Shown here: positions 1-64,000 of the stretch, one piece after another
Layout: the number at the start of each line of letters is the position of its first letter
Numbering within the stretch: the stretch's first letter is position 1
Assembly (NCBI RefSeq): GCF_030165005.1
Contig: NZ_JASNNW010000002.1
Span: 62,001-126,000, forward strand
Source of the DNA: Blastococcus capsensis
GTDB lineage: Bacteria; Actinomycetota; Actinomycetes; Mycobacteriales; Geodermatophilaceae
DNA length: 64,000 nucleotides
Direction of reading: 5' to 3'
Notes under the pieces: generated by a model
The model's database searches: none
What the model was told of the DNA's origin: nothing
What the model saw: only the letters and a program-made list of their open reading frames with translations
Program-made: the position numbers and the translations under genes

Positions 1-1365
1 AGCCAGCAGGGTGAAGCCGGCCCCCAGCTCTTCGAACACGGACCGCCCGGAGCTCAGCCTCCGTGGCGGCAGGTGGTGCCCGGCGCGAGCCACGAAGGTG
101 TGCTCGCCGTGCGCGCTGCTCACCCCGCCGGCCGGGCCGAAGACCGCCGGCGAGCCCTCGTAGTGCGGCTCGAAGCTGCGCAGCCGGCGGCCGAACCCAC
201 GGGCCGCCTCCTCGAAGGCACGGGCGAACTCCTCGCGGTCGTCCTCGGGGCGGTACTTCTCGAGCATCGCGCGGTCGTCCCGGATCCAGCCGCCGATGAT
301 GTCCTCGCCGACGTCCCGGAAGACCGGCTGCCGCTCCAGGCTGTAGGACTCCAGCAGCGCGTCGCCGCCCCAGCCCTGCAGCGTGGCGGCGAGCTTCCAG
401 CCCAGGTTGGCGGCGTCCTCCAGGCCGTTGTTGAGCCCGAAGCCCCCGTACGGCGGGTGCGTGTGTGCGGCGTCGCCGGCGATGAACACCCGGCCGGCGC
501 GGTAGCGGTGCGCCACCTGGACGCGGAGGTCCCAGAAGCCGACGTGGTCGATCTCGAGCGCGAAGGGGAAGCCGGCCGCCCGGTGCAGCAGCTCGACGAT
601 CTCCGGACCGTCGGCCGTGGTCCCCGGTGGTACGGGCGCGTGGAAGAAGAACTCGGCGCCGACGTCGACCCGGCCGAAGAACATCCAGTAGCCCAGCAGG
701 TCCGGATGCATCACGCGGTAGGTCGACCGGTCCGGGAAGCGGCTCAGCGCCTCGTGCAGCTCCGGGGAGCGGAAGACCACGAGAGCGACCAGTTCGTCCC
801 AGTCGGTACCGCTCCGCTCGATGTCGGCCTGCTCGCGGACCACGGAGTGGCCGCCGTCGCAGCCGACCACGTAGTCGGCTTCCAGCACCTCGCGCCGGCC
901 GTCGCGCTCGACCACGACGCGGGCGCCGTTCTCGTCCTGGTCGACCTCGGTGGCCCGCCAGCCCAGGCGCAGCTCGACCCCCGGCAGCTCGGCGAGGCGG
1001 TCGCGGAACACCTCCTCGGTGCGGTACTGGGGTAGGCGCTCGTTGGCCTGGGCGTAGTAGTCCTGCACCAGTTCGCGGGCCGGCGGAGCGCTCCAGAAGT
1101 CGCCCAGGAGGTTGTCGTAGACCGTCACCTGCCCGATGGGGTGCCCCTCCGGCATGGTGCGCGCCGCACGCAGCCGGTCCGCCACGCCCCAGCGCCAGGC
1201 GTGCTCCATGGTCCGCTGGGACAGCCCTTGGCCCTTGGGGATGCCCGACAGCTGGGGGCGCCGCTCGATGACGACGCAGTGGACGCCGCGCAGGCCGAGG
1301 TCGAGCGCGAGTCCCACGCCGACCGGGCCGCCGCCGACGATGATCACCTGGTGTCGTTCGGTCAT
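1..1365 (-). CDS. FAD-dependent aromatic-ring monooxygenase (3' end missing)
   Basis: The first 455 codons of a flavoprotein hydroxylase of the PheA/TfdB/MhpA type run off the left edge of the window. The N-terminus carries the FAD Rossmann motif GGGPVG (residues 11-16). The second FAD motif, GDAAHTHPP, near residue 295 is followed by the usual GLNNGLEDAANLGWKLA helix. These enzymes use NAD(P)H and O2 to hydroxylate phenolic rings in the cytosol; the substrate cannot be told from sequence. The start ATG (complement of 1363-1365) gives the motif its normal distance from the N-terminus. It is divergent from the cupin gene, so the intergenic operator could serve both. Confidence 0.88.
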   Translation of the reverse strand, partial: MTERHQVIIVGGGPVGVGLALDLGLRGVHCVVIERRPQLSGIPKGQGLSQRTMEHAWRWGVADRLRAARTMPEGHPIGQVTVYDNLLGDFWSAPPARELVQDYYAQANERLPQYRTEEVFRDRLAELPGVELRLGWRATEVDQDENGARVVVERDGRREVLEADYVVGCDGGHSVVREQADIERSGTDWDELVALVVFRSPELHEALSRFPDRSTYRVMHPDLLGYWMFFGRVDVGAEFFFHAPVPPGTTADGPEIVELLHRAAGFPFALEIDHVGFWDLRVQVAHRYRAGRVFIAGDAAHTHPPYGGFGLNNGLEDAANLGWKLAATLQGWGGDALLESYSLERQPVFRDVGEDIIGGWIRDDRAMLEKYRPEDDREEFARAFEEAARGFGRRLRSFEPHYEGSPAVFGPAGGVSSAHGEHTFVARAGHHLPPRRLSSGRSVFEELGAGFTLLA

Positions 1366-1566
1366 GCCGTCCTCGGTCGTCGGCGGGTCCGTGCAGAGCG
1401 GGCGAATGATAAGACCTTTCGCACTCTCATGGCGAGGCGCTGATCAGGAGATCGCGCCGACGGGGGTGCCGCGGCGCGGGTCGGGGCCCTCGCGCCCGCA
1501 CGGCACCGCTCTGCCCTCGCGCGCCGCCGCCGCGCCGTGCGCCCGCGACGGGGAGGGGGGTGTCCT

Positions 1567-1595
1567 TTGACACACCCCGGGGCTGGTCTTATGGT
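1567..1595 (+). promoter_or_regulatory. Promoter TTGACA-N17-TATGGT overlapped by an operator
   Basis: A consensus -35 TTGACA (1567-1572) is followed after 17 bases by TATGGT (1590-1595). The GntR-type operator core at 1592-1602 covers the -10, so binding there would block initiation. This is the clearest promoter/operator arrangement in the window. Confidence 0.6.
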
Positions 1596-1602
1596 CCTAC
1601 CG
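1584..1602. promoter_or_regulatory. FadR/GntR-type operator, site A
   Basis: CTGGTCTTATGGTCCTACCG: the core TGGTCCTACCG (1592-1602) fits TGGTNNNACCA with one mismatch, and an extra TGGTCT half lies 8 bases upstream. It sits between the FAD monooxygenase and the cupin/eutA unit. Confidence 0.6.
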
Positions 1603-1671
1603 ATCAAGCTCGGCGGCATGCCTGCCGCGCCGTTCGTGGGGTTCACCCCATCCGTCGACCAGGGAGGCCCC

Positions 1672-2793
1672 ATGGCCAAGGATGCCATCGTCAACGAGAG
1701 CCTCGCGGCGAAGTTCGCCACCGAGAAGGACTCGCCGTACACCCGCTGGGTGGCCGACGAGGGTCTCGACATCATCGCCGCGCACTACGTGCCGGACCTG
1801 AAGACCGTCGAGCTCAAGGACTGGGCCCGCCGCGGCGGCAGGGGCGTCTTCATCAACCACGAGGCCAGCCGCACCTCGAACGACTGCTACGTGGCCGAGA
1901 TCCCGGCCGGGGGCGAGCTCGCCCCGCAGCGGCAGCTGTTCGAGGAGATGATCCTGGTGCTCTCGGGCCACGGCTCCACCAAGGTGTGGAACGACGCGGG
2001 CGCCGAGGTGACCTTCGAGTGGGGCCCGGGTGCGCTGTTCGCCATCCCGCTGAACGCCAACCACCAGCACTTCAACGGGTCGGGCACCGAGGTCGCGCGC
2101 TTCGTCTCCTCGACGAACGCCCCGGGCATCATCAACCTCTACGACGACATCGACTTCGTCTTCGGCACCGCCCACGACTTCCCGAAGCGTTTCAACGGTG
2201 AGCCCGACTACTTCGCGCCCAAGGGCGAGCAGAAGGGTCTGCTGCTCGACACCAACTTCGTGGCCGACTCGATCAACCTGCCGTTGATCGAGGCCAAGGA
2301 GCGCGGCGCCGGAGGCGGGCACATCCGCTTCAACATGGCCAAGGGCTCGATGAACAGCCACATCTCGCAGTTCCCGACGGCCACGTACAAGAAGGGCCAC
2401 CGGCACGGCCCCGGCGCTCACGTGATCATCCTCTCGGGCGAGGGCTACAGCCTGATGTGGCCCGAGGGCGAGGAGCCGCGGCGTTACGAGTGGCAGGCCG
2501 GCAGCATGATCGTCCCGCCGAACATGTGGTACCACCAGCACTTCAACACCGGCACCGAGCCGGCCCGCTACCTCGCCTTCAAGCACGAGGTGGTCTCGAT
2601 CCGCAACGCGCAGGGCGTGCCGAAGGCCTGGATCAGCCAGCGCATCGGTGGCGACCAGATCGACTACGCCGACGAGTCCTCCTACGTGCGCGAGACGTTC
2701 AAGGAGGCCCTGGCCAAGCACGGCCTCGAGCCGCAGATGGAGACCGCGTACGAGCAGGAGAAGGAGAACCTGCCGCCCAAGTCGGCTGCCTGA
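1672..2793 (+). CDS. Double-cupin protein (gentisate-dioxygenase-like fold)
   Basis: A 373-aa protein with two cupin barrels. The first contains HQHFN near residue 131; the second has HRHGPGAH near 244, the family glycine motif LSGEGYSLMWPEGE, and a third HQHFN near 288. His-rich cupin sites usually bind Fe(II), Mn or Ni and serve dioxygenases or isomerases; the reaction is not evident here. ATG 1672 is chosen because AGGGAGG (1661-1667) lies just upstream; longer in-frame starts would run through the promoter. It is first in a unit with the eutA-like gene. A decayed relative lies at about 29.4 kb on the other strand, and two further bicupins sit at 11.3 and 36.3 kb. Confidence 0.85.
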   Translation: MAKDAIVNESLAAKFATEKDSPYTRWVADEGLDIIAAHYVPDLKTVELKDWARRGGRGVFINHEASRTSNDCYVAEIPAGGELAPQRQLFEEMILVLSGHGSTKVWNDAGAEVTFEWGPGALFAIPLNANHQHFNGSGTEVARFVSSTNAPGIINLYDDIDFVFGTAHDFPKRFNGEPDYFAPKGEQKGLLLDTNFVADSINLPLIEAKERGAGGGHIRFNMAKGSMNSHISQFPTATYKKGHRHGPGAHVIILSGEGYSLMWPEGEEPRRYEWQAGSMIVPPNMWYHQHFNTGTEPARYLAFKHEVVSIRNAQGVPKAWISQRIGGDQIDYADESSYVRETFKEALAKHGLEPQMETAYEQEKENLPPKSAA

Positions 2794-2812
2794 TCACTCT
2801 CCCGTCCCACCT

Positions 2813-2851
2813 CGACGTGCGGTCCGCCTCCTGCCGGCGGGCCGCACGTCG
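2813..2851 (+). terminator. Strong hairpin between cupin and eutA-like gene
   Basis: Arms 2813-2828 and 2836-2851 pair over 16 bp with a single G-T wobble and a 7-base loop, followed by TCGTTTC. It lies 20 bases after the cupin stop and 31 before the next GTG, so it could partially terminate or protect the cupin mRNA and lower eutA expression. Confidence 0.6.
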
Positions 2852-2881
2852 TCGTTTCTCCCCGTCCTCTGGAGCGCACCC

Positions 2882-4468
2882 GTGACGCACACCCACTCCG
2901 CCGAGCCGGTCTACGGCCGCGAGCACGCCCCGCCGCGGACGGTGCACTCGCCGCACACCCCTGACCACGACCACGACCACGACGACGCCGAGCTGCCGCT
3001 CGAGGACAACCCGATCTGGCAGCAGGACAACGTCACCCTGCACAGCGTCGGGATGGACATCGGCTCCTCGGGCACCCAGGTGGTCTTCTCCCGGCTGCAC
3101 CTCCGCCGCATCGGCGAGGACCTGACCAGTCGCTACATCGTCGTGCGGCGGGACACGGTCTACCGCTCGCCCGTGGCACTGACCCCCTACGCCAGCGCCG
3201 AGCACATCGACGCCGAGGCCCTCGGCACGATCATCGACCGGGCCTACGGCGAGGCCCGGATCGGTCCGGAGGACGTGGACACCGGTGTCGTGATCCTCAC
3301 CGGGGAGGCGCTGCGCCGTCGCAACGCCGAGGCCATCGCCGGGGTCCTCGCCGAGCGCGGCGGAGAGCTCGTGACCGCGACCGCGGGGCACCACATGGAG
3401 GCGATGCTGGCCGGCTACGGCTCCGGAGCGGCCCGGACGTCCTACGAGACCGGTCTGCGCATCCTCAACGTCGACATCGGCGGCGGCACGACGAAGCTCT
3501 CCGTCCTCGACCGTGGTCGCGTGGTGGCCACCGCGGCGGTCCACATCGGCGGTCGGCTGCAGGTCGTCGACCGGACCGGGACGATCGTGCGCCTCGATCC
3601 CGCCGGCCGGGCGCACGCCGCCCGGGCGGGTTTCACCTGGGACCTGGGCGACCCCACCCGCCCCGAGGAGGTCGACCGGGTCGCCGAGGGGATGGCCGAC
3701 GCGCTGGTCGCCGCGCTGGGCGACGCCCCGGCGCCGGACGTGGCCGCGCTGTACCTCACCGACCCCCTGCCCGACGTCGGCCCGATCGACGGGGTGGTGT
3801 TCTCCGGCGGGGTGGCCGAGTACGTCTACGGGCGGGAGGCCGAGTCGTTCGGCGACCTCGGCCGGCCGCTGGGCGAGGCGGTCCGGCGGCGGGTCGACGC
3901 CGGCATGCTGCCCTACCCGCTGCTGCCCGCCGGAGAATGCATCCGCGCGACCGCACTCGGTGCGTCGGAGTACAGCGTCCAGCTCAGCGGCAACACCGGC
4001 TGGATCTCCGACCCGGACGCCCTGCTGCCGCGCCGCAACCTCCAGGTCGTGCGCCCGGTCCACGAACTCGGCGAGACCGTGGACGCCGCGGAGGTGGCGG
4101 CTGCGGTCCGCCGGCACCTGGTCGCGCTCGACGCCGCGGACGCCGACCAGGACGTGGCGCTGGCGATGTCGTGGTCGGGCCTGCCGAGCTACCACCGGGT
4201 CGCCGCCTTCGCCCGCGGGGTGCGCGACGGCCTCGCGGAACGGATCGCCGCCGGCCGGCCGGTGTACGTCGTGCTCGACGGGGACGTCGCGATGACCCTG
4301 GGCCGGCTGCTCCAGCACGAGCTCGGGGTCACCTCGGACCTGCTGGTCGTCGACGGGCTCACCCTGCGGGATTTCGACTACATCGACATCGGCCGGCTGC
4401 GGCACCCGTCGCGGACCGTCCCCGTGACGATCAAGTCGCTGGTCTTCGGGGAGGAACCGGGCGCCTGA
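2882..4468 (+). CDS. eutA: EutA-like ammonia-lyase reactivating factor
   Basis: A 528-aa protein of the EutA family, the chaperone-like ATPase that removes damaged B12 from ethanolamine ammonia-lyase. Visible motifs are DIGSSGTQ near residue 59 and DIGGGTTKLS near 198, the two phosphate loops of the actin/Hsp70-type fold, and VFSGGVAEYVYG near 305. The N-terminus has a His/Asp-rich run (DHDHDHDD) before the fold, unusual for EutA and perhaps metal binding. GTG 2882 follows GGAG at 2871-2874. No EutB or EutC gene is in the window, so the client protein is unknown; the preceding cupin is the nearest candidate. It converges with the GntR gene 16 bp downstream. Confidence 0.85.
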   Translation: MTHTHSAEPVYGREHAPPRTVHSPHTPDHDHDHDDAELPLEDNPIWQQDNVTLHSVGMDIGSSGTQVVFSRLHLRRIGEDLTSRYIVVRRDTVYRSPVALTPYASAEHIDAEALGTIIDRAYGEARIGPEDVDTGVVILTGEALRRRNAEAIAGVLAERGGELVTATAGHHMEAMLAGYGSGAARTSYETGLRILNVDIGGGTTKLSVLDRGRVVATAAVHIGGRLQVVDRTGTIVRLDPAGRAHAARAGFTWDLGDPTRPEEVDRVAEGMADALVAALGDAPAPDVAALYLTDPLPDVGPIDGVVFSGGVAEYVYGREAESFGDLGRPLGEAVRRRVDAGMLPYPLLPAGECIRATALGASEYSVQLSGNTGWISDPDALLPRRNLQVVRPVHELGETVDAAEVAAAVRRHLVALDAADADQDVALAMSWSGLPSYHRVAAFARGVRDGLAERIAAGRPVYVVLDGDVAMTLGRLLQHELGVTSDLLVVDGLTLRDFDYIDIGRLRHPSRTVPVTIKSLVFGEEPGA

Positions 4469-4483
4469 CGGGCGGTCCCGGGC

Positions 4484-5254
4484 TCAGCTCGGGGCTGCGC
4501 CGTCCATCGCCCCGACCCGCTCGGCCGTTCGCATCAGGTGGGTGCGCATCAGGGTCGTCGCCGCCTCGATGTCGCGGTCGGCGATCGCGTCGACGAGGGC
4601 GCGGTGCTCCTCGACGCCCTGCCGGCCGTGCAGCGGCGCCGCCTCGCGCGCCCGCTCCAGGGAGTGCACCAGCGGATCGTGCAGGGATTCGACCAGCATG
4701 GCGACGGCCCGGTTGTGCGTCGCGACCGCGAAGCGGGTGTGCCACTCGGCGGAGAGCTCGAGGGGGTACTCGTCGCCTTCGAGCGCGGCGCTGCTGCGAT
4801 CGCAGATCTCGCGGAGCGCGGCGATGTCCTCGGCGGTCGCCCGCTCGCACACCAGGGCGACGACGCCGAGCTCGAACACCATGCGCGCCTCGGTGACCTC
4901 CACGGCGGTCAGGGTCGCCAGCGAGATGAGATCTGCGATGCCGGCTCCCACCAGGCGGCTGCTGGGGGCGGTGACGAAGGCGCCACCGCGCGCGCCCACC
5001 CGGATCTCGACCAGGCCGTTGGCCTCCAGCACCCGCAGGGCCTCGCGAACGGTGACCCGGCTGACGCCGAACCGCTCGCAGAGCTCCCGCTCGGAGGGCA
5101 GGCGGTCGCCGGCGGTCAGCTGGCCCTGGCGGATGAGCACGCGGATCTGGTCGACGATGACCTCCGAGATGCGCCCGACGCTGACCCGGCTGAGCAGGTC
5201 GCCCTTGTCGGCCGCGGAGCTTCCGGGGGTCTCTACTGCGAGGGGTCCCTGCAT
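4484..5254 (-). CDS. FadR-subfamily GntR transcriptional regulator
   Basis: A 256-aa regulator with an N-terminal winged helix-turn-helix (residues about 25-90, SERELCERFGVSRVTVREAL at 54-73) and a C-terminal FCD ligand domain with WHTRF and EEHRALVDAI histidines that usually hold a metal and a carboxylate effector. ATG 5254 is preferred over GTG 5260 because GAGGG sits five bases before it. FadR-type proteins bind TGGTNNNACCA palindromes, and ten such sites precede transcription units in this window, so it is the likely master regulator of module 1. The effector is probably an aromatic or ring-cleaved acid (inference). Confidence 0.9.
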   Translation of the reverse strand: MQGPLAVETPGSSAADKGDLLSRVSVGRISEVIVDQIRVLIRQGQLTAGDRLPSERELCERFGVSRVTVREALRVLEANGLVEIRVGARGGAFVTAPSSRLVGAGIADLISLATLTAVEVTEARMVFELGVVALVCERATAEDIAALREICDRSSAALEGDEYPLELSAEWHTRFAVATHNRAVAMLVESLHDPLVHSLERAREAAPLHGRQGVEEHRALVDAIADRDIEAATTLMRTHLMRTAERVGAMDGAAPS

Positions 5255-5313
5255 CGTCACCCTCGCATCCTAGGTGACCGGCGGGCGAGACCGTTCCGTC
5301 CGCCGGGGTCCGG

Positions 5314-6009
5314 TCACGCTCCCGGGTGGACGGTCGGTGCCGTTCCGCCCGGTTCGGGCTCGGCGCGGACGTACCGGCCGCCGGGGACGACGGGGCGCAG
5401 ATGGCTGTCCAGCGCGTAGTGCAACGGGGTCGCGATCGGCACCTCCAGGTCGACCACCTCCTCCGGGCCGAGGTCGTCCAGGAGGGCGATCAGGGCCCGC
5501 AGCGAGTTGCTGTGCGCGGTCACCAGCACGGTGTGGCCGGCCCGAAGATCCGGGGCGAGCACGTCCTTCCAGCAGGGCAGCAGCCGGGCGGCGACGTCCG
5601 CGAGGCTCTCTCCGGGCCGGTGCGTGCCGCCGGCGCATCCCGGCGGCGGCGCGGCGTCCCAGGACCGCCGCCACCGCCGGTACTGCGCGCTGCCGTGGCG
5701 AGCCAGCACCTCGCTGCGCGCCAGGCCCTCGAGCACGCCATAGCCGCGTTCGTCGAGCCGCGGGTCCTGGCGGGCCGGGACCCGCGGTCGCCCCGCGGCC
5801 GCCAGCGCCAGCTCGCCGGTGCGCACCGCACGGGTGAGCGTGGAGGTGTGCAGCCGGTCCGGCAGCAGGCCCGATTCGCGCAGCAGCACCCCGCAGCGCC
5901 GGGCCTGGTCCTCGCCGCGCGTCGTGAGATCGACGTCCACCCGGCCGGTGAACCGGTCCTGCGCGTTCCACGCGCTCTCGCCGTGGCGGAGGAGGACGAG
6001 CGAGAACAT
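5314..6009 (-). CDS. Histidine phosphatase, phosphoglycerate mutase family
   Basis: A 231-aa protein starting LVLLRHGESAWN, with catalytic His9 in the RHG motif, an ERGYGVLEGL segment matching the dPGM family, and the second histidine in TAHSNSLRALI. Length and the HSNSL block resemble 2,3-bisphosphoglycerate-dependent phosphoglycerate mutase more than general phosphatases, but central residues differ and a broad phosphatase is possible. It is read divergently from the ferredoxin; the operator at 6032-6050 is only about 25 bp from its start, so it may be co-regulated. Its role in the catabolic cluster is unclear. Confidence 0.8.
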   Translation of the reverse strand: MFSLVLLRHGESAWNAQDRFTGRVDVDLTTRGEDQARRCGVLLRESGLLPDRLHTSTLTRAVRTGELALAAAGRPRVPARQDPRLDERGYGVLEGLARSEVLARHGSAQYRRWRRSWDAAPPPGCAGGTHRPGESLADVAARLLPCWKDVLAPDLRAGHTVLVTAHSNSLRALIALLDDLGPEEVVDLEVPIATPLHYALDSHLRPVVPGGRYVRAEPEPGGTAPTVHPGA

Positions 6010-6031
6010 GTCGTGACCCTAGCCACACATG

Positions 6032-6050
6032 TGGTCTAATGGACATACCA
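6032..6050. promoter_or_regulatory. FadR/GntR-type operator, site B
   Basis: TGGTCTAATGGACATACCA: core TGGACATACCA (6040-6050) has one mismatch to TGGTNNNACCA, and the TGGTCT half upstream is spaced as in site A. It lies between the phosphatase and ferredoxin starts. TCTAAT (6035-6040) could be a -10. Confidence 0.55.
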
Positions 6051-6097
6051 ATGAGCAGGCCCGGAAAACGGGTACGGGACGACGGAGGGGGCAGGGC

Positions 6098-6421
6098 GTG
6101 CCGAAGGTGGTCTACGTCGGGGACGCCGGTCAAGAGCACGCGGTCGATGCGACCGTCGGGGAGTCGGTGATGGCCGCGGCGGTGAAGAGCGGTGTCCCCG
6201 GCATCATCGCCGAGTGCGGCGGGAACGCTTCCTGCGCGACCTGCCACGTGTGGGTCCGCGACGAGTTCCTGTCCGCCGTCGGCGAGCCGAACGAGCTCGA
6301 AGAGGACCTGCTGGAGATGGCGGTGTCCGAACGCCGCGACGGTAGTCGGTTGAGCTGCCAGATCCCCGTGTCCCCGGAGTTGGACGGGCTCATCGTGGAC
6401 GTCCCGCCGCAGCAGCCGTGA
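6098..6421 (+). CDS. [2Fe-2S] ferredoxin, putidaredoxin type
   Basis: A 107-aa electron carrier. The cluster ligands are Cys40, Cys46 and Cys49 (CGGNASCATC, the C-x5-C-x2-C pattern) and Cys87, as in adrenodoxin/putidaredoxin-type ferredoxins. The start is GTG 6098 after GGAGGGG (6084-6090); an upstream in-frame ATG at 6029 would begin inside the operator. It precedes the Rieske oxygenase by 72 bp and probably delivers electrons to it. No dedicated reductase is next to it. Confidence 0.88.
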   Translation: MPKVVYVGDAGQEHAVDATVGESVMAAAVKSGVPGIIAECGGNASCATCHVWVRDEFLSAVGEPNELEEDLLEMAVSERRDGSRLSCQIPVSPELDGLIVDVPPQQP

Positions 6422-6446
6422 ATCGACAGTTGACGCCGTCCACGAT

Positions 6447-6457
6447 TGGTATGACAG
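6447..6457. promoter_or_regulatory. FadR/GntR-type operator, site C
   Basis: TGGTATGACAG between the ferredoxin stop and the Rieske gene, one mismatch from the core. TTGACG lies at 6430-6435. It suggests that the oxygenase has its own regulated promoter in addition to read-through. Confidence 0.5.
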
Positions 6458-6493
6458 TCAGCCCAACGCGCGGCTGAGGAGAGAGAGACACCG

Positions 6494-7780
6494 GTGCTTC
6501 GTCAGGACATCAACGAGCTGCTGACCCGGACGGGTCCCGGGACGCCGATGGGCGAGCTGTTCCGGCAGTACTGGATGCCCGCCTGCCTCGCGGAGGAGCT
6601 CCCGGAGGACGGCGCCCCGCCGATCCGGCTCAAGCTCCTCTCCGAGCGGCTGGTCGCCTTCCGGGACAGCTACGGCCGCTACGGCCTCATCGACGAGTTC
6701 TGCGCCCACCGTGGCGCGTCCATGTGGTTCGGCCGGAACGAGGAGGGCGGCCTGCGCTGCCCGTACCACGGCTGGAAGTACGACACCACGGGTCAGTGCA
6801 TCGAGGTGCCCTCCGAGGCCGACAACTCGAGCTTCGCCGAGAACGTGCGGCTGACCTCGTACCCGCTGGTCAAGATCGGTGACGTCCTGTGGACGTACAT
6901 GGGCGACCCGGCCAAGCAGCCGCCCCTGCCGGAGTTCGAGTTCGCGCTCACCCCGGCGGAGCACCACTACACCTCCAAGCGCTGGCAGCAGAGCAACTGG
7001 CTGCAGGCCTTCGAGGGCGGGATCGATTCCAGCCACGTGACCTTCCTGCACTCCGGTGGTCTCAAGAGCGATCCGCTGTTCAAGGGCGCCAAGGGCAACC
7101 AGTACAACCTCAACGACAAGAAGCCGTTCTTCGAGGTGGCCGACAGTGACGGCGGTCTGTTCGTCGGCGCCCGGCGCAACGCCGAGGAGGGGTCGTACTA
7201 CTGGCGGATCACGCCGTGGGTGATGCCGTCCTTCACGATGGTCCCCCCGCGCGGTGACCACCCGATCCACGGGCATTTCTGGATCCCGATCGACGACGAG
7301 AACTGCTGGGCGTACAGCTTCGACTACCACCCCATGCGGCCCCTGACCGAAGCCGAGCGGCAGGCCATGATCGACGGCCACGGGGTGCACAGCAAGAACA
7401 TCCCGGGCACGTACCGGCCCGAGGCGAACATGGACAACGACTACCTGATGAACCGCGAGAAGCAGCGGACCGGGGAGTGGTACTCCGGCGTCGAGGGCAT
7501 CGCGATCCAGGACTCATCCCTGCAGGAGAGCATGGGCCCGATCGTCGACCGCACGAAGGAGCGTCTGGTCCCGGCCGACAGCGGGATCATCAAGGCCCGG
7601 CAGAAGCTGTACCGGGCCGCGGTCGGGCTGCGCGACAAGGGCGTGACCCCGCCCGGGGTCGACCCGGCGCACCACCACGTCCGCTCGGCCGCCGTCGTCC
7701 TGCCGCAGAAGGAGGCGTTCCTCGACGCCGCCCGCGATGACGTCACGGTGCGCCCCGGCATGCCGATCTCCTCGGTCTGA
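6494..7780 (+). CDS. Rieske non-heme iron oxygenase, phthalate 4,5-dioxygenase-like
   Basis: A 428-aa terminal oxygenase. The Rieske centre ligands are Cys70/His72 and Cys89/His92 (CAHRGASMW and CPYHGW). The mononuclear iron site is DSSHVTFLH, with histidines near 182 and 187. Layout and length match the homotrimeric phthalate/carbazole/vanillate-type oxygenases, which need no beta subunit. Start is GTG 6494 after a GAGGAGAGAG run. It forms an operon with the ferredoxin before it and the 169-aa and PanB-like genes after it. The substrate is probably a carboxylated aromatic ring; dioxygenation versus demethylation cannot be decided. Confidence 0.88.
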   Translation: MLRQDINELLTRTGPGTPMGELFRQYWMPACLAEELPEDGAPPIRLKLLSERLVAFRDSYGRYGLIDEFCAHRGASMWFGRNEEGGLRCPYHGWKYDTTGQCIEVPSEADNSSFAENVRLTSYPLVKIGDVLWTYMGDPAKQPPLPEFEFALTPAEHHYTSKRWQQSNWLQAFEGGIDSSHVTFLHSGGLKSDPLFKGAKGNQYNLNDKKPFFEVADSDGGLFVGARRNAEEGSYYWRITPWVMPSFTMVPPRGDHPIHGHFWIPIDDENCWAYSFDYHPMRPLTEAERQAMIDGHGVHSKNIPGTYRPEANMDNDYLMNREKQRTGEWYSGVEGIAIQDSSLQESMGPIVDRTKERLVPADSGIIKARQKLYRAAVGLRDKGVTPPGVDPAHHHVRSAAVVLPQKEAFLDAARDDVTVRPGMPISSV

Positions 7781-7782
7781 TC

Positions 7783-8292
7783 ATGGCTGTCGAAACCCAG
7801 ACACTGAGCAGCTGCGCCCGGGCGGCCACGGCCGAGGAGGCGCGTTACCGGATCGACCGGCCGATCGCCCCTTCCCGGGCCGGGAGGGTCGTCGCCCTGG
7901 ACCCCGGCGCCGCCGAGGTGCTGCGCCGGACGGCGCAGCAGGAGTGGGCCAACGCCCGCTTCTACATCTGCGAGCCGGCCGGGTCCGGCGCCCAGGACGT
8001 CGTGCTGCGCGGCATCGACGGCGGCCCCGCAACGCTGGCCGACGAGCTGGCCAGTGCCTCGGTCGTCGTCATGGTCGCGACCAGCGACGCCGGCGCCGAC
8101 TGCGCCTACACGCTGGGCAAGGCGTGCTGGGAGCGCGGCATCCAGACGGCCGGCCTGGTCGTCGGCGACGGCACGCAGGCCGGAACCGCGGCCTCGGCGG
8201 CCGTGGCGGCGCTGCGGCCGCACGCCCGGGTGCTGCTGCCCTCGGCCGACGAGGCCGACGTCGTGGACCTGCTGAGCGCGCTCCGTGTCTGA
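7783..8292 (+). CDS. Protein of unknown function beside a PanB-like gene
   Basis: A 169-aa protein that I do not recognise. It is Ala/Val-rich, with alternating strands and helices like a Rossmann- or tubulin-type half domain: a strand VVVMVATSD followed by AGADCAYTLGKACWERGIQTAGLVVGD, weakly reminiscent of the FtsZ core but lacking GGGTGTG. No signal peptide or membrane segment is seen. It starts 2 bp after the oxygenase stop and overlaps the PanB-like gene by 8 bp, so translational coupling suggests a functional pair. Confidence 0.75.
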   Translation: MAVETQTLSSCARAATAEEARYRIDRPIAPSRAGRVVALDPGAAEVLRRTAQQEWANARFYICEPAGSGAQDVVLRGIDGGPATLADELASASVVVMVATSDAGADCAYTLGKACWERGIQTAGLVVGDGTQAGTAASAAVAALRPHARVLLPSADEADVVDLLSALRV

Positions 8293-9118
8293 GCGCGTGG
8301 GGCTGCGCGACCTGCAGCGGATGAAGGACGACGGGCGCAAGATCGTCGGCGTCGTCGCCTGGGACTACCAGATCGCACGGATCATCGACCGCGCCGGTGT
8401 CGACCTCGTCTCCGTGGGCGACACGGTGGGCGTCAACCTCTGGGGCCACTCGAACCCCTTCGAGGTGACGATGGAGGAGATGCTCGTCGTCGCCAAGGCC
8501 GTGCGCCGCGGCGTCTCGCGGGCGCTGGTCAGCGTCGACTTCCCGTTCGGCCCGCTGCAGGAGGGCGCCGACAGCGCCGTCCGCGCGGCGATCCGGTTCG
8601 TGAAGGAGGCCGGCGTGGACATGGTGAAGCTCGACGCCGCCTCGGACTACCTCGACGCGGTGGAGGCGGTGAACCGCGCCGGTATCCCGGTGTTCGCGCA
8701 GTTCGGCATCACGCCGCAGACGGCGCTGCGCTACGGCGTGGAGTACAAGTCCGTCCCCTCGGCGGCCGACGCGGTGCCGGCCGAGCTCCAGGACGAGATG
8801 GTCGCCGAGGCCAAGCGGCTCGAGGAGGCCGGAGCGGCCCTGCTGAACTTCACCAACTCCGGCCCGGTCGTCGGTGCCGCGGTCGCCGCGGCGGTCTCCA
8901 TCCCGGTCGTGGGCGGCTTCGGCGGCGGCCCGTGGCTGGACGGCCGCATGCGGATGGTCAACGCCGCGATCGGCTACGCGGCCACGGCTCTCGACGGGGC
9001 GTCCGACACGTACGTCAACGTCGCGCGGCTGACGCTGGACGCCATGACCACCTACGCCGACGACGTCCGCGCCGCCCGGCAGCTGCCCGGCGGCATCCCC
9101 GTCCCGCCCGCGCCCTGA
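8285..9118 (+). CDS. PanB-like ketopantoate hydroxymethyltransferase homolog
   Basis: A 277-aa TIM-barrel protein of the PanB/PEP-mutase superfamily. Family motifs are VVAWDYQIARIIDRAGVD, the metal-binding VGDTVGVNLWGH near residue 45, VTMEEM, SVDFPFG near 83 and VKLDAASDYLD. Canonical PanB transfers a hydroxymethyl group from methylene-THF to 2-oxoisovalerate. Here the gene sits in a catabolic operon without panC or panD, so it may catalyse a related aldol or C-C cleavage on a ring-derived acid (inference). The GTG start at 8285 overlaps the previous gene. Confidence 0.8.
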   Translation: MSERVGLRDLQRMKDDGRKIVGVVAWDYQIARIIDRAGVDLVSVGDTVGVNLWGHSNPFEVTMEEMLVVAKAVRRGVSRALVSVDFPFGPLQEGADSAVRAAIRFVKEAGVDMVKLDAASDYLDAVEAVNRAGIPVFAQFGITPQTALRYGVEYKSVPSAADAVPAELQDEMVAEAKRLEEAGAALLNFTNSGPVVGAAVAAAVSIPVVGGFGGGPWLDGRMRMVNAAIGYAATALDGASDTYVNVARLTLDAMTTYADDVRAARQLPGGIPVPPAP

Positions 9119-9144
9119 CCCGACCGACCGAGAGGACGCCCATC

Positions 9145-10008
9145 GTGCCCACCGCCGTCATCGACGGGATCGAGACCCGCTACGAGGTGAGCGGCTCCGG
9201 GCCGGCGCTGCTGATGTTCTCCCCCGGGGGGTTCGACTCCACGCTGGAGAGCTGGCGGACGGTGGGCGTCTACCGGCGGCTGTCCCTCCTGGACCACCTG
9301 AGCGGCAGCTACACCTGCATCACCTTCGACCGGCGGGAATCGGGCCACTCCGGCGGGCGGGTGCAGCGGATCCGCTGGGCCGACTACGTCGCCCAGGCCG
9401 TCGGGCTCCTGGACCACCTCGGCATCGCGTCTGCCCACCTCATGGGCGGCTGCGTCGGCTGCTCCACGGCCGCCGCCGTCGCCGTCGCGCACCCGGAGCG
9501 GGTCGCCAGCATGGTGCTGTACTCGCCGGCAGGTGGGGTCAAGTACCGCATGAAGCAGCACGCCCGGTTCGCCCAGCACCTGTCCTTCGTGGAGGAGCAC
9601 GGCCTCGGGGCGCTGGTCGAGCTGATCCGCGGCACCGACCTCGGCTTCAGCAAGGACCCGCGGGTGGGTCCCTGGAACAGCGTCGTCCGGACCGATCCGG
9701 GGTTCGCGGTCCGGTACGCCGAGCTCGACCCGGAGCGGTACGCCCTGCTGGTCAGCGGGACGGCGCGGCTGATGTTCGACCGCGACACCGTGCCCGGCGC
9801 CGAGCCGGAGGACCTGCTCGACCTGGCCACGCCGACGCTGATCGTGCCCGGCCAGGACGACTCGCACGCCCCCTCGGCCGCCCGCTACCTGCAGGAGTGC
9901 CTGCCGCACGCCGAGTACTGGGACGCGCCCGTCGCGGAGCAGACCGAGGACACCGCCCCGGCGCGGATCCTGCAGTTCCTCGACGCGGTGCGGTCGCCCG
10001 CCGGCTGA
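9145..10008 (+). CDS. Alpha/beta-hydrolase with Cys in the nucleophile position
   Basis: A 287-aa alpha/beta-hydrolase fold protein. The N-terminal strand and oxyanion region read LLMFSPGGFDS, and FDRRESGHSGG is typical of meta-cleavage-product and epoxide hydrolase relatives. The nucleophile elbow is MGGCVGCS, with Cys near residue 103 replacing the usual Ser. The acid is probably in VPGQDDSH. The position of the C-terminal catalytic His (VAEQTEDTAPARIL) has none. GTG 9145 follows AGAGGA. It is 26 bp after the PanB-like gene, in the same operon. It could be a dienelactone-hydrolase-like thiol enzyme or a non-hydrolytic C-C lyase. Confidence 0.82.
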   Translation: MPTAVIDGIETRYEVSGSGPALLMFSPGGFDSTLESWRTVGVYRRLSLLDHLSGSYTCITFDRRESGHSGGRVQRIRWADYVAQAVGLLDHLGIASAHLMGGCVGCSTAAAVAVAHPERVASMVLYSPAGGVKYRMKQHARFAQHLSFVEEHGLGALVELIRGTDLGFSKDPRVGPWNSVVRTDPGFAVRYAELDPERYALLVSGTARLMFDRDTVPGAEPEDLLDLATPTLIVPGQDDSHAPSAARYLQECLPHAEYWDAPVAEQTEDTAPARILQFLDAVRSPAG

Positions 10009-10064
10009 CCACCCACTCGGTCCCGGCGACCGCCGGGTCCGGCTGCCCACGACGAAGGAGCACG

Positions 10065-11126
10065 ATGGGAACGATGACGACGTCCAGGCGGTCGGCCGGC
10101 CGGAGCGCGGCCGTGGCGGTGGCGCTCGCCGGAGCGCTCACCGCCTGCGGGTCCGACGGCGGCTCCGGCGGCGGGGCCGAGGGCGGCTCCGCGGCGGCCG
10201 AGGGGCTGTTCGAGGGCGAGGATCTGGATCTCGTCGTCCCCTACGAGCCCGGTGGCGGCTACGACGCCTACGCCCGGGCCATCGCTCCCTACCTGGAGGA
10301 GTGCACGGGCGCGCGCGTCGTCGTCCGCAACGAGCCGGGTGCCGGCGGCCTGGTGGCCACCAACCAGACCGCGGCGGCACCTGCCTCGGAGAACCGGCTG
10401 CAGATCGTGAACACCGTGGGTCTGGTGTCCGCGCAGATCGCCGGCGCCGAGGGCGCCAACTTCGACCTGAACGACCTCAACTGGATCGGCCGGGTCTCCG
10501 CGCCCCCGAACGTGGTCGTCGTGTCGCCGGACAGCCCTTTCCAGACCTGGCAGGACATCGTCGACGCCGAGGAGGCGGTGCGCTTCGTCGCCCAGGGGCC
10601 GGGTGCGAACGACTACATCGCGCCGACGATCCTGGGCGAGGCCTACGGCTTCCCCTACGAGATCGTCACCGGCTTCGCCGGCTCGACGGAGGCCCGCCAG
10701 GCCGTCGTCGCCGGGAACGCCGACGCGCACGCGTTGCCGGTGGACAGCCAGCTGGGTGCGATCGAGTCCGGTGATGTCCGCCCGGTCGTGACCGTCGACG
10801 ACGAGCCGGACCCGCTGCTGCCCGACACCCCCGCGATCAGCGACACCGAGGCGGCCGACGCCGACGCGCAGACCATCGTCGACAACCTCATCGCGATGGG
10901 AGAGACCGGTCGCTCGCTGATCGTCTCCCCGCAGATGGAGGAGGACCGGGTCGCGGCGCTGCGCGAGGGCTACCAGTGCGCGATCGAGAACCAGGAGCTG
11001 GTCGAGGAGCTGGAGAGCCAGCAGCGGCCGCTGGACCCGCTCAGCGGCGAGGAGACCGCGCAGCTGGTGCGCGAGGTGCTCGACTCGCCCGAGGAGTTCC
11101 AGCAGCTGGTCGTCGACAGCTACTGA
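10065..11126 (+). CDS. tctC: TctC-family carboxylate-binding lipoprotein
   Basis: A 353-aa Bug/TctC solute-binding protein. The N-terminus is a lipoprotein signal, with Cys28 in LTAC. The ligand region YEPGGGYDAYARAIAPYL and NEPGAGGLVATNQ match the family, which binds di/tricarboxylates and aromatic acids outside the membrane. The start is ATG 10065 behind GAAGGAG. No tctA or tctB follows; the only membrane components are at 51-53 kb in module 2, so this is an orphan receptor. It closes the Rieske/PanB unit and is followed by a strong terminator hairpin. Confidence 0.87.
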   Translation: MGTMTTSRRSAGRSAAVAVALAGALTACGSDGGSGGGAEGGSAAAEGLFEGEDLDLVVPYEPGGGYDAYARAIAPYLEECTGARVVVRNEPGAGGLVATNQTAAAPASENRLQIVNTVGLVSAQIAGAEGANFDLNDLNWIGRVSAPPNVVVVSPDSPFQTWQDIVDAEEAVRFVAQGPGANDYIAPTILGEAYGFPYEIVTGFAGSTEARQAVVAGNADAHALPVDSQLGAIESGDVRPVVTVDDEPDPLLPDTPAISDTEAADADAQTIVDNLIAMGETGRSLIVSPQMEEDRVAALREGYQCAIENQELVEELESQQRPLDPLSGEETAQLVREVLDSPEEFQQLVVDSY

Positions 11127-11138
11127 TCCACGGGCGCC

Positions 11139-11187
11139 AGAGGGGGTGGTTCCCCCGGGTCGGTGACCCGGGGGGACCACCCCCTCT
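11139..11187. terminator. Bidirectional terminator-like hairpin
   Basis: Arms 11139-11161 and 11165-11187 pair over 23 bp with one G-T wobble and a 3-base loop. It lies 13 bp after the tctC stop between convergent genes. No T-run follows, as is common in actinobacteria. Confidence 0.75.
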
Positions 11188-11259
11188 GACCGTGTCCGTG
11201 CCGGAGCAGGCGGGGACGACGGACCGCGTCAGGAGGACGCAGCCGGGCCCGACGCGCGA

Positions 11260-11290
11260 CGGCGCCCCGCGGGAGTTCCGCGGGGCGCCG
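11260..11290. terminator. Terminator-like hairpin for the minus-strand cupin gene
   Basis: A perfect 13-bp stem (11260-11272 with 11278-11290) and 5-base loop, ending 20 bp before the stop codon of the convergent cupin gene at 11311. Confidence 0.65.
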
Positions 11291-11310
11291 TCCGGTCGGG
11301 CAGTCGGCGG

Positions 11311-12345
11311 TCAGGCCTGGCCGGCGAGCTCGCCGATCTGGGCGGCCGACGAGGTGTACTCCGGCGCGTCCTCGAGGTAGGCGACGTTGTCGTAGCCCAG
11401 GTGCTTGAAGAGGCGGTTCTGGAAGGAGAGCACCCGCAGCGGCGTGCCGTCGGCGGCGAAGATCTGGCAGATGTGGTTCTGCGGCACGTAGACCGTGTCG
11501 CCCTGGCGGAACTCGTGGCGGGTGGGCTCCTTGGCGATGCGGGCGTAGTACTTCTCCGCGATCTCCGCCTCCACCTCCCACATCAGGGCGTAACCGTCGC
11601 CCTCGAGGATGTAGTGGACCTCGTCGGCCATCTTCCAGTACTTGCCCGAGCGGCTGCCGGCAGGCACCTGCAGCTCCAGGGCGTCCACCGAGAACTGGCG
11701 GGCGTCGGTGCGCTCCGGGGCGTTCATGACCCGGACCCGGCCGAGCTGGGTGGTCTCCCACGTGCAGTCGGAGGGCTTGATGACCTTCTTGCGGTCGAGG
11801 ACGCCCGGCGTCCAGATGGCCGACCAGTCCTCGCGGGGCCCGAACTTCTCCTCGTTCTCCACCGGGCCGCTGCGGCCCTGCTGGATCAGGCCCATGAACA
11901 TCCAGGAGCACTTCGCCTTGACGACGAGGGCGACGGCCTTCTCCGGGTAGGGGTTGAAGTGCCGGTGCACCGAGTCGGTGTGGACGAAGACGAGGTCGTC
12001 CTTCTCCCACTCGTAGCGCTGGTCGTCGTGGATCTCGTAGCCGCGGCCCTCGAGGATGTAGAAGGCGGCCTCGTTCTGGTGGCCGTGGCCGTGGTTGCTC
12101 GTCTCCCCGGGCAGCTCCACGAAGTGGACCTGCAGGGTCTGGGTGAGGAAGTCCTCGTCACCCGGGCCGATCCGCCACCAGGTGCGGCTCTGCTCGCTGT
12201 CGCCGGAGTGCCCGATCTTGGCGTCGTCGGTGACGATGCTGTCGTCGCGCACCCGCTCGGCGGCCAGCTGCGCCTTGCGGAAGTGGCCCAGCCCGTAGGT
12301 CTCCGAGGTCAGTCCCCTGACGAAGACGCGGCCCTTTTTCCCCAT
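11311..12345 (-). CDS. Double-cupin protein
   Basis: A 344-aa protein with two cupin domains. Domain 1 has NHGHGHQNEAAFYILEGRGY around residues 85-105 and HRHFNPY about 40 residues later; domain 2 has DEVHYILEGDGYALMWEVE and VPQNHICQIF. The double-barrel plan resembles gentisate dioxygenase-like proteins and the cupins at 1.7 and 36.3 kb, although sequence identity looks low. ATG 12345 is chosen over a longer start because AAGGAGG precedes it. It is monocistronic, with operator site D about 75 bp upstream. Probably a metal-dependent oxygenase or isomerase of the same catabolic route. Confidence 0.83.
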   Translation of the reverse strand: MGKKGRVFVRGLTSETYGLGHFRKAQLAAERVRDDSIVTDDAKIGHSGDSEQSRTWWRIGPGDEDFLTQTLQVHFVELPGETSNHGHGHQNEAAFYILEGRGYEIHDDQRYEWEKDDLVFVHTDSVHRHFNPYPEKAVALVVKAKCSWMFMGLIQQGRSGPVENEEKFGPREDWSAIWTPGVLDRKKVIKPSDCTWETTQLGRVRVMNAPERTDARQFSVDALELQVPAGSRSGKYWKMADEVHYILEGDGYALMWEVEAEIAEKYYARIAKEPTRHEFRQGDTVYVPQNHICQIFAADGTPLRVLSFQNRLFKHLGYDNVAYLEDAPEYTSSAAQIGELAGQA

Positions 12346-12419
12346 GTCTGCCTCCTTGTCGACCCGGGGCACGCTCGTGCGCGTGACCTCCCGTGGCCGC
12401 CCTGTAGCCTGCGTGTGAA

Positions 12420-12430
12420 TGGTATGACCA
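12420..12430. promoter_or_regulatory. FadR/GntR-type operator, site D
   Basis: TGGTATGACCA, a perfect core preceded by GAA, 75 bp upstream of the minus-strand cupin start. Confidence 0.65.
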
Positions 12431-12734
12431 TCATGTCATGTCGTCCGTCACACTCCAAGACCTCGGCGACAGTTGGTGGGTGACGGCCGGGCGCCGGGCA
12501 CCCCCGCGCGCCGACCGGCCCAGGCCGGGCGACCGGACGAGTCGGACCGCGGCGGCCGTCGGCATCACTCGTCCCGCCGTCACCTCTCCGGCGAGCAGGT
12601 CAGCCTGCGGCGGGTCCCGCCGATCGGGGGACGGTGGGCGGCCGGATGGGCATCGATCCCTGCGCGAGCGCGTCGTCGAGACCAGGCCCCGGAGTGAGGG
12701 TTCCGATCGATCCCCCTTCCTGGAGCCCGCGGGC

Positions 12735-12753
12735 TGACGGTATAACCATCAGA
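12735..12753. promoter_or_regulatory. FadR/GntR-type operator, site E
   Basis: CTGACGGTATAACCATCAG: core CGGTATAACCA (12738-12748) has one mismatch, with outer CTGA/TCAG symmetry. TATAAC may be the -10 of the cyclodeaminase-like pair, whose first GTG is 136 bp downstream. Confidence 0.6.
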
Positions 12754-12888
12754 CCGAGAGCCAGATCACAGGTGTGACCGTGCGCGAGGTGGCGCGCTGT
12801 GCGGCGTCTTCCGGTCCGGCCCCGACAGAACACCCCGCCGTCCACCGACGGCTTCCACCGCCACTCCTGAGACGAGGAGCTCGATCCC

Positions 12889-13992
12889 GTGCTGCTGATC
12901 GACAACGCGACGACAGCGAGCGTCCTGGAGACGCCCGCTGTCGTGGAGGTGCTGGAGCGGTCCTATCGCGATCTGGCGGCGGGGGAGGTGATCTGCCGGC
13001 CGCGGATCGACATGCGTTTCCCGGTCGACGGGGAGTCGATCTACCAGTGGGGGACGATGGAGGGTGGTTCGGCTTCCACCGGTTACTACGCGATCCGGAT
13101 GAAGTCCGACGTGCTGACCGAGGTCGAGTACGGCGGGACGCGCAGTCAGGAGAAGCACTGCGTGCAGCCGGGAACGTTCTGCGGGCTGGTGTTCCTGTTC
13201 TCGACGCGGACCGGTGAGCCGCTGGCGATCCTCAACGACGGTGTCCTGCAGCACATGCGGGTCGGGGCGGACTCGGCGATCGGGGTGAAGTACGCCGCGC
13301 GAGAGGGCGCGCGGGTGCTGGGGATGCTGGGTTCGGGTGGGATGGCGCGCAGCCACCTGGAGTCGATGCTGACGGTGCGGCCGCTGGAGCGGGTGCAGGT
13401 GTACAGCCCGACGAAGGCCAACCGGGAGCGGTACGCCGCGGAGATGAACGAGAGGCACGGCATCGATGTGGTGGCGGTCGGCGAGGCCCGGGATGCCTTC
13501 CGCGGTGCCGACATCGTCTCCGGCTGCACCGACGCCGCCGGCGACGTCATCGTCGGCGACTGGCTGGAGCCGGGCACCCACGTCACCTCCATCGGCGGCC
13601 GCCCCGACCCCCGCGCCCGGGAGATCTTCGACGTGTGGTTGCGGCTGGGCAACGTGCCCGCCCCGCTGAACGACCCGACCTGGCGGCCGACCGACGAGTA
13701 CCTCGCCTACGCCGCCCGCCCGCAGGACCCGGTGTGGGCCCACCACACGCATGGCAAGGGGCGGCGCCCACCGGAGGGTCCGGGCACGCCGCGGGTGGTC
13801 AGCCTCGAGGACGTCCTCAGCGGTGCGGACAAGGCTCGCACCAGTGACACGGAGATCACCTTCTCCGAGCGGGGCAACATCCAGGGCGCACAGTTCTTCG
13901 CCGTCGCCGGCCACGTCTACGAGCAGTGCCGCGAGCGCGGCCTCGGCCGCGAACTGCCGACCGGGTGGTTCCTGCAGGACATCCGGGACTGA
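12889..13992 (+). CDS. Ornithine cyclodeaminase / mu-crystallin family oxidoreductase (copy 1)
   Basis: A 367-aa member of the family that includes ornithine cyclodeaminase, archaeal alanine dehydrogenase and ketimine reductases. The substrate lysine lies in YAIRMKSDV near residue 70, the arginine in LQHMRVGADSAIG near 121, and the NAD-binding loop is GMLGSGGMARSHLE near 145. Members interconvert amino acids and imino/keto acids with NAD(P)H. GTG 12889 lies 10 bp after GAGGAG. The next gene is a paralog ending with the same residues WFLQDIRD, so the pair arose by tandem duplication and may form a hetero-oligomer. Confidence 0.83.
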   Translation: MLLIDNATTASVLETPAVVEVLERSYRDLAAGEVICRPRIDMRFPVDGESIYQWGTMEGGSASTGYYAIRMKSDVLTEVEYGGTRSQEKHCVQPGTFCGLVFLFSTRTGEPLAILNDGVLQHMRVGADSAIGVKYAAREGARVLGMLGSGGMARSHLESMLTVRPLERVQVYSPTKANRERYAAEMNERHGIDVVAVGEARDAFRGADIVSGCTDAAGDVIVGDWLEPGTHVTSIGGRPDPRAREIFDVWLRLGNVPAPLNDPTWRPTDEYLAYAARPQDPVWAHHTHGKGRRPPEGPGTPRVVSLEDVLSGADKARTSDTEITFSERGNIQGAQFFAVAGHVYEQCRERGLGRELPTGWFLQDIRD

Positions 13993-13995
13993 GGC

Positions 13996-15084
13996 ATGCG
14001 ACTGCTGACCAACGCCGACGTCGCTTCGGTGCTCACCATGGCGGAGGGCATCTCAGCGCTGCGCACCGGTTACGACGACCTCGCGCGCGGCGACGCCGCC
14101 TACGTCCCGCGCATCGACCTGTACGCACCGACCGGGCGGGAGGACGACTACTACCAGTGGGGCTCGATGGCCGGCACCTGCCGGTCCTACGGCGTCGTGG
14201 CCGTGCGCATCAAGTCCGACGTGACGTCGTGGCCGGCCGGGCGGACGAGCGAGAAGTACTGCGTCGAGCCGGGCACGTACTCCGGGATCATCCTGCTGTA
14301 CAGCATCGCCAACGGTGAGCCGCTGGCACTGCTCCAGGACGGGTACCTGCAGCACGTCCGCGTGGGTGCCGCAGCCGGCATCGGCGTCGACCTCATGGCC
14401 CGCGAGGACGCCGACACGCTCGGCCTCATCGGCTCGGGCGGGATGGCGCAGACGTACCTGGAGGCGATCGCCGAGGTTCGACCTCTGCGCCGGGTCCGGG
14501 TCTACAGCACCACGCCGGCCAACCGGGAGAGGTTCGCGGCCGCGGCCCGCGAGGAGCTGGGGCTGGACGTGGCGGCCGTCGGCTCGGCGCGGGAGGCGGT
14601 GGAGGGGGCAGGAATCGTGGCGACGGCCACCGACTCCATGACGGCCACGTTCGACCCGGCCTGGCTCTCGCCCGGCACCCACGTCACCTGCGTGACCCGC
14701 CGGGAGCTCTCGCACGAGCTGATCGACCGGGCCGACCGGACGCTGCAGCTGGGGATCAACACCATCCCGCACGGCACGCCGGTGCCCGGGATGGAGTGGA
14801 AGGCCGGCGGGATCGCCTCCTACGTCGCCGGCCAGCCGCACGAGCGGGCGCGGATCCCCGCCAGCAGGGGCGCCCAGACGGGGGTGTTCCCCACGCTGGC
14901 CGACGTCCACCAGGGCCGGGCCCAGGGGCGGACGAACGACGACGAGATCACGCTCTTCGTCACCACCGGGACGCAAGGGCTGCAGTTCGCCGCCGTCGGC
15001 GGCCGGGTGTGGCAGCTCGCGCGGGAGCGTGGCCTGGGGCATCCCTTCCCGACCGAGTGGTTCCTGCAGGACATCCGTGACTGA
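13996..15084 (+). CDS. Ornithine cyclodeaminase / mu-crystallin family oxidoreductase (copy 2)
   Basis: A 362-aa paralog of the preceding protein, starting 3 bp after its stop. Key features are VAVRIKSDV (Lys near residue 73), LQHVRVGAAAGIGVD and the nucleotide loop GLIGSGGMAQTYLE near 148. It lacks the HHTHGKGRRPPEGPG insertion of copy 1 but has WKAGGIASYVAG instead. The tail WFLQDIRD is identical. Conservation of both active-site residues indicates two working enzymes with different substrates rather than decay. Which imino or amino acid is used is unknown. Confidence 0.83.
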   Translation: MRLLTNADVASVLTMAEGISALRTGYDDLARGDAAYVPRIDLYAPTGREDDYYQWGSMAGTCRSYGVVAVRIKSDVTSWPAGRTSEKYCVEPGTYSGIILLYSIANGEPLALLQDGYLQHVRVGAAAGIGVDLMAREDADTLGLIGSGGMAQTYLEAIAEVRPLRRVRVYSTTPANRERFAAAAREELGLDVAAVGSAREAVEGAGIVATATDSMTATFDPAWLSPGTHVTCVTRRELSHELIDRADRTLQLGINTIPHGTPVPGMEWKAGGIASYVAGQPHERARIPASRGAQTGVFPTLADVHQGRAQGRTNDDEITLFVTTGTQGLQFAAVGGRVWQLARERGLGHPFPTEWFLQDIRD

Positions 15085-15147
15085 GTCCACACGGGACTGG
15101 GCGCTCGAGGCCCGGCCGGACCCGGTCGTGGCCGTGGTGCGGCCGGC

Positions 15148-15714
15148 GTGACCGGTTTCCGCCGGCACCTGGGCGTGTTCGGCACGTTCCTCAAGGTCGG
15201 CGCCACGACCTTCGGCGGGATGTGGGCAGCCACCGACAAACTGGAGCGCGACCTCGTCGACCGCACCGGCTGGCTGCCCAAGGAGGAGCTGCGGGCCTCT
15301 TTCGTGCTCGCCACGCTGATCCCGGCGCCGCGATTCCTCGGCCTCGGCGGGCTGGTCGGGTTCCGCGTGGGCGGCTGGCTCGGGTCGTTCCTGGGGGCGC
15401 TCGGCCTGATCCTGCCGGCCTCCCTGCTGGTCCTGGCCGGGGCGGTGCTCGTCGGCCCCGAGCTGCTGGCCGGCCCCCTGGAGCCGATGACCCGGGCGGT
15501 CAGCATCGCGATCGTCGGCATCCTGTTCGGCAACGCCTACCGGCAGGTCCGCGGCGAGAAAGGCAGCCGGCGGCACCGGCAGATCGGTACCGCCCTGAGC
15601 GTGGCGATCTTCGCATCGGTCGTGCTCGGCGTGCCGTTGGTGGTCTCGGCGGTGGTCGGCTTCGTCGTCGGCGCGCTCCTGCTGCGCCCGGAGCCGAAGG
15701 AGGGCGACCGGTGA
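15148..15714 (+). CDS. chrA: Short ChrA chromate/anion transporter, N-terminal half
   Basis: A 188-aa membrane protein with about five to six hydrophobic segments. TTFGGMWAATDKLERDLV and LATLIPAPRFLGLGGLVGF correspond to the CHR-domain signatures (FGG and PGP-like). Short-chain ChrA proteins work as paired genes in opposite topology, and the second half follows with a GTGA overlap. The family exports chromate or imports and exports small oxyanions; in this setting another anion may be moved. It is 63 bp after the cyclodeaminase-like pair. Confidence 0.82.
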   Translation: MTGFRRHLGVFGTFLKVGATTFGGMWAATDKLERDLVDRTGWLPKEELRASFVLATLIPAPRFLGLGGLVGFRVGGWLGSFLGALGLILPASLLVLAGAVLVGPELLAGPLEPMTRAVSIAIVGILFGNAYRQVRGEKGSRRHRQIGTALSVAIFASVVLGVPLVVSAVVGFVVGALLLRPEPKEGDR

Positions 15715-16241
15715 CGGACGACGTCGGTGTGGTCGAGATCTTCCTGCTCATGCTGTTCTCGGCCCTGTTCTCCTTCGGTGGCGGCAGCGGCCAGATCCCG
15801 CTCATCCAGGGGCGCTGGGTCGAGACCGGGAAGCTGCCGCCCGAGCTGTTCTCCTTCTCGCTGGCGATCACCTACCTGGCCCCGGGCCCGCGTGCAGGCT
15901 TCCTCGCCGGCGTCGGGTACTACCTCGCCGGCCTGCCGGGAGCGGGTGCGGCCATGCTCGGCATCCTCGTGCCGACCGTGCTCGGGGCCGGAGCGGTCAA
16001 TGCGGCGCTCGGCCGGATGCAGCGGATCCTGCGCCGGCTCAAGCCGTCGTCCGGATTCGTCATCGCCGGGCTCATCGCCGCGGCGGCCTGGGGCACCGCC
16101 CGGCCGTTGGACCTGCTGCCGGTGGAGATGCTGGCCGTGGCCGCGGTCGCCGTGGCGGTCGCCTGGCGGGACGTCGAACCGCTCAAGCTCGTGCTGGCGG
16201 CGCTGTCCCTCGGCCTCCTCTGGTCGCTCGTGGCGGGATGA
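15711..16241 (+). CDS. chrA: Short ChrA chromate/anion transporter, C-terminal half
   Basis: A 176-aa partner of the preceding gene, with SFGGGSGQIPLIQGRWVE and AITYLAPGPRAGFLAGVGYY as CHR-domain signatures and about five hydrophobic segments. GTG 15711 overlaps the previous stop, implying coupled translation and a 1:1 complex in the cytoplasmic membrane. Confidence 0.82.
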   Translation: MTDDVGVVEIFLLMLFSALFSFGGGSGQIPLIQGRWVETGKLPPELFSFSLAITYLAPGPRAGFLAGVGYYLAGLPGAGAAMLGILVPTVLGAGAVNAALGRMQRILRRLKPSSGFVIAGLIAAAAWGTARPLDLLPVEMLAVAAVAVAVAWRDVEPLKLVLAALSLGLLWSLVAG

Positions 16242-16247
16242 CCGCCG

Positions 16248-16269
16248 CGGCCGCGAGGCGCGGCCGTTT
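16248..16269 (+). terminator. Small hairpin with T-run after chrA
   Basis: A 7-bp GC stem (16248-16254 with 16260-16266), a 5-base loop and TTT at 16267-16269, immediately after the stop codon and before the convergent lysR gene. Confidence 0.5.
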
Positions 16270-16285
16270 CCCCGGAAGGAACCCG

Positions 16286-17254
16286 CTACGGGGAATCCGG
16301 GAACGGCGGCCGCCCGAGGGGTCGCTGCCCATCCGGCTCGATCAGGTCGCCCCCGTCCGGACGGTCCTCGGCGAGCAGATCCAGGAGCCGCCGGGCCGGC
16401 GCCGCGAGCGGTCGCCCTCGGCGCCAGATCGCCCGCAGTGGCCGGCGCAGGTCCACACCGGCCAGAGGCACCTCGACCAGGGAGCCCCTCGACAGTTCCG
16501 TCTCGACCGCCAGAGCGGAGAGGACGGCGGGTGCGAGACCGGACAGCACGGCACTCTTGACCGCTGTGGTGGATGCGGCCTCCAGCGCGGGGGGCGCCAG
16601 CGGCCCCGCGTCGTCCAGCGCCAGCGCGAGGGTCTCGCGGGTGCCGGAGCCGCTCTCCCGCACCACGAGGCTGGTCCGTGCCAGCTCTCCGGGTGACAGT
16701 GGCTGGTCCAACCGGCTCCAGGGATGGTCCGGAGGAACGACCAGCGTCAGCCGGTCGGTGGCCACGGTCCGCCAGGACAGCTCTTCCGGCAGCGCGCCGA
16801 GGGTCTCGACGAAGCCCAGATCGGCCTCGTCGCGGCGCACCGCCTGCACGGTCGTCGCGGAGTTGCCCATGGCGAGGCCGATTCCCAAGGTCGGGTAGGT
16901 ACGGCGCAGCTCCACGAGCCACCTCGGCAGGAGGAACTCCGCCGTCGTCAGACTGGCGACCAACCGCAGGGGCGCCGAGTTCCCCTCCCGGAGCGCCTCG
17001 GCACCGGAGGTGAGCCGGTCCCGGGCGATCAGCACCGATCGTGCCCATCCCACGACGAGGGCACCATGGGCGGTCAGCTCCGAGCCTGTCCGATGCCGGT
17101 CCAGGAGGGTGAGCCCCAGGGCCGACTCCAGACCGCGCAGGCGCTGGCTCGCGGCCGGTTGGCTGATGCCCAGCTGCCGGGCACCCAGGCCGAGACTGCC
17201 GGTCTCGGCGACGGCGACCAGCAGCTCCAGCTCCCCCAGCGTGGCGCCGGTCAT
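16286..17254 (-). CDS. LysR-family transcriptional regulator
   Basis: A 322-aa LysR regulator. The winged helix-turn-helix occupies residues 1-65 (LGARQLGISQPAASQRLRGLE), followed by a periplasmic-binding-type effector domain. It is divergent from a YeiH-type exporter across 66 bp, the arrangement seen for YeiE/CysB-like regulators of that transporter family. The intergenic inverted repeat at 17283-17309 is a candidate site. The effector is probably an organic acid or sulfur compound (family inference). Confidence 0.88.
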   Translation of the reverse strand: MTGATLGELELLVAVAETGSLGLGARQLGISQPAASQRLRGLESALGLTLLDRHRTGSELTAHGALVVGWARSVLIARDRLTSGAEALREGNSAPLRLVASLTTAEFLLPRWLVELRRTYPTLGIGLAMGNSATTVQAVRRDEADLGFVETLGALPEELSWRTVATDRLTLVVPPDHPWSRLDQPLSPGELARTSLVVRESGSGTRETLALALDDAGPLAPPALEAASTTAVKSAVLSGLAPAVLSALAVETELSRGSLVEVPLAGVDLRRPLRAIWRRGRPLAAPARRLLDLLAEDRPDGGDLIEPDGQRPLGRPPFPDSP

Positions 17255-17282
17255 AACCGCCGCTTGGCGGTGAGTGGCGGAG

Positions 17283-17309
17283 GCGATGGGCGGTTCGGCC
17301 GCCCATCGC
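17283..17309. promoter_or_regulatory. Inverted repeat in the lysR/yeiH intergenic region
   Basis: GCGATGGGCGG and its exact complement CCGCCCATCGC are separated by TTCGG, ending 11 bp before the yeiH ATG. It could be an RNA hairpin masking the ribosome site or a LysR operator. Confidence 0.5.
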
Positions 17310-17320
17310 AGACTGCCTTC

Positions 17321-18331
17321 ATGACCGGACGAGCCGTAGCGGAGGGGCGGGCGCTCTCCTCGGCGCGTCCACTCCTGCCTGGGCTGGCCGTGGTCGCCGC
17401 AGCCGTCGTCGCCGCCATGTCGGTCACGGCCCTGCTTCCCACGGTGAGTTCGCTGCTCGTGGCCGTCGCCCTGGGTGCCATCATCGCCAACTGCGGTGCC
17501 CTCCGTGCCGGGATGCGTCCGGGTCTGGCATTCACGCAGCGTCGGGTGCTGCGATTCGGCATCGTCCTCCTGGGGCTGCAGCTGGCGGTCGGGGACATCA
17601 TCGGTCTCGGCGCCTCAGGCATCGGCATCGTGGTGATCACCGTGGTGCTCACGTTTCTCGGCAGCCTCCTCCTGGGCCGGCTGCTCGACGTCGGCAGGGA
17701 TCTGTCGGTCCTGGTGGCCAGCGGTTTCTCGATCTGCGGTGCGGCCGCTGTCGCGGCCGTGCAGGGGGTCACCGACTCCGACGAGGAGGACGTCGCTCTG
17801 GCCGTGGCGCTCGTGACCGTCTACGGCACCCTTGCCATGGTGGCGTTCCCGGCGCTCGGCATCGCGCTGCGCCTCTCCACCGAGGAGTACGGCGCCTGGG
17901 CGGGTGCCGCCGTGCACGAGGTGGCCCAGGTGGTGGTCGCCGGGTCCGCCGTTGGGTCCACCGCCCTGGCGGTGGCCGTCGTGGTCAAGCTGAGCCGGGT
18001 GGCGCTGCTGGCGCCACTGGTCCTGGGGCTGGGGCTGTTCCGGCGCTGCCGCGCAGCCCCGAACGCCGGCAGGCCTCCGCTGGTACCGCTGTTCGTCGTC
18101 GGCTTCCTGCTCTCGGCCGGTCTCCGCAGCACGGGGCTCGTGCCGGACGCCGCGCTGGACGTCGCCGCCACCGTGCAGCGTCTGGCGCTCACGGCCGCCC
18201 TGTTCGCCCTCGGCACCGGCGTACGGCTCACCGTCCTGCTCGGAACGGGCCGGCGCGCGATGCTGCTGGGCGCCGGATCGACCCTGCTCGCGGGCGGGAC
18301 CGCCCTGATCGCCGTGCTGGTCCTGCTGTGA
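17321..18331 (+). CDS. yeiH: YeiH/UPF0324-type putative sulfate exporter
   Basis: A 336-aa polytopic membrane protein with about ten hydrophobic segments. Family blocks are LGAIIANCGALRAGMRPGL, RFGIVLLGLQLAVGDI, SGFSICGAAAVAAVQG and AAVHEVAQVVVAG. The family is named putative sulfate exporter; transport of sulfonates or sulfite-related ions has been inferred for some members. ATG 17321 is the first start after the inverted repeat. Its position next to lysR suggests local control independent of the GntR sites. Confidence 0.85.
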   Translation: MTGRAVAEGRALSSARPLLPGLAVVAAAVVAAMSVTALLPTVSSLLVAVALGAIIANCGALRAGMRPGLAFTQRRVLRFGIVLLGLQLAVGDIIGLGASGIGIVVITVVLTFLGSLLLGRLLDVGRDLSVLVASGFSICGAAAVAAVQGVTDSDEEDVALAVALVTVYGTLAMVAFPALGIALRLSTEEYGAWAGAAVHEVAQVVVAGSAVGSTALAVAVVVKLSRVALLAPLVLGLGLFRRCRAAPNAGRPPLVPLFVVGFLLSAGLRSTGLVPDAALDVAATVQRLALTAALFALGTGVRLTVLLGTGRRAMLLGAGSTLLAGGTALIAVLVLL

Positions 18332-18357
18332 CGCGGCACCCTCCGCTCCCGGGCTGA

Positions 18358-19683
18358 TCAGGTCGGGGTCGTGCGGGTTCCCGGTTCGACCACGGCCGGA
18401 GGACCGGCCACCTCGGCCCGTCGGCGCAGGCGCCGGAGCGTGGGCAGCAGGGCGAGGGCCGCGGCGGCGGGTGCCAGGCCGCTGAGGAGGAGCCCCACCC
18501 GGGAGCCGAACTCCTCGCAGACCCACCCGAGCAGCGGCCCTCCGATCGGCGTGCTGCCGAGGAAGACGGTCGCGTGCAGGGCGATCACCCGGCCCTGCAT
18601 CGAGGCGTCCACGCTCAGCTGCAGCAGCACCCGGGCGAGGGTGTTGAAGCTGATGTTCGTGATGCCCAGCCCCACGAGCAGCGCCAGGGCGACGACGAGC
18701 CCGGGGGCTCCGGCCAGGAGCACGCTCACGACGGAGAAGCCCCCCGCCCACAACAGGAGCGACCAGGAGCTGATCCGCTCCCGGCCGGCGTTCGCGAGGG
18801 CGCCGATGACCGCTCCGGCCCCCATCGCCGACGTGAGCCACCCGTAGGTCGCCGCGCCACCGCCCAGGGCGTCCCGGGCGAACAGCGGCAGGACCACCCG
18901 GAAGTTCTGGCCGAAGAGGGCGATGACGGCCACGAGCAGCATGCAGGCCCGCAGGTCGGGGCGGTGCCACACGTAGCGCAGGCTCTCCATCGCCTGGCCC
19001 CGCCGGCGGGGGACGGGCGCACTGCGGCGGAGGCGGTGGGCGTCGACGCGCCACAGGCTGAGCAGTACTCCCACGAACGAAGCGGCGTTGACGGCGAAGG
19101 CCAGTCCGCTGCCTGCCGAGGCGATCAGGATCCCCGCCGCGGCGGGACCGAGCAGGCGACCCAGGTTGTGGATCGTGGAGTTGAGCGACTGCGCGTTGAC
19201 GTAGTCCTCCGGGCCGACCATCTCGGTGACGAAGGCCTGTCGCGCCGGTACGTCGAGCACCGTGACCAGACCCAGGCCCAGAGCCAGCCCGAAGACCATC
19301 CACAGCTGAACCGTCCCGGTGAGGGTGAGCGCCGCCAGGACCGCGGCGAGGACGGCGCTGGCCGCCTGGGTGCCCATGATGGTGCGGCGCCGGTCCAGCC
19401 GGTCGACGAGCACGCCACCCCACACCCCGAACAGCAGGGTCGGCACCGCCTGGAGAGCGGCGGCCACTCCGACGGCGACCGCGGAGTCGGACAGCTCCAG
19501 CACGAGCCAGTCCTGTGCCACCCGCTGCATCCAGGTGCCGATGACGCTGACTGCGTGGCCGGCGAAGAAGGTGCGGTAGTTCGGCACCTTCAGGGACCGG
19601 AACGTGCGCCGGCCCCAGGAGCGGAACCGGCCGGTGCCGTCGGTTCCCGGCGGGCGTCGCCGGCTGGACGAGGGACACCGCAC
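18358..19683 (-). CDS. MFS transporter, EntS-like
   Basis: A 441-aa major facilitator transporter of the MFS_3/EntS type, with about 12 hydrophobic segments, GGVLVDRLDRRRTIMG as the loop 2-3 signature and a charged, Arg-rich N-terminal tail of about 30 residues. Such proteins usually export siderophores or small amphiphiles. GTG 19683 is used; an internal start is possible, since the first 30 residues look poorly conserved. It is divergent from the hydroxyacid dehydrogenase with operator G between them. Confidence 0.83.
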   Translation of the reverse strand: MRCPSSSRRRPPGTDGTGRFRSWGRRTFRSLKVPNYRTFFAGHAVSVIGTWMQRVAQDWLVLELSDSAVAVGVAAALQAVPTLLFGVWGGVLVDRLDRRRTIMGTQAASAVLAAVLAALTLTGTVQLWMVFGLALGLGLVTVLDVPARQAFVTEMVGPEDYVNAQSLNSTIHNLGRLLGPAAAGILIASAGSGLAFAVNAASFVGVLLSLWRVDAHRLRRSAPVPRRRGQAMESLRYVWHRPDLRACMLLVAVIALFGQNFRVVLPLFARDALGGGAATYGWLTSAMGAGAVIGALANAGRERISSWSLLLWAGGFSVVSVLLAGAPGLVVALALLVGLGITNISFNTLARVLLQLSVDASMQGRVIALHATVFLGSTPIGGPLLGWVCEEFGSRVGLLLSGLAPAAAALALLPTLRRLRRRAEVAGPPAVVEPGTRTTPT

Positions 19684-19714
19684 GATCGGGCCCCCCTCTT
19701 GACGCCTGGTCTGA

Positions 19715-19725
19715 AGGTATTACCT
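19715..19725. promoter_or_regulatory. FadR/GntR-type operator, site G
   Basis: AGGTATTACCT is a perfect palindrome within CTGGTCTGAAGGTATTACCT (19706-19725), aligned with the TGGTCT-spaced layout of sites A and B. TTGACG lies at 19699-19704. It separates the MFS gene and the dehydrogenase. Confidence 0.5.
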
Positions 19726-19779
19726 TAAGCGCAATGTGACGGTGCACACGCTGCCGCCCCGCTCGAAGGAGATCTCATC

Positions 19780-20622
19780 GTGGCTGATCCCGCGCTCGTC
19801 GCCGTCATCGGGCTGGGCGCGATGGGCGCTCCCGTCGTGCGGCACCTCCTCGGCCGCGGCGTGCCGGTGCAGGTCCACGACGTCGACCCCGCCGCCGTCG
19901 AGCGAGCCGTCGAACTCGGGGCGCGCCCGGTCGCCGCACTCGAGGACGTGGCGCGGGGGGCGGGCCTCGTGGCGATCTTCGTCCCCACCGACGACGACGT
20001 GCGCAGCGTCTGCCTCGGCGAGGGCGGGCTACTGGCCGGCTGTGCGGAAGGAGCGGTGGTGCTCCTGTGCTCCTCGGTGCGACCCGAGACCTGCCAGGCG
20101 GTCGCCGAAGCCGCGCCCTCCGGGGTGGCCGTCCTCGACGCCGCCCTGACGGGTGGGGTGCGCGGAGCCGAGGCCGGCGAGATCAACCTCCTCGTCGGGG
20201 GTGACGCCGACGTGCTCGCCCGGATCGGGTCGTTGCTGGAGCCGTGGACGAAGGCGGTGCACCACCTCGGTCCCCTCGGCGCCGGCCAGGTCGGGAAGAC
20301 CGCCAACAACCTGGTGCACTGGGCGCAGATCTCCGCGATCACCGAGGCCCTGGAGCTGGCGCGGCGCGGTGGGGTGTCGGTGCCGGTCCTGCGGGCCGCT
20401 CTGCAGGACGGTCCGACCGACTCCCGCACGCTGCGGGAGCTGGAGCAGATGCGCCTGACCTGGCACGCCAAGGACCTCGCCAACACCGCCGACCTGGCCG
20501 CGCGGGTCGGCATGGACATCCCCGTCGCGGAGACCGCCCGGGAGGTCATGGCCGCGACGACGGTCAGCGACGTCGCCCGCCTGCTCGCGGACGGGCCGTT
20601 GCGCGCACCGGAGGCGGTGTAA
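19780..20622 (+). CDS. 3-hydroxyisobutyrate dehydrogenase-family oxidoreductase
   Basis: A 280-aa beta-hydroxyacid dehydrogenase. The NAD(P) motif is VIGLGAMGAPV at the N-terminus, the substrate segment is DAALTGGVRGAEAGEINLLVGG, and the catalytic lysine is in GQVGKTANN near residue 173. The family oxidises 3-hydroxy acids such as 3-hydroxyisobutyrate, tartronate semialdehyde and related C4-C6 acids. GTG 19780 follows GAAGGAGA. It stands alone between operators G and F and may act on a ring-cleavage intermediate. Confidence 0.87.
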   Translation: MADPALVAVIGLGAMGAPVVRHLLGRGVPVQVHDVDPAAVERAVELGARPVAALEDVARGAGLVAIFVPTDDDVRSVCLGEGGLLAGCAEGAVVLLCSSVRPETCQAVAEAAPSGVAVLDAALTGGVRGAEAGEINLLVGGDADVLARIGSLLEPWTKAVHHLGPLGAGQVGKTANNLVHWAQISAITEALELARRGGVSVPVLRAALQDGPTDSRTLRELEQMRLTWHAKDLANTADLAARVGMDIPVAETAREVMAATTVSDVARLLADGPLRAPEAV

Positions 20623-20646
20623 CGGTCCCATAACGGCCTGGTCGAA

Positions 20647-20657
20647 TGGTTAGACCA
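20647..20657. promoter_or_regulatory. FadR/GntR-type operator, site F
   Basis: TGGTTAGACCA, a perfect core, with CTGGTCGAA upstream matching the extended motif. It lies 124 bp before the first binding lipoprotein of the ABC importer. Confidence 0.65.
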
Positions 20658-20780
20658 TGTCGACTTCGGTGTGTTGACTGCATCACACCCCGCACGAGAG
20701 GGACCCGGGCCGCGCCCGGGACGGCACAGGAACTACCCCCGTTCACGGGCCCACGGGCCCCGTCCTCGATGGAGAGGCAC

Positions 20781-21917
20781 ATGCGGAACCGCACCCTGGT
20801 CCCCCTGGTCAGCCTGACTGCAGTGGCATTGGTGACATCGGCGTGCGGCGGTCCGCCGACCGCCGCCCCCGAAGCCGGCGGGAACGACCGGGAGTCCTCC
20901 GCCGAGGCCACCGCCGCGGTCGAGACCTACGACCGGATCAACGGCCTGTCCGGCCAGGAGCGGACGGACGAGCTGGTCGCCTGCGCCGAGGAGGAAGGCG
21001 AGCTCAACGTCTACACCTCCAACACCGACATGGACGACCTCGTCGACGCGTTCCAGGATCTCTACGACATCGACGTCAGCGTCTACCGTGCGGGCTCCGA
21101 ATCGGTCCTGCAGCGGATCCTGCAGGAGGACAAGGCCGGCTACTACGGCGCCGACGTCTTCGAGACCAACGCGCTCGAGCTCGGCGTGGCCGAGCAGGAG
21201 GGGCTGCTGTACCCCTACAAGAGCGAGCTGCGCGACTCCGTGCAGGAGGAGGGCCGGGAGGCCGAGGGCTGGACCGCGACCCGGTTCAACGCCTTCGTCG
21301 TCGGCTGGAACACCGACCTCGTCCCCCCGGGGCAGGAGCCCACGTCCTTCGAGGAGCTCGCCGAGCCGCAGTGGAAGGGCCGGGTCTCGATGGAGCTCGG
21401 CGACGTCGACTGGTTCGCGGCGCTGCACGACTACTACGTCGACGAGCAGGGCTGGACCGAGGACGAGTACATCGACATGATGACCCGCCTCGCCTCGAAC
21501 TCGCAGGTCGCCAAGGGGCACACGACGCAGGGCGAGCTGCTCTCGGCCGGCCAGTTCGACGTGGCGGTGTCCTCCTACAGCCACACCATCGACAAGGCCG
21601 CCGCCGGCGGCGCCCCGGTGGCCTGGCGCCCGGCCAACGGCGAACCGGTGCAGCCGATCGTGGTCCGCCCCAACGGCATCGGGCTGGTAAAGACCGCGAC
21701 CAACCCCTGCGCGGCCACGCTCTTCGTCGACTTCGAGCTGACCGGCGGCCAGGAGGTCTTCGCCGAGAAGTTCCGCATCGGCTCCATCGAGGGCACGGAG
21801 AACCCGCTCACCGAGCTGGACCGCTTCCCTGTCCCCGAGGAGAAGCTGCTCGAGGACCCCGACACCTGGAACAAGGCGTACGAGGACGTCGTGGCCAACG
21901 GCCAGGCGCTCGAGTGA
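20781..21917 (+). CDS. ABC importer substrate-binding lipoprotein 1 (Fe3+/carboxylate type)
   Basis: A 378-aa family 1 extracellular binding protein with lipoprotein Cys22 (VTSAC). The mature part starts with a conserved helix YDRINGLSGQERTDELVA that also occurs in the two other receptors of the cluster, then ELNVYTSNTDMDDLV and FNAFVVGWNTDL. Relatives are annotated as iron(III)-binding, but the context suggests an organic acid. ATG 20781 follows GGAGAGG. It is about three-quarters identical by eye to receptor 3 and more distant from receptor 2. Confidence 0.87.
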   Translation: MRNRTLVPLVSLTAVALVTSACGGPPTAAPEAGGNDRESSAEATAAVETYDRINGLSGQERTDELVACAEEEGELNVYTSNTDMDDLVDAFQDLYDIDVSVYRAGSESVLQRILQEDKAGYYGADVFETNALELGVAEQEGLLYPYKSELRDSVQEEGREAEGWTATRFNAFVVGWNTDLVPPGQEPTSFEELAEPQWKGRVSMELGDVDWFAALHDYYVDEQGWTEDEYIDMMTRLASNSQVAKGHTTQGELLSAGQFDVAVSSYSHTIDKAAAGGAPVAWRPANGEPVQPIVVRPNGIGLVKTATNPCAATLFVDFELTGGQEVFAEKFRIGSIEGTENPLTELDRFPVPEEKLLEDPDTWNKAYEDVVANGQALE

Positions 21918-21978
21918 TCGCCCGATCCACTGCCCGACCGTCATCCCTCCTGAACTGCCCGAGAAAGTGAGCACATCC

Positions 21979-23106
21979 ATGCGGAAGCCCCGCACCCTGG
22001 CCCGTACCGCTCTGGCCGCCGGCGCCGTCATGGTCCTGGCCGCCTGTGGCGGCAACCCGACCGCGTCACCGGCCGCCGGCGACGCGGTCGGCACCGAGGC
22101 CTCCGGCCCGACCGAGGCCGAGCAGCTCTACGAGGAGATCGCCGGGCTGTCCGGCCAGGAACGTCGTGACCGCCTGGTCGAGCTCGCCGCCGAGGAGAAC
22201 GGCCTCAATCTCTACACGTCGATGAACGCCGACATGGTCGACGCCGTCACCGAGGCCTTCGAGGACGAGTTCGACATCGAGCCGAGCGTCTACCGCGCCG
22301 GGTCGGAGACGGTCCTGCAGCGCGTCCTGCAGGAGCAGGACGCCGGCTTTCCGGGCAACGACGTGGTCGAGACCAACGCCACCGAGCTCATGGCCCTCCA
22401 GCAGGAGGACGTGATGGCACAGTGCGCCTCGCCGGAGCGGATCCAGGAGGTGCCCGAGGCCGGCCAGTACGAGGACTGGGTCGCGACCCGGTTCAACCTG
22501 TTCGCCCCGAGCTGGAACACCGACATCATCTCCGACCCGCCGGAGGTGTGGGAGGACCTGGCCGACCCGAAGTACGACGGTCAGCTCGCCCTCGAGCTCG
22601 GCGACTACGACTGGTACATGGCCCTGACCAACTACTGGCTCGACCAGGGCAAGACCCAGGAGGAGGTCGACCAGCTCTGGGCCGACATCGTCGACGGCGC
22701 CAAGGTGGTCAAGGGCCACACGGTCATGGCCGAGCTGATGAGCGCCGGCCAGTACGGCCTCGCCTCGTCGAACTACACCTACATCGTCGAGGCAGCCAAG
22801 GCCGCCGGTGCCCCGCTGGAGACCCAGCCCTACGTCAACCCGATCATCGCCCGCCCCAACGGCGGCAGCTGCATGAAGACCGCGGAGAACCCCGCGACGG
22901 CCATGCTGTTCATGGACTGGCTGCTCACGGAGGGCCAGGAGGTCCTCGCCGCCGCGGAGGCGACCCCGTCGACCGCCGAGGTCGAGGCGGAGCTCATCGC
23001 GGTCGACGGCCAGAAGCTGCTCGACGAGGGCTCCGAGTGGAGCCAGCGCTACGACGCCGGCGAGCCGGGCCGTCCTCTACCCGCACCACCACAGACGAAG
23101 GAGTGA
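21979..23106 (+). CDS. ABC importer substrate-binding lipoprotein 2
   Basis: A 375-aa receptor with lipoprotein Cys23 (VLAAC). It shares the LSGQERRDRLVELAAEE helix and NLYTSMNADMVDAV block but has diverged in the ligand cleft, with VATRFNLFAPSWNTDI in place of FNAFVVGWNTD. Starts at GTG 21967 or ATG 21979 are both possible; 21979 gives a standard signal peptide. It lies directly before the permease gene (9 bp), so it is probably the cognate receptor. Confidence 0.86.
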   Translation: MRKPRTLARTALAAGAVMVLAACGGNPTASPAAGDAVGTEASGPTEAEQLYEEIAGLSGQERRDRLVELAAEENGLNLYTSMNADMVDAVTEAFEDEFDIEPSVYRAGSETVLQRVLQEQDAGFPGNDVVETNATELMALQQEDVMAQCASPERIQEVPEAGQYEDWVATRFNLFAPSWNTDIISDPPEVWEDLADPKYDGQLALELGDYDWYMALTNYWLDQGKTQEEVDQLWADIVDGAKVVKGHTVMAELMSAGQYGLASSNYTYIVEAAKAAGAPLETQPYVNPIIARPNGGSCMKTAENPATAMLFMDWLLTEGQEVLAAAEATPSTAEVEAELIAVDGQKLLDEGSEWSQRYDAGEPGRPLPAPPQTKE

Positions 23107-23115
23107 TCCCCCGGG

Positions 23116-24879
23116 ATGACCGCCAACCTGGCCGATCCGGCGGTGACGCCGGAGGAGCTGCGCCGGCCTGACGACGACACGCCGGAGCCCCGAGCGGCCC
23201 GGTGGCGCTGGCCGCTGACGCCCAAGATGTTCATCGTCGCCGGTGTGGCCGCAGCGATCGGCTACCTGGCGCTGGTGCCGCTGGGCTACCTCATCTGGGG
23301 CACCTTCTTCGACGCACAGGGCCTCGACCTCGGCAGTTTCCAGCGCGCCTACGGCGATGGCCGGATGGGGGAGCTGTGGGGCAACTCCCTCGCCTTCGCC
23401 GGCGGTGCGGCGCTGCTGTCGATCACCGTGGGCACGACCCTTGCCTACCTGAACGTGCGGACGGCGGTGCCGTTCAAGGCCCTCTTCTTCGCCGCGTCGA
23501 TCGTGCCGCTGATCGTCCCGGGCATCCTCTACACGGTCTCGTGGATCTTCCTGGCCAGCCCGCAGATCGGACTCCTCAACGCCTTCCTGGAGCCCATCTT
23601 CGGTGCGGCCCCGTTCAACATCTTCACCATCTGGGGGATGATCTGGGTCGAGGGCCTGCACTCCTCGCCGATCGTCTTCCTGCTGATGGTGGCGGCGTTC
23701 CGGTCGATGGACCCCTCGCTCGAGGAGTCCGCACTGATGTCCGGCGCCTCCCGGATGCAGACCCTGCGCAAGGTGACCCTCCCGCTGGTGCGGCCGGCCC
23801 TGCTGTCCTCGATCCTGGTCATCCTGATCACCAGCCTCGAGTCCTTCGAGGTGCCGGCGCTGCTCGGGCTGCAGAACGGCATCTACGTCTTCACCAGCCG
23901 CATCTACTTCGTGCTCCGGAGCTACCCGCAGGACCTCGGCGCGGCCGGCGCCCTCGCGGTGAGCCTCCTCGCCGTCGCCGTCATCGGTGTCGCCGTCACC
24001 CGGCTGCTGGCCGGTAAGGGCAGCAAGACCTACCAGACGGTCACCGGCAAGGGCTTCCGCCCGCGGCCGCTGGACCTGGGCAAGTGGAAGCCGGTCGTCG
24101 GCGTCGGCATCCTGTTCTACTTCTTCGTCACCGTGGTGGGGCCGCTGCTGGTCCTCCTCTACGCCGCCCTGCTGCCCTTCTACCAGGCGCCGTCGTGGGA
24201 GGCGTTCGCCTCCTTCACCTTCGACAACTTCGCCCAGGTCTTCGAGATGAACTCCGCGGCACGGGCCCTGAAGAACAGCCTGATCCTGGGCCTGAGCTCC
24301 GCGGCGATCGTGATGAGCCTGATGGCGGTCGCGGCCTGGATCTCGGTCCGGTCCACCATCCCGGGGCGCGGCATCGTCGAGCAGCTGAGCTTCGTGCCGC
24401 TGGTCATCCCCGGCATCGTGCTGGGCCTGTCCATCTCCTTCGTCTACCTGCGCTTCCCGCTGCCGATCTACGGGACGATCCTGATCCTGCTGATCGCCTA
24501 CTGCACCAAGTACATGCCGTACGGCATGCGCTACGCCTCGACGTCGATGACCCAGATCTCCGCGGAGCTCGAGGAGTCGGCGATGGTCAGCGGCGCCAGC
24601 TGGTGGACGACGTTCCGCCGGGTCCTGCTGCCGCTGCTCTCCCCGGGCATCACGGCCGGGTTCATCTACATCCTCGTGGTGAGCTTCCGCGAGCTGTCCA
24701 GCTCGATCCTGCTGTACAGCCCCGGCAACGAGGTGCTCTCCATCCTCATCTGGGAGCAGTTCGAGAACGGGTCCTTCAACGTCCTGGCCGCCATCGGCGT
24801 GCTCATGGTGCTGGCCCTGATGTTCATGGTCACGGTCGCCTACAAGCTGGGCGCCAAGGTGGGCCTCCGTGAGGACTGA
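23116..24879 (+). CDS. ABC importer permease, fused double domain (FbpB type)
   Basis: A 587-aa permease made of two homologous membrane domains with about six segments each. Both contain the EAA loop that contacts the ATPase: EESALMSGASRMQTLRKVTL near residue 205 and EESAMVSGASWWTTFRRVLL near 490. Fused permeases of this form serve iron(III)- and organic-acid-type importers. A charged N-terminal tail of about 35 residues precedes the first segment. It is coupled to receptor 2 upstream and the ATPase downstream. Confidence 0.9.
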   Translation: MTANLADPAVTPEELRRPDDDTPEPRAARWRWPLTPKMFIVAGVAAAIGYLALVPLGYLIWGTFFDAQGLDLGSFQRAYGDGRMGELWGNSLAFAGGAALLSITVGTTLAYLNVRTAVPFKALFFAASIVPLIVPGILYTVSWIFLASPQIGLLNAFLEPIFGAAPFNIFTIWGMIWVEGLHSSPIVFLLMVAAFRSMDPSLEESALMSGASRMQTLRKVTLPLVRPALLSSILVILITSLESFEVPALLGLQNGIYVFTSRIYFVLRSYPQDLGAAGALAVSLLAVAVIGVAVTRLLAGKGSKTYQTVTGKGFRPRPLDLGKWKPVVGVGILFYFFVTVVGPLLVLLYAALLPFYQAPSWEAFASFTFDNFAQVFEMNSAARALKNSLILGLSSAAIVMSLMAVAAWISVRSTIPGRGIVEQLSFVPLVIPGIVLGLSISFVYLRFPLPIYGTILILLIAYCTKYMPYGMRYASTSMTQISAELEESAMVSGASWWTTFRRVLLPLLSPGITAGFIYILVVSFRELSSSILLYSPGNEVLSILIWEQFENGSFNVLAAIGVLMVLALMFMVTVAYKLGAKVGLRED

Positions 24880-24963
24880 CCCGACCGCCGGCATCCCTGC
24901 CGGGCCCGCGAACCGCCCATTCCCCCCGCACGTGCTCCGAGTCGGAAAGGAATCCTGACCCCC

Positions 24964-26106
24964 ATGCTCAGGATCGACAACCTCGTCAAGTCCTTCGGTG
25001 GCGAGAAGTCCCGAGGCAAGAAGAACGCCGCGAGCAACGCCGCGGTCTTCGCCGTCAACAACGTCACCTTCGAGGTCAAGGAGGGGGAGCTGTTCACCCT
25101 GCTGGGCCCCTCGGGCTGCGGGAAGACCACCACGCTGCGGTCGATCGCCGGGCTGGAGAAGCCGGACAGCGGCACCATCGCCGTCGGTGACCGGGTCATG
25201 TTCTCCTCCAGCGGCAACGGCCGCACGGTGAACATGCCGGCCAACAAGCGGGGCCTGGGCATGGTCTTCCAGTCCTACGCCATCTGGCCGCACATGACCG
25301 TGTTCGACAACGTCGCCTTCCCGCTGCAGGTGCGCCAGCGCTCCGAGCGACCGTCGAAGAAGGTGATCGCCGAGAAGGTCGAGCGCGTCCTCGCGACCAT
25401 GCAGCTGTCCGAGCAGTCCGGCCGGCAGGCGACCAAGCTCTCGGGTGGCCAGCAGCAGCGTCTCGCGCTCGCCCGGGCGCTGGTGATCGAGCCGCCGCTG
25501 CTGCTGCTCGACGAGCCGCTGTCGAACCTGGACGCCAAGCTGCGGGAGTCGCTGCGCTACGAGCTCAAGCGGCTGCAGCGCGAGCTGGGGATCACCTCGG
25601 TCTACGTGACCCACGACCAGGTGGAGGCACTCGCCCTCTCCACCCAGATCGCCGTCATGGAGCGTGGCGGGGTCGTCCAGCTCGGCAAGCCGCGCGACAT
25701 CTACGAGCAGCCGGCCAACAAGTTCGTCGCCGAGTTCATCGGCACCTCGAACTTCATCCCCGGCACGGTGGCTTCCCAGCGGGCCGGCCGGCACTGCGTC
25801 GAGACCTCCAACGGCATCCTCTACCTCGAGTCGGCATCCCAGCTGCCGGTCGGTTCGGAGGTCGTCGTCTCGATCCGCCCGGAGGCCGTCGAGCTCTCCA
25901 CCACGAGCCGGGGCGAGCAGGCCGCCAACGAGTGGCAGGGCAAGGTCGTCACCCGCGCCTTCCTGGGCGACGCCGTCGACCACGTCGTCGCCGTCGGCGA
26001 GCACGAGGTCCGTGCCCGGGTGAACCCCTCGGTGTCCATCGAGTCGGGCACCCCGGTGTACCTGCAGCTGGACCCGTCGAAGATCTCGCTGGTCCCGGTG
26101 AACTGA
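24964..26106 (+). CDS. ABC importer ATP-binding protein
   Basis: A 380-aa ATPase. Walker A is GPSGCGKTT near residue 50, the signature is LSGGQQQR near 161, Walker B is LLLLDEPLSNLD near 180, and the H-loop is VTHDQVEAL. The C-terminal third is a TOBE-type domain. It energises the fused permease. It begins with an insert GGEKSRGKKNAASNAAVFAV between the first strand and the A-loop, longer than in FbpC. Start ATG 24964. Confidence 0.92.
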   Translation: MLRIDNLVKSFGGEKSRGKKNAASNAAVFAVNNVTFEVKEGELFTLLGPSGCGKTTTLRSIAGLEKPDSGTIAVGDRVMFSSSGNGRTVNMPANKRGLGMVFQSYAIWPHMTVFDNVAFPLQVRQRSERPSKKVIAEKVERVLATMQLSEQSGRQATKLSGGQQQRLALARALVIEPPLLLLDEPLSNLDAKLRESLRYELKRLQRELGITSVYVTHDQVEALALSTQIAVMERGGVVQLGKPRDIYEQPANKFVAEFIGTSNFIPGTVASQRAGRHCVETSNGILYLESASQLPVGSEVVVSIRPEAVELSTTSRGEQAANEWQGKVVTRAFLGDAVDHVVAVGEHEVRARVNPSVSIESGTPVYLQLDPSKISLVPVN

Positions 26107-27399
26107 GTGCCCCGCCCGGCGGTCTTCAGCAACCGCGACTTCAACCTCTACTGGGCGGGGGTGGTCCTCAGCCAGATCGGCACCCGCGGCACCGTTGCGG
26201 CGAACTACTTCCACGTCTACGCGCTGACCGACTCGATCGCCTATACCGGGCTGGTCGGCGCAGGGCAGGCGATCGCGCTGCTGCTGCTCAGCCCGCTGGG
26301 CGGGGCACTGGCCGACCGGTACGACCGCCGGCGGCTGCTGCAGGGGGCGCAGGCGGTGGCGCTGGTCGTCGCGCTGGCGCTGACCGTGGTGACCCTGTCC
26401 GGGGCGGTGGAGGCCTGGCACGTCATCGTGAGCGTGCTGTTCACCACGGCGGCGGCGACGTTCGACCAGCCGGCCCGGCAGGCGCTCATCCCGGCACTGG
26501 TGGGGCGCAAGCACATCGGCGAGGCGATCGCGCTGCTCAACCCCTCCCGCGAGGTGGCGGTCCTGGTCGGCCCGCTGCTGGCCGGGCTGCTCATCGCGGT
26601 GGGCGGCCCCGGCCTGATGTACCTGGTCGACGTCGTCACCTATGCCGTGCTGGTCGTGGTGCTCGCCTTCATCAGGACTCCACGGCTGGTGAGCGACAAG
26701 GCCCCGCCGACGTCGATCTTCGGCAGCATCGCGGAGGGGGCCCGCTACGTCGTCCGCCGGCCGCTGATCACCAGCCTCATGGGGCTGGACCTGTCGGCCA
26801 CCGTGCTCTCGGCCTACCGGGTCCTGCTGCCGGCGATCGCCACCGACGTGCTCGCGGTGGGCGCGACCGGCTACGGGGTGCTCTCCAGCGCTCCCTCGGC
26901 GGGCGCGCTGCTGGCCACCTACACGATCTTCCGGGTGGTGCGGGACTCACGTCGGCAGGGCCGGATCCTGCTGACCGCGACGTTCCTCTACGGCATCGCG
27001 GCGATCGGCCTGGCACAGGCACCGGTGATCTGGCTGGCCGTCGGCGCGGCGCTGCTGGTCGGCGCCTTCGACGCGATGGCCACGACGATCCGGCACGCGG
27101 CGGTCCAGATCGACACCCCCGACGAGATCCGGGGGCGGGTCACCGCGTTCTACCAGATGTCGTCCCGCGGTGGCCCGGCGATCGGTGACGTGGTCATGGG
27201 TGCCTTCGCCGGGGTGGTCGGCCCCGTCGTGGCGCTCACCGTCGGCGGCGTCGGCCCGATGCTGGTGGCCCTGGGCTTCTGGTCGCGGCCCAACGTCGTC
27301 CGGAACTACGAGGGCGTCGTCGAGGAGGAGTCGCCGGTGGAGCCGGTGGCGCCGCCCGATGCGCGGCCGCTGGCCGGCGAGACCCGCAAGCCCACCTGA
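26107..27399 (+). CDS. MFS transporter, EntS-like
   Basis: A 430-aa MFS_3-type transporter with about 12 hydrophobic segments and the loop signature GGALADRYDRRRLLQG. Its GTG start directly follows the ATPase stop (no gap), so it is cotranscribed with the importer. An exporter coupled to an importer may remove a toxic intermediate or a co-product. The C-terminus has a short acidic/proline tail. Confidence 0.85.
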   Translation: MPRPAVFSNRDFNLYWAGVVLSQIGTRGTVAANYFHVYALTDSIAYTGLVGAGQAIALLLLSPLGGALADRYDRRRLLQGAQAVALVVALALTVVTLSGAVEAWHVIVSVLFTTAAATFDQPARQALIPALVGRKHIGEAIALLNPSREVAVLVGPLLAGLLIAVGGPGLMYLVDVVTYAVLVVVLAFIRTPRLVSDKAPPTSIFGSIAEGARYVVRRPLITSLMGLDLSATVLSAYRVLLPAIATDVLAVGATGYGVLSSAPSAGALLATYTIFRVVRDSRRQGRILLTATFLYGIAAIGLAQAPVIWLAVGAALLVGAFDAMATTIRHAAVQIDTPDEIRGRVTAFYQMSSRGGPAIGDVVMGAFAGVVGPVVALTVGGVGPMLVALGFWSRPNVVRNYEGVVEEESPVEPVAPPDARPLAGETRKPT

Positions 27400-27467
27400 C
27401 ACCCCCCCCGAATCAGCGGGGCCCGGCTGCCGAACGGCGCCGCTCTCATCGAACATCGGAGAACCAG

Positions 27468-28604
27468 ATGTCGTTCCGACTCCGCCCCCCGCTCGCCGCG
27501 CTGACCGCGGTCGGCCTGCTGACCGCCTGCGGCGGCTCTCCCACCTCCACCGGCGGCAGCGGAGGTGGGGAGGGGCGTGAGGACTCCGACGCCGCGGCCG
27601 CGGCCGCGGAGGTGTACGACACGTTCAACGGCATGTCCGGCCAGGAGCGCACCGACGAACTCGTGGCCTGCGCGGAGGAGGAGGGCGAGCTCAACGTCTA
27701 CACCTCGAACTCCGACATGGACGCCCTCGTCGAGGGCTTCACCGATCTGTACGACATCGACGTGAGCGTCTACCGCGCCAGCGGCGAGACCGTCCTCCAG
27801 CGCCTGCTGCAGGAGGACGGCGCCGGCTACTACGGCGCCGACGTGTTCGAGGTCGACTCCATCGAGCTCGATGCGGCGGAACAGGAGGGGCTGCTCTACC
27901 CGTACGAGAGCGAGCTGCGCGATTCGGTGCGCGAGGAGGGCAAGCCGTCGGAGAACTGGACGGGTACCCGGTTCAACGCCTTCGTCGTCGGCTGGAACAC
28001 CGACAACGTCAAGCCGGGCGAGGAGCCCACCACGCTCGAGGAGCTCGCCGAGCCCGAGTGGAAGGGCCGGGTCTCCATGGAGCTCGGCGACGTGGACTGG
28101 TTCACCGCCATGCACGACTACTACGTCGAGGAGCAGGGGATGAGCGAGGAGGAGTACACCGACCTCATGACCCGGTTGGCCTCGAACTCGCAGGTGGTCA
28201 AGGGCCACACCGTCCAGGGCGAGCTGCTCGCGGCCGGCCAGTTCGACGTCGGCGTCTCGATGTACAGCCACACGGTGGACAAGGCCGCCGCCGACGGCGC
28301 CCCGGTCGCGTGGCAGCCGGCCGACGGTTCGCCGGTCGAGCCGATCATCCTGCGTCCGAACGGCATCGGCCTGCTGAAGACCGCCACCAACCCGTGCGCC
28401 GCGACGCTGTTCGTGGACTACGAGCTGAGCGAGGGGCAGGACCTCGTCCGCGAGGCGAACCGGATCAGCTCCATCGCCGGCGCCGAAGACCCGCTGGAGG
28501 GGTTCGAGGTCTACCCGGTGCCCCTGGACAAGCTGCTCGAGGAGCCGGCGAGCTGGGACAAGGCGTACGAGGACGTCGTCGCGAACGGCCAGGCCATCGA
28601 GTGA
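27468..28604 (+). CDS. ABC importer substrate-binding lipoprotein 3
   Basis: A 378-aa receptor, lipoprotein Cys21 (LLTAC), closely similar to receptor 1 through the whole mature part (for example FNAFVVGWNTDN and RVSMELGDVDWF). ATG 27468 is preceded by CGGAGAACCAG. It is the last intact gene of the importer cluster; having three receptors for one permease suggests that related ligands are collected by a single channel. Confidence 0.87.
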   Translation: MSFRLRPPLAALTAVGLLTACGGSPTSTGGSGGGEGREDSDAAAAAAEVYDTFNGMSGQERTDELVACAEEEGELNVYTSNSDMDALVEGFTDLYDIDVSVYRASGETVLQRLLQEDGAGYYGADVFEVDSIELDAAEQEGLLYPYESELRDSVREEGKPSENWTGTRFNAFVVGWNTDNVKPGEEPTTLEELAEPEWKGRVSMELGDVDWFTAMHDYYVEEQGMSEEEYTDLMTRLASNSQVVKGHTVQGELLAAGQFDVGVSMYSHTVDKAAADGAPVAWQPADGSPVEPIILRPNGIGLLKTATNPCAATLFVDYELSEGQDLVREANRISSIAGAEDPLEGFEVYPVPLDKLLEEPASWDKAYEDVVANGQAIE

Positions 28605-28689
28605 CGTCGGCGGTGCGTCGGCCGGGGCCCGTCGCACCGTGGACCCGGGCCGTACCGCACGGCCGCGCTCGCACACCGACGAGGGAGGT

Positions 28690-29234
28690 TCGCCCCACCG
28701 AATGCCGACGCTTCGGCCGCCCGGGTCTGCAGGTCAGCGCCTGCGGCCCCGGCGGCGGTGGGGAGAGCCGGCTCGGGCTGCGGAAGGGCCCGACCGAGGA
28801 CGAGGCGATCGACCTTGTCCGGCGAGCGGTCGACCTCCGCACCACCTACTTCGACACGGCACCCAACTACGGCACCGAGGGTGTCATCGGGCGCGCCCTC
28901 GAGGGATGCCGCCACGAGGCGGTCGTCTCCTCCAAGACCGTGGCACGCCGGCCGGACGGGTCGATGGTCGACGCGGCCGGTGGTGACCTTCGAGCGGGGG
29001 ATCGGCGTCGAGATCATGGCTTCGGCGCGCAGCTACTTCAGCCGGGCCCGAGCAGCTGGCTGCGGAGATCGCGCGGCTGGCCGACGACGGTGTGGTGGAC
29101 CGTGGCGAGGTCGACCTCGGGAGCCCGCTCGGTTTCCTGCTCGACGAGGTGGACGTGGCCTCCCTCACGAGGCGTCCTACCGGTTCGCCGCCCACGAGCC
29201 GGTGCTCTCCGGCCGGACCTTCGGCGAGGACTGA
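28690..29234 (+). pseudogene. Decayed aldo/keto reductase
   Basis: Three reading frames each carry part of an aldo/keto reductase. Frame 1 (from about 28700) has RRFGRPGLQVSACGPGGG, TTYFDTAPNYGTEGVIGRAL and VVSSKTVARRPDGSM, with the catalytic Tyr and Lys still present. TFERGIGVEIMASARSYF follows in another frame from about 28985. EQLAAEIARLADDGVVDRGE follows in a third, then ASYRFAAHEPVLSG at the end. The start codon is lost and the middle, including the HLHG region, is deleted. GAGGGAGG at 28681 is its old ribosome site. Confidence 0.75.
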
Positions 29235-29355
29235 GGATCCCGGCCGTCCGGTCGGGGTTCTCCGCAGGAGTTCCCCACCGGTGGTGGACGGGTGCCGGCG
29301 ACGGGCCGGCGCCGCCCCGTCCCCTGCCCAGGCGGACGATCATGCTGCCGGCCCG

Positions 29356-29540
29356 TCAGTCGTCGCGCCGGGACTCCTCCCCGTCGGGCCACATCAGGCG
29401 GTAGCCCTCGCCGGGCAGGATGATCACGTGGGCCCACCGCTGAACCGCTTCGGGGAGTCGCGCGCCGTGCCGAAAGGGATTCCACGTCGTCGTAGAGGTC
29501 CAGCGCGGGTGGCAGGTTCGACGTCGCCACGAAACGTGCC
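29356..29540 (-). pseudogene. Decayed bicupin fragment
   Basis: Minus-strand frames contain NLPPALDLYDDVES, FGTARDSPKRFSGG and AHVIILPGEGYRLMWPDGEE. These match, in order, INLYDDIDFVFGTAHDFPKRFNG and AHVIILSGEGYSLMWPEGEE of the intact cupin at 1672-2793, with the segment between the domains deleted and two frameshifts. It lies just downstream of the ThDP gene, as if once the last gene of that operon. Confidence 0.75.
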
Positions 29541-29611
29541 GGCTCGGTCCGGATGGCCCCGGCCCGGCCCCGCCCTGCGCTCGCGAAGGTGGGGAGGGCG
29601 GGGTCCTTCTC

Positions 29612-31438
29612 CTACTTGGGCTGGCAGATGACGTCGACGAGCGCCGGCGTGCCCGTCGCGAGCACGTGCTCGGCCGCCCGGCGAACGGCGTCCTGGATCT
29701 GGTCGGGATCCTCGATCGGCCCTTCCGCCCACCAGCCGAACGACCGGGCCAGCGCGGCGAAGTCCGGCGCCGGGGTGTCGATCGCCATGCCGATGTGCGC
29801 GCGGGCGACCGGGGTCCCGCGCTGGCGGGCCAGCCGCTCCTGGTGCTCCCAGTCGTTGTAGTACGCGCGGTTGTTGAACATGACCACCAGCAGGGGCAGC
29901 TCGTAGCGGCTGGCCACCCACAGGGCACCCGCGTCGAACATCAGGTCGCCGTCGGGCTGCAGGTCGACGACGAGCTTGCCCGAGCCCTTGTGGGCCAGCG
30001 CCACACCCAGGGAGATGCCGATCTGGGTGGCGGTGCCCAGCTGCTTGCCGGGGTGCCGGTAGGGCTGGTCGAAGTCCCACGTGCGCAGCGCCCACTCGGC
30101 GGCGGTGCCGGCGGTGAGCACCCAGTCGTGCTCCTTCACGACCTCCCACACGTCCGAGGCAAGGCGGGAGGTCGCGACCGGCACCTCGTCCCGCTTGGCG
30201 TCGGCCTTGGCGCGCCAGCCGGCCCAGACCTCGTCGTGCCGGCCGGCCAGGTCGTCCCGCCAGGCCTGGCGCTCCGCCGCTCGGACGTCGTCGTCGCCGG
30301 CCACGACCGCCCGGCACTCCTCCAGCAGGAGCGGCAGGGCGATCGCGGTGTCGGCGGTGACCGACAGGTCCGTGGGCAGCAGCTCGGCGTAGTCCTCGCT
30401 CCATGACGAGATGCCGACGTCGTTGAACCCGATGTCCAGAACTGTGGTGCCGGGCGCCAGCTTGGAGGAGATGGTGCGGGTGGTCGACTCGAGCTTCTGG
30501 GTCGGCTTGCCCATGTCCTTGACGTCGACGAACAGCACGCAGTCGGCGTCCTCGAGCACTGCACTGCCCGTGACGTTGAGCGGGTGCCGGTTCGGGAAGT
30601 TCAGCCGCCAGTGCGTCTCCACCACGCCGATGCCGACGGTCTCGGCCAGCTCGACCAGCGTGAAGAAGCTCTGCGGGTCGCGGCCGGCGTAGGACGGCAC
30701 GAGCACCGGACGACGGGCGGCGCAGAGCTTCTCGGCCAGCTGCCGGAGCGCGGTGGGCTCGGGCGCCAGGGGCGAGGGGACGGCGGCGAGGCGGGGCAGG
30801 TCGGAGAGGTCGACCGGCGCGTCCAGGGGCGTCTCCTGCAGGCCGGCGTCCAGCGCGACGTAGACCGGGCCGCGAGGCTCCTCCATGGCGATCCGGTAGG
30901 CACGGGCCAGCACCGTCTGCACCGAGGCCAGGCTGCGCGGCTCGTGGTCCCACTTCGTGTAGGCGCGCACCGCTTCGCCCTGCACGTTCGCCGCGTGGAT
31001 CCAGTCGATGTTGGGCCGGCGGCGGTCGTGCTCGGCCGGCCCGGACCCGCCCAGCACGATGACCGGGGTCCGGTCGATGTAGCTGTAGTAGACGCCCATC
31101 GTGCCCTGCAGCAGGCCCACGAGGTCGTGCAGGATCACGCCCATCGGCCGGCCGGTGGCCTTCGCGTAGCCGTGCGCCAGGGCGACGGCGATCTTCTCGT
31201 GCGGGACCTCGATCATCTCGATCGCGTCGCCGCCGTAGTTGACCAGCGAGTCGTGCAGCCCGCGGAACGACGACCCCGGGTTGAGCGCGACGTAGCGCAG
31301 GTCCAGGCCGCGCAGGACGTCGACCATGACGTCGGAGCCCCACTCCGGCTTGTCGTAGGGGGCCATGTTGTCGCCGCGCTCGTGGTGCTTCTCGTACGAC
31401 GCGGGGTGCTTGCCGCTGGCGTCGGGCTTGTCGGTCAT
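29612..31438 (-). CDS. ThDP-dependent decarboxylase/lyase (copy 1)
   Basis: A 608-aa ThDP enzyme of the acetolactate synthase/benzoylformate decarboxylase superfamily. The activating glutamate is in EVPHEKIAVALAHGYAKATG near residue 81, and the ThDP/Mg motif is PDGDLMF...VMFNN near 500-528. The N-terminal 25 residues are charged and dispensable-looking; an internal ATG (31366) is possible. Benzoylformate decarboxylase-like members split 2-keto acids to aldehydes, which would feed the aldehyde dehydrogenase of this operon. ATG 31438 overlaps the isochorismatase-like stop. Confidence 0.87.
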   Translation of the reverse strand: MTDKPDASGKHPASYEKHHERGDNMAPYDKPEWGSDVMVDVLRGLDLRYVALNPGSSFRGLHDSLVNYGGDAIEMIEVPHEKIAVALAHGYAKATGRPMGVILHDLVGLLQGTMGVYYSYIDRTPVIVLGGSGPAEHDRRRPNIDWIHAANVQGEAVRAYTKWDHEPRSLASVQTVLARAYRIAMEEPRGPVYVALDAGLQETPLDAPVDLSDLPRLAAVPSPLAPEPTALRQLAEKLCAARRPVLVPSYAGRDPQSFFTLVELAETVGIGVVETHWRLNFPNRHPLNVTGSAVLEDADCVLFVDVKDMGKPTQKLESTTRTISSKLAPGTTVLDIGFNDVGISSWSEDYAELLPTDLSVTADTAIALPLLLEECRAVVAGDDDVRAAERQAWRDDLAGRHDEVWAGWRAKADAKRDEVPVATSRLASDVWEVVKEHDWVLTAGTAAEWALRTWDFDQPYRHPGKQLGTATQIGISLGVALAHKGSGKLVVDLQPDGDLMFDAGALWVASRYELPLLVVMFNNRAYYNDWEHQERLARQRGTPVARAHIGMAIDTPAPDFAALARSFGWWAEGPIEDPDQIQDAVRRAAEHVLATGTPALVDVICQPK

Positions 31439-32094
31439 GCGGGAGCTCCTGTCCGGGACGGGTGGCGGTCGAGTGCGGTGAGGATTTCGTCGGTGCTGCG
31501 GACCCGCGCGGTGCGCGGGAACACCTCCTGGGCGAAGAAGGTCCGCTGCTCCTCTCGGCCGGTCAGGCCCTCGGGGACGATGAACACCTGGAGGTCGAGG
31601 TCGCGTGCCGCGTAGGCCGTGGACGCGACACCGACGTGCGTGGAGCCGCCGACCAGGATGAGCGTGTCCGCGCCGCGCGAGCGCATGGTCGGGTGGAGGC
31701 AGGTGCCGTGCAGCGCCGACCAGCGGTGCTTCGGGACGTCGAGGTCCTCGGGCTGCTGCCCCAGCTCGGCCAGCGTGCGGTAGCCCGGGTCGCCCTGGCC
31801 GTGGGGCGGCCGGGTCGGCCGCGGGTGGTCGGGCCCGAAGACCCGGTGCTTGCCGTCCATGTCGGTCAGCGCGCGGGCGAAGTCCAGGCCGTCGGCCCGG
31901 TGATCGGCCCGCGCCCAGGCGACGACGACGCCCCGGGCGCGGCACTCGTCGGCCAGCCGGCGCACGTGCGGGATGGCCCCGGCCGATTCGGCGCCCTCGC
32001 GGTAGTTCTCGAGCATGTCGAAGGCGCACAGGAACGTGCGGGCGGGATCGAGCACCTCCTCGCCGCGGAACAGTGTCGGGTCGGACGCGCTCAT
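31435..32094 (-). CDS. Isochorismatase-fold protein lacking the catalytic cysteine
   Basis: A 219-aa cysteine-hydrolase-fold protein. The Asp (FLCAFDMLENYREG) and Lys (VPKHRWSAL) of the triad are present, but the nucleophile block reads VGGSTHVGVASTAYAARD, with Gly where family members have Cys (TNVCVEST). It is therefore either a non-hydrolytic relative, as in some isochorismatase-type lyases, or a binding protein. It overlaps the ThDP enzyme downstream (ATGA) and is 72 bp after the aldehyde dehydrogenase. Confidence 0.82.
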   Translation of the reverse strand: MSASDPTLFRGEEVLDPARTFLCAFDMLENYREGAESAGAIPHVRRLADECRARGVVVAWARADHRADGLDFARALTDMDGKHRVFGPDHPRPTRPPHGQGDPGYRTLAELGQQPEDLDVPKHRWSALHGTCLHPTMRSRGADTLILVGGSTHVGVASTAYAARDLDLQVFIVPEGLTGREEQRTFFAQEVFPRTARVRSTDEILTALDRHPSRTGAPA

Positions 32095-32166
32095 GGGGTT
32101 CCTCTCATCGTGGGGCTGTTCGGACGTGCACCACTGCGGTGGCGTCGCCGCCTGGGCCGGCAGGGT

Positions 32167-33615
32167 TCACAGCAGCGTCACGGTGACGGCCTTCTCCCGC
32201 GTGTAGGACACCAGCTCCTCCGGCCCGTTCTCCTGGCCCAGCCCGCTGCGCTTCCAGCCGCCGAAGGGCATGCCGGTGGGCCGGCGTCCGGTGCCGTTGA
32301 CGTACACGTAGCCGGCCTCGACGGCGGCGGCGGTGCGCACCGCGGTGCTCACGTCGTTGGTCCAGATGTTGGCGGTGAGCCCCAGCGGCAGCGCGTTGGC
32401 CCGCCGGACGACGTCGTCGACGTCGCGCCACCCGAGCACCGCCATGACCGGGCCGAAGATCTCCTCCCGGACGACGGTCATCCCGTCCTCGAGGTCGGTG
32501 AGGACGGTCGGCCGCAGGTAGAACCCGCGGTCGAGCCCGGCGGGACGGTCGCCCCCGTAGGAAACCGTGGCCCCCTCCCGGCGTGCCGTGTCCACGAAGC
32601 CGGTGACCCGCTCGTAGTGGGCGCGGAAGGACAACGGGCCGACCTCGGTCTCCTCGTCGTGCGGATCGCCGATCCGCAGCTCGTCGAGGCGGCGGTGGAG
32701 GGCGTCGAGGAACGGGCCGCGCACGTCGTCGTGCACGAACAGCCGCGTGCCCGAGCCGCAGGACTGCCCGGTCGAGCGGGCGATGTTCATCCCCGCCACC
32801 GCGGCCCGCGCGGCCCGGTCGGGGTCGACGTCCGGGAAGACCAGCACCGGGTTCTTGCCGCCCAGCTCCAGGGACACGTGCTTGATCTCGTCGGCCGCGG
32901 CGTGCAGGACCGCGCGGCCCGTCGGCACCGAGCCGGTGAACGCGATCCGGGGGACGTCGGGGTGCGCGACCAGCCGGTTGCCGACCACGTCCCCGGCGCC
33001 GGTGACCACGTTGAGCACGCCCGGTGGGAGGACGGCGGCGGCGATGCGGCCCAGCTCCAGCGCCGAGAGCGAGGTCTGCTCGCCGGGCTTCAGTACGACC
33101 GCGTTGCCGGCGGCCAGCGGCGCGGCGCACTTGCCCGCGGCGAACTTCAGCGGGTGGTTGTACGGGACGATCCGGCCGACGACCCCGTAGGGCTGGCGCA
33201 GGGTGTAGGAGAGGGAGCCGGCGTCCGGCGGCGCCGTGCTGCCGCGGGTCTGCGAGGCGATCCCCGCGAAGAACTCCAGCTCCTTGACGGCACCGTCCAC
33301 GTCGGCCCGCATGGCCGTGATGGGCGAGCCACCGTCGCTGGTGTCCAGGCGGGCGAGCAGCTCGCGCTCCTCGCGGAGGGCGCCGGCCAGTTCCCGGATG
33401 AACTCGGCCCGCTTCGCCCAGCCCAGCGCCGCCCATGCGGGCGCGGCCTCCGCCGCGGCGGCCACCGCGGCGTCGACGTCGGCGGCCGTGCCCGCCGGGA
33501 AGGTACCGATGACCTCCTCGGTGGCCGGGTTCTCGGCCTCCAGGACGGCGCCGTCGGCGGCGTCGCGCCACTGGCCGCCGACCATCATGCGGCGGTGGAC
33601 GGCCGGCCCGGTCAT
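32167..33615 (-). CDS. Aldehyde dehydrogenase (copy 1)
   Basis: A 482-aa NAD(P)-dependent aldehyde dehydrogenase. Catalytic Cys286 lies in GQSCGSGTRLF, the base in LELGGKNP near 252, and the cofactor segment is FTGSVPTGRAV. It oxidises an aldehyde to the acid, presumably the product of one of the flanking ThDP enzymes. ATG 33615 overlaps the upstream ThDP gene stop (ATGA). Confidence 0.92.
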   Translation of the reverse strand: MTGPAVHRRMMVGGQWRDAADGAVLEAENPATEEVIGTFPAGTAADVDAAVAAAAEAAPAWAALGWAKRAEFIRELAGALREERELLARLDTSDGGSPITAMRADVDGAVKELEFFAGIASQTRGSTAPPDAGSLSYTLRQPYGVVGRIVPYNHPLKFAAGKCAAPLAAGNAVVLKPGEQTSLSALELGRIAAAVLPPGVLNVVTGAGDVVGNRLVAHPDVPRIAFTGSVPTGRAVLHAAADEIKHVSLELGGKNPVLVFPDVDPDRAARAAVAGMNIARSTGQSCGSGTRLFVHDDVRGPFLDALHRRLDELRIGDPHDEETEVGPLSFRAHYERVTGFVDTARREGATVSYGGDRPAGLDRGFYLRPTVLTDLEDGMTVVREEIFGPVMAVLGWRDVDDVVRRANALPLGLTANIWTNDVSTAVRTAAAVEAGYVYVNGTGRRPTGMPFGGWKRSGLGQENGPEELVSYTREKAVTVTLL

Positions 33616-35381
33616 CGCGGCGCCGTCCGGGCGTGCACGACGGCGACCGCACCGCCGAGGGCGGCGTCCCGGCCGCGGGCCAGCGCGTCGGCCAGGTCCG
33701 CGGGGTCCTCGACCGGGCCCTCGGCCCAGCAGCCGTAGGAGCGGGCGAGGCCGGCGATGTCGACGGCGGGGTCGCTGATGCGCATGCCGATCCAACTGTT
33801 CTGCTCGGGACGGCCACGGTGCCGGGCCACCTCGGCCTGGTGCGGCTCGTCGTTGTAGAAGCTCGAGTTGTCGTTGACCACCAGGAGCGCGGGGATGCGG
33901 TAGTGCACGGCGGTCCACAGCGCGGAGGAGGCCATCAGCAGGTCTCCGTCGCCGACGATGCCCACGCCCAGCTGGCCGCGGTCCCGTGCGGCGAGCGCAC
34001 CGCCGACCAGCGCGCCGGGCCCGTATCCGACGCCGCCGCCACCGGAGTGGCCGAGGTAACTGCCGGCGCCCGGCAGCTCCCACACGCCGTCGGGCCAGGT
34101 ACGGGTGTTGCGCAGGCACAGCAGGTGGTCGATGTCGCGCACCGCGGCCCACGTCTCGGCCACCAGCCGGGCGGGGGAGATCGGCCGGTCGTCCCACCGG
34201 CGGCGCAGCTCGTCGGCCTGCTTCTCCCGCAACGCGCGCCCGCGCGCGACCACAGCACTGCGACGGTTGCCGACGGCCGCGTCGTCGAGCCGGTCGCGCA
34301 GGGCCGCCACCAGCTGCGCCACGCCGGTGAGCGGGTCGGCGAGCAGCTGGACGTCGCGTGCCAGCGGGGTGCCGAACGCGTTGGTCCACGAGGGCTGGGC
34401 GAGGTCGCCGTGCGAGAGGTCGACGACCAGCGGCCCCGCCCGGCGCTCGCCGGCGTCGGCACCGCGCGGTCCGCGGTGCCGGGTGCTCAGCAGGGCGTCC
34501 AGGTCGACGACGTCGATGGCGAGCACCACGTCGGCGTCGGCCAGCAGCTGCGCGTCGCCGGTGCAGTTCTGCGGGTGCCGGGTCGGCAGGACGACGACGT
34601 TGCGGTCGTCCCGGTAGGCGGCGCCGAGCAGCTCCACCAGCTCGCCGACGGCGGCGGTGGCCCGCGGGTCCAGCCCGACCCGGCCGGCGACGACCACCGG
34701 GTAGCGCGCGTCGGCCAGCACCTCGACGGCCCGCTCCACCGACGCCGGGTGGGCGGCCATGGGTGGCGCGGGTGCGTGCCGCGCGAGGTCGGGAAGCGGG
34801 ACCGGCCGGTCGAGCGCGGCTTCCTGGACCCCGGCGTCCAGGCTGACGTAGGCGGGGCCCTGGGGAGCCGACATCGCCCGCTGCCGCGCCCGCGCGACAT
34901 CGCTGACGAAGGCGGCCGGCGTCATCGGCTCGGCGTCCCAGACGGTGTAGTCCCGCACCAGCTGCGCCTGCGTGGTCGCCGAGTGGATCCAGTCGATCGG
35001 CCGCCGCTGCGCCGGATCGGCCGGGCCGCTGCCGCCGAGCAGCAGCAGCGGCGTCCGGTCGCAGAAGGCGTCGTAGACGGCCATCGAGGCGTGCTGCAGG
35101 CCGACCAGGTCGTGCACCGCGGCCACGCCGAGCCGGCCGGTGGCCTTGGCCCAGCTGTGCGCGAGGGAGACCGCCACCTCCTCGTGCAGGCACAGCAGCA
35201 GCTGCGGGTCGCGGTTGCCGCCGTGGTTGACCAGCGAGTCGTGCAGCCCCCGGAACGACGACCCCGGGTTGAGCGGCACGTACGGGACGTCCAGGGCGGC
35301 CAGGAGGTCCACGACCAGGTCGCTGCCCCAGGCTGCGGCGGGACGCTCGGCGGGCAGCCCGGCCGGCTGCTCCACCGTCAC
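33612..35381 (-). CDS. ThDP-dependent decarboxylase/lyase (copy 2)
   Basis: A 589-aa paralog of copy 1: LNPGSSFRGLHDSLVN is shared by both, the glutamate is in LHEEVAVSLAHSWAKATG, and the ThDP motif is VGDGDLLM...VVNDNSSFYND. Between them the two proteins keep the fold but differ in the substrate helices. Having two paralogs in one operon suggests either a two-subunit enzyme or two sequential decarboxylations. GTG 35381 overlaps the end of the AAA+ gene by four bases, so translation is probably coupled. Confidence 0.87.
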   Translation of the reverse strand: MTVEQPAGLPAERPAAAWGSDLVVDLLAALDVPYVPLNPGSSFRGLHDSLVNHGGNRDPQLLLCLHEEVAVSLAHSWAKATGRLGVAAVHDLVGLQHASMAVYDAFCDRTPLLLLGGSGPADPAQRRPIDWIHSATTQAQLVRDYTVWDAEPMTPAAFVSDVARARQRAMSAPQGPAYVSLDAGVQEAALDRPVPLPDLARHAPAPPMAAHPASVERAVEVLADARYPVVVAGRVGLDPRATAAVGELVELLGAAYRDDRNVVVLPTRHPQNCTGDAQLLADADVVLAIDVVDLDALLSTRHRGPRGADAGERRAGPLVVDLSHGDLAQPSWTNAFGTPLARDVQLLADPLTGVAQLVAALRDRLDDAAVGNRRSAVVARGRALREKQADELRRRWDDRPISPARLVAETWAAVRDIDHLLCLRNTRTWPDGVWELPGAGSYLGHSGGGGVGYGPGALVGGALAARDRGQLGVGIVGDGDLLMASSALWTAVHYRIPALLVVNDNSSFYNDEPHQAEVARHRGRPEQNSWIGMRISDPAVDIAGLARSYGCWAEGPVEDPADLADALARGRDAALGGAVAVVHARTAPR

Positions 35382-36289
35382 TGCGGGCGAGCCGGGAGCT
35401 CGGCGTCGACCGCTGCCCGCAGGTCCGCGGCGGTCAACAGTCCGGGGTCGAGCGCGACGTCGGGGCGCGAACCCATGGCCGAGAGCACCAGCTTGCGCAC
35501 CCGCCGTCCGTCGAGCCCGGTGCAGCGGTCGGCGAGCTCGCTGATCAGCGCCTCGTCGGAGGCCACCCCGAGCAGGCCGGGGAAGACCGTGGCGGCCTCG
35601 GCCAGGGCCTCCCGCAGGATCCGCTCGACCGTCGGGCGGTCCGGCAGGCCGAGGCGCAGGACGAGGTCGGCCCGGTCCAGGAACGCTTCGTCGACGGCGG
35701 CCGCGAAGTTCGTCGTCCCGAGGACGAGCACCTGCGGGCAGGACCTGCGGAGCAGATCCAGCCCGGACAGCAGCGCGTCGGTCGCCCGGTGCACGTCCAC
35801 CGGGTTGGTCTCGAAGCTCGCGGTGCTGCGCCGGACGGCGAGCGCCTCGATCTCGTCGACCAGCACGATGGTGTGCGGACGGCGGGCCGCCAGTTCCGGC
35901 AGCGTGTCGGAGAACAGCCGCCCGACCGCCCGCGGGCCCTCCCCGAGCATGTCGCTGGGGAAGGCGTGCGGATCGATCTCCACGAACGTCGTCGCCCCTC
36001 GCGGCGCCAGGGCCAGCGCGACCTTCTGCGCGAGGCCCTGGCACAGCGTCGTCTTACCGGTGCCGGGCGGGCCGGAGAGCAGGATGAGCCCGTGCGGGGC
36101 GCCGTTGAGCTGCCCCAGCGCCCGTCCGTGCCGCAGGATCAGCAGCCCGGTGCCGAGCAGCCGCTCCTTCAACCCCGGTGGCGTGATGATGCTGTCCCAG
36201 GGCCCCTCGTGGTGGTCGGCCGGCAGCGTGTGCACCCCCACGATGCCCGGGGGGTAGTTCGCTGCCGGCCGGACCGAGCTCAGCGCCAT
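35378..36289 (-). CDS. Pch2/TRIP13-like AAA+ ATPase
   Basis: A 303-aa single-domain AAA+ protein. Walker A is GPPGTGKT (73-80), followed by TLCQGLAQKVAL; Walker B is IVLVDEIEAL (Asp145, Glu146); sensor 1 is GTTNF (Asn194); the arginine segment is FLDRADL (Arg206); sensor 2 is GRRVRKL. The whole run from LPADHHEGPWDSI through the AAA core follows eukaryotic TRIP13/Pch2 closely (WDSL, GPPGTGKTSLCKALAQK, FVDRADI). TRIP13 remodels HORMA proteins; bacterial relatives are known with CBASS HORMA genes. Here no HORMA or cyclase gene is near, and it is locked in a catabolic operon between a cupin (4 bp) and a ThDP enzyme. Confidence 0.85.
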   Translation of the reverse strand: MALSSVRPAANYPPGIVGVHTLPADHHEGPWDSIITPPGLKERLLGTGLLILRHGRALGQLNGAPHGLILLSGPPGTGKTTLCQGLAQKVALALAPRGATTFVEIDPHAFPSDMLGEGPRAVGRLFSDTLPELAARRPHTIVLVDEIEALAVRRSTASFETNPVDVHRATDALLSGLDLLRRSCPQVLVLGTTNFAAAVDEAFLDRADLVLRLGLPDRPTVERILREALAEAATVFPGLLGVASDEALISELADRCTGLDGRRVRKLVLSAMGSRPDVALDPGLLTAADLRAAVDAELPARPQ

Positions 36290-36293
36290 CCCC

Positions 36294-37376
36294 TCACGGC
36301 CAGGTCGGGCGCTCGAGCGGCGGCCACTCGATCGTGGTCACGTCACCGGCCTGGGCGTCGCGGATGTGGTTCGGCGGCTCCTCGAAGAGCACCAGCGGGT
36401 CGCAGAGGACGCGCATGGTCTCCAGCAGGCTGTCGAACATGTGGATGCGGACGACCTTCGCGGTGTTGTCCGGATCGTCGTTGAAGTGCTGGTGCCACAG
36501 GAAGTGGTCGACCACGATCAGGTCGCCCTTCTTCCACTCGTGGTTCTCCCCGCCCTCGGGCTCGGTGCCCAGGTAGGAGTGGCCCCGGCCCTCCAACACG
36601 TACAGCCAGGCCTCGCCCGGGTGCCGGTGCATCGACTGGCGCCGGCCGGGCCCGATCTCGAACATCGCCATGGTGATGCCGGAGGCCTGGTAGCCGATGG
36701 CCTTGTCCAGCAGGAACGTCGTGCGGGTACCGCGGGGGCTGTTGAGCAGCTCCAGGGAGTCCCAGTCGGTGTGCAGCCGGCCGGTGCGCCGCTCGTCCTG
36801 CTGACGGGCCACGCGGCGCAGCCGGCGGGCGTAGGGGTCGTCGCCCTGGGGGCCGTCGGACACCGGTGGCCGGGGCGGGAGGGTGGCGAACTCGGCGTGA
36901 CCGGCGTCTTCCAGGACGGACATGCCCATCGTCTCGAGCATCGGCTCGCTGGAGAACGTCAGGTAGCGGAGCGGTGCCGCGGCCCCACCGTCGACGCCGG
37001 TGCGGTGCCAGGCCCAGGAGGGGAGGTGGACCGAGTCACCGGGGGCGACGTCGATGCGCTCGCCGTCGATCTCGAACCAGCCGCGCCCGCCGACGACGAG
37101 GACCATCGCGTCCCACGAGTGCCGATGGACCGTGGTGGTGACGCCCGGGTCGATCTCGTGCACCAGCGCGTCCATCGTCCGCGTCTGCCGGTCGCCGTCG
37201 GCACCGACGTAGACGCCGACGCGCGAGCCGCGGGCGGTCTCCACGAGCTCCGCGTCCTCGACCGCGACGACGGTGCGCCAGTTGGCCCGCCAGTCCTCGA
37301 CGAACTGCGCGCGGCGCTTCTTCTGCACGTAGTAGTGGCTGACAGCTGTCGTCGTCTTGGTGCTCATCGCGGGCAT
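36294..37376 (-). CDS. Double-cupin protein, first gene of the AAA+/ThDP operon
   Basis: A 360-aa bicupin. Domain 1 has HRHSWDAMVLVVGGRGWFEI near residue 90 and PSWAWHRTG; domain 2 has HRHPGEAWLYVLEGRGHSY near 255 and HFLWHQHFND. Gentisate 1,2-dioxygenase and related Fe(II) enzymes share this plan. Starts at 37376 (after GAGG) or 37367 (MSTKTTTA) are both plausible. It is transcribed from an operator-containing region (site J) and leads the six-gene operon. Confidence 0.83.
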   Translation of the reverse strand: MPAMSTKTTTAVSHYYVQKKRRAQFVEDWRANWRTVVAVEDAELVETARGSRVGVYVGADGDRQTRTMDALVHEIDPGVTTTVHRHSWDAMVLVVGGRGWFEIDGERIDVAPGDSVHLPSWAWHRTGVDGGAAAPLRYLTFSSEPMLETMGMSVLEDAGHAEFATLPPRPPVSDGPQGDDPYARRLRRVARQQDERRTGRLHTDWDSLELLNSPRGTRTTFLLDKAIGYQASGITMAMFEIGPGRRQSMHRHPGEAWLYVLEGRGHSYLGTEPEGGENHEWKKGDLIVVDHFLWHQHFNDDPDNTAKVVRIHMFDSLLETMRVLCDPLVLFEEPPNHIRDAQAGDVTTIEWPPLERPTWP

Positions 37377-37389
37377 CGACCTCTGGAGT

Positions 37390-37408
37390 AACGGACAGAC
37401 CATTAGTC
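37390..37408. promoter_or_regulatory. FadR/GntR-type operator, site J
   Basis: On the minus strand GGACTAATGGTCTGTCCG: core TGGTCTGTCCG (37392-37402) has two mismatches but keeps the extended AATGGTCT layout. It lies about 20 bp upstream of the bicupin start. Confidence 0.45.
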
Positions 37409-37629
37409 CGCTGATCCTGTCAAAGCCGCGTCCGCGTGTGCAAGACCACAGCGTGATCAAACCCACCGCCCCTCGTGCCGCAATGCGCACGAGGTCACAT
37501 CCGGAGGCGCATTTCCGCAGGCCAGCGAGGGGTTCAATGGAGGGGTGGCCCCATCCGGGTCGACGAAGACGGGAGGCCGATCGCACCACCGTGCGGTCGA
37601 GCCCACTCGAGATCGCGAGGAGATCTGCC

Positions 37630-37812
37630 ATGAGCACCGGAATGCCCGCCCCCTGGTTCGTCAGCGAGGGCGTCAGCGCGGAGATGATCGGCAGCGGCGA
37701 GCCGCGCCTGCGCCGGTACCGCGGCGGGAACGGCTCGTGGTTCACCAGCGCCGCCGCGTTCCTGGGCCGCCTGCGCCCGGTGACGACCCGGGTGCCCGCG
37801 CTCGGCCGCTGA
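37630..37812 (+). CDS. Small hypothetical protein
   Basis: A 60-aa basic protein beginning MSTGMPAPWFVSEGVSAEMI. It has a good ribosome site (GAGGAG about 9 bases before ATG 37630) and high third-position GC. No domain, signal peptide or membrane segment is recognised. It is divergent from the bicupin operon and convergent with the RpiB-like gene, 21 bp away. Confidence 0.5.
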   Translation: MSTGMPAPWFVSEGVSAEMIGSGEPRLRRYRGGNGSWFTSAAAFLGRLRPVTTRVPALGR

Positions 37813-37833
37813 TCCACCGCGGGGGCGAGCCGC

Positions 37834-38289
37834 TCAGTGCAGCGACTCGCCCCGCTCCAGCGCCTCGATCATCGCCACGCGGCGGGCGTGCACGTCCCCC
37901 TTGAACGGCGTCGCCAGCCAGGTGCGCAGCACGAGCTCGGCGGTGTCGGGCGGGATGACCTTGGCCCCGAGGACCAGCACGTTGGCGTCGTTGTTGCCGC
38001 GCGAGATCTCCGCGTGCCAGACGTCGGGACACAGCCCCGCGCGGATGCCGACGATCTTGTTGCAGGCGATGACCTCGCCCTGTCCGCTGCCGCCGACGAC
38101 GACGCCGGCGTCGGCTCGGCCGTCGACGACGCGGCGGCAGACGTCCTCGCACAGCGGCGGGTAGTCGACCAGCTCCTCGTGCGAGGCCGCGCCGCGGTCG
38201 TCGACCTCGTGGCCGCCGGCCCGCAGCGCCTCGATCAACCGGTCCTTCAGCGCCACGCCGTTGTGGTCGGCCGCGATCGCGATCCGCAC
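37834..38289 (-). CDS. rpiB: RpiB/LacAB-family isomerase
   Basis: A 151-aa sugar-phosphate isomerase family protein. It starts IAIAADHNGVALKD (the family DHxG motif) and has VVVGGSGQGEVIACNKIVGI, with the glutamate used by actinobacterial RpiB, then HAEISRGNNDANVLVLGAKVI. Canonical RpiB interconverts ribose- and ribulose-5-phosphate. Here it follows the dihydroxyphthalate decarboxylase-like gene by 11 bp in one transcript, so it may isomerise a ring-derived hydroxy/keto acid instead. GTG 38289. Confidence 0.83.
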   Translation of the reverse strand: MRIAIAADHNGVALKDRLIEALRAGGHEVDDRGAASHEELVDYPPLCEDVCRRVVDGRADAGVVVGGSGQGEVIACNKIVGIRAGLCPDVWHAEISRGNNDANVLVLGAKVIPPDTAELVLRTWLATPFKGDVHARRVAMIEALERGESLH

Positions 38290-38300
38290 GGCCGCCGCCC

Positions 38301-39245
38301 TCAGCCCACGACGTCGCGGGTGTCGGCGGTGAAGACGTCCTCGAGCTTCGGCGCACGGTCGAGGATCTTCTGGTCGACGGCGCTGCGCAGCAGCTCCTCG
38401 AGCACCTGCCGGTTCGGCTCGATGCCGTAGGGCAACGGGTCGTCCCAGCCGGTCAGCTCCATCACCGTGCGGTGCATGCGGTCGGTCGCCGTCTCCTCCG
38501 GCAGCGTGCCGGCCCGCAACTGGTCGACGTAGCGCCGCTTGGACTCGGCGAAGGCGTCGAACACCCGCCGCCCCAGGTCGGGGTGCTGCTCGAGCAGCTC
38601 GTCCCGGATGACCACCAGGTGGTTGATCGGCCACAGCCCGCGCTGCTCCAGCGCTGCATGGGCAGCGTCGTCCGGCAGCAGCGGCCGCGCGTCGGGGGAG
38701 TCGATCTCCACCCCGACCACCGCGGCCAGGTCACCGCTGGCGAGCATCTCGTCCAGGGTCCGGCCCGCGTCGACGGGGACGACGTTGGCCGGCGGTCGGT
38801 AGGCGGCGACGTGCTCGTCACCGGAGAGCACCCAGGTGATCGAGTCGAGGTCGACGCCGTGCTCGTCGGCGAGGACCGACCGCGCCCACACGCCGGTGGT
38901 CACCGTGTAGCCGCGGTTGACGCCGACCTTCTTCCCCTCCAGGTCCTTGGGCGAGGTGATGCCGTGCCGGGTGTCCACCGTGATCGCGTTGTGGTGGAAG
39001 CCGCGGACGAGGAACGCCGGGACGGCGGTGAAGGCCACGCCGTGCGCCTTGGCGGTGAGGTAGGTCGTCAGCGCCATCTCGCAGACGTCGAACTCCAGGG
39101 TCCGCACCATCCGGCGGAAGCCCTGCACCAGGACCGGGACCTCCTCGAAGTCGAAGGTCGCGCCCTCCGGCGTGACGGTCCCGTCGAGAAGGGCGCGGTT
39201 GTTCCCCTGGGGGCGCGTGACGGTGCGCAGGTGCAGGTCGGTCAT
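38301..39245 (-). CDS. 4,5-dihydroxyphthalate decarboxylase-like protein (Pht5 family)
   Basis: A 314-aa protein with the periplasmic-binding-protein fold but no signal peptide, as in Pht5. Blocks include LEFDVCEMALTTYLTAKAHG near residue 50, HHNAITVDTRHGITSPKDL and VGVNRGYTVTTGVWARSVL. Pht5 removes a carboxylate from 4,5-dihydroxyphthalate to give protocatechuate; the phthalate 4,5-dioxygenase-like Rieske enzyme at 6.5 kb fits the preceding step. A cytosolic binding protein cannot be excluded. Operator H lies 24 bp upstream. The first about 60 codons are repeated at 61.5 kb. Confidence 0.8.
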   Translation of the reverse strand: MTDLHLRTVTRPQGNNRALLDGTVTPEGATFDFEEVPVLVQGFRRMVRTLEFDVCEMALTTYLTAKAHGVAFTAVPAFLVRGFHHNAITVDTRHGITSPKDLEGKKVGVNRGYTVTTGVWARSVLADEHGVDLDSITWVLSGDEHVAAYRPPANVVPVDAGRTLDEMLASGDLAAVVGVEIDSPDARPLLPDDAAHAALEQRGLWPINHLVVIRDELLEQHPDLGRRVFDAFAESKRRYVDQLRAGTLPEETATDRMHRTVMELTGWDDPLPYGIEPNRQVLEELLRSAVDQKILDRAPKLEDVFTADTRDVVG

Positions 39246-39268
39246 GGGCGCGGACGGTAGCAGGGGCT

Positions 39269-39279
39269 TGGTCTGACCA
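39269..39279. promoter_or_regulatory. FadR/GntR-type operator, site H
   Basis: TGGTCTGACCA, a perfect 11-bp palindrome with GGTCTATT on the minus-strand side. It lies 24 bp upstream of the decarboxylase-like gene. Confidence 0.65.
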
Positions 39280-39365
39280 ATAGACCTTGACTAAGGTGGG
39301 CGGGGCGCACGCCGCGAACCGTCCGGGACCTGGTGAAGGCGCTGAAGCGGAGGCAGGGTGGAGCA

Positions 39366-39550
39366 GTGCCAGCACCGAAGACGTGCCCCGACGAGCTGCG
39401 TGAGCGGGCGATCCGACTCGCCCTCGGCTTGGTGGACGGTCCGGTGGAGTCGAGTGTGACGCCGCCTACCGGCAAGTGGGCGAGGTGCTGGGGATCGTCC
39501 CGACGCCCTGCGGAACCAGGTGCAGCAACGCCAGTCCTCCCACCACATCA
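39366..39550 (+). pseudogene. IS3-family orfA remnant
   Basis: The start PKTCPDELRERAIRLALG matches IS3 OrfA N-termini. It is followed in a second frame by AYRQVGEVLGIVP and in a third by PDALRNQVQQRQ, the helix-turn-helix region. At least two frameshifts and no orfB. The rest of the 39246-39723 gap shows no gene. Confidence 0.7.
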
Positions 39551-39723
39551 GCCAAACCGGGTGGGTTGGTGAGCCGACCTATCGCGCCCGACACCCCACA
39601 CCCAACTTGACCTCGAACTCATAGATTGGTCGGTCGAGGATAACCAGTCGGGTCGCCGCAGGAGCGCCACGCGCGCGGACCGCCGAGGAACCCACCGACC
39701 AGCCGACTTCGGCCGGCTGGCGT

Positions 39724-40920
39724 TCATCGCCCCGCCCCGACCTCCGCAGTGAAGGTGGCGGGCAGGCTGGAGAGGCCACGGAGCACGTTATTGATCTTAC
39801 GCACCGGCTCGCCCACGCTGATGGTGTCCAGCTGGCCAAGCAGGGCGTCGAGGACCGCACGCAGCTCGATCCTGGCCAGCGCCTGACCGGCGCAGGCATG
39901 CGGCCCCATCCCGAAGGTGAGGTGGCCGGCCGGGTTGCGGCGGACGTCGAATCGGTCCGGGTCCGGGTACTGCCGCTCGTCCCGGTTGGCGCTGGCGTAC
40001 ACCACGGCCACTCGCTGCCCCTCATCGATCTGTACGCCGGCCAGCTCCACCCGTTCCGCGGCGACCCGGGAGAACAACTGGGCCGGGGCCTCCATGCGGA
40101 ACACCTCGTTGATGGCCGACGGCGCCAAGGTCGGGGCGGCCTTCAGCTCGCGCCACGCGTCCGGGTGGCTGCCCAGGAGCTGGATCATGGCGCTGAGCGC
40201 GTTGACGGTGGTGTCCATGCCGGCGGTCAGGTAGGCCGAGAGCAGGTGCAGGCAGTACTCCTCCGGAATGAGGCCGGCGTCCGCGGCCTCGTACACGGCG
40301 GCACCCATGCTGCCAGGAGTCAGCTGCTCCCGGGTGGCTACCGTGCGGATGTACTCGAATTGTTCTCCAATGGCCTCCATGCCAGCCTCGGTGCGCTCGT
40401 TGAGCGGGCCGAACGCGTTGAAGGCACCGTTGGCCCACAGCAGGAGCTGACTGCGGTGGTCCTCGGGCAGCCCGATCAGCTCACCGACGACCTGAACCGG
40501 GAAGATCTCCGCGAACTCCCGAACGGCGTCGAAGGAGTCGCGCCGGGCGACCTCGGCGACCAACTCCGCGGCCCGGGCGCGGATAGTTTTCTCGACGTCC
40601 CGCAGCGCCCGCGGGCCGAGTCGCGGCTCGAGGACCGAGCGGAGCATGCCGTGCCGCGGCTGGTCCGACGCGATAATACTGCTGGACCGGACCTCGTTGA
40701 ACCCGGCGTTGAATCCGACCCCACGACCGGAGACGAAATGCTCAGCGTCGAGCAGGACCGCCCGGACCTCGGCGTAGCGCGTCACCGCGAGGAAGTCGTA
40801 CTTCGGCACCCGCACGACCGGACCCATCCGCCGCATCTCTGCATACGTCGGGTAAGGATCGCGGAGCACGTCCTCGTCGAAGAGGTCGACGTCGCACTCC
40901 GGAATCGTCACTGACACCAC
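39724..40920 (-). CDS. Cytochrome P450
   Basis: A 398-aa soluble bacterial P450. The heme loop is FGMGPHACAG with Cys343, the I-helix is LTAGMDTTVNAL, and the ExxR is NEVFR. It hydroxylates or dealkylates a small substrate in the cytosol with electrons from a ferredoxin; the carriers at 57.4-58.9 kb are the nearest in the same module. GTG 40920 is preferred because GGAGG lies 7 bases upstream; a longer ATG start (40968) has no ribosome site. It probably has its own promoter, with an IclR-type site at 41029. Confidence 0.9.
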   Translation of the reverse strand: MVSVTIPECDVDLFDEDVLRDPYPTYAEMRRMGPVVRVPKYDFLAVTRYAEVRAVLLDAEHFVSGRGVGFNAGFNEVRSSSIIASDQPRHGMLRSVLEPRLGPRALRDVEKTIRARAAELVAEVARRDSFDAVREFAEIFPVQVVGELIGLPEDHRSQLLLWANGAFNAFGPLNERTEAGMEAIGEQFEYIRTVATREQLTPGSMGAAVYEAADAGLIPEEYCLHLLSAYLTAGMDTTVNALSAMIQLLGSHPDAWRELKAAPTLAPSAINEVFRMEAPAQLFSRVAAERVELAGVQIDEGQRVAVVYASANRDERQYPDPDRFDVRRNPAGHLTFGMGPHACAGQALARIELRAVLDALLGQLDTISVGEPVRKINNVLRGLSSLPATFTAEVGAGR

Positions 40921-41028
40921 TGGGCTACCTCCATCGTCACCCGGCGGGAAGAGGCGGACCCGATCCAACCGGCCCGTTCACTCAGAGCCGGCGCCGATGT
41001 GCGGACATGTGTAGAGCTTCGGGTGGCT

Positions 41029-41041
41029 CCTGCTGTGCAGA
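41029..41041. promoter_or_regulatory. IclR-type operator candidate, upstream of P450
   Basis: CCTGCTGTGCAGA matches TCTGCNNNNCAGA at 12 of 13 positions counting unspecified bases, 109 bp upstream of the P450 start. Confidence 0.45.
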
Positions 41042-41189
41042 GCATCTTACCGGTACGCAGAGCTCCGATCGCCACCCCGGCGCCTAACCGCCCTCGGACG
41101 CGTTGCCCAAGGGGGTGGCGATGCCCACCACCCTGCCGGTGACAGTGACGGCCACCCGCCGGGCCGGTTCGGTCCGCTGAAGTGATCCC

Positions 41190-41470
41190 CGCGAGTCGAA
41201 CACAGGCAGGCGGCGATGCTTGTCGTTGACGGCGGCCGTGGCGTACGAGACGTCGCCCGCCAGCTCGACGTCAACCAGGAAACGCTGCGGAGCTGGGTCG
41301 GCGCGCTCACGCGTGAGCGGGCCACGCCCGGTGGGCCGGTCAGCGGCGACGAGTGGGCCGAGCTGACCCGACGGCGCCGCCGCGTGGCCAAGCTGGAACC
41401 CGAGAAAGAGATCTAGGAAAAGCCGTGTCTTCTTCGCGCGGGAGATCGCAGAGCAGCGCGCATACGATCC
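41190..41470 (+). pseudogene. IS3-family orfA remnant, second type
   Basis: GGRGVRDVARQLDVNQETLRS is an IS3 OrfA helix-turn-helix, ending at 41416 in KLEPEKEI; a shifted frame continues VFFAREIAEQ. No orfB or clear terminal repeats. The remainder of 40921-41981 contains no gene that I can support. Confidence 0.65.
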
Positions 41471-41981
41471 ACACCACCCACAGGGCGCGGCAGACGGTCG
41501 TGTCATCGTGCGCCAGCGCATCGGTCGCCCACATGACTGCCCCAGTGGTCAGCGCCGCCCCGCGGCGCGACGAGATCGGGAACGTGCCGCCAGATCCACA
41601 ATCTCATGCCAGGTGATGCCATGCGGCGACCGAAGTGCTACACAGCACACCACTATGTACGGCGCACCGCGGGACATGGTGGCCGCAGCGGGACTCACCC
41701 TGCACTTCAGATGAGGGCGACTGTCGGTGCACCCCCCGGGAATGCCCTCGGTACCTCCTGCGAATGTCCGGATAATAGGTGGACCGGAGCGCCGACTGCA
41801 GCTCCGATACACGCCGGCGGCGACTCGGGCAGTACTGAAGGGCTTCCTGATGTCGTCAAGGCCGGGTCGGGCTCCCATCGGAACGCGGTGGAAGACTGCG
41901 CTGCCCCGAGTGTGTCGACATCTGAACGAACTGTGGGCCGGGACGCCAGCGCAGTCTCGACCCCGAGTGGAGGCTATGACC

Positions 41982-43406
41982 ATGACCCAGGACCGCCGCG
42001 AGATGTTCGTCGACGGGAAGTTCCGGCCGGTAAGCACGTCAGATCACATCTCGATCATCGACCCCGCCACCGAGGTGACGATCGGGAGCATCGCTGACAG
42101 CAACGAAGCCGACGTCTCCCGGGCAGTCGCAGCGGCGCAGACGGCTCTGCCCGGGTGGAAGGAGACGTCGCCGCAGGAACGTGCGGCTTACCTGCGTGCG
42201 TTGGCGGACTGCTACGCAGAACGGGCTGAGGACATGGCCGCCCTGGTGACACATCAGAACGGAGCCGTGATCAAGCGATCCCGCCGTACCAACGGCACGC
42301 GCCCGGTGGCCATATACCGCTACAACGCCCAGCTGGCCGACACGTTCGAGCCCGAGTCGGTATTGAGCCCGGATGACCCCTCACTCGTCCGCCGGGAACC
42401 GCTCGGCGTGGTGGGTGCGATCGTTCCGTGGAACGCCCCGCAATCCCTCCTGGCATCGAAGCTGGGCCCCGCCCTCGCGGCCGGTTGCACGGTAGTGGTC
42501 AAGCCGTCGCCCGAGACCTCACTGGACACCTTCATGCTTGCCGAGATGTTGAACGAGATCGGCCTTCCGCCGGGCGTTGTCAACGTCGTGACGGGGGGCC
42601 GTGAGGCCGGTACCGCCCTCGTCCGGCATCCCGGCATCGACAAGGTCTCCTTTACGGGTTCGACAGCCGCCGGCCGGGTGATCGCGGCGACCTGCGGCGA
42701 GATGCTGAAGCATGTGACCGCTGAGCTCGGAGGGAAGTCGGCGGCCGTGGTCCTCGATGACGCCGACCTCGACGTGTTCGCGGCCAACCTGATCTCGACC
42801 TGCCTGCCCAACACTGGACAGGTCTGCTATTCCTGCACTCGAATCCTTGCGCCCCGGTCGCGATTCGCCGAGGTCGTGGACCTGGTGGTCGAGACGCTGG
42901 GCAATGCTGTCATCGGCGACCCGAAAGACCCCACGAGCGACTTCGGGCCCTTGGTATCGGAGGTCCAACGCCAGCGGGTCGAGTCATACATCCAGTCGGC
43001 GATTGCAGCCGGCGCTCGTTCGGCCCTGGGTGGCGGAAGACCTATGGGCCTTCCGAACGGGTACTACGTGGAGCCGACGGTGCTGGTGGACATCCGTAGG
43101 GAAATGCGCGTCTTCCGTGAGGAGATTTTCGGTCCGGTTCTGGTTGTCGTCCCATTCGACGACGACGCTGACGCTGTCAGGATGGCCAACGACTCGTCTT
43201 ATGGCCTTGGGGGAAGCGTATTCAGCAAAGACATTTCCCGCGCCACTGCGGTGGCGCGCCAAATGGAGACCGGAAGCATTGCCATCAACGGGCACGACCG
43301 CAGTGACGCCGCCCCCGCGCATGGTTACAAGGATAGTGGCGTCGGAGGCGATCCCGGCCTCGCGGGGTACTTGCAATTGAAGAGCATCAGTCGGCCCCGC
43401 AGCTGA
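41982..43406 (+). CDS. Aldehyde dehydrogenase (copy 2)
   Basis: A 474-aa aldehyde dehydrogenase with Cys282 in GQVCYSCTRI, ELGGKSA near 248 and PWNAPQSLLASKLGPALAAG. Codon use is less GC-biased at the third position than in module 1 (many GCA, GTT and TCG codons), consistent with separate acquisition. ATG 41982 sits 8 bases after GTGGAGG; ATG 41976 is too close. It stands alone between IS remnants and the SDR; the substrate is unknown. The C-terminus lacks the usual conserved FGG segment (AHGYKDSGVGGDPG is seen). Confidence 0.9.
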   Translation: MTQDRREMFVDGKFRPVSTSDHISIIDPATEVTIGSIADSNEADVSRAVAAAQTALPGWKETSPQERAAYLRALADCYAERAEDMAALVTHQNGAVIKRSRRTNGTRPVAIYRYNAQLADTFEPESVLSPDDPSLVRREPLGVVGAIVPWNAPQSLLASKLGPALAAGCTVVVKPSPETSLDTFMLAEMLNEIGLPPGVVNVVTGGREAGTALVRHPGIDKVSFTGSTAAGRVIAATCGEMLKHVTAELGGKSAAVVLDDADLDVFAANLISTCLPNTGQVCYSCTRILAPRSRFAEVVDLVVETLGNAVIGDPKDPTSDFGPLVSEVQRQRVESYIQSAIAAGARSALGGGRPMGLPNGYYVEPTVLVDIRREMRVFREEIFGPVLVVVPFDDDADAVRMANDSSYGLGGSVFSKDISRATAVARQMETGSIAINGHDRSDAAPAHGYKDSGVGGDPGLAGYLQLKSISRPRS

Positions 43407-43724
43407 ACGCTTGCTTGTCGTTGTCAACTTAGATTGATCGGCGTACGGGTGGCGTCGATCGGGGCATCGCCATGAACGTTGGACGATCGGCCGCCTTGTG
43501 TTCGTAGAGAGGCCCACTGATCAGCGTCCGCTCCCCGGGCTTGGTCCGGGGTTGTCGGCCTGGGGTAGCGGTGTCACTCTTCTGGTGCCGACCGACTCCT
43601 TGGGTGACCGCCTTTCCGCGTCCCCGTCTCGTCTTTCCTGCAATACGCCTCTTCTTTCCTAAAGTACGACGAGTCCGGCCCGACGCCGCATTCGTTGCAG
43701 TCGGGGTGCGCTATGCTCCCCGGC
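43407..43724. other. Intergenic region with a 21-bp-spaced direct repeat
   Basis: CTTTCCTGCAATACG (43633-43647) and CTTTCCTAAAGTACG (43654-43668) match at 12 of 15 bases and are 21 bp apart, two helical turns. They lie 57 bp upstream of the SDR and could be a tandem regulator site. No gene is seen. Confidence 0.4.
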
Positions 43725-44486
43725 ATGGATGACATGCCCGGTAAGGTCGTCATTGTGACTGGTGCGGCACGCGGCATCGGGGCCAAGTATGCCCTCGCGT
43801 TCGCCGCCCATGGCTGTCGGGTGGTGGTCGCCGATGTGGCCTCCACGGACGAAATCTCGGAAAAGGTGGGTGCCACGGGCGCGGAATGCGTGTCGGTGCA
43901 CGCCGACCTGAGCTCCCGAGTTGACGCCGAAGCGATGGCGGCTGCCGCGATCGACCGGTGGGGCCGCGTCGATGTGCTCGTAAACAACGCAGCCCGATAC
44001 GCCGGGTTGTATCGGGGTCCCCTCGAGGACATCCCGCCGCAGGAATGGGATGACGTCATGGCGGTGAACGTCCGAGGGGTGTGGAACGCCACGGCGGCGG
44101 TGCTTCCTCCGATGCGGGCTCAGGCATCGGGTGCCATCGTGAACATCTCTTCCGGCACCGTTCTCAAGGGCACGGCCGGGGCGCTGCACTACGTTGCGTC
44201 CAAGGGTGCGGTCCTCGCCATGACCAGGGCCGTGGCGCGAGAGGTCGGCGGCGCAGGAATTCGAGTCAACTGTGTCACCCCCGGCCTTGTGAGCAACGAG
44301 GCGAGCCGGGAAGGCAGGGAGGCGGAATTCGCGGAGCGGGTGGCTCAGCGGACACAGGAGCGCAGTCTGCCGCGCGAGATGCACGAGGAAGACCTCGCCG
44401 GGGCAGTGCTGTTTCTTGCCTCTGACGCCAGTGGGTTCATCACCGGGCAGAACCTGAACGTTGATGGCGGAACCGTATTCTACTGA
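43725..44486 (+). CDS. Short-chain dehydrogenase/reductase
   Basis: A 253-aa classical SDR. The cofactor motif is TGAARGIG near residue 13, VNNAA near 91, the catalytic Ser in NISSGTV, and YVASK near 156. Aspartate in VVVADVAS favours NAD. ATG 43725 is chosen; 43713 and 43734 are alternatives. It is an isolated gene. It probably oxidises an alcohol or dihydrodiol intermediate, but the sequence does not say which. Confidence 0.88.
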   Translation: MDDMPGKVVIVTGAARGIGAKYALAFAAHGCRVVVADVASTDEISEKVGATGAECVSVHADLSSRVDAEAMAAAAIDRWGRVDVLVNNAARYAGLYRGPLEDIPPQEWDDVMAVNVRGVWNATAAVLPPMRAQASGAIVNISSGTVLKGTAGALHYVASKGAVLAMTRAVAREVGGAGIRVNCVTPGLVSNEASREGREAEFAERVAQRTQERSLPREMHEEDLAGAVLFLASDASGFITGQNLNVDGGTVFY

Positions 44487-45100
44487 CTCCAGCGCCTTTC
44501 ACTGCGCGAGCCCCGCTGCGGGTATCGCTCGGCGTACGCCATGCGTTCAGGGCGGTCGGCGGCAGGAGGGCACTCCCGCCCGGCAGAAAACCTGGTCTTG
44601 CCCGAGCGAGACGGGGCCGGCGGTCTGATGTGCTGATCCCCTACCGTGAAGATCTGCGTGGGGAGGGTCATGGTGAGCTTCTCGGGGTCGGGCTCGGAGG
44701 CTCGGCCTCGGTGAGGACCCCAGTGGCGTGGTCCGCACGAGTCACATCTGCCCTGATGGCGTCAGGACCCGTGTCCGTGACGGTCTGTCCGGCCGCAGTG
44801 GCGGGTGAGGCGAGGAGAGGGACCTCGCCGTGTCGGCCCGGCCCCCAGGGAACGCCCGGGACTGGAGGAGGGGGCGGGGAGGAGCGGTGCGCCCCGGTCG
44901 GCGGTCATCACCTAACTGGGAAGCGAGAGCTCGGCGATGTGGAACTCGTCGCAGCATCCGAGGAGGGTCTCTTCAACGGTCAGGTCGAACAAGTTCAGCA
45001 GGGCTCCATCGACACGCGCCGCGCCGTCGCGCAGCGGCTGGATGTGGTGCTAGACCTGAGAAGCCATGGTGGACAGTGACCGTCGCCGCAAGAGCTCCGC
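44487..45100. other. Intergenic region with an unidentified decayed frame
   Basis: No intact gene. On the minus strand 44912-45049 encodes a protein-like stretch, HHIQPLRDGAARVDGALLN then EETLLGCCDEFHIAEL, ending in a stop but blocked by a stop at its 5' side. It looks like the tail of a lost gene that I cannot name. Confidence 0.4.
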
Positions 45101-45622
45101 TCACCGGCGCGAGGCTCGTCCGGGACGCGACCCGATCAGCCGCTGGACGGCGGGAATTCCCAGATATACGGCCAGCGGGACGAGCACGGCCGTGGTGAGC
45201 ACGGTCCGCGGGAGAACGGGGATCGCGGCGAGCGGCGACTCGGCGGCGACGTTGAGCAGGAGCGCGAAGGGCAAGAGGCCGGCCCAGACCACAAGCGCGG
45301 TCTTCCATCGGGCCTGCTGTGGCCCGCCAACGCCCAGCGGCGCCGCCACGATGGCTCCATCGGTGAGCTCGTCGCCGAGTGCGAGCAGGTCGGTCCGCGC
45401 AGGGCTGCTCTCCCACGCCGAGGCCGCGGCCGCACTGGCGAACGTCAGGGCCACCGTGACGAGGAACGCGCCTTTGTCGCGGCGCAGCCAGATCTTCGAG
45501 TCGACATGCCCGTGAAACGTGGCCGCCGTCGCGCTCAGGGTCGTGGCCCAGCGGTGCAGATCGTCCTCGTGGGCGGGACGGGCTTGCCGGGTCGCGGCCA
45601 CCGTCACCGGGAGAGCGGTCAT
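45101..45622 (-). CDS. Predicted three-segment membrane protein
   Basis: A 173-aa protein with an N-terminal cytosolic helix (HRWATTLSATAATFHGHVDS), a first membrane segment (GAFLVTVALTFASAAAASAW) and a C-terminal pair (ALVVWAGLLPFALLLNVAAE and TVLTTAVLVPLAVYLGIPAV). The C-terminal pair resembles the two-segment membrane module found with antibiotic-biosynthesis-monooxygenase domains. No catalytic motif is seen. ATG 45622 follows GGAGAAG. It is divergent from the deacetylase gene. Function unknown. Confidence 0.6.
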   Translation of the reverse strand: MTALPVTVAATRQARPAHEDDLHRWATTLSATAATFHGHVDSKIWLRRDKGAFLVTVALTFASAAAASAWESSPARTDLLALGDELTDGAIVAAPLGVGGPQQARWKTALVVWAGLLPFALLLNVAAESPLAAIPVLPRTVLTTAVLVPLAVYLGIPAVQRLIGSRPGRASRR

Positions 45623-45738
45623 CACTGCTTCTCCGTTCACTGCCGGGTCCGGCGACGGGGGCAGGAAGCTGGCGCAGCCGTCCGGCGTTGACAGCCTCGG
45701 GTTCGGTGGCCTAGAACACCGTCTGTGCAGAGCAAGAT

Positions 45739-45751
45739 TCTGCGTTGCGGA
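45739..45751. promoter_or_regulatory. IclR-type operator candidate, upstream of deacetylase
   Basis: TCTGCGTTGCGGA, 65 bp before the deacetylase ATG, fits TCTGCNNNNCAGA with one mismatch. A shorter TCTGTGCAGA lies at 45722-45731. Confidence 0.45.
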
Positions 45752-45815
45752 GCAAGGGGTTGCAAATCGGCCCCCGGCGCGCCTCTCCGTACAGTCGAGC
45801 GACGGGACGTTAGCC

Positions 45816-46721
45816 ATGGACAACCAGCTGTTCTCGTACAGTCCAATCACCGAACGGCCTCCGATGACCTGGCCGGGCGGGGCGCGGGTTGCCTTCTATC
45901 TCGCGTTGAACATCGAGCACTACCAGGTCGACAAGCCGTCGACGAGCATCTTCGGAGGAACGGCCGGCCTGGCCCCCGACCCGCTCAACTACGGCTGGCG
46001 CGACTACGGCGCCCGGGTCGGGATCTGGCGCATGATCGAGAGCCTGGACCGCCACGGCGTCCGGGCCAGCGCGCTGATCAACTCCGACGTCTGCAGCCGA
46101 TATCCGCAGATCGTGCGAGCCGGCCTGGACCGGGACTGGGCCTGGGTGGCGCACGGCCGGGACAACTCGACCTTCCAGGCGGGGATGGACCGGGAAGAGG
46201 AGCGGGCGTACCTCACGGAGGTGGTCGACACGATTGAGAGGGCTACCGGACGTCGTCCGCAGGGCTGGCTCGGGCCGGCCCTGACGGAGACCTTCGAGAC
46301 GCCGTCCCTGCTCGCCGAGCTGGGCCTGCGCTACACGTTGGATTGGACCAACGACGACCAGCCCTACGAGCTCGACGTCCCCGGCATGTGCAGCGTCCCC
46401 TACTCAATCGAGATGAACGACGTCACGCTCTTTGTGACCAAGAGCTATACCGGCCCAGAGTTCCTGCAGGCGGTCCGCGACCAGCTGGACCAGCTGTATG
46501 CAGACTCCGCCGACTCAGGCCGAGTGATGGCCCTGTGCGTGCACCCGTTCAGCGTCAACCAGCCGTTCCGGAACAAGTACATGGACCAGGCCCTGGAGTA
46601 CGTCGCCGGCCACGAGGGTGTGTGGCTCGCCACCAGTGACGAGATCGCCGAGGCCTATCGCGTGCAGCGCGGCGCCGCGGTGCAGCAGTCTGCCGGTGCG
46701 GGGACTGGGGCCGCACAGTGA
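45816..46721 (+). CDS. Polysaccharide-deacetylase-family (PuuE-like) hydrolase
   Basis: A 301-aa NodB-type hydrolase. The metal and catalytic residues are recognisable: [25 protein letters not shown] and WLGPALTET, in the order seen in allantoinase PuuE and related amidases. Such proteins open cyclic or linear amides rather than chitin. No signal peptide, so it is cytosolic. The next gene overlaps (GTGA) and encodes an amidohydrolase of the N-carbamoylsarcosine type, suggesting two-step hydrolysis of an amide or ureide. Confidence 0.83.
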
Positions 46722-47374
46722 GCACGGTGGTACAGGAGTACGCCCGGCTGCGCCAGGAGTTCCGTGAAAAGGGGCTTGGCCGCCGGGTTGGCTTCGGGCA
46801 GCGACCGGCGCTGCTGGCGGTGGACTTCATCACCGGCTTCACCGATCTCCGTTCGCCGCTGGCGGGCGAGCTCGATGCCCAGCTGGAGGCGACCAACGCG
46901 CTGCTGGAGCCGGCGAGGGCGGCCGGGATCCCGGTCGTCTTCTCGACGGTGGCCTACGACGCCGACCTGCAGGAGGCCGGCATCTGGCTCCGCAAGATTC
47001 CGGCGAACAGTTGGCTGGTCGAGGGCAGCGAGTGGGTCGAGGTGGACAAGCGACTCAACCAGCGGCCAGGGGAGATGACGCTGGTGAAGAAGTACGCCTC
47101 GTGCTTCTTCGGCACCGACCTGGCGGCCCGCCTGATCTCCCGCCGCATCGACACCCTGATCATCACCGGCTGCACCACCAGCGGCTGCGTGCGCGCTACT
47201 GCCGTGGACGCCTGCTCGTACGGGTTCCACACGATCGTGGTGGAGGAGGCGGTCGGTGACCGGGCGGCGCTGCCGCACGCCGCCAGCCTCTTCGACATCG
47301 ATGCAAAGTACGGCGATGTCGTCGGTCTAGAAGAAGCCTGCACTTACCTCCGCGGACGGGTGCCTCCGCCGTGA
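46718..47374 (+). CDS. Isochorismatase-family amidohydrolase (N-carbamoylsarcosine amidase-like)
   Basis: A 218-aa cysteine hydrolase with a complete triad: Asp in [10 protein letters not shown], Lys in [10 protein letters not shown] and Cys in [15 protein letters not shown]. Closest in pattern to N-carbamoylsarcosine amidase and maleamate amidohydrolase, which release ammonia from amides. It is translationally coupled to the deacetylase-like gene. The pair may salvage nitrogen from an amide-substituted substrate (inference). Confidence 0.85.
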
Positions 47375-47494
47375 CGCGGCAGCCGCCCCCCGCCGAGTGA
47401 GCCGCGCGCACCTACCGAGTCGCCGATACCCAGGAGTGGTGGGGGACCGACGTGGTGACCCGCGTCGGCGGTGGGCGGTGGGCGGCGGGCGGCG

Positions 47495-47618
47495 GGCGCC
47501 GGCTGCGGCAGCGGCCCGGTCACCGAGCAGTTGCTCGGCCACTACCCGGACCCCCGGGTGGTGGTTCTCGACCGCTCTCCAGCCAGATGCTGAGCGCCGC
47601 ACGCCAGGCGGCGGTCCA
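47495..47618 (+). pseudogene. Scrap of a SAM-dependent methyltransferase
   Basis: GAGCGSGPVTEQLLGHYPDP (motif I) with VVVLDRSP in one frame, then QMLSAARQAAV after a +1 shift, matches the cofactor-binding start of class I methyltransferases. Nothing before or after is intact. The rest of 47375-47800 shows no gene. Confidence 0.65.
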
Positions 47619-47800
47619 GCCACGAACCTGTAAGCGGCCACGTTGCCCGGACCGCGCCGGTCGCGGTGCGTGACGTCAGTGTCCGGTCACCATCGACGCC
47701 GGCGGTGGTCAGTGGGCGACCAGCCCCGACCAGCATGTCGGGCAGCGCCCGAGCTCTCGACCGACCACAACAAGTCTCGCAAGGTGCTGGAGAGCCCCAT

Positions 47801-48442
47801 ATGTCCAGAAGCACATTTCGCAATGCGCCGGGGATGACCGCGCTGATCGTTGTGGACGTGCAGAACGACTTCTGCGACCCGGCTGGCGTCTGCGGAGTGG
47901 CAGGCAGCGACACGTCCGGCGTGGTGGACATGGTGCCCCGTCTGGAGCGCCTCCTGAAGTCGGCGAGAGCCGCAGGCGTCTTCGTCGTATTCGTCCAGAC
48001 TACGCATGACGAGACCACCGACAGCGTCGTCTGGCTCTCCCGCCGGGCGGTCGACACGGCACTGGCAGGTACACCGACATCCACATGTCGCCCCGGGTCG
48101 TGGGGAGCAGAGTTCTATAAGGTGACGCCGGCTCCAGACGAGCCGGTGGTCATCAAGCACCGGTATTCAGCGTTCACGGACACAAACTTGGACGCGGTCC
48201 TGCGCGGCGGGGGGATCACGTCCCTCTTGTTCGCCGGTGTGTCCACCGACGTGTGTGTGGAGTCCAGTTTGCGGGACGGGCTTTTCCACGACTACCACGT
48301 CACGCTGGTGGAGGACTGTTGTGCCAGCTACCACCCGGAAGGCCACGCTGCGACGATCAGGACCGTGAGTCGATACTTCGGGGCAGTCACCACAAGCGGG
48401 GAGCTGGCGCAGGCATGGACGTCCGTGTCCGGATCCGTATGA
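47801..48442 (+). CDS. Isochorismatase-family cysteine hydrolase
   Basis: A 213-aa cysteine hydrolase with a complete triad: Asp in LIVVDVQNDF, Lys in VIKHRYSAF and Cys in GVSTDVCVESSLRDG. Closest in pattern to peroxyureidoacrylate/ureidoacrylate amidohydrolase (RutB-like) and nicotinamidase relatives. ATG 47801 lies 7 bases after GGAGAG. It stands alone between the methyltransferase scrap and IS remnants. It is the third isochorismatase-fold protein in the window, distinct from the cysteine-less one at 31.4 kb. Confidence 0.83.
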   Translation: MSRSTFRNAPGMTALIVVDVQNDFCDPAGVCGVAGSDTSGVVDMVPRLERLLKSARAAGVFVVFVQTTHDETTDSVVWLSRRAVDTALAGTPTSTCRPGSWGAEFYKVTPAPDEPVVIKHRYSAFTDTNLDAVLRGGGITSLLFAGVSTDVCVESSLRDGLFHDYHVTLVEDCCASYHPEGHAATIRTVSRYFGAVTTSGELAQAWTSVSGSV

Positions 48443-48659
48443 GGGGGCGGGTGTTGAGCGTCGTCTGCCTGGCCACCTCGCCTGGAGCGTCGGGGTCTGC
48501 ACATCTGAGACGCCATGGGCCTACCCGACCCCGCCCCCAAGGATGAAGATCCTGGATCGTGGTGCACCAAGGATCTTGGACACGGCGCTGTCGGCGTGCC
48601 TGAGGGCGGCTGGGGTGCCGCTGCACTCGCGCTCGGAGGCCGGACCGGCCACCGCCGCC

Positions 48660-49720
48660 GGGTGGACAGACCCCTAAGCAGGAGCTCGCCCGGGTGTGCG
48701 CCGGGGTCGCTGAGCCAGAGGCGGCCGAGTGGAAGCTGAACAGCGAGCGGGACATCCTCCGCACGGCGGTCAAGTACTTCGCCGGGGAGAAGCGCTCGTG
48801 AGCTGCTTCCAGTTCGTCGCCGACCACCGACACGCCTTCGAGGTGCAGCGGCTGTGCCAGACCGTGGAGATCTCCCGGTCCTCGTTCTACGCCTGGGCAG
48901 CCGACACTGAGGCGCGGTCGGCCCGCGCCCAGGCCGACCAGGAGCTCGCGCAGCGGATCCGTGTCCTTGCACGCCGCCGACCGGGCCTACGGGGCGCTGC
49001 GGGTGACCGCCGAGTTCAACGACGGGGCCCCAGCCGAGGCGCGGGCGAACCACAAGGGGGTCGCCCCCGTGGTGGCCGACAACGGCATCGCCGGCATCCG
49101 GCTGCGCGCACCACCATCCCCAAGCCGGCCGACCAGGTCGTGCCTGACCTGCTCCAAGGCAACTTCGGCGCCGACGCACCCAACAGCGTCTACGTCGGGG
49201 GCGTAATCTGCCTGCTCTGCGGTGGTGGCCGGAACCTGTACCTGGCGACGGTGATCGACTGTTTCTCCCGCCGACTGGTCGGCTGGTCGATCACCGACCA
49301 CATGCCCACCAAACTGGTCACCGAGGCGCTGAGCGCGGCCGCCGCCGAGCGCGGCAGCCTCACCGCCCTGTGCGCGATCTTCCACAGCGCCCAGCACACG
49401 TCTCGTGCCTACGCCGACCTGTGCACCCGCCTCGGCGTGTCCGGATCGATGGGCGCGGTGGGCTCCAGCGGGCCGGCAACGCTCCGGCGGAGTCGTGCAA
49501 CGCCATCCTCAAGCGGAGACCCTCGCCGGCGCCCGCGGCTTGGACAACCCCGCAGCCGCCCGCCGCGCGGTGTGCGCCTGGATCACACGCTACGACACCC
49601 GCCGCCGGCAGTCCTGGGCCAGACCAGCCCGATCACCTACGAGAACAGCACCGCCGCTCCACGCTGCCAATCGCTGCGTAGGCACATCCCGAGCCGAGGC
49701 CAGGGGCAGTCCCGCCCGAC
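48660..49720 (+). pseudogene. Degraded IS3-family element (orfA tail and orfB)
   Basis: ERDILRTAVKYFAGEKRS is the OrfA C-terminus. OrfB begins SCFQFVADHRHAFEVQRLCQ in one frame, continues LHAADRAYGALRVTAEFN in another, and later shows YLATVIDCFSRRLVGWSITD and RLGVSGSMGAVG. A stretch around the first catalytic Asp is scrambled and several frameshifts are present, so it is inactive. It separates the amidohydrolase from the Tct importer. Confidence 0.8.
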
Positions 49721-49728
49721 ATAACGGC

Positions 49729-49741
49729 TCTGCAACACAGA
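49729..49741. promoter_or_regulatory. IclR-type operator candidate, upstream of tctC
   Basis: TCTGCAACACAGA, a match to TCTGCNNNNCAGA, 120 bp before the tctC start. Confidence 0.5.
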
Positions 49742-49861
49742 GCACGCCACTGGACACCGGAAATCTCATCCCTTACGGTCTAGCGGCTGTGTGTCCCTGG
49801 TCACGACATGGAAGACGTCCACCCGTGGGACACGGACTCATCCGTCTAGAGGAGCGCGCGA

Positions 49862-50911
49862 GTGGTGGTCAAGTCCGGAACGAAGATCCGAACAGTGGGG
49901 AGTCGCACGGGTGTGGCCGCCGCGCTGATGGCCACGGTCGTCGGTTGCTCGAGCGGTGGTGACGTCGAGGCAACAGGTGAAGGTGGCAGCCCCTTCGAGG
50001 GGGAGACGATCGACTTCGTCGTGCCCTTCGACCCGGGCGGCGGGTACGACACCTACACCCGGCTCATCGCCCCGTACCTGGGTGAGTGCCTGGGAGCCGA
50101 GGTGGTCGTGCTCAACGAGCCAGGTGCGGGCAGTCTTCTCGCCACCGGCCGGACGGCGACGTCCGCGCCGGACGGGCTGCGCATCCAGATCATGAACATG
50201 CCGGGTGTCCTCAGCTCGCAGATCGCCGAGGCCGAAGGCGTCCGTTTTGACCTCAGCGAGTTCTCCTGGATCGGCCGGATCGCCGCCCCGCCGGAGGTGG
50301 TGCTCGTCCAGCCCAGTGGCGAGTACCAGAGCTTCGAGGATCTGATGGCAGCGACCGAGGAAGTCCAGTTCGTGGCCACGGGTCCCGGCGCCAGCGACTA
50401 CATCAACGCCTCGGTCCTGGCGCAAGCCTATGGCATCCCGTTCAAGCTCACCACCGGCTTCTCCGGCTCGCAAGAGGCGACCAACGCCGTGGTCGCCGGC
50501 AATGCCGACGTGCACGTCATGCCCTTCGACACGGTGCTGCCCGTGATCACCAGCGACCAGGCTAAGGCGGCCGCTGTCGTCGACGACGAGCTGCCGGAGT
50601 ACATGACGGAGGCTCCGCTGATCGGTCAGTTCCCGCCGCCGGGTGACGGCGGCCAGGAGCTGCTCGACAGCCTGATGAACCTTTCGGCGGCCGGGCGGGC
50701 GGTCGCGGCGCCTCCCGGTGTCCCGGAGGAGGAGCTCACCGCACTGCGGGAGGGCTTCAGCTGTGCCATGGAGAACCAGGAGCTGCTCGACGAGCTCGCA
50801 GAGCAGGAGCGGCCGGTGAACTTTCTGGGCGGCAAGGAGACCGCCGACCTGGTCCAGCAGGTGCTCGACTCGCCCAAGGAGTTCCAGGAGGCAGTCAAGA
50901 ACTCCTTCTGA
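49862..50911 (+). CDS. tctC: TctC-family carboxylate-binding lipoprotein
   Basis: A 349-aa Bug/TctC receptor. Lipoprotein Cys29 (TVVGC), ligand region FDPGGGYDTYTRLIAPYL and NEPGAGSLLATG. It resembles the orphan receptor at 10.1 kb along most of its length, including the C-terminal LDSPKEFQ versus LDSPEEFQ. GTG 49862 lies 9 bases after GAGGAG. With TctA and TctB downstream it forms a complete tripartite importer, probably for phthalate or a similar dicarboxylate given the neighbouring operon. Confidence 0.9.
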   Translation: MVVKSGTKIRTVGSRTGVAAALMATVVGCSSGGDVEATGEGGSPFEGETIDFVVPFDPGGGYDTYTRLIAPYLGECLGAEVVVLNEPGAGSLLATGRTATSAPDGLRIQIMNMPGVLSSQIAEAEGVRFDLSEFSWIGRIAAPPEVVLVQPSGEYQSFEDLMAATEEVQFVATGPGASDYINASVLAQAYGIPFKLTTGFSGSQEATNAVVAGNADVHVMPFDTVLPVITSDQAKAAAVVDDELPEYMTEAPLIGQFPPPGDGGQELLDSLMNLSAAGRAVAAPPGVPEEELTALREGFSCAMENQELLDELAEQERPVNFLGGKETADLVQQVLDSPKEFQEAVKNSF

Positions 50912-51064
50912 GCCCAGCGCCCCGGATCGCCGCCCGGCGAGTATCGGTCGGCAGTCCGGGGCGTATGGCCGGGGCCGCCCGGCCGAAGTCGCATTCCCAC
51001 GGCCGCAGCCGGACGCTGCGCCCCTCAGTCGCACCACCCGGTGCGGCGCCCGTTAGAGGTGAGC

Positions 51065-52573
51065 ATGTTCGACGCGTTCTTCGGAAGTCTGGTCGAGGTC
51101 CTGCAACCGCAGACCATGGCCCTGCTGGTGACCGGTGTGGCGGTCGGCTTCCTGGTGGGCATCCTGCCGGGCCTGGGCGGGCCGGTCACGTTGGCCCTGA
51201 TGCTGCCCTTCACGTTCAGCATGGAGCCGATCCAGGCGTTCGCCTTCCTGCTCGGCATGCTGGTGGTGACATCGACGACTGGGGACATCACCTCGGTGCT
51301 CTTCGGCATCCCCGGTGAGGCAACCGCAGCCGCCGCGGCGCTGGACGGCTATCCACTGACCCGGCGCGGTGAAGGTGGCCGCGCGTTGGGTGCCGTGCTG
51401 TTCAGCTCCCTGCTCGGGTCGCTGATCGGAGCGGCGGTGCTTGCCGCGGCCGTGCCGATCATCCGGCCGGTGGTCCTCGCCTTAGGCGCCCCAGAGTTCT
51501 TCGTCTTGACCCTCCTCGGGCTGACGTTCGTGGTGGCGCTGTCCGGCCACCAGGTGATCAAGGGTTTCTTGATGGCCGCCGCCGGCCTGCTGGTCGCGGT
51601 CGTCGGCGTCGACTCCCAGGACGGTGTCCCCCGCTACACCTTCGACCAGCTCTACCTGTTCGACGGTATCGGGCTGGTCCCGCTGGTGATCGGCCTGTTC
51701 GGCGGCGCAGAGGTCCTCCAGCTGATGCTCAGCCGGCAGAGCATCGCCGGCGGTGCGGAGGCTCCGAGCAAGGTGACCGGGGTCGGCCAGGGGATCCGCG
51801 ACACCCTGAGGAACTGGTCGGTGGTGGTCCGGTCCAGCGCCATCGGCGTGACAGTCGGCATGATCCCCGGGCTGGGCGGCTCGGTCGCCCAGTTCATCGC
51901 CTACGGCTCGGCCAAGCAGTCGTCGAAGAACCCCGAGCTGTTCGGCAAGGGCGCCATTGACGGGGTCATCGCCAGTGGTGCGAACAATAACGCCCGCGAC
52001 AGCGGGAGCCTGATCCCGACCATCGCCTTCGGCATCCCCGGCGGGGCGAATACCGCCGTTCTGCTCAGCGCCTTCCTCATCGTCGGGTTGAACCCCGGCC
52101 CGGAGATGCTCACCACGAACGTCGACGTCACGTTCTCGATGGTCTGGATCACGGTCATCGCCAACGCCATCGCCGTGGCCGCCGCTTTCCTGGTGCTCAA
52201 GCCACTGACCCGGCTCACCTTCATCTCCGGTCCGCTGCTGGTGCCGTTCCTGGTCCTGCTGATGGCGCTGGGCGCCTACAGTGCGACCAATTCCTACGGC
52301 GACATCCTGACCATGCTGGCCGCCGCCGCCATCGGCGTGGCGTGCATCCGGTGGAACTGGCCGCGGATCCCGTTCCTGCTCGCCGTCGTCCTCGGCGGCC
52401 TGGCCGAGCGGTACCTCTTCGTCTCCTACGGCCTGTTCGGCTGGTCCTGGCTCAGCCGGCCGGTGGTGATCGGCCTGCTGGTCGTCATGGCCCTGGTGCT
52501 GTTCGCCCCGCTGATCCGCCAAATCCGCGACAGACGCCGCGACCGCTCCCGCGATGAGGTGACCGTGCCGTGA
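51065..52573 (+). CDS. tctA: TctA-family large membrane subunit
   Basis: A 502-aa transporter with about 11-12 hydrophobic segments. Family signatures are VGILPGLGGPVTLALMLP near residue 35, GIPGEATAAAAALDGYP near 84 and GIPGGANTAVLLSAFLIVG near 323. It forms the secondary-transport channel driven by the ion gradient and fed by TctC. ATG 51065 follows GAGGTGAGC. 153 bp separate it from tctC. Confidence 0.93.
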   Translation: MFDAFFGSLVEVLQPQTMALLVTGVAVGFLVGILPGLGGPVTLALMLPFTFSMEPIQAFAFLLGMLVVTSTTGDITSVLFGIPGEATAAAAALDGYPLTRRGEGGRALGAVLFSSLLGSLIGAAVLAAAVPIIRPVVLALGAPEFFVLTLLGLTFVVALSGHQVIKGFLMAAAGLLVAVVGVDSQDGVPRYTFDQLYLFDGIGLVPLVIGLFGGAEVLQLMLSRQSIAGGAEAPSKVTGVGQGIRDTLRNWSVVVRSSAIGVTVGMIPGLGGSVAQFIAYGSAKQSSKNPELFGKGAIDGVIASGANNNARDSGSLIPTIAFGIPGGANTAVLLSAFLIVGLNPGPEMLTTNVDVTFSMVWITVIANAIAVAAAFLVLKPLTRLTFISGPLLVPFLVLLMALGAYSATNSYGDILTMLAAAAIGVACIRWNWPRIPFLLAVVLGGLAERYLFVSYGLFGWSWLSRPVVIGLLVVMALVLFAPLIRQIRDRRRDRSRDEVTVP

Positions 52574-53094
52574 GCACGTCCAGCAGCACTCCGCCGAACT
52601 CTTCGCCGACCCGGCGAGTCGCACTGGCCGATCTACTCCTCACCGTGGGCATGCTCGCGATCTTCGTCATCGCGTTCCTCACCGCGCTGGACTGGTCGTT
52701 CAACACCGGGGTCTTCCCGCTGCTGATTACCGGGCTGGGAATCGCCCTCGCCGTGCTTCACCTCGTCGTCCTGCTGGTCCGCCGGCCTGTTCCGGACCTG
52801 CACCCGCATGGCGAGGATGAGGAGGTCGAGGCGATGGACGTCGAGTACGCCTTCGAGCACGCCGGCCGCGCCATGTGGGCCCGCACCCTGGCATGGGTGT
52901 TCAGCTTCTTCCTCCTGCTCTACGTCGCCGGCATCTTCATCGCCGCGCCGGTCTTCACCATCGCCTACCTGCGGCTCTCGGCAAAGGCCTCCTGGCTGCT
53001 GAGCGTGGTCTATGCCGTCGTCATCGGCCTGGCCCTGTACGCCAGCTTCGTGGTCTTCCTCGGGCTTCCCACGCCGCCGGGGTTGTTCCAGTGA
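52570..53094 (+). CDS. tctB: TctB-family small membrane subunit
   Basis: A 174-aa protein with four hydrophobic segments and a charged cytosolic loop (HPHGEDEEVEAMDVEYAFEH) between segments 2 and 3, the normal TctB plan. GTG 52570 overlaps the tctA stop. Confidence 0.88.
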   Translation: MSTSSSTPPNSSPTRRVALADLLLTVGMLAIFVIAFLTALDWSFNTGVFPLLITGLGIALAVLHLVVLLVRRPVPDLHPHGEDEEVEAMDVEYAFEHAGRAMWARTLAWVFSFFLLLYVAGIFIAAPVFTIAYLRLSAKASWLLSVVYAVVIGLALYASFVVFLGLPTPPGLFQ

Positions 53095-53678
53095 CCGGCG
53101 CGGGCGGCAACCCCCTGGAGGCGCACGGGCGGGTCGTGCTGCGGACCGAGCGGCTGGAGATGCGCCCGCTCAGCCGGGCGTATCTCCCGCACATGCTCGC
53201 GTTGTACGAAGACCCGCGGGTGACCGAGTTCCTCGTGCCGCTGGACGAGGCCGGTCATCTGCGGCGGCTCGCCGAGGCCGAGCAGATGTGGGCGTCGAGG
53301 GGGTTCGGGCGGGTCGCGATCCACGCGCGGGACGGCGGCCGCTTTCTCGGCCGCGGCGGGCTGCACTACTGGGCGCAGTTCGACGAGGTGGAGGTCGGCT
53401 GGGCGCTGCGCACGGAGGCTTGGGGACGCGGTTTCGCCACCGAGGCCGCGCGGGCGTGGCTGGAATGGGGCCTGACGAACCTGGACGTTCCCTATCTGAC
53501 CGCATGCATCGCACCGGACAACATGGCGTCCCGTTCCGTCGCGGCGCGACTCGGCATGTCGGTGCTGCGCGCGGACATCTTCCACGGACGCGAGGTCCTG
53601 GTCCACGCTCTGCACCGCGCCCAGACGGACGTGTCGCCGGGCGACGGCGACGAGCTGCCGGGCGGGGAGCGGCGATGA
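53091..53678 (+). CDS. GNAT acetyltransferase, RimJ/RimL type
   Basis: A 195-aa acetyltransferase: LRTERLEMRPLSRAYLPHML at the start, the acetyl-CoA loop in RTEAWGRGFATEAARAWLEW, and the family ending ASRSVAARLGM. Members acetylate protein N-termini or small amines. GTG 53091 overlaps the tctB stop, so it is cotranscribed with the importer, an unusual partner whose substrate is unknown. Confidence 0.85.
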   Translation: MTGAGGNPLEAHGRVVLRTERLEMRPLSRAYLPHMLALYEDPRVTEFLVPLDEAGHLRRLAEAEQMWASRGFGRVAIHARDGGRFLGRGGLHYWAQFDEVEVGWALRTEAWGRGFATEAARAWLEWGLTNLDVPYLTACIAPDNMASRSVAARLGMSVLRADIFHGREVLVHALHRAQTDVSPGDGDELPGGERR

Positions 53679-53984
53679 GCGGGCACCCTGGCCTTGCCCA
53701 TCGAGTGGTATGACCGGATGCAGGCCCTGCGGGACGGAGCGGTCCCGCTGCGGGGCCCGGCCCTTGACTTCCTGCCGGTGCGGATAGAGGAGGCCTTCGA
53801 CCGCATGTCGCGGTTCCGAGAGTTCGAACGTGGCCGAGCTATCGGACGTCCCGGCCAGCCACCGGGTGCGAGGCGGAGCCCGGCGGGAGGCATCGAGCAC
53901 GCCGGCCGTCCACATGCGGGTCAGCCGCCCAGCTCCATGGCCGGACGGGACGTCGGGCGGGACCGGATCGCTAGCCTGGCCCCG

Positions 53985-54013
53985 TTGACGTTATGAGTCC
54001 TATCCGCTCTACT
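53985..54013 (+). promoter_or_regulatory. Promoter TTGACG-N17-TCTACT of the pht operon
   Basis: -35 TTGACG at 53985-53990 and TCTACT at 54008-54013 with a 17-base spacer, 75 bp before the dioxygenase ATG. The first IclR-type site overlaps the -10. Confidence 0.5.
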
Positions 54014-54040
54014 GTACAGAGAAGCTGTCTGCGCATCAGA
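54008..54040. promoter_or_regulatory. Tandem IclR-type operator candidates
   Basis: TCTACTGTACAGA (54008-54020) and TCTGCGCATCAGA (54028-54040), centres 20 bp apart. Both share TCT...CAGA ends with the perfect palindrome in front of the IclR gene. Confidence 0.55.
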
Positions 54041-54087
54041 ACCGACCATGGCGTCCCTGTCGGGGACGTCCGAAGGGGGCGACAACG

Positions 54088-55557
54088 ATGACCGATCAAA
54101 CCGGCGTCCTGGCGGACGTGCGGCGGGGCATGATCCCGGCGCACATCTACAACGACCGCGAGCTTTTCGAACTCGAGCGGGAACGGATCTTCGGTCGGGC
54201 CTGGATCTTCGTCGCCCACGAGTCGGAGATCGCCAAGCCCGGCGACTACGTCGTCCGCCGCGTGCTGGAGGATTCCTTCATCGTCGCCCGCGACGAAAAG
54301 GGTGAGATCCGGGCACACTTCAACATGTGCCTGCACCGCGGCATGCAGGTGTGCCGGGCCGAGATCGGCAACGCCTCGCACTTCCGATGCCCCTATCACG
54401 GCTGGTCGTACCGCAACGACGGCCGCATCGTGGGGCTGCCGTTTCACCAGGACGCCTACGGCGGCGAAGCCGGGTTCAAGCGCAAGGGGCAGCGGCTCCT
54501 GCCGGCTCCCAATCTGGCGACCTACAACGGCCTGATCTTCATCTCGATGGACCCCGACGCCGAGCCGCTGGAGGACTTCCTCGGCGACTTCCGGTTCTAC
54601 CTCGACTACTACACCAAGCAGAGCCCCAGCGGCATCGAGCTGCGCGGCCCCCAGCGGTGGCGGGTCAAGGCAAATTGGAAGATCGGCGCCGAGAACTTCG
54701 CCGGCGACATGTACCACACGCCGCAGACGCACACGTCCGTGGTCGAGATCGGGCTGTTCCGGGAGCCGAAGGCGGAGAAGCGCAAGGACGGCTGCACCTA
54801 CTGGGCCGGCGCCGGCGGCGGAACGACGTACAAGCTCCCGGAAGGGGACCTGGACGAGCGACTGCGCTACGTCGGATACCCCCAGGAGATGGTCGACCGG
54901 ATGAAGCATTCTCTGTCGGAAGACCAGCTCAAGGTGGTCGGCGACGACGGGTTCATGATCTCCGCGGCGTCGGCGTTCCCCAACCTGTCCTTCGTGCACA
55001 ACTGGCCGCGGGTGGCGGAGTCCGATGACGTGCTGCCATTCATATCCATCCGGCAGTGGCAGCCGGTCAGCGAGAACGAGACCGAGGTGTTGTCCTGGTT
55101 CGCCGTGGACGCCGAGGCGCCTGAGGAATTCAAGGCGCTCTCCTACAAGGCCTACCTGATGTGCTTCGGGTCGACGGGCATGTTCGAGCAGGACGACGTG
55201 GAGAACTGGGTGTCGCTGACCAACACCGCGGCTGGGTCGATGGCCCGCCGCCTGCTGCTCAACAGCCGGATGGGAATCCTGGAGGATGGCACGGAAGTGG
55301 TTCCGGCGCTGACCCCTGAGCAGTTCCACGGCCCGGGTGTCGCGCACACCGGGTACGGGGAGTACAACCAGCGCGAGCTGCTCAACCGGTGGGCCGACCA
55401 CCTGGAGCGGCCGGTGTCGACGGTGTCGACCGTAGAGGTCGGCGGCCCCGCCGCCGGCCCCGCGGCGGCGGGCACCGCGGCCGGTGCGGCGCCGGCCGGT
55501 GCTCCGCCGAACGCGGTCGCCCCGACCGCCGCCGACCAGGTCCGGGCGCAGGCATGA
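54088..55557 (+). CDS. phtAa: Phthalate 3,4-dioxygenase-like Rieske oxygenase, alpha subunit
   Basis: A 489-aa ring-hydroxylating dioxygenase large subunit. Rieske ligands are Cys81/His83 and Cys101/His104 (CLHRGMQVC, CPYHGW); the mononuclear iron site is ENFAGDMYHTPQTH around residues 200-217. The order alpha, beta, dihydrodiol dehydrogenase, ferredoxin, reductase, class II aldolase-type decarboxylase, IclR matches actinobacterial pht/pad operons that turn phthalate into protocatechuate. The C-terminal about 45 residues are Ala/Pro/Gly-rich low complexity, not part of the fold. A terephthalate or other arylcarboxylate substrate is possible. Confidence 0.85.
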   Translation: MTDQTGVLADVRRGMIPAHIYNDRELFELERERIFGRAWIFVAHESEIAKPGDYVVRRVLEDSFIVARDEKGEIRAHFNMCLHRGMQVCRAEIGNASHFRCPYHGWSYRNDGRIVGLPFHQDAYGGEAGFKRKGQRLLPAPNLATYNGLIFISMDPDAEPLEDFLGDFRFYLDYYTKQSPSGIELRGPQRWRVKANWKIGAENFAGDMYHTPQTHTSVVEIGLFREPKAEKRKDGCTYWAGAGGGTTYKLPEGDLDERLRYVGYPQEMVDRMKHSLSEDQLKVVGDDGFMISAASAFPNLSFVHNWPRVAESDDVLPFISIRQWQPVSENETEVLSWFAVDAEAPEEFKALSYKAYLMCFGSTGMFEQDDVENWVSLTNTAAGSMARRLLLNSRMGILEDGTEVVPALTPEQFHGPGVAHTGYGEYNQRELLNRWADHLERPVSTVSTVEVGGPAAGPAAAGTAAGAAPAGAPPNAVAPTAADQVRAQA

Positions 55558-56198
55558 GCACCCCGGCTACCACGACCTCGACGACGCCCGGGACGACTGC
55601 GGCGGCGCCGGAGGCAGCGCCGGTGGAGACGCATTCGACCCGGTCGGTGCTGGGCGCGCACGCCTCGCGGCTGCAGCGGGTCGGCGCGACGCTGCCCTTC
55701 GACGACGAGCGGCACCTAGCCGCGCACCGATGGCTGGTCGACGAGGCCTGGCTGCTGGATGCCCAGGCCTACTCCGACTGGCTGGCGCTGCTCACCGAGG
55801 ACATCCACTATGTGATGCCGGTGCGGGTCACCACGGCGCTGGGTGCCGGTTTCGACACCTCGCCGGGGATGGCCCACTTCGACGAGGACTGGTACTCGCT
55901 GTCCCGGCGGGTGGCCCGTTTCCTCACCGAGCACGCCTGGACCGAGGACCCGCCGTCCCGGCTGCGGCACCACCTGTCCAACGTGCGGACCTTCGCCACC
56001 GAGGACCCCGACCACCTGATCGTGGACTCCGCCACCCTGCTGTTCCGCAACCGGGGTGACGTGCACGAGGGGTCGCTGGTGTCGGCCGGCCGGGAGGACC
56101 TGCTGCGCCGCACGCCGGAGGGCTGGAAGCTCGCCCGCCGGACGATCATGGTTGACGACTCGGTGATGCGGATGCAGAACCTGGCGATCTTCCTGTGA
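55554..56198 (+). CDS. phtAb: Ring-hydroxylating dioxygenase beta subunit
   Basis: A 214-aa small subunit of the NTF2-like fold: DEAWLLDAQAYSDWLALLTE, DIHYVMPVRVT and LSNVRTFATEDPDHL, ending RRTIMVDDSVMRMQNLAIFL. It stabilises the alpha3beta3 hexamer. The N-terminus has a Thr/Ala-rich tail. ATG 55554 overlaps the alpha stop. Confidence 0.88.
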   Translation: MSTPATTTSTTPGTTAAAPEAAPVETHSTRSVLGAHASRLQRVGATLPFDDERHLAAHRWLVDEAWLLDAQAYSDWLALLTEDIHYVMPVRVTTALGAGFDTSPGMAHFDEDWYSLSRRVARFLTEHAWTEDPPSRLRHHLSNVRTFATEDPDHLIVDSATLLFRNRGDVHEGSLVSAGREDLLRRTPEGWKLARRTIMVDDSVMRMQNLAIFL

Positions 56199-56587
56199 GC
56201 GAGCAGGAGGTCGGGCTGCACTGGGAAGGGGAACAGGAGGACGCGCAGGCCGCCCGCCGGGCCGCGGCCCAGCGCGCGTCCTTGCTCGACGGTGCCCGCG
56301 GTGAGGCGATCACCATCGCCAACGAGTTCGCCGAGGTCCGGGTGGTGCGGGTCGACACCCGCAACGGCTCACGGCTGCTGATCGAGTCACCCAAGTCCGG
56401 GCAGTGGGTGGCCCTGGATCCGATCGAGATGGAAGCGCTCACCTGGCAGAACACCGCCACGTTCTCCGCGATGATCGGCAACCCCTTCGGTCCGCTGATC
56501 CCCGAGGGGACGGGGGGGATCGTGGTCGCCCGCACGGCCGACGGCGACGACGAGGCCCGAGGAGTGCCAGAGGGCGGCAACCGATGA
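56195..56587 (+). CDS. Unknown protein within the dioxygenase operon
   Basis: A 130-aa soluble protein that I do not recognise. It has an N-terminal helix rich in Ala/Arg/Gln, then EVRVVRVDTRNGSRLLIESP and WVALDPIEMEALTWQN, a small beta-rich domain, and an acidic tail. GTG overlap with the beta subunit and ATGA overlap with the dehydrogenase make it a coupled part of the operon. A scaffold or assembly role for the oxygenase would fit, but nothing in the sequence proves it. Confidence 0.75.
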   Translation: MSEQEVGLHWEGEQEDAQAARRAAAQRASLLDGARGEAITIANEFAEVRVVRVDTRNGSRLLIESPKSGQWVALDPIEMEALTWQNTATFSAMIGNPFGPLIPEGTGGIVVARTADGDDEARGVPEGGNR

Positions 56588-57399
56588 GCGTCCGCTCGGG
56601 CGGCTGGCTCGGCGGCCGACGGGCACTGGTCGTCGGCGCCGGATCCGGCATCGGCCGGGCGGTCGTCGACGCCTTCCTCGCCGAGGGGGCCCGGGTCGCC
56701 GCGCTGGAGCGTGACCCGGACAAGTGCGCGGCGCTGGCGCAGGCGGTGCCGGAGGTTCCGGTGACCGTCGGGGACGCGACCACCCGCGGGGCCAACGAGG
56801 CGGCGGTGACCGCTGCCGTCGATGCGTTCGGCGGCCTGGACGTGCTGGTCAGCTGCGTCGGGATCTTCGACTACTACCGTAGCATCACCGACTTGGACCC
56901 CGACGTGCTGGACACCGCGTTCGACGAGATCTTCCACCCGAACGTGAAGTCGATGTTGCACTCGGTGAAGGCCGCGATCCCCGCTCTGCAGGAGTCCGGG
57001 CAGGCGTCGATCGTGCTCACCGAGTCCACCTCGGCCTACTACCCGGGCCGGGGCGGCGTGCTGTACCTGGCGTCGAAGTTCGCCGTCCGCGGGCTGGTCA
57101 CCGCACTCGCCCACGACCTGGCCCCTGACGTGCGGGTCAACGGCGTTGCGCCCGGCGGCACGCTGAACACCGACCTGCGCGGGCTGCCCAGCCTTGGGCT
57201 GGCCGAACGCAGCCTGGGCAACACGCCGAACCGGGCCGAGGAAATGGCCGCCCGCGTACCGCTGCGGGTGGCGCTGTCCGCCGAGGACATGGCCTGGAGC
57301 TTCGTGTTCCTCGCCTCCGACCGGGCCCGCGGCATCACCGGGACCACCGTGCACCCCGACGGCGGGGTCGGGATCTCCGCCGCCAAGAAACGATCCTGA
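56584..57399 (+). CDS. phtB: cis-Dihydrodiol dehydrogenase
   Basis: A 271-aa SDR of the BphB/HcaB type. Cofactor motif GAGSGIG near residue 18; catalytic YLASK (Tyr161, Lys165). The segment VRVNGVAPGGTLNTDLRGLP is the hallmark of aromatic cis-dihydrodiol dehydrogenases. It re-aromatises the dihydrodiol to a dihydroxy acid with NAD+. The start overlaps the previous stop. Confidence 0.9.
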   Translation: MSVRSGGWLGGRRALVVGAGSGIGRAVVDAFLAEGARVAALERDPDKCAALAQAVPEVPVTVGDATTRGANEAAVTAAVDAFGGLDVLVSCVGIFDYYRSITDLDPDVLDTAFDEIFHPNVKSMLHSVKAAIPALQESGQASIVLTESTSAYYPGRGGVLYLASKFAVRGLVTALAHDLAPDVRVNGVAPGGTLNTDLRGLPSLGLAERSLGNTPNRAEEMAARVPLRVALSAEDMAWSFVFLASDRARGITGTTVHPDGGVGISAAKKRS

Positions 57400-57416
57400 C
57401 CGAGAGGAATGCCACC

Positions 57417-57614
57417 ATGCCCGTCCTGAAGGCCGACTTCGCCGCGTGCCAGGGCTACGCCAACTGCGTGGACGCCGCACCGACCGTCTACGACATCGAC
57501 GACGACGGCATCGTGGTCCTGCTCAGGGAGACGATCACCGACGAGGAGCGACCCCGCATCGAGGAGGCCGCCCGCAGCTGCCCGGTCAGCGCCCTCACCA
57601 TCGAGGACGAATGA
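57417..57614 (+). CDS. phtAc: [3Fe-4S]-type ferredoxin
   Basis: A 65-aa ferredoxin with Cys11, Cys17 and Cys55-Pro (CQGYANC and SCPVSAL). The missing second cysteine of the usual CxxCxxC pattern indicates a 3Fe-4S cluster, as in P450- and phthalate-dioxygenase-associated carriers of actinobacteria. It passes electrons from the reductase to the oxygenase. GAGAGGAA precedes ATG 57417. Confidence 0.9.
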   Translation: MPVLKADFAACQGYANCVDAAPTVYDIDDDGIVVLLRETITDEERPRIEEAARSCPVSALTIEDE

Positions 57615-58912
57615 GCCGCACGGTCGTCGTCATCGGCTCCTCCATCGGCGGGGTCCGCACCGCCCAGGCCCTGCGCAGCGAGGGCTTCGACGGGCGGGTC
57701 GTGCTGGTCGGGGAGGAGTCGGCCATGCCGTACGACAAGCCGCCGTTGTCTAAGCAGGTACTCGCCGGCCAGTGGACACCCGACCGGACGGAGCTGCTCA
57801 GCGCCGAGGCGGCGCAGCGAGAACGCATCGAGCTTCGGCTGGGCGTGGCGGCGACCCGGCTGGACATCGCAGCCAAGCAGGTCCACCTGGCCGACGGCAC
57901 CCGAATCGACTACGACAACGCGGTCATCGCGACCGGGGCGTCGGCCCGGCCCTCGCCGTGGCGGCCAGGGTCCGGCGTGCACGTCGTCCGCAGCCTCGAC
58001 GACAGCCTGGCACTGCGTGCCGACCTGCTGCGCGACGGGCCGGTGGTCGTCGTGGGCGGCGGGTTCATCGGCGCGGAGGCGGCCGCCACCGCCCGGGGGC
58101 TAGGCCACGAGGTGACCGTCGTCGACCCGATGCCGACGCCGATCGGCCGGGTCGTCGGCCCGGAGATCGGGCAGTACTTCACCGAGCTGCACCACCGGCA
58201 CGGCGTGACCACCCGGTTCGGTACGGGCGTCGAGGGGATCGAGGGGACCGCCGGGGACCTTCGGGTCCGGCTCACCGACGGCACCGAGCTTGCCGCAGCG
58301 ACCGTCGTCGTCGGTATCGGCGCGGTGCCCAACGACGAATGGCTGGCCGACTCGGGACTTCCCATCGAGAACGGCGTCATGTGCGACGAGTTCTGCCGTG
58401 CGCTTGACGCGCACGACGTCTTCGCCATCGGCGACGTCGCCCGCTGGTACCACCCCGGCCACCGCGAGTACGTCCGCGTCGAGCACTGGACGAACGCGGT
58501 GGAGCAGGGAGTGTGCGCCGCGCACAACATCGCCCGCCCCGACGACCTGCGGTCCTACCGGCCGGTGGAGTACGTCTGGAGCGACCAGTACGACTGGAAG
58601 GTGCAGATCGTCGGCCGGCCCACCCGGGGCACCCGGCATGAGGTGGTCGGCGGGCTGACCGGCGTGAAGCCGCGCGCCGCCGTCCTCTACACCGACGAGG
58701 ACGGGCACCTGCTCGGCGTGGTCACGGTGAACTGGCCCAAGGCGCTGGTGCAGTGCCGGCGGCTGGTCACCGACCACGCCTCCTTCGACGAGGCGCTGGA
58801 ACGGGTCACCACGCTGGACGCCTCGTCGCCGCCCCGTCCACCTCGGCCGGCCGTGCCGGCGGCCCCCGAGGCACTCCCCGCCGCGCCTGCGGCGGGAGGT
58901 GACCACGGGTGA
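57611..58912 (+). CDS. phtAd: FAD-dependent ferredoxin reductase
   Basis: A 433-aa reductase with FAD motif VIGSSIGGVRTA (residues 7-18), PYDKPPLSKQVLAG, the NAD(P) motif VVGGGFIGAEAAA near 150, and DVFAIGDVARW near 275. It reduces the ferredoxin with NADH. An Ala/Pro-rich C-terminal tail is probably disordered. ATG 57611 overlaps the ferredoxin stop. Confidence 0.92.
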   Translation: MSRTVVVIGSSIGGVRTAQALRSEGFDGRVVLVGEESAMPYDKPPLSKQVLAGQWTPDRTELLSAEAAQRERIELRLGVAATRLDIAAKQVHLADGTRIDYDNAVIATGASARPSPWRPGSGVHVVRSLDDSLALRADLLRDGPVVVVGGGFIGAEAAATARGLGHEVTVVDPMPTPIGRVVGPEIGQYFTELHHRHGVTTRFGTGVEGIEGTAGDLRVRLTDGTELAAATVVVGIGAVPNDEWLADSGLPIENGVMCDEFCRALDAHDVFAIGDVARWYHPGHREYVRVEHWTNAVEQGVCAAHNIARPDDLRSYRPVEYVWSDQYDWKVQIVGRPTRGTRHEVVGGLTGVKPRAAVLYTDEDGHLLGVVTVNWPKALVQCRRLVTDHASFDEALERVTTLDASSPPRPPRPAVPAAPEALPAAPAAGGDHG

Positions 58913-59637
58913 ACCCCGCTGGGACCGACCTCGCCGACCTCCGCGCCGAAATCGCCCAGGCCTGCCGGGTGCTCGCCGTCCGCGGACTGGCCGAGGGTTA
59001 CCTCGGGCACATCAGCCTGCGAATCGACGAGGACCGGCTGCTGGTCCGCTGCCGCGGGCCGCAGGAGCGCGGCCTGGCTTGGACAACGGCCGAGGACGTC
59101 CGGCTGGTCACCCTGGACGGCGGACCCGGCGCCGACGGCGAGCTGGACGGGTGGGCCGCCCCCAACGAGCTGCCGCTGCACACCGAGGTGCTGCGCCGCC
59201 GGCCCGACGTCGCCGCGGTCGTGCACGCCCATCCGCCCGCCGTCGTGGCGGCCGACCTCGCCGGCCTGGCCATCCGGCCGATCGTGGGGGCCTACGACAT
59301 GCCCGGCACCAAGCTCGCTGCGGGTGGCGTCCCGGTGTACCCGCGGGGCGTCCTGGTCCGGGACCGGCGGCTGGCCGCGGAGATGGTCGAGGCCATGGGC
59401 GACCGGCCGGTGGTGCTGCTGCGCGGGCACGGGCTCACCAGCTCGGGGAGCAGCGTCGCCGAGTCGGTGCTCCGGGCCATCTCGGTGGACCAGCTGGCCC
59501 GCCTCTCGCTGACGGTCACCTCGGCCGGGGGTCAGCTGCGCGACCTACCGGCGGAAGACATGGCCGAGCTGCCCGACCTGGGTGGCGGCTTCAACCTCGG
59601 GACGGCGTGGCGGCATGAACTCGCTCGGCTCCCGTGA
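58909..59637 (+). CDS. phtC: Class II aldolase-family decarboxylase (3,4-dihydroxyphthalate decarboxylase-like)
   Basis: A 242-aa metal-dependent class II aldolase/adducin-fold protein. Zinc histidines are in VVHAHPPAV near residue 104 and LRGHGLTSSG near 167. Actinobacterial PhtC, which removes the 2-carboxylate of 3,4-dihydroxyphthalate, belongs to this family and sits at the same place in pht operons. The product would be protocatechuate. GTG start overlaps the reductase stop. Confidence 0.82.
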   Translation: MNPAGTDLADLRAEIAQACRVLAVRGLAEGYLGHISLRIDEDRLLVRCRGPQERGLAWTTAEDVRLVTLDGGPGADGELDGWAAPNELPLHTEVLRRRPDVAAVVHAHPPAVVAADLAGLAIRPIVGAYDMPGTKLAAGGVPVYPRGVLVRDRRLAAEMVEAMGDRPVVLLRGHGLTSSGSSVAESVLRAISVDQLARLSLTVTSAGGQLRDLPAEDMAELPDLGGGFNLGTAWRHELARLP

Positions 59638-59677
59638 CCGGGATGCCGGCGGCTACGGCAAAGATGGTCAGAGGCTT

Positions 59678-59690
59678 TCTGCATTGCAGA
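59678..59690. promoter_or_regulatory. IclR-type operator, perfect palindrome
   Basis: TCTGCATTGCAGA, a perfect 13-bp palindrome 19 bp before the IclR start; likely autoregulation. Confidence 0.65.
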
Positions 59691-59709
59691 CATCCGATAC
59701 CGTCCGGAC

Positions 59710-60504
59710 GTGACTTCGACCGAAGCGTTGCCGCTGGCGCCCACCTACGGCACCGTTCCCCAGTACCCGATCGAGTCGGTCGACAACGCCCTGCGGGTCC
59801 TCCTGCTGCTCGGCGAGGAACCGAAGCTGCGACTCACGGACGTCAGCCGTTACCTGGGGGTCGCCTCCTCCACCGCGCACCGGCTGCTGGCGATGCTGCA
59901 GTACCGCGGTTTCGTCCGGCAGGACGCCGCGACCCGCAGCTACGTCCCCGGCCCGACACTGGACGGCCTGGCCTTCGGTGTGCTCCGCCGATTGGACGTG
60001 CGTACCCGGGCGCGGCCGGTTCTCGAGCGTCTGAATGCCGACCTGCAGGAGACGATCCACCTGGGTCGGCTCGAGGGCAGCGACGTCCACTTCATAGATT
60101 CCGTCGAGAGCTCGCGCGCACTGCGGGTCGGCGGCCGCCTCGGCCTGTCGATGCCCGCCCACTGCACGTCGACGGGGAAGGCGCTGCTGTCCGAGTTGTC
60201 CACCGAAGAGCTGTACCGGCTCTACCCCGAGGAGAAGCTGGTGCCGCTCACGCGGAACTCGATCGGCACCCGCACCGCACTGACCAAGGCGCTGGCCGAG
60301 GTGCGTGCGCGTGGCTTCGCGCGCAGCCGGGAGGAGAGCGAGGAAGGGGTCGCGTCACTGGCCGTCGCGCTGCATTCCACGCGTTCCCCGCGGCTGGCGG
60401 TCAACGTGTCGGTACCGGTGAATCGGATGGGCGAGGAGGTCGAGAAGGCCGTCCTGGGGCGGCTGATGGAGGCCGCCGAGGAACTCGACCACCTGCTGCT
60501 CTGA
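59710..60504 (+). CDS. phtR: IclR-family regulator
   Basis: A 264-aa IclR regulator: winged helix LRLTDVSRYLGVASSTAHRL near residue 40 and a C-terminal effector domain with LSMPAHCTSTGKALL and VPVNRM. IclR proteins control most actinobacterial phthalate and protocatechuate genes, usually as activators with the acid as effector. It is preceded by a perfect palindrome that recurs at other units of module 2. Confidence 0.9.
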   Translation: MTSTEALPLAPTYGTVPQYPIESVDNALRVLLLLGEEPKLRLTDVSRYLGVASSTAHRLLAMLQYRGFVRQDAATRSYVPGPTLDGLAFGVLRRLDVRTRARPVLERLNADLQETIHLGRLEGSDVHFIDSVESSRALRVGGRLGLSMPAHCTSTGKALLSELSTEELYRLYPEEKLVPLTRNSIGTRTALTKALAEVRARGFARSREESEEGVASLAVALHSTRSPRLAVNVSVPVNRMGEEVEKAVLGRLMEAAEELDHLLL

Positions 60505-60520
60505 CCTCTGCTCGGTCGCG

Positions 60521-61447
60521 GTGCCGGACCGAGCGGTCCTGATGCTCGGCGAGCTGCTGGCCGTCGCCGCGCTGCTCCTGTTCAGCGCTAACGTGCTGAT
60601 GGTGGGCACGATGACCCGGCGAGTGCCCCAGGACCTCGGGTTCCTCATCGCCCTCGTCGGCAACGTCGTCTTCGCCGCGTTGATCGTCCTCGGCCAGTAC
60701 ATGCTCAGCGGCGAGGAGCTGTCCCCGGAGTGGGACGCAGTCGGCCTCTTTGTGGTCGGCGGGCTGCTTACCTCCTACCTCGGCCGTTGGTTCTTCCTGC
60801 GGGCGGTGATGACCATCGGTCCCACTCGGGCCACCGCGCTGCAGATCACCAACCCGGTTTTTGCTGCGCTGGCCGCCTGGGCGTTGCTCGGCGAGGCACT
60901 GTCACCGGTGGCCATCCTGTGCGGGCTCGCCGTCCTGGCCGGCCTGTACCTGACCTCGCGGAAGACCGACCGGTTGAGCCGGGTGTCGCCACGGCCCGGG
61001 AACCAGTCGATCCCGGTCACCGAGATCGGGCTGAGTCTCCTGGGTGCCCTCGCCTACGGGCTGGGGAACGTCGCCCGAGGCGCCGGGGTCCGGGACTGGG
61101 AAGTGCCCGTGGTGGGGAGCCTCGTTGGTGCGGCCGCCGGCCTACTGCTCTACGGCCTAGTCAACACAGACCTGCGCAAGCTGGGCGCCGCCGTGCGCGG
61201 TGCCGACCCGGTCGGCCGTCGTCTGTGGCTGCTCTCCGGGGTCCTGACCATCAGTGCTCAGACCTGTCTCATCGCCGCCAGCCTGTTCATCCCGGTCGCG
61301 ATCGCTGTGGTGATCTCCGCGGCGGTGCCGCTCGTAGTCCTCCCCGTCAGCGTCGTGTTTCTCCGCCGAACTGAGGCCGTCGGCCTGTCCACCGGTATTG
61401 GAGCCCTCTTCATCCTCGGTGGCGTGGCAGGTCTCGTCCTCAGCTGA
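60521..61447 (+). CDS. EamA/DMT-family transporter
   Basis: A 308-aa permease with ten hydrophobic segments in two EamA repeats (VGPTRATALQITNPVFAAL-like block near residue 105; VVISAAVPLVVLPVSVVFL near 270). It exports or exchanges small metabolites. GTG 60521 is 16 bp after iclR, so cotranscription is likely. The substrate is unknown. Confidence 0.82.
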   Translation: MPDRAVLMLGELLAVAALLLFSANVLMVGTMTRRVPQDLGFLIALVGNVVFAALIVLGQYMLSGEELSPEWDAVGLFVVGGLLTSYLGRWFFLRAVMTIGPTRATALQITNPVFAALAAWALLGEALSPVAILCGLAVLAGLYLTSRKTDRLSRVSPRPGNQSIPVTEIGLSLLGALAYGLGNVARGAGVRDWEVPVVGSLVGAAAGLLLYGLVNTDLRKLGAAVRGADPVGRRLWLLSGVLTISAQTCLIAASLFIPVAIAVVISAAVPLVVLPVSVVFLRRTEAVGLSTGIGALFILGGVAGLVLS

Positions 61448-61500
61448 GGGCCGCCCCTGCCGTGGTCTGGTTGTAGTGACCAGCTAGGTCGTTGTGCCTT

Positions 61501-61672
61501 GCGCCATCTCGCAGACGTCGAATTCCAGGGTCCGCACCATCCGGCGGAAGCCCTGCACCAGGACCGGGAGCTCCTCGAAGTCGAAGGTCGCGCCCTCCGG
61601 GGTGACGGTGCCGTCGATCGGGCGCGGTTGTTGCCCTGGACGCGTGACAGTGCCAGGTGCAGATCTGCCATG
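61501..61672 (-). pseudogene. Truncated copy of the dihydroxyphthalate decarboxylase 5' end
   Basis: 61501-61615 matches 39071-39185 with four differences in about 115 bases; it then diverges with a frameshift. It encodes about the first 60 codons on the minus strand (ATG at 61672) and ends abruptly at 61501. Operator I precedes it as operator H precedes the intact gene. Confidence 0.85.
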
Positions 61673-61694
61673 GCGGCGGACGCGAGCCCGACTA

Positions 61695-61705
61695 AGGTCA
61701 GACCA
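61695..61705. promoter_or_regulatory. FadR/GntR-type operator, site I
   Basis: AGGTCAGACCA, one mismatch to the core, with GGTCTATT on the minus-strand side exactly as at site H. It lies 51 bp upstream of the alcohol dehydrogenase gene. Confidence 0.6.
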
Positions 61706-61755
61706 ATAGACCGTCCGCTAGGGTGCTGCAGGACACACCGAGGCGAGGAGCAGGC

Positions 61756-62871
61756 ATGGCGGAGCAGGTGCTGGCAGCGGTCCGGACAGGGCCCGGGACG
61801 ACGGAACTCCGGGAGTTCCCGATGCCCGAGATCGCGGACGACGCGGCGCTGCTCAAGATCGAGGTCGCGGGCATCTGCGGCACCGACGTCAAGCTGTACC
61901 GGAAGCCGACGATCGACGCGCCGGTGATCATGGGGCACGAGAACGTCGGCATCGTGGCGAAGGCCGGCGCGAAGTGGCAGGAGATCCACGGCCTCCGGGA
62001 GGGGGACCGGATCTTCGTCGAGCACTACGTCGGCTGCATGCACTGCGAGTGGTGCCGCCTCGGCGAGTACCGGCACTGCGAGCTCACCGACTGGCGCACC
62101 AACCCCGACGCCCGCCGCTACGGCTACACGTCCTCGGACAACCCGGGCCGGCTCTGGGGCGGGTTCTCGCAGTACATGTACCTGCCGTGGAACGCCGTGA
62201 CCCACAAGGTCCCCGACGGCGTCACCGCCGAGCTGGCCGGGCTGGTCACCCCGTTGTCCAACGGCATCGAGTGGGCGCTCAACGCCGGCGGGGTCGGCTA
62301 CGCGAAGACCGTCCTGATCCAGGGCCCCGGCCAGCAGGGTCTGTCGCAGGTGGTGGCCTCCAGGCAGGCCGGCGCCTCGCTGATCGTCGTCACCGGCACC
62401 ACCCGCGACGCCACCCGCCTCCAGTTGGCGAAGGACCTCGGCGCGGACGCGGTCGTCGACGTCCTCCAGGAGGACGCGCTGGCGACCGTTCTGGAGCTCA
62501 CCGGCGGAAAGGGGGTGGACGTCGTCCTCGACTGCACCTCCGGCGCCGGCACCGCCCCGGTGCTGCTCGGCATCGACGCGCTCAAGCGCCGCGAGGGCGT
62601 CATGGTCACCCAGGGCGAGGAGGCGGCGTTCCCCGACTTCCCGCTGAAGAAGATGACCGAGAAGTGCATCACGCTGGCCAGCGCCCGCGGGCACAGCTAC
62701 CGGTCGGTCGAGCTGGCGCTCGCGCAGCTGGCGTCGCACCGCTTCCCGCTGGAGCGGCTGGCCACGCACAGCTTCGGCCTCGAGGACGTCGACCACGCCA
62801 TCCGCGCGCTGGCCGGCGAGACCGGCGAGGACGCGCTGCACATCTCGCTCAAGCCGTGGGGCCACGAGTGA
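61756..62871 (+). CDS. Zinc-dependent alcohol dehydrogenase (MDR family)
   Basis: A 371-aa medium-chain dehydrogenase. Catalytic zinc ligands are Cys41 (GICGTD) and His61/Glu62 (GHEN); structural zinc cysteines are 94, 97, 100 and 108. The cofactor loop is QGPGQQGLS. It oxidises an alcohol or hydroxy acid with NAD(P)+. ATG 61756 lies 5 bases after GAGGAG. The following genes overlap, placing it in the LigK/LigJ-type operon. Confidence 0.9.
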
Positions 62872-63572
62872 CCGCCGCGCGCGGCCACGTCGTCGTCACG
62901 GGCATCGCCCGGGCGGACCGTGCGGTCGTCGACGGGCTGGCCGAGTGCGGCGTGGCGACGGTCCACGAGGCACAGGGCCGTACGCACCTGCTCGATCCCG
63001 CCCTGCGCCCGGTCTACGCCGGGGCGCGGGTCGCGGGCACCGCGGTCACGGTCAGCCTGCCCCCGGGCGACAACTGGATGGTGCACGTGGCCGTGGAGCA
63101 GTGCACCGAGGGGGACGTCCTCGTCATCGCCCCCACGACGCCCTCCCAGGCCGCCTACATCGGCGACCTGCTGGCCACGACCCTGGCCACCCGGGGCGTG
63201 CGCGGGGTCGTCGTGGACGGGGGCGTCCGTGACGTCGCCGACCTGACGGCCATGCGCTTCCCGGCGTGGTCCCGGCACATCTCCGCCTTCGGGTGCATCA
63301 AGGAGACCCTCGGCAGCGTCAACGTCGGCGTGGTCTGCGCCGGCCAGTGGATCGAGCCGGGCGACGTGGTGGTGGCCGACGACGACGGTGTCGTCGTCGT
63401 CCCGCGCGACCGCGCCGCAGACGTGCTGGAGGCGGCCCGGGCGCGGGAGGAGCGCGAGGCGGGTATCCGCGAGCGCTACCGCGACGGCCAGTTGGGCCTG
63501 GACATGAACAGCATGCGCGAGCCGCTGGCCGCCAAGGGGCTCACCTACGTCGAGCAGGAGCCCCCGCGTTGA
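62868..63572 (+). CDS. ligK: 4-Carboxy-4-hydroxy-2-oxoadipate aldolase-like (RraA/LigK family)
   Basis: A 234-aa class II pyruvate aldolase of the HMG/CHA-aldolase (RraA-like) family. The metal/substrate segment is [14 protein letters not shown] near residue 113 and [15 protein letters not shown] just before. It would split 4-carboxy-4-hydroxy-2-oxoadipate to pyruvate and oxaloacetate, the last step of protocatechuate or gallate 4,5-cleavage. The next gene, of the LigJ type, supplies the preceding hydration. GTG 62868 overlaps the dehydrogenase stop. Confidence 0.83.
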
Positions 63573-64000
63573 TCATCGACATCCACGGCCACTACACGAC
63601 CGCGCCGAAGCAGCTGCAGCGTTTCCGGGACGCGCAGTTGGCGGCCCGGGAGAGCGGCGGTGCCGCTCCCCGGCTGGACACCATCAGCGACGAGGAACTG
63701 CGCGAGAGCGTCGAGGACAACCAGCTGCGCATCCTGCGCGAGCGTGGCGGCGACGTCATGGTCTTCAGTCCCAAGGCGTCGGGCATGGAACACCACGTGC
63801 CCGACCCGGCCACCGCGGTCGCGTGGGCGCGGGCCAGCAACGACCTGGTCGCCCGCGTGGCCGATCTCTACCCGGACACCTTCGCCGGCGTCGGCCAGCT
63901 GCCGCAGACCCCCGGCGGCGCCCTGGACGACGTCGTCGCCGAGCTGCGCCGCTGCGTCGAGGAACTCGGCTTCGTCGGGGCGAACCTCAACCCGGACCCC
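63569..64000 (+). CDS. ligJ: 4-Oxalomesaconate hydratase-like amidohydrolase (3' end missing)
   Basis: The first 144 codons of an amidohydrolase-superfamily protein. [15 protein letters not shown] at the start is the metal-binding HxH block, typical of LigJ and of carboxymuconate-semialdehyde decarboxylases. The start is TTG 63569, overlapping the aldolase stop. In the 4,5-cleavage pathway LigJ hydrates 4-oxalomesaconate to the LigK substrate. The rest lies beyond the window. Confidence 0.8.

Follow-up and report, generated by a model that had tools for sequence, protein, structure and literature searches.

What does a protein of the EutA family do in a genome that lacks ethanolamine ammonia-lyase? 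The question is raised by a 64,000-nucleotide stretch of Blastococcus capsensis DNA, analysed as a whole and called the window here (Table 1). Canonical EutA reactivates its enzyme through ATP-driven cofactor exchange. In the window, a sequence-only reading had recorded an EutA-like protein without that enzyme, a bicupin as its nearest partner and an unusual His/Asp-rich extension at its N terminus.

Table 1. Features of the window discussed in the text, in window coordinates.
Feature	Position	Strand	Evidence and remarks
Bicupin A, partner of the EutA-like protein	1672..2793	+	Cupin_2 + Cupin_1; start inferred from conserved MAKDA; longest ORF from 1537
EutA-like ASKHA-fold protein, type I, 528 aa, probably an ATPase	2882..4468	+	Pfam PF06277, 377 bits; AlphaFold2 model; ASKHA fold matches
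N-terminal extension, about residues 1-51, His/Asp-rich, DHDHDHDD	2882..3034	+	Residues 1-30 pLDDT <50, low confidence, probably disordered
Phosphate-1 motif VGMDIGSSGTQ, residues 56-66	3047..3079	+	V56, G57, D59, G61 kept in all three groups (alignment, 92 EutA rows)
Phosphate-2 motif DIGGGTT, residues 198-204	3473..3493	+	D198, G200, G201, G202 kept in all three groups
Adenosine motif SGGV, residues 308-311	3803..3814	+	S308, G309, G310, V311 kept in all three groups
Recurrent catabolic neighbours: 2Fe-2S ferredoxin, LigXa-type Rieske oxygenase, orf169, PanB-like protein, alpha/beta hydrolase	6029..10008	+	
Pch2/TRIP13-like AAA ATPase	35378..36289	-	Closest PDB sequence Pch2/TRIP13 4xgu, 5e-29
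Bicupin C, partner of the AAA ATPase	36294..37817	-	Cupin_2 in two stretches; start uncertain, ORF probably over-extended

The gene starts with a GTG codon, and a GGAG ends 7 bases upstream of it. The Pfam EutA profile covers residues 52-522 of the product (profile positions 2-474 of 475; the score compares with a cut-off of 27), while the NCBIfam EutA equivalog cut-offs were reached in none of the four matched cases: the best score of the EutA-like protein is 302.6 against 598, with the others further below. The three nucleotide motifs, phosphate-1, phosphate-2 and adenosine, and the fold place the protein in the ASKHA superfamily. Its AlphaFold2 model (pLDDT 88.1, pTM 0.85) matches the exopolyphosphatase-like 3cer with Z 18.1 and an rmsd of 3.8 over 260 residues; the structure models of this study drew on 44 of the 66 EutA and 37 of the 52 bicupin sequences available. 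The activators 1hux and 4ehu also appear among the fold matches (Z about 14), Pfam BcrAD_BadFG is matched weakly and below its cut-off (22.9 against 31.5), and a 2Fe-2S ferredoxin is encoded in the cluster, all of which would suit a BadF/HgdC-like electron activator that uses ATP to return the iron of the bicupin to its reduced state. However, no cysteine is invariant or nearly so across 44 aligned EutA-like members, and the [4Fe-4S] site of such activators is thus missing, which makes this reading very improbable.

Could the protein simply be an ordinary EutA that serves an ethanolamine ammonia-lyase encoded elsewhere, as its Pfam match would allow? The assembly comprises 4,392,919 bases in 51 contigs and is 99.95% complete; it holds one copy of EutA, and neither EutB nor EutC has a match anywhere in it, with an E. 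coli control positive for both. Diol dehydratase (PF02286) gave no signal in the genome, nor in the control genomes. The lack of the lyase noted from the window therefore extends to the whole genome, and an eutBC operon elsewhere, the finding that the sequence-only reading had named as fatal to its claim, is excluded for this assembly by the EutB and EutC searches. Canonical EutA looks different: in all nine genomes found to encode it (five of Actinomycetota, four of Pseudomonadota), EutB lies within 160 bp and bicupin is absent. The five from Actinomycetota score 501-532 bits, with EutB 53-114 bp off as measured between match edges; eight of the nine reach at least 501 bits, and the ninth (G531) scores 229 bits with EutB adjacent.

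A scan of genome contigs retrieved 64 related loci, 42-82% identical to the EutA-like protein, from Actinomycetota, Pseudomonadota, Acidobacteriota, Chloroflexota and Myxococcota; since the scan patterns include the His-rich stretch, this sample is biased towards it. Searches of 63 of the 64 source genomes (all except that of L037) returned no EutA match above 420 bits, with E <=1e-30 as the limit in part of them. EutB is absent from 49 of the 63 and present in 14 (11 of 49 in one search, 3 of 14 in another), and in these 14 more than 50 kb separate it from every listed EutA match that shares its contig, many of these assemblies being fragmented; the closest case is 51 kb away, in G334. A tree of 92 EutA rows (quick method, SH-aLRT) separates six canonical rows from 86 others, the EutA-like protein among them, by a 100* branch, with the root assumed between the canonical and the other rows and with type II serving as a label that need not be one clade. 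Twelve of 104 ORFs were omitted from it (eight without the start pattern, three short, one low-scoring fragment), and most of the split-cupin group described below is among these. Together, the searches for EutB and EutC in the genome and for EutB in its relatives lead us to reject a canonical EutA with a remote eutBC, and, with the protein placed outside the EutB-linked clade, an ordinary EutA function is hardly credible unless the assembly misses eutBC. As a side observation, one source genome carries a second EutA copy with an in-frame stop (L075; G328:C94:83801-85192), possibly a decaying paralogue.

If not the lyase, which protein accompanies EutA? Bicupin A ends 88 bp upstream of the EutA-like start, and this adjacency, which the sequence-only reading had noticed in the window, proved general to the subfamily: a bicupin is present at 31 of 35 type I loci (those of at least 19 kb) and at 23 of 24 type II loci (hand-picked from those retrieved), against none of eight canonical loci. 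None of 17 other families at the same loci exceeds 27/35 for type I (ABC ATPase) or 9/24 for type II (Rieske). Nine loci, including some truncated at a contig end, have no detected bicupin (L018, L019, L026, L033, L046, L055, L056, L058, L066); they fall in eight genomes, each of which encodes a bicupin elsewhere, with a best match at least 70% identical.

The association also holds between genomes. Among 296 Actinomycetota genomes (an even draw, our own included), ten encode a full-length EutA, five canonical and five noncanonical; a further 35 exceed the Pfam cut-off through partial matches that are short and score at most 37.6 bits, which, like the matches under the cut-off, we took as distant ASKHA relatives rather than EutA. 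The noncanonical full-length EutA and the bicupin (E <=1e-20) occur in the identical five genomes (G000, G009, G075, G135, G183), of which G075 has two of each, and EutB is absent from all five. With our own genome removed, both occur in four of 295, a coincidence with a probability of about 3e-9 if they were independent, for classes that were named after the fact. Across 299 Pseudomonadota genomes, four encode EutA besides the chosen centre (E <=1e-30), all of them canonical, without a bicupin and with EutB no more than 160 bp away. In a plasmid collection of 72,556 records, the bicupin is found in four, exactly those four of the 25 EutA-bearing records whose EutA is more than 40% identical; of the 21 with lower identity, the two inspected, both haloarchaeal, show the order eutB-eutC-eutA. 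In some genomes bicupin matches far outnumber EutA matches (17 against 3 in G655, 15 against 5 in G649, fragments counted), and the relation is therefore not one-to-one.

The pairing is specific down to the subtype. Searching the loci yielded 151 cupin ORFs, and 76 of 103 scored EutA ORFs, related genomes being counted separately and the rows thus not independent, have a cupin ORF no more than 1 kb away, at a median gap of 43.5 bp and on the same strand in 73 cases. Within that distance, type I EutA rows have a type I bicupin in 41 cases, type II in none, a bicupin C-like protein in one, a single-domain cupin in four and no cupin in 16; type II rows have type II in 24, type I in none and no cupin in three. 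The single bicupin C-like neighbour, at L013, is an AAA-linked bicupin, and a type I bicupin is also close. Rows of neither type have type I in one case, type II in three, single-domain cupins in two and none in two, and all six canonical rows are without a cupin. Several of the 16 type I and three type II cupin-less rows have one 2-9 kb away. At five loci (L050, L051, L054, L057, L076), two tandem cupin genes of about 200-290 residues precede EutA and look like a split bicupin. That the EutA-like subfamily is tied to bicupins, each EutA subtype with its own bicupin subtype, is therefore well supported.

What kind of enzyme might bicupin A be? In its C-terminal cupin, H254 and H299 are invariant and H256 nearly so (37 aligned rows, numbered from 1639; H256 is missing in the type II row L032), which predicts a three-His metal site. 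Such a site fits iron better than nickel, and nickel cupins have H3E sites; by its residues, the predicted site resembles those of Fe(II) dioxygenases, unlike the H3E of nickel cupins. The nearest folds to the bicupin A model are salicylate and gentisate 1,2-dioxygenases, at Z 20.3-21.1 and a best rmsd of 5.2 over 273 residues, some 1.5 to 3 Z units above oxalate decarboxylase (19.6) and seed globulins, and the best sequence match of the bicupin profile is the gentisate dioxygenase 3bu7. Among curated NCBIfam models, the sole match is MabB, at 27.1 bits against a cut-off of 650. Bicupin A combines the bicupin fold and the His metal site expected of a gentisate 1,2-dioxygenase; it differs from the gentisate and salicylate enzymes in having its metal histidines in the C-terminal cupin. 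Because the dioxygenase folds are barely ahead of oxalate decarboxylase, a ring-cleaving dioxygenase is a guess, one that gains some plausibility from the neighbouring genes for a Rieske oxygenase and a hydrolase.

A further clue comes from the termini of the EutA-like proteins. At least four histidines in the 50 residues before the phosphate-1 motif are found in 53 of 57 type I rows, three of 26 type II rows and one of six canonical rows, the last (L093) being an over-extended ORF. The His/Asp-rich extension that the sequence-only reading had found unusual is thus a conserved feature of type I, kept among orthologues as in His-rich metallochaperones. C-terminal tails with 7-31 histidines occur in 18 of 57 type I rows, none of them from Actinomycetota (the end motif is missing in two of the 57, scored as tail-less, and in five of six canonical rows); the long ones, with up to 31 histidines, belong to Pseudomonadota proteins (L031, L037, L048, L026, L027 and others). 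The nickel genes NicO and/or NikR are present at eight of 95 noncanonical loci and none of 15 control loci, as counted with HMMs trained on the very hits they then counted and with the window's own locus and a few duplicates among the 95. The eight are L024, L031, L037, L040, L041, L048, L073 and L105 (L031 and L073 being one genome), with the genes at 15464-17066 in L105, 11693-13367 in L048 and 13605-14957 in L041; Pfam confirmed them in seven of the eight, all those scanned. All are loci of Pseudomonadota and none is from Actinomycetota, so the window itself is without such a gene. A plasmid from Phyllobacterium carries one EutA-cupin pair with a NicO nickel/cobalt transporter and NikR encoded after it, and a second pair, itself preceded by a LysR gene, with a TerC/YjbE-type metal transporter after it. 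A search with the NikR box consensus found one good site, with one mismatch, between NicO and NikR in L105 and not before the bicupin operon.

The steady cupin partner and the His-rich tails together suggest that the EutA-like protein loads or repairs the metal of the cupin. Since canonical EutA exchanges a cofactor at the expense of ATP, restoration of a metal cofactor in a cupin is an economical inference for the EutA-like subfamily, and the maturation of nickel enzymes often involves NTPases, or partner proteins, that bear His-rich tails (HypB, UreE/UreG). The explanation we favour, with a probability of roughly one half, is that an ATP-driven EutA-like protein loads, exchanges or restores the catalytic metal in the neighbouring bicupin, with the His/Asp-rich termini holding or delivering the metal. 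In this scheme, the protein would bind and hydrolyse ATP, the energy would be used to load, exchange or restore the bicupin metal, and the termini may act as a metal store or delivery arm; the bicupin served would be the predicted three-His, gentisate/salicylate-dioxygenase-like enzyme of an aromatic-acid catabolic cluster. We infer the physical interaction, the ATPase activity, the metal transfer or reactivation, the reaction of the bicupin and the identity of the metal, be it nickel or iron. The scarcity of His-rich N termini in type II counts against a role in metal handling. A protein without any metal role, which regulates, scaffolds or folds the bicupin as an Hsp70-like holdase or sensor, would be in keeping with the frequent adjacency to bicupins and with the fold matches to ASKHA proteins of the FtsA, MreB and PilM types, but it leaves the conserved His/Asp-rich termini and the nickel genes at some loci unaccounted for, and we consider it unlikely.

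The main rival to metal maintenance is that the EutA-like protein is itself a metabolic enzyme of the pathway, such as an ASKHA-type kinase that acts on the substrate or product of the bicupin. ASKHA folds include kinases, the model matches N-acetylmannosamine kinase with Z 13.8, and the EutA-bicupin pair is embedded in catabolic clusters that also encode transporters and dehydrogenases. The neighbours in the window recur in a subset of the type I loci (Rieske 23/35, PanB 22/35), and within type I the mirror-tree correlation of EutA distances is r = 0.94 for PanB, 0.93 for the hydrolase and 0.91 for the bicupin. In paired comparisons the bicupin gives 0.92 against 0.81 for Rieske and 0.95 against 0.93 for ADH. 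PanB and the hydrolase thus follow EutA a little more closely than the bicupin does, so that co-phylogeny gives the bicupin no special place and fits the whole cluster, as expected of a pathway enzyme. However, the pair is retained in widely differing gene surroundings and also as paralogous pairs within one genome, the sequence kinship is to EutA, a known reactivase, and His-rich tails of the metal-handling type would be unexpected on a kinase. We therefore regard a pathway kinase as doubtful.

How does the metal-maintenance reading compare with known systems? With canonical EutA (PF06277), the EutA-like proteins share homology over the full length and the nucleotide motifs; they differ in lacking EutBC, in their bicupin partner, in the phosphate-1 sequence SSGTQ (canonical TTTTQ), in K205 (canonical N), in their His-rich termini and in forming a separate clade. 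The diol and glycerol dehydratase reactivases DdrA/GdrA, in which an ASKHA subunit of a two-subunit factor reactivates a B12 enzyme in an ATP-dependent manner, offer a functional template. HypB, UreE/UreG and CooC/CooJ are His-rich metallochaperones of nickel enzymes whose NTPases belong to the SIMIBI class of P-loop proteins. They resemble the present case in the combination of an NTPase and His-rich segments near a metalloenzyme gene, with NicO/NikR nearby at some loci, whereas the EutA-like protein is an ASKHA protein and its putative target a cupin. Inactivated non-haem iron ring-cleaving dioxygenases are restored by XylT-type ferredoxins through reduction; this, too, is the restoration of a dioxygenase, but not by an ATPase partner. 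To our knowledge, no cupin enzyme has an ATP-consuming maintenance factor. By their sequences, the EutA-like proteins are best read as a distinct bicupin-linked EutA subfamily, the novelty being the switch of partner, which was not found in the open-access literature searched, mostly at abstract level. In PMC4334477, EutA is a name from ectoine utilisation. The annotation 'ethanolamine ammonia-lyase reactivating factor EutA' is probably wrong where EutBC is absent and a bicupin lies alongside. If the explanation is true, the supply and retention of the correct metal in bicupins becomes a testable question, and the failure of bicupins expressed alone, should it occur, would be explained.

The window holds a second pair of this kind. 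The Pch2/TRIP13-like AAA ATPase adjoins or, with an over-extended ORF, overlaps a same-strand bicupin in all 17 of its occurrences in the loci searched, the window included; 14 of these bicupins are bicupin C-like and three are cut by the locus end. With 31 of 35 type I loci for the EutA pair, the picture of two ATPases each beside a bicupin, drawn earlier from the window, describes a conserved arrangement; the two may, as the sequence-only reading supposed, be protein remodellers of one regulon. More tentatively, the EutA-like proteins may be the first metal insertases of the ASKHA class, ATP-driven, His-tailed and perhaps for nickel, with the EutA fold having moved from, or alongside, the exchange of a B12 cofactor to that of a metal ion, and with the AAA protein beside bicupin C as a further ATPase, unrelated to the first, that serves this class of enzymes.

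Elsewhere in the window, a candidate iron importer was considered and is not claimed: its binding protein (27468-28601) is nearest the iron-binding FutA/SfuA proteins, but the Tyr-Tyr ligand pair of FutA falls in an alignment gap, and its permease comes closest to those of the 2-aminoethylphosphonate and molybdate types, with every score under its cut-off. The gene at 38301-39245 encodes an NMT1-superfamily protein that, by its start, resembles a 4,5-dihydroxyphthalate-decarboxylase-like protein, and homologues recur in the clusters. Genes for ChrA-type chromate transporters lie near EutA-cupin clusters in distant genomes, at 15148-15714 in the window and at 2376-3429 in L106.
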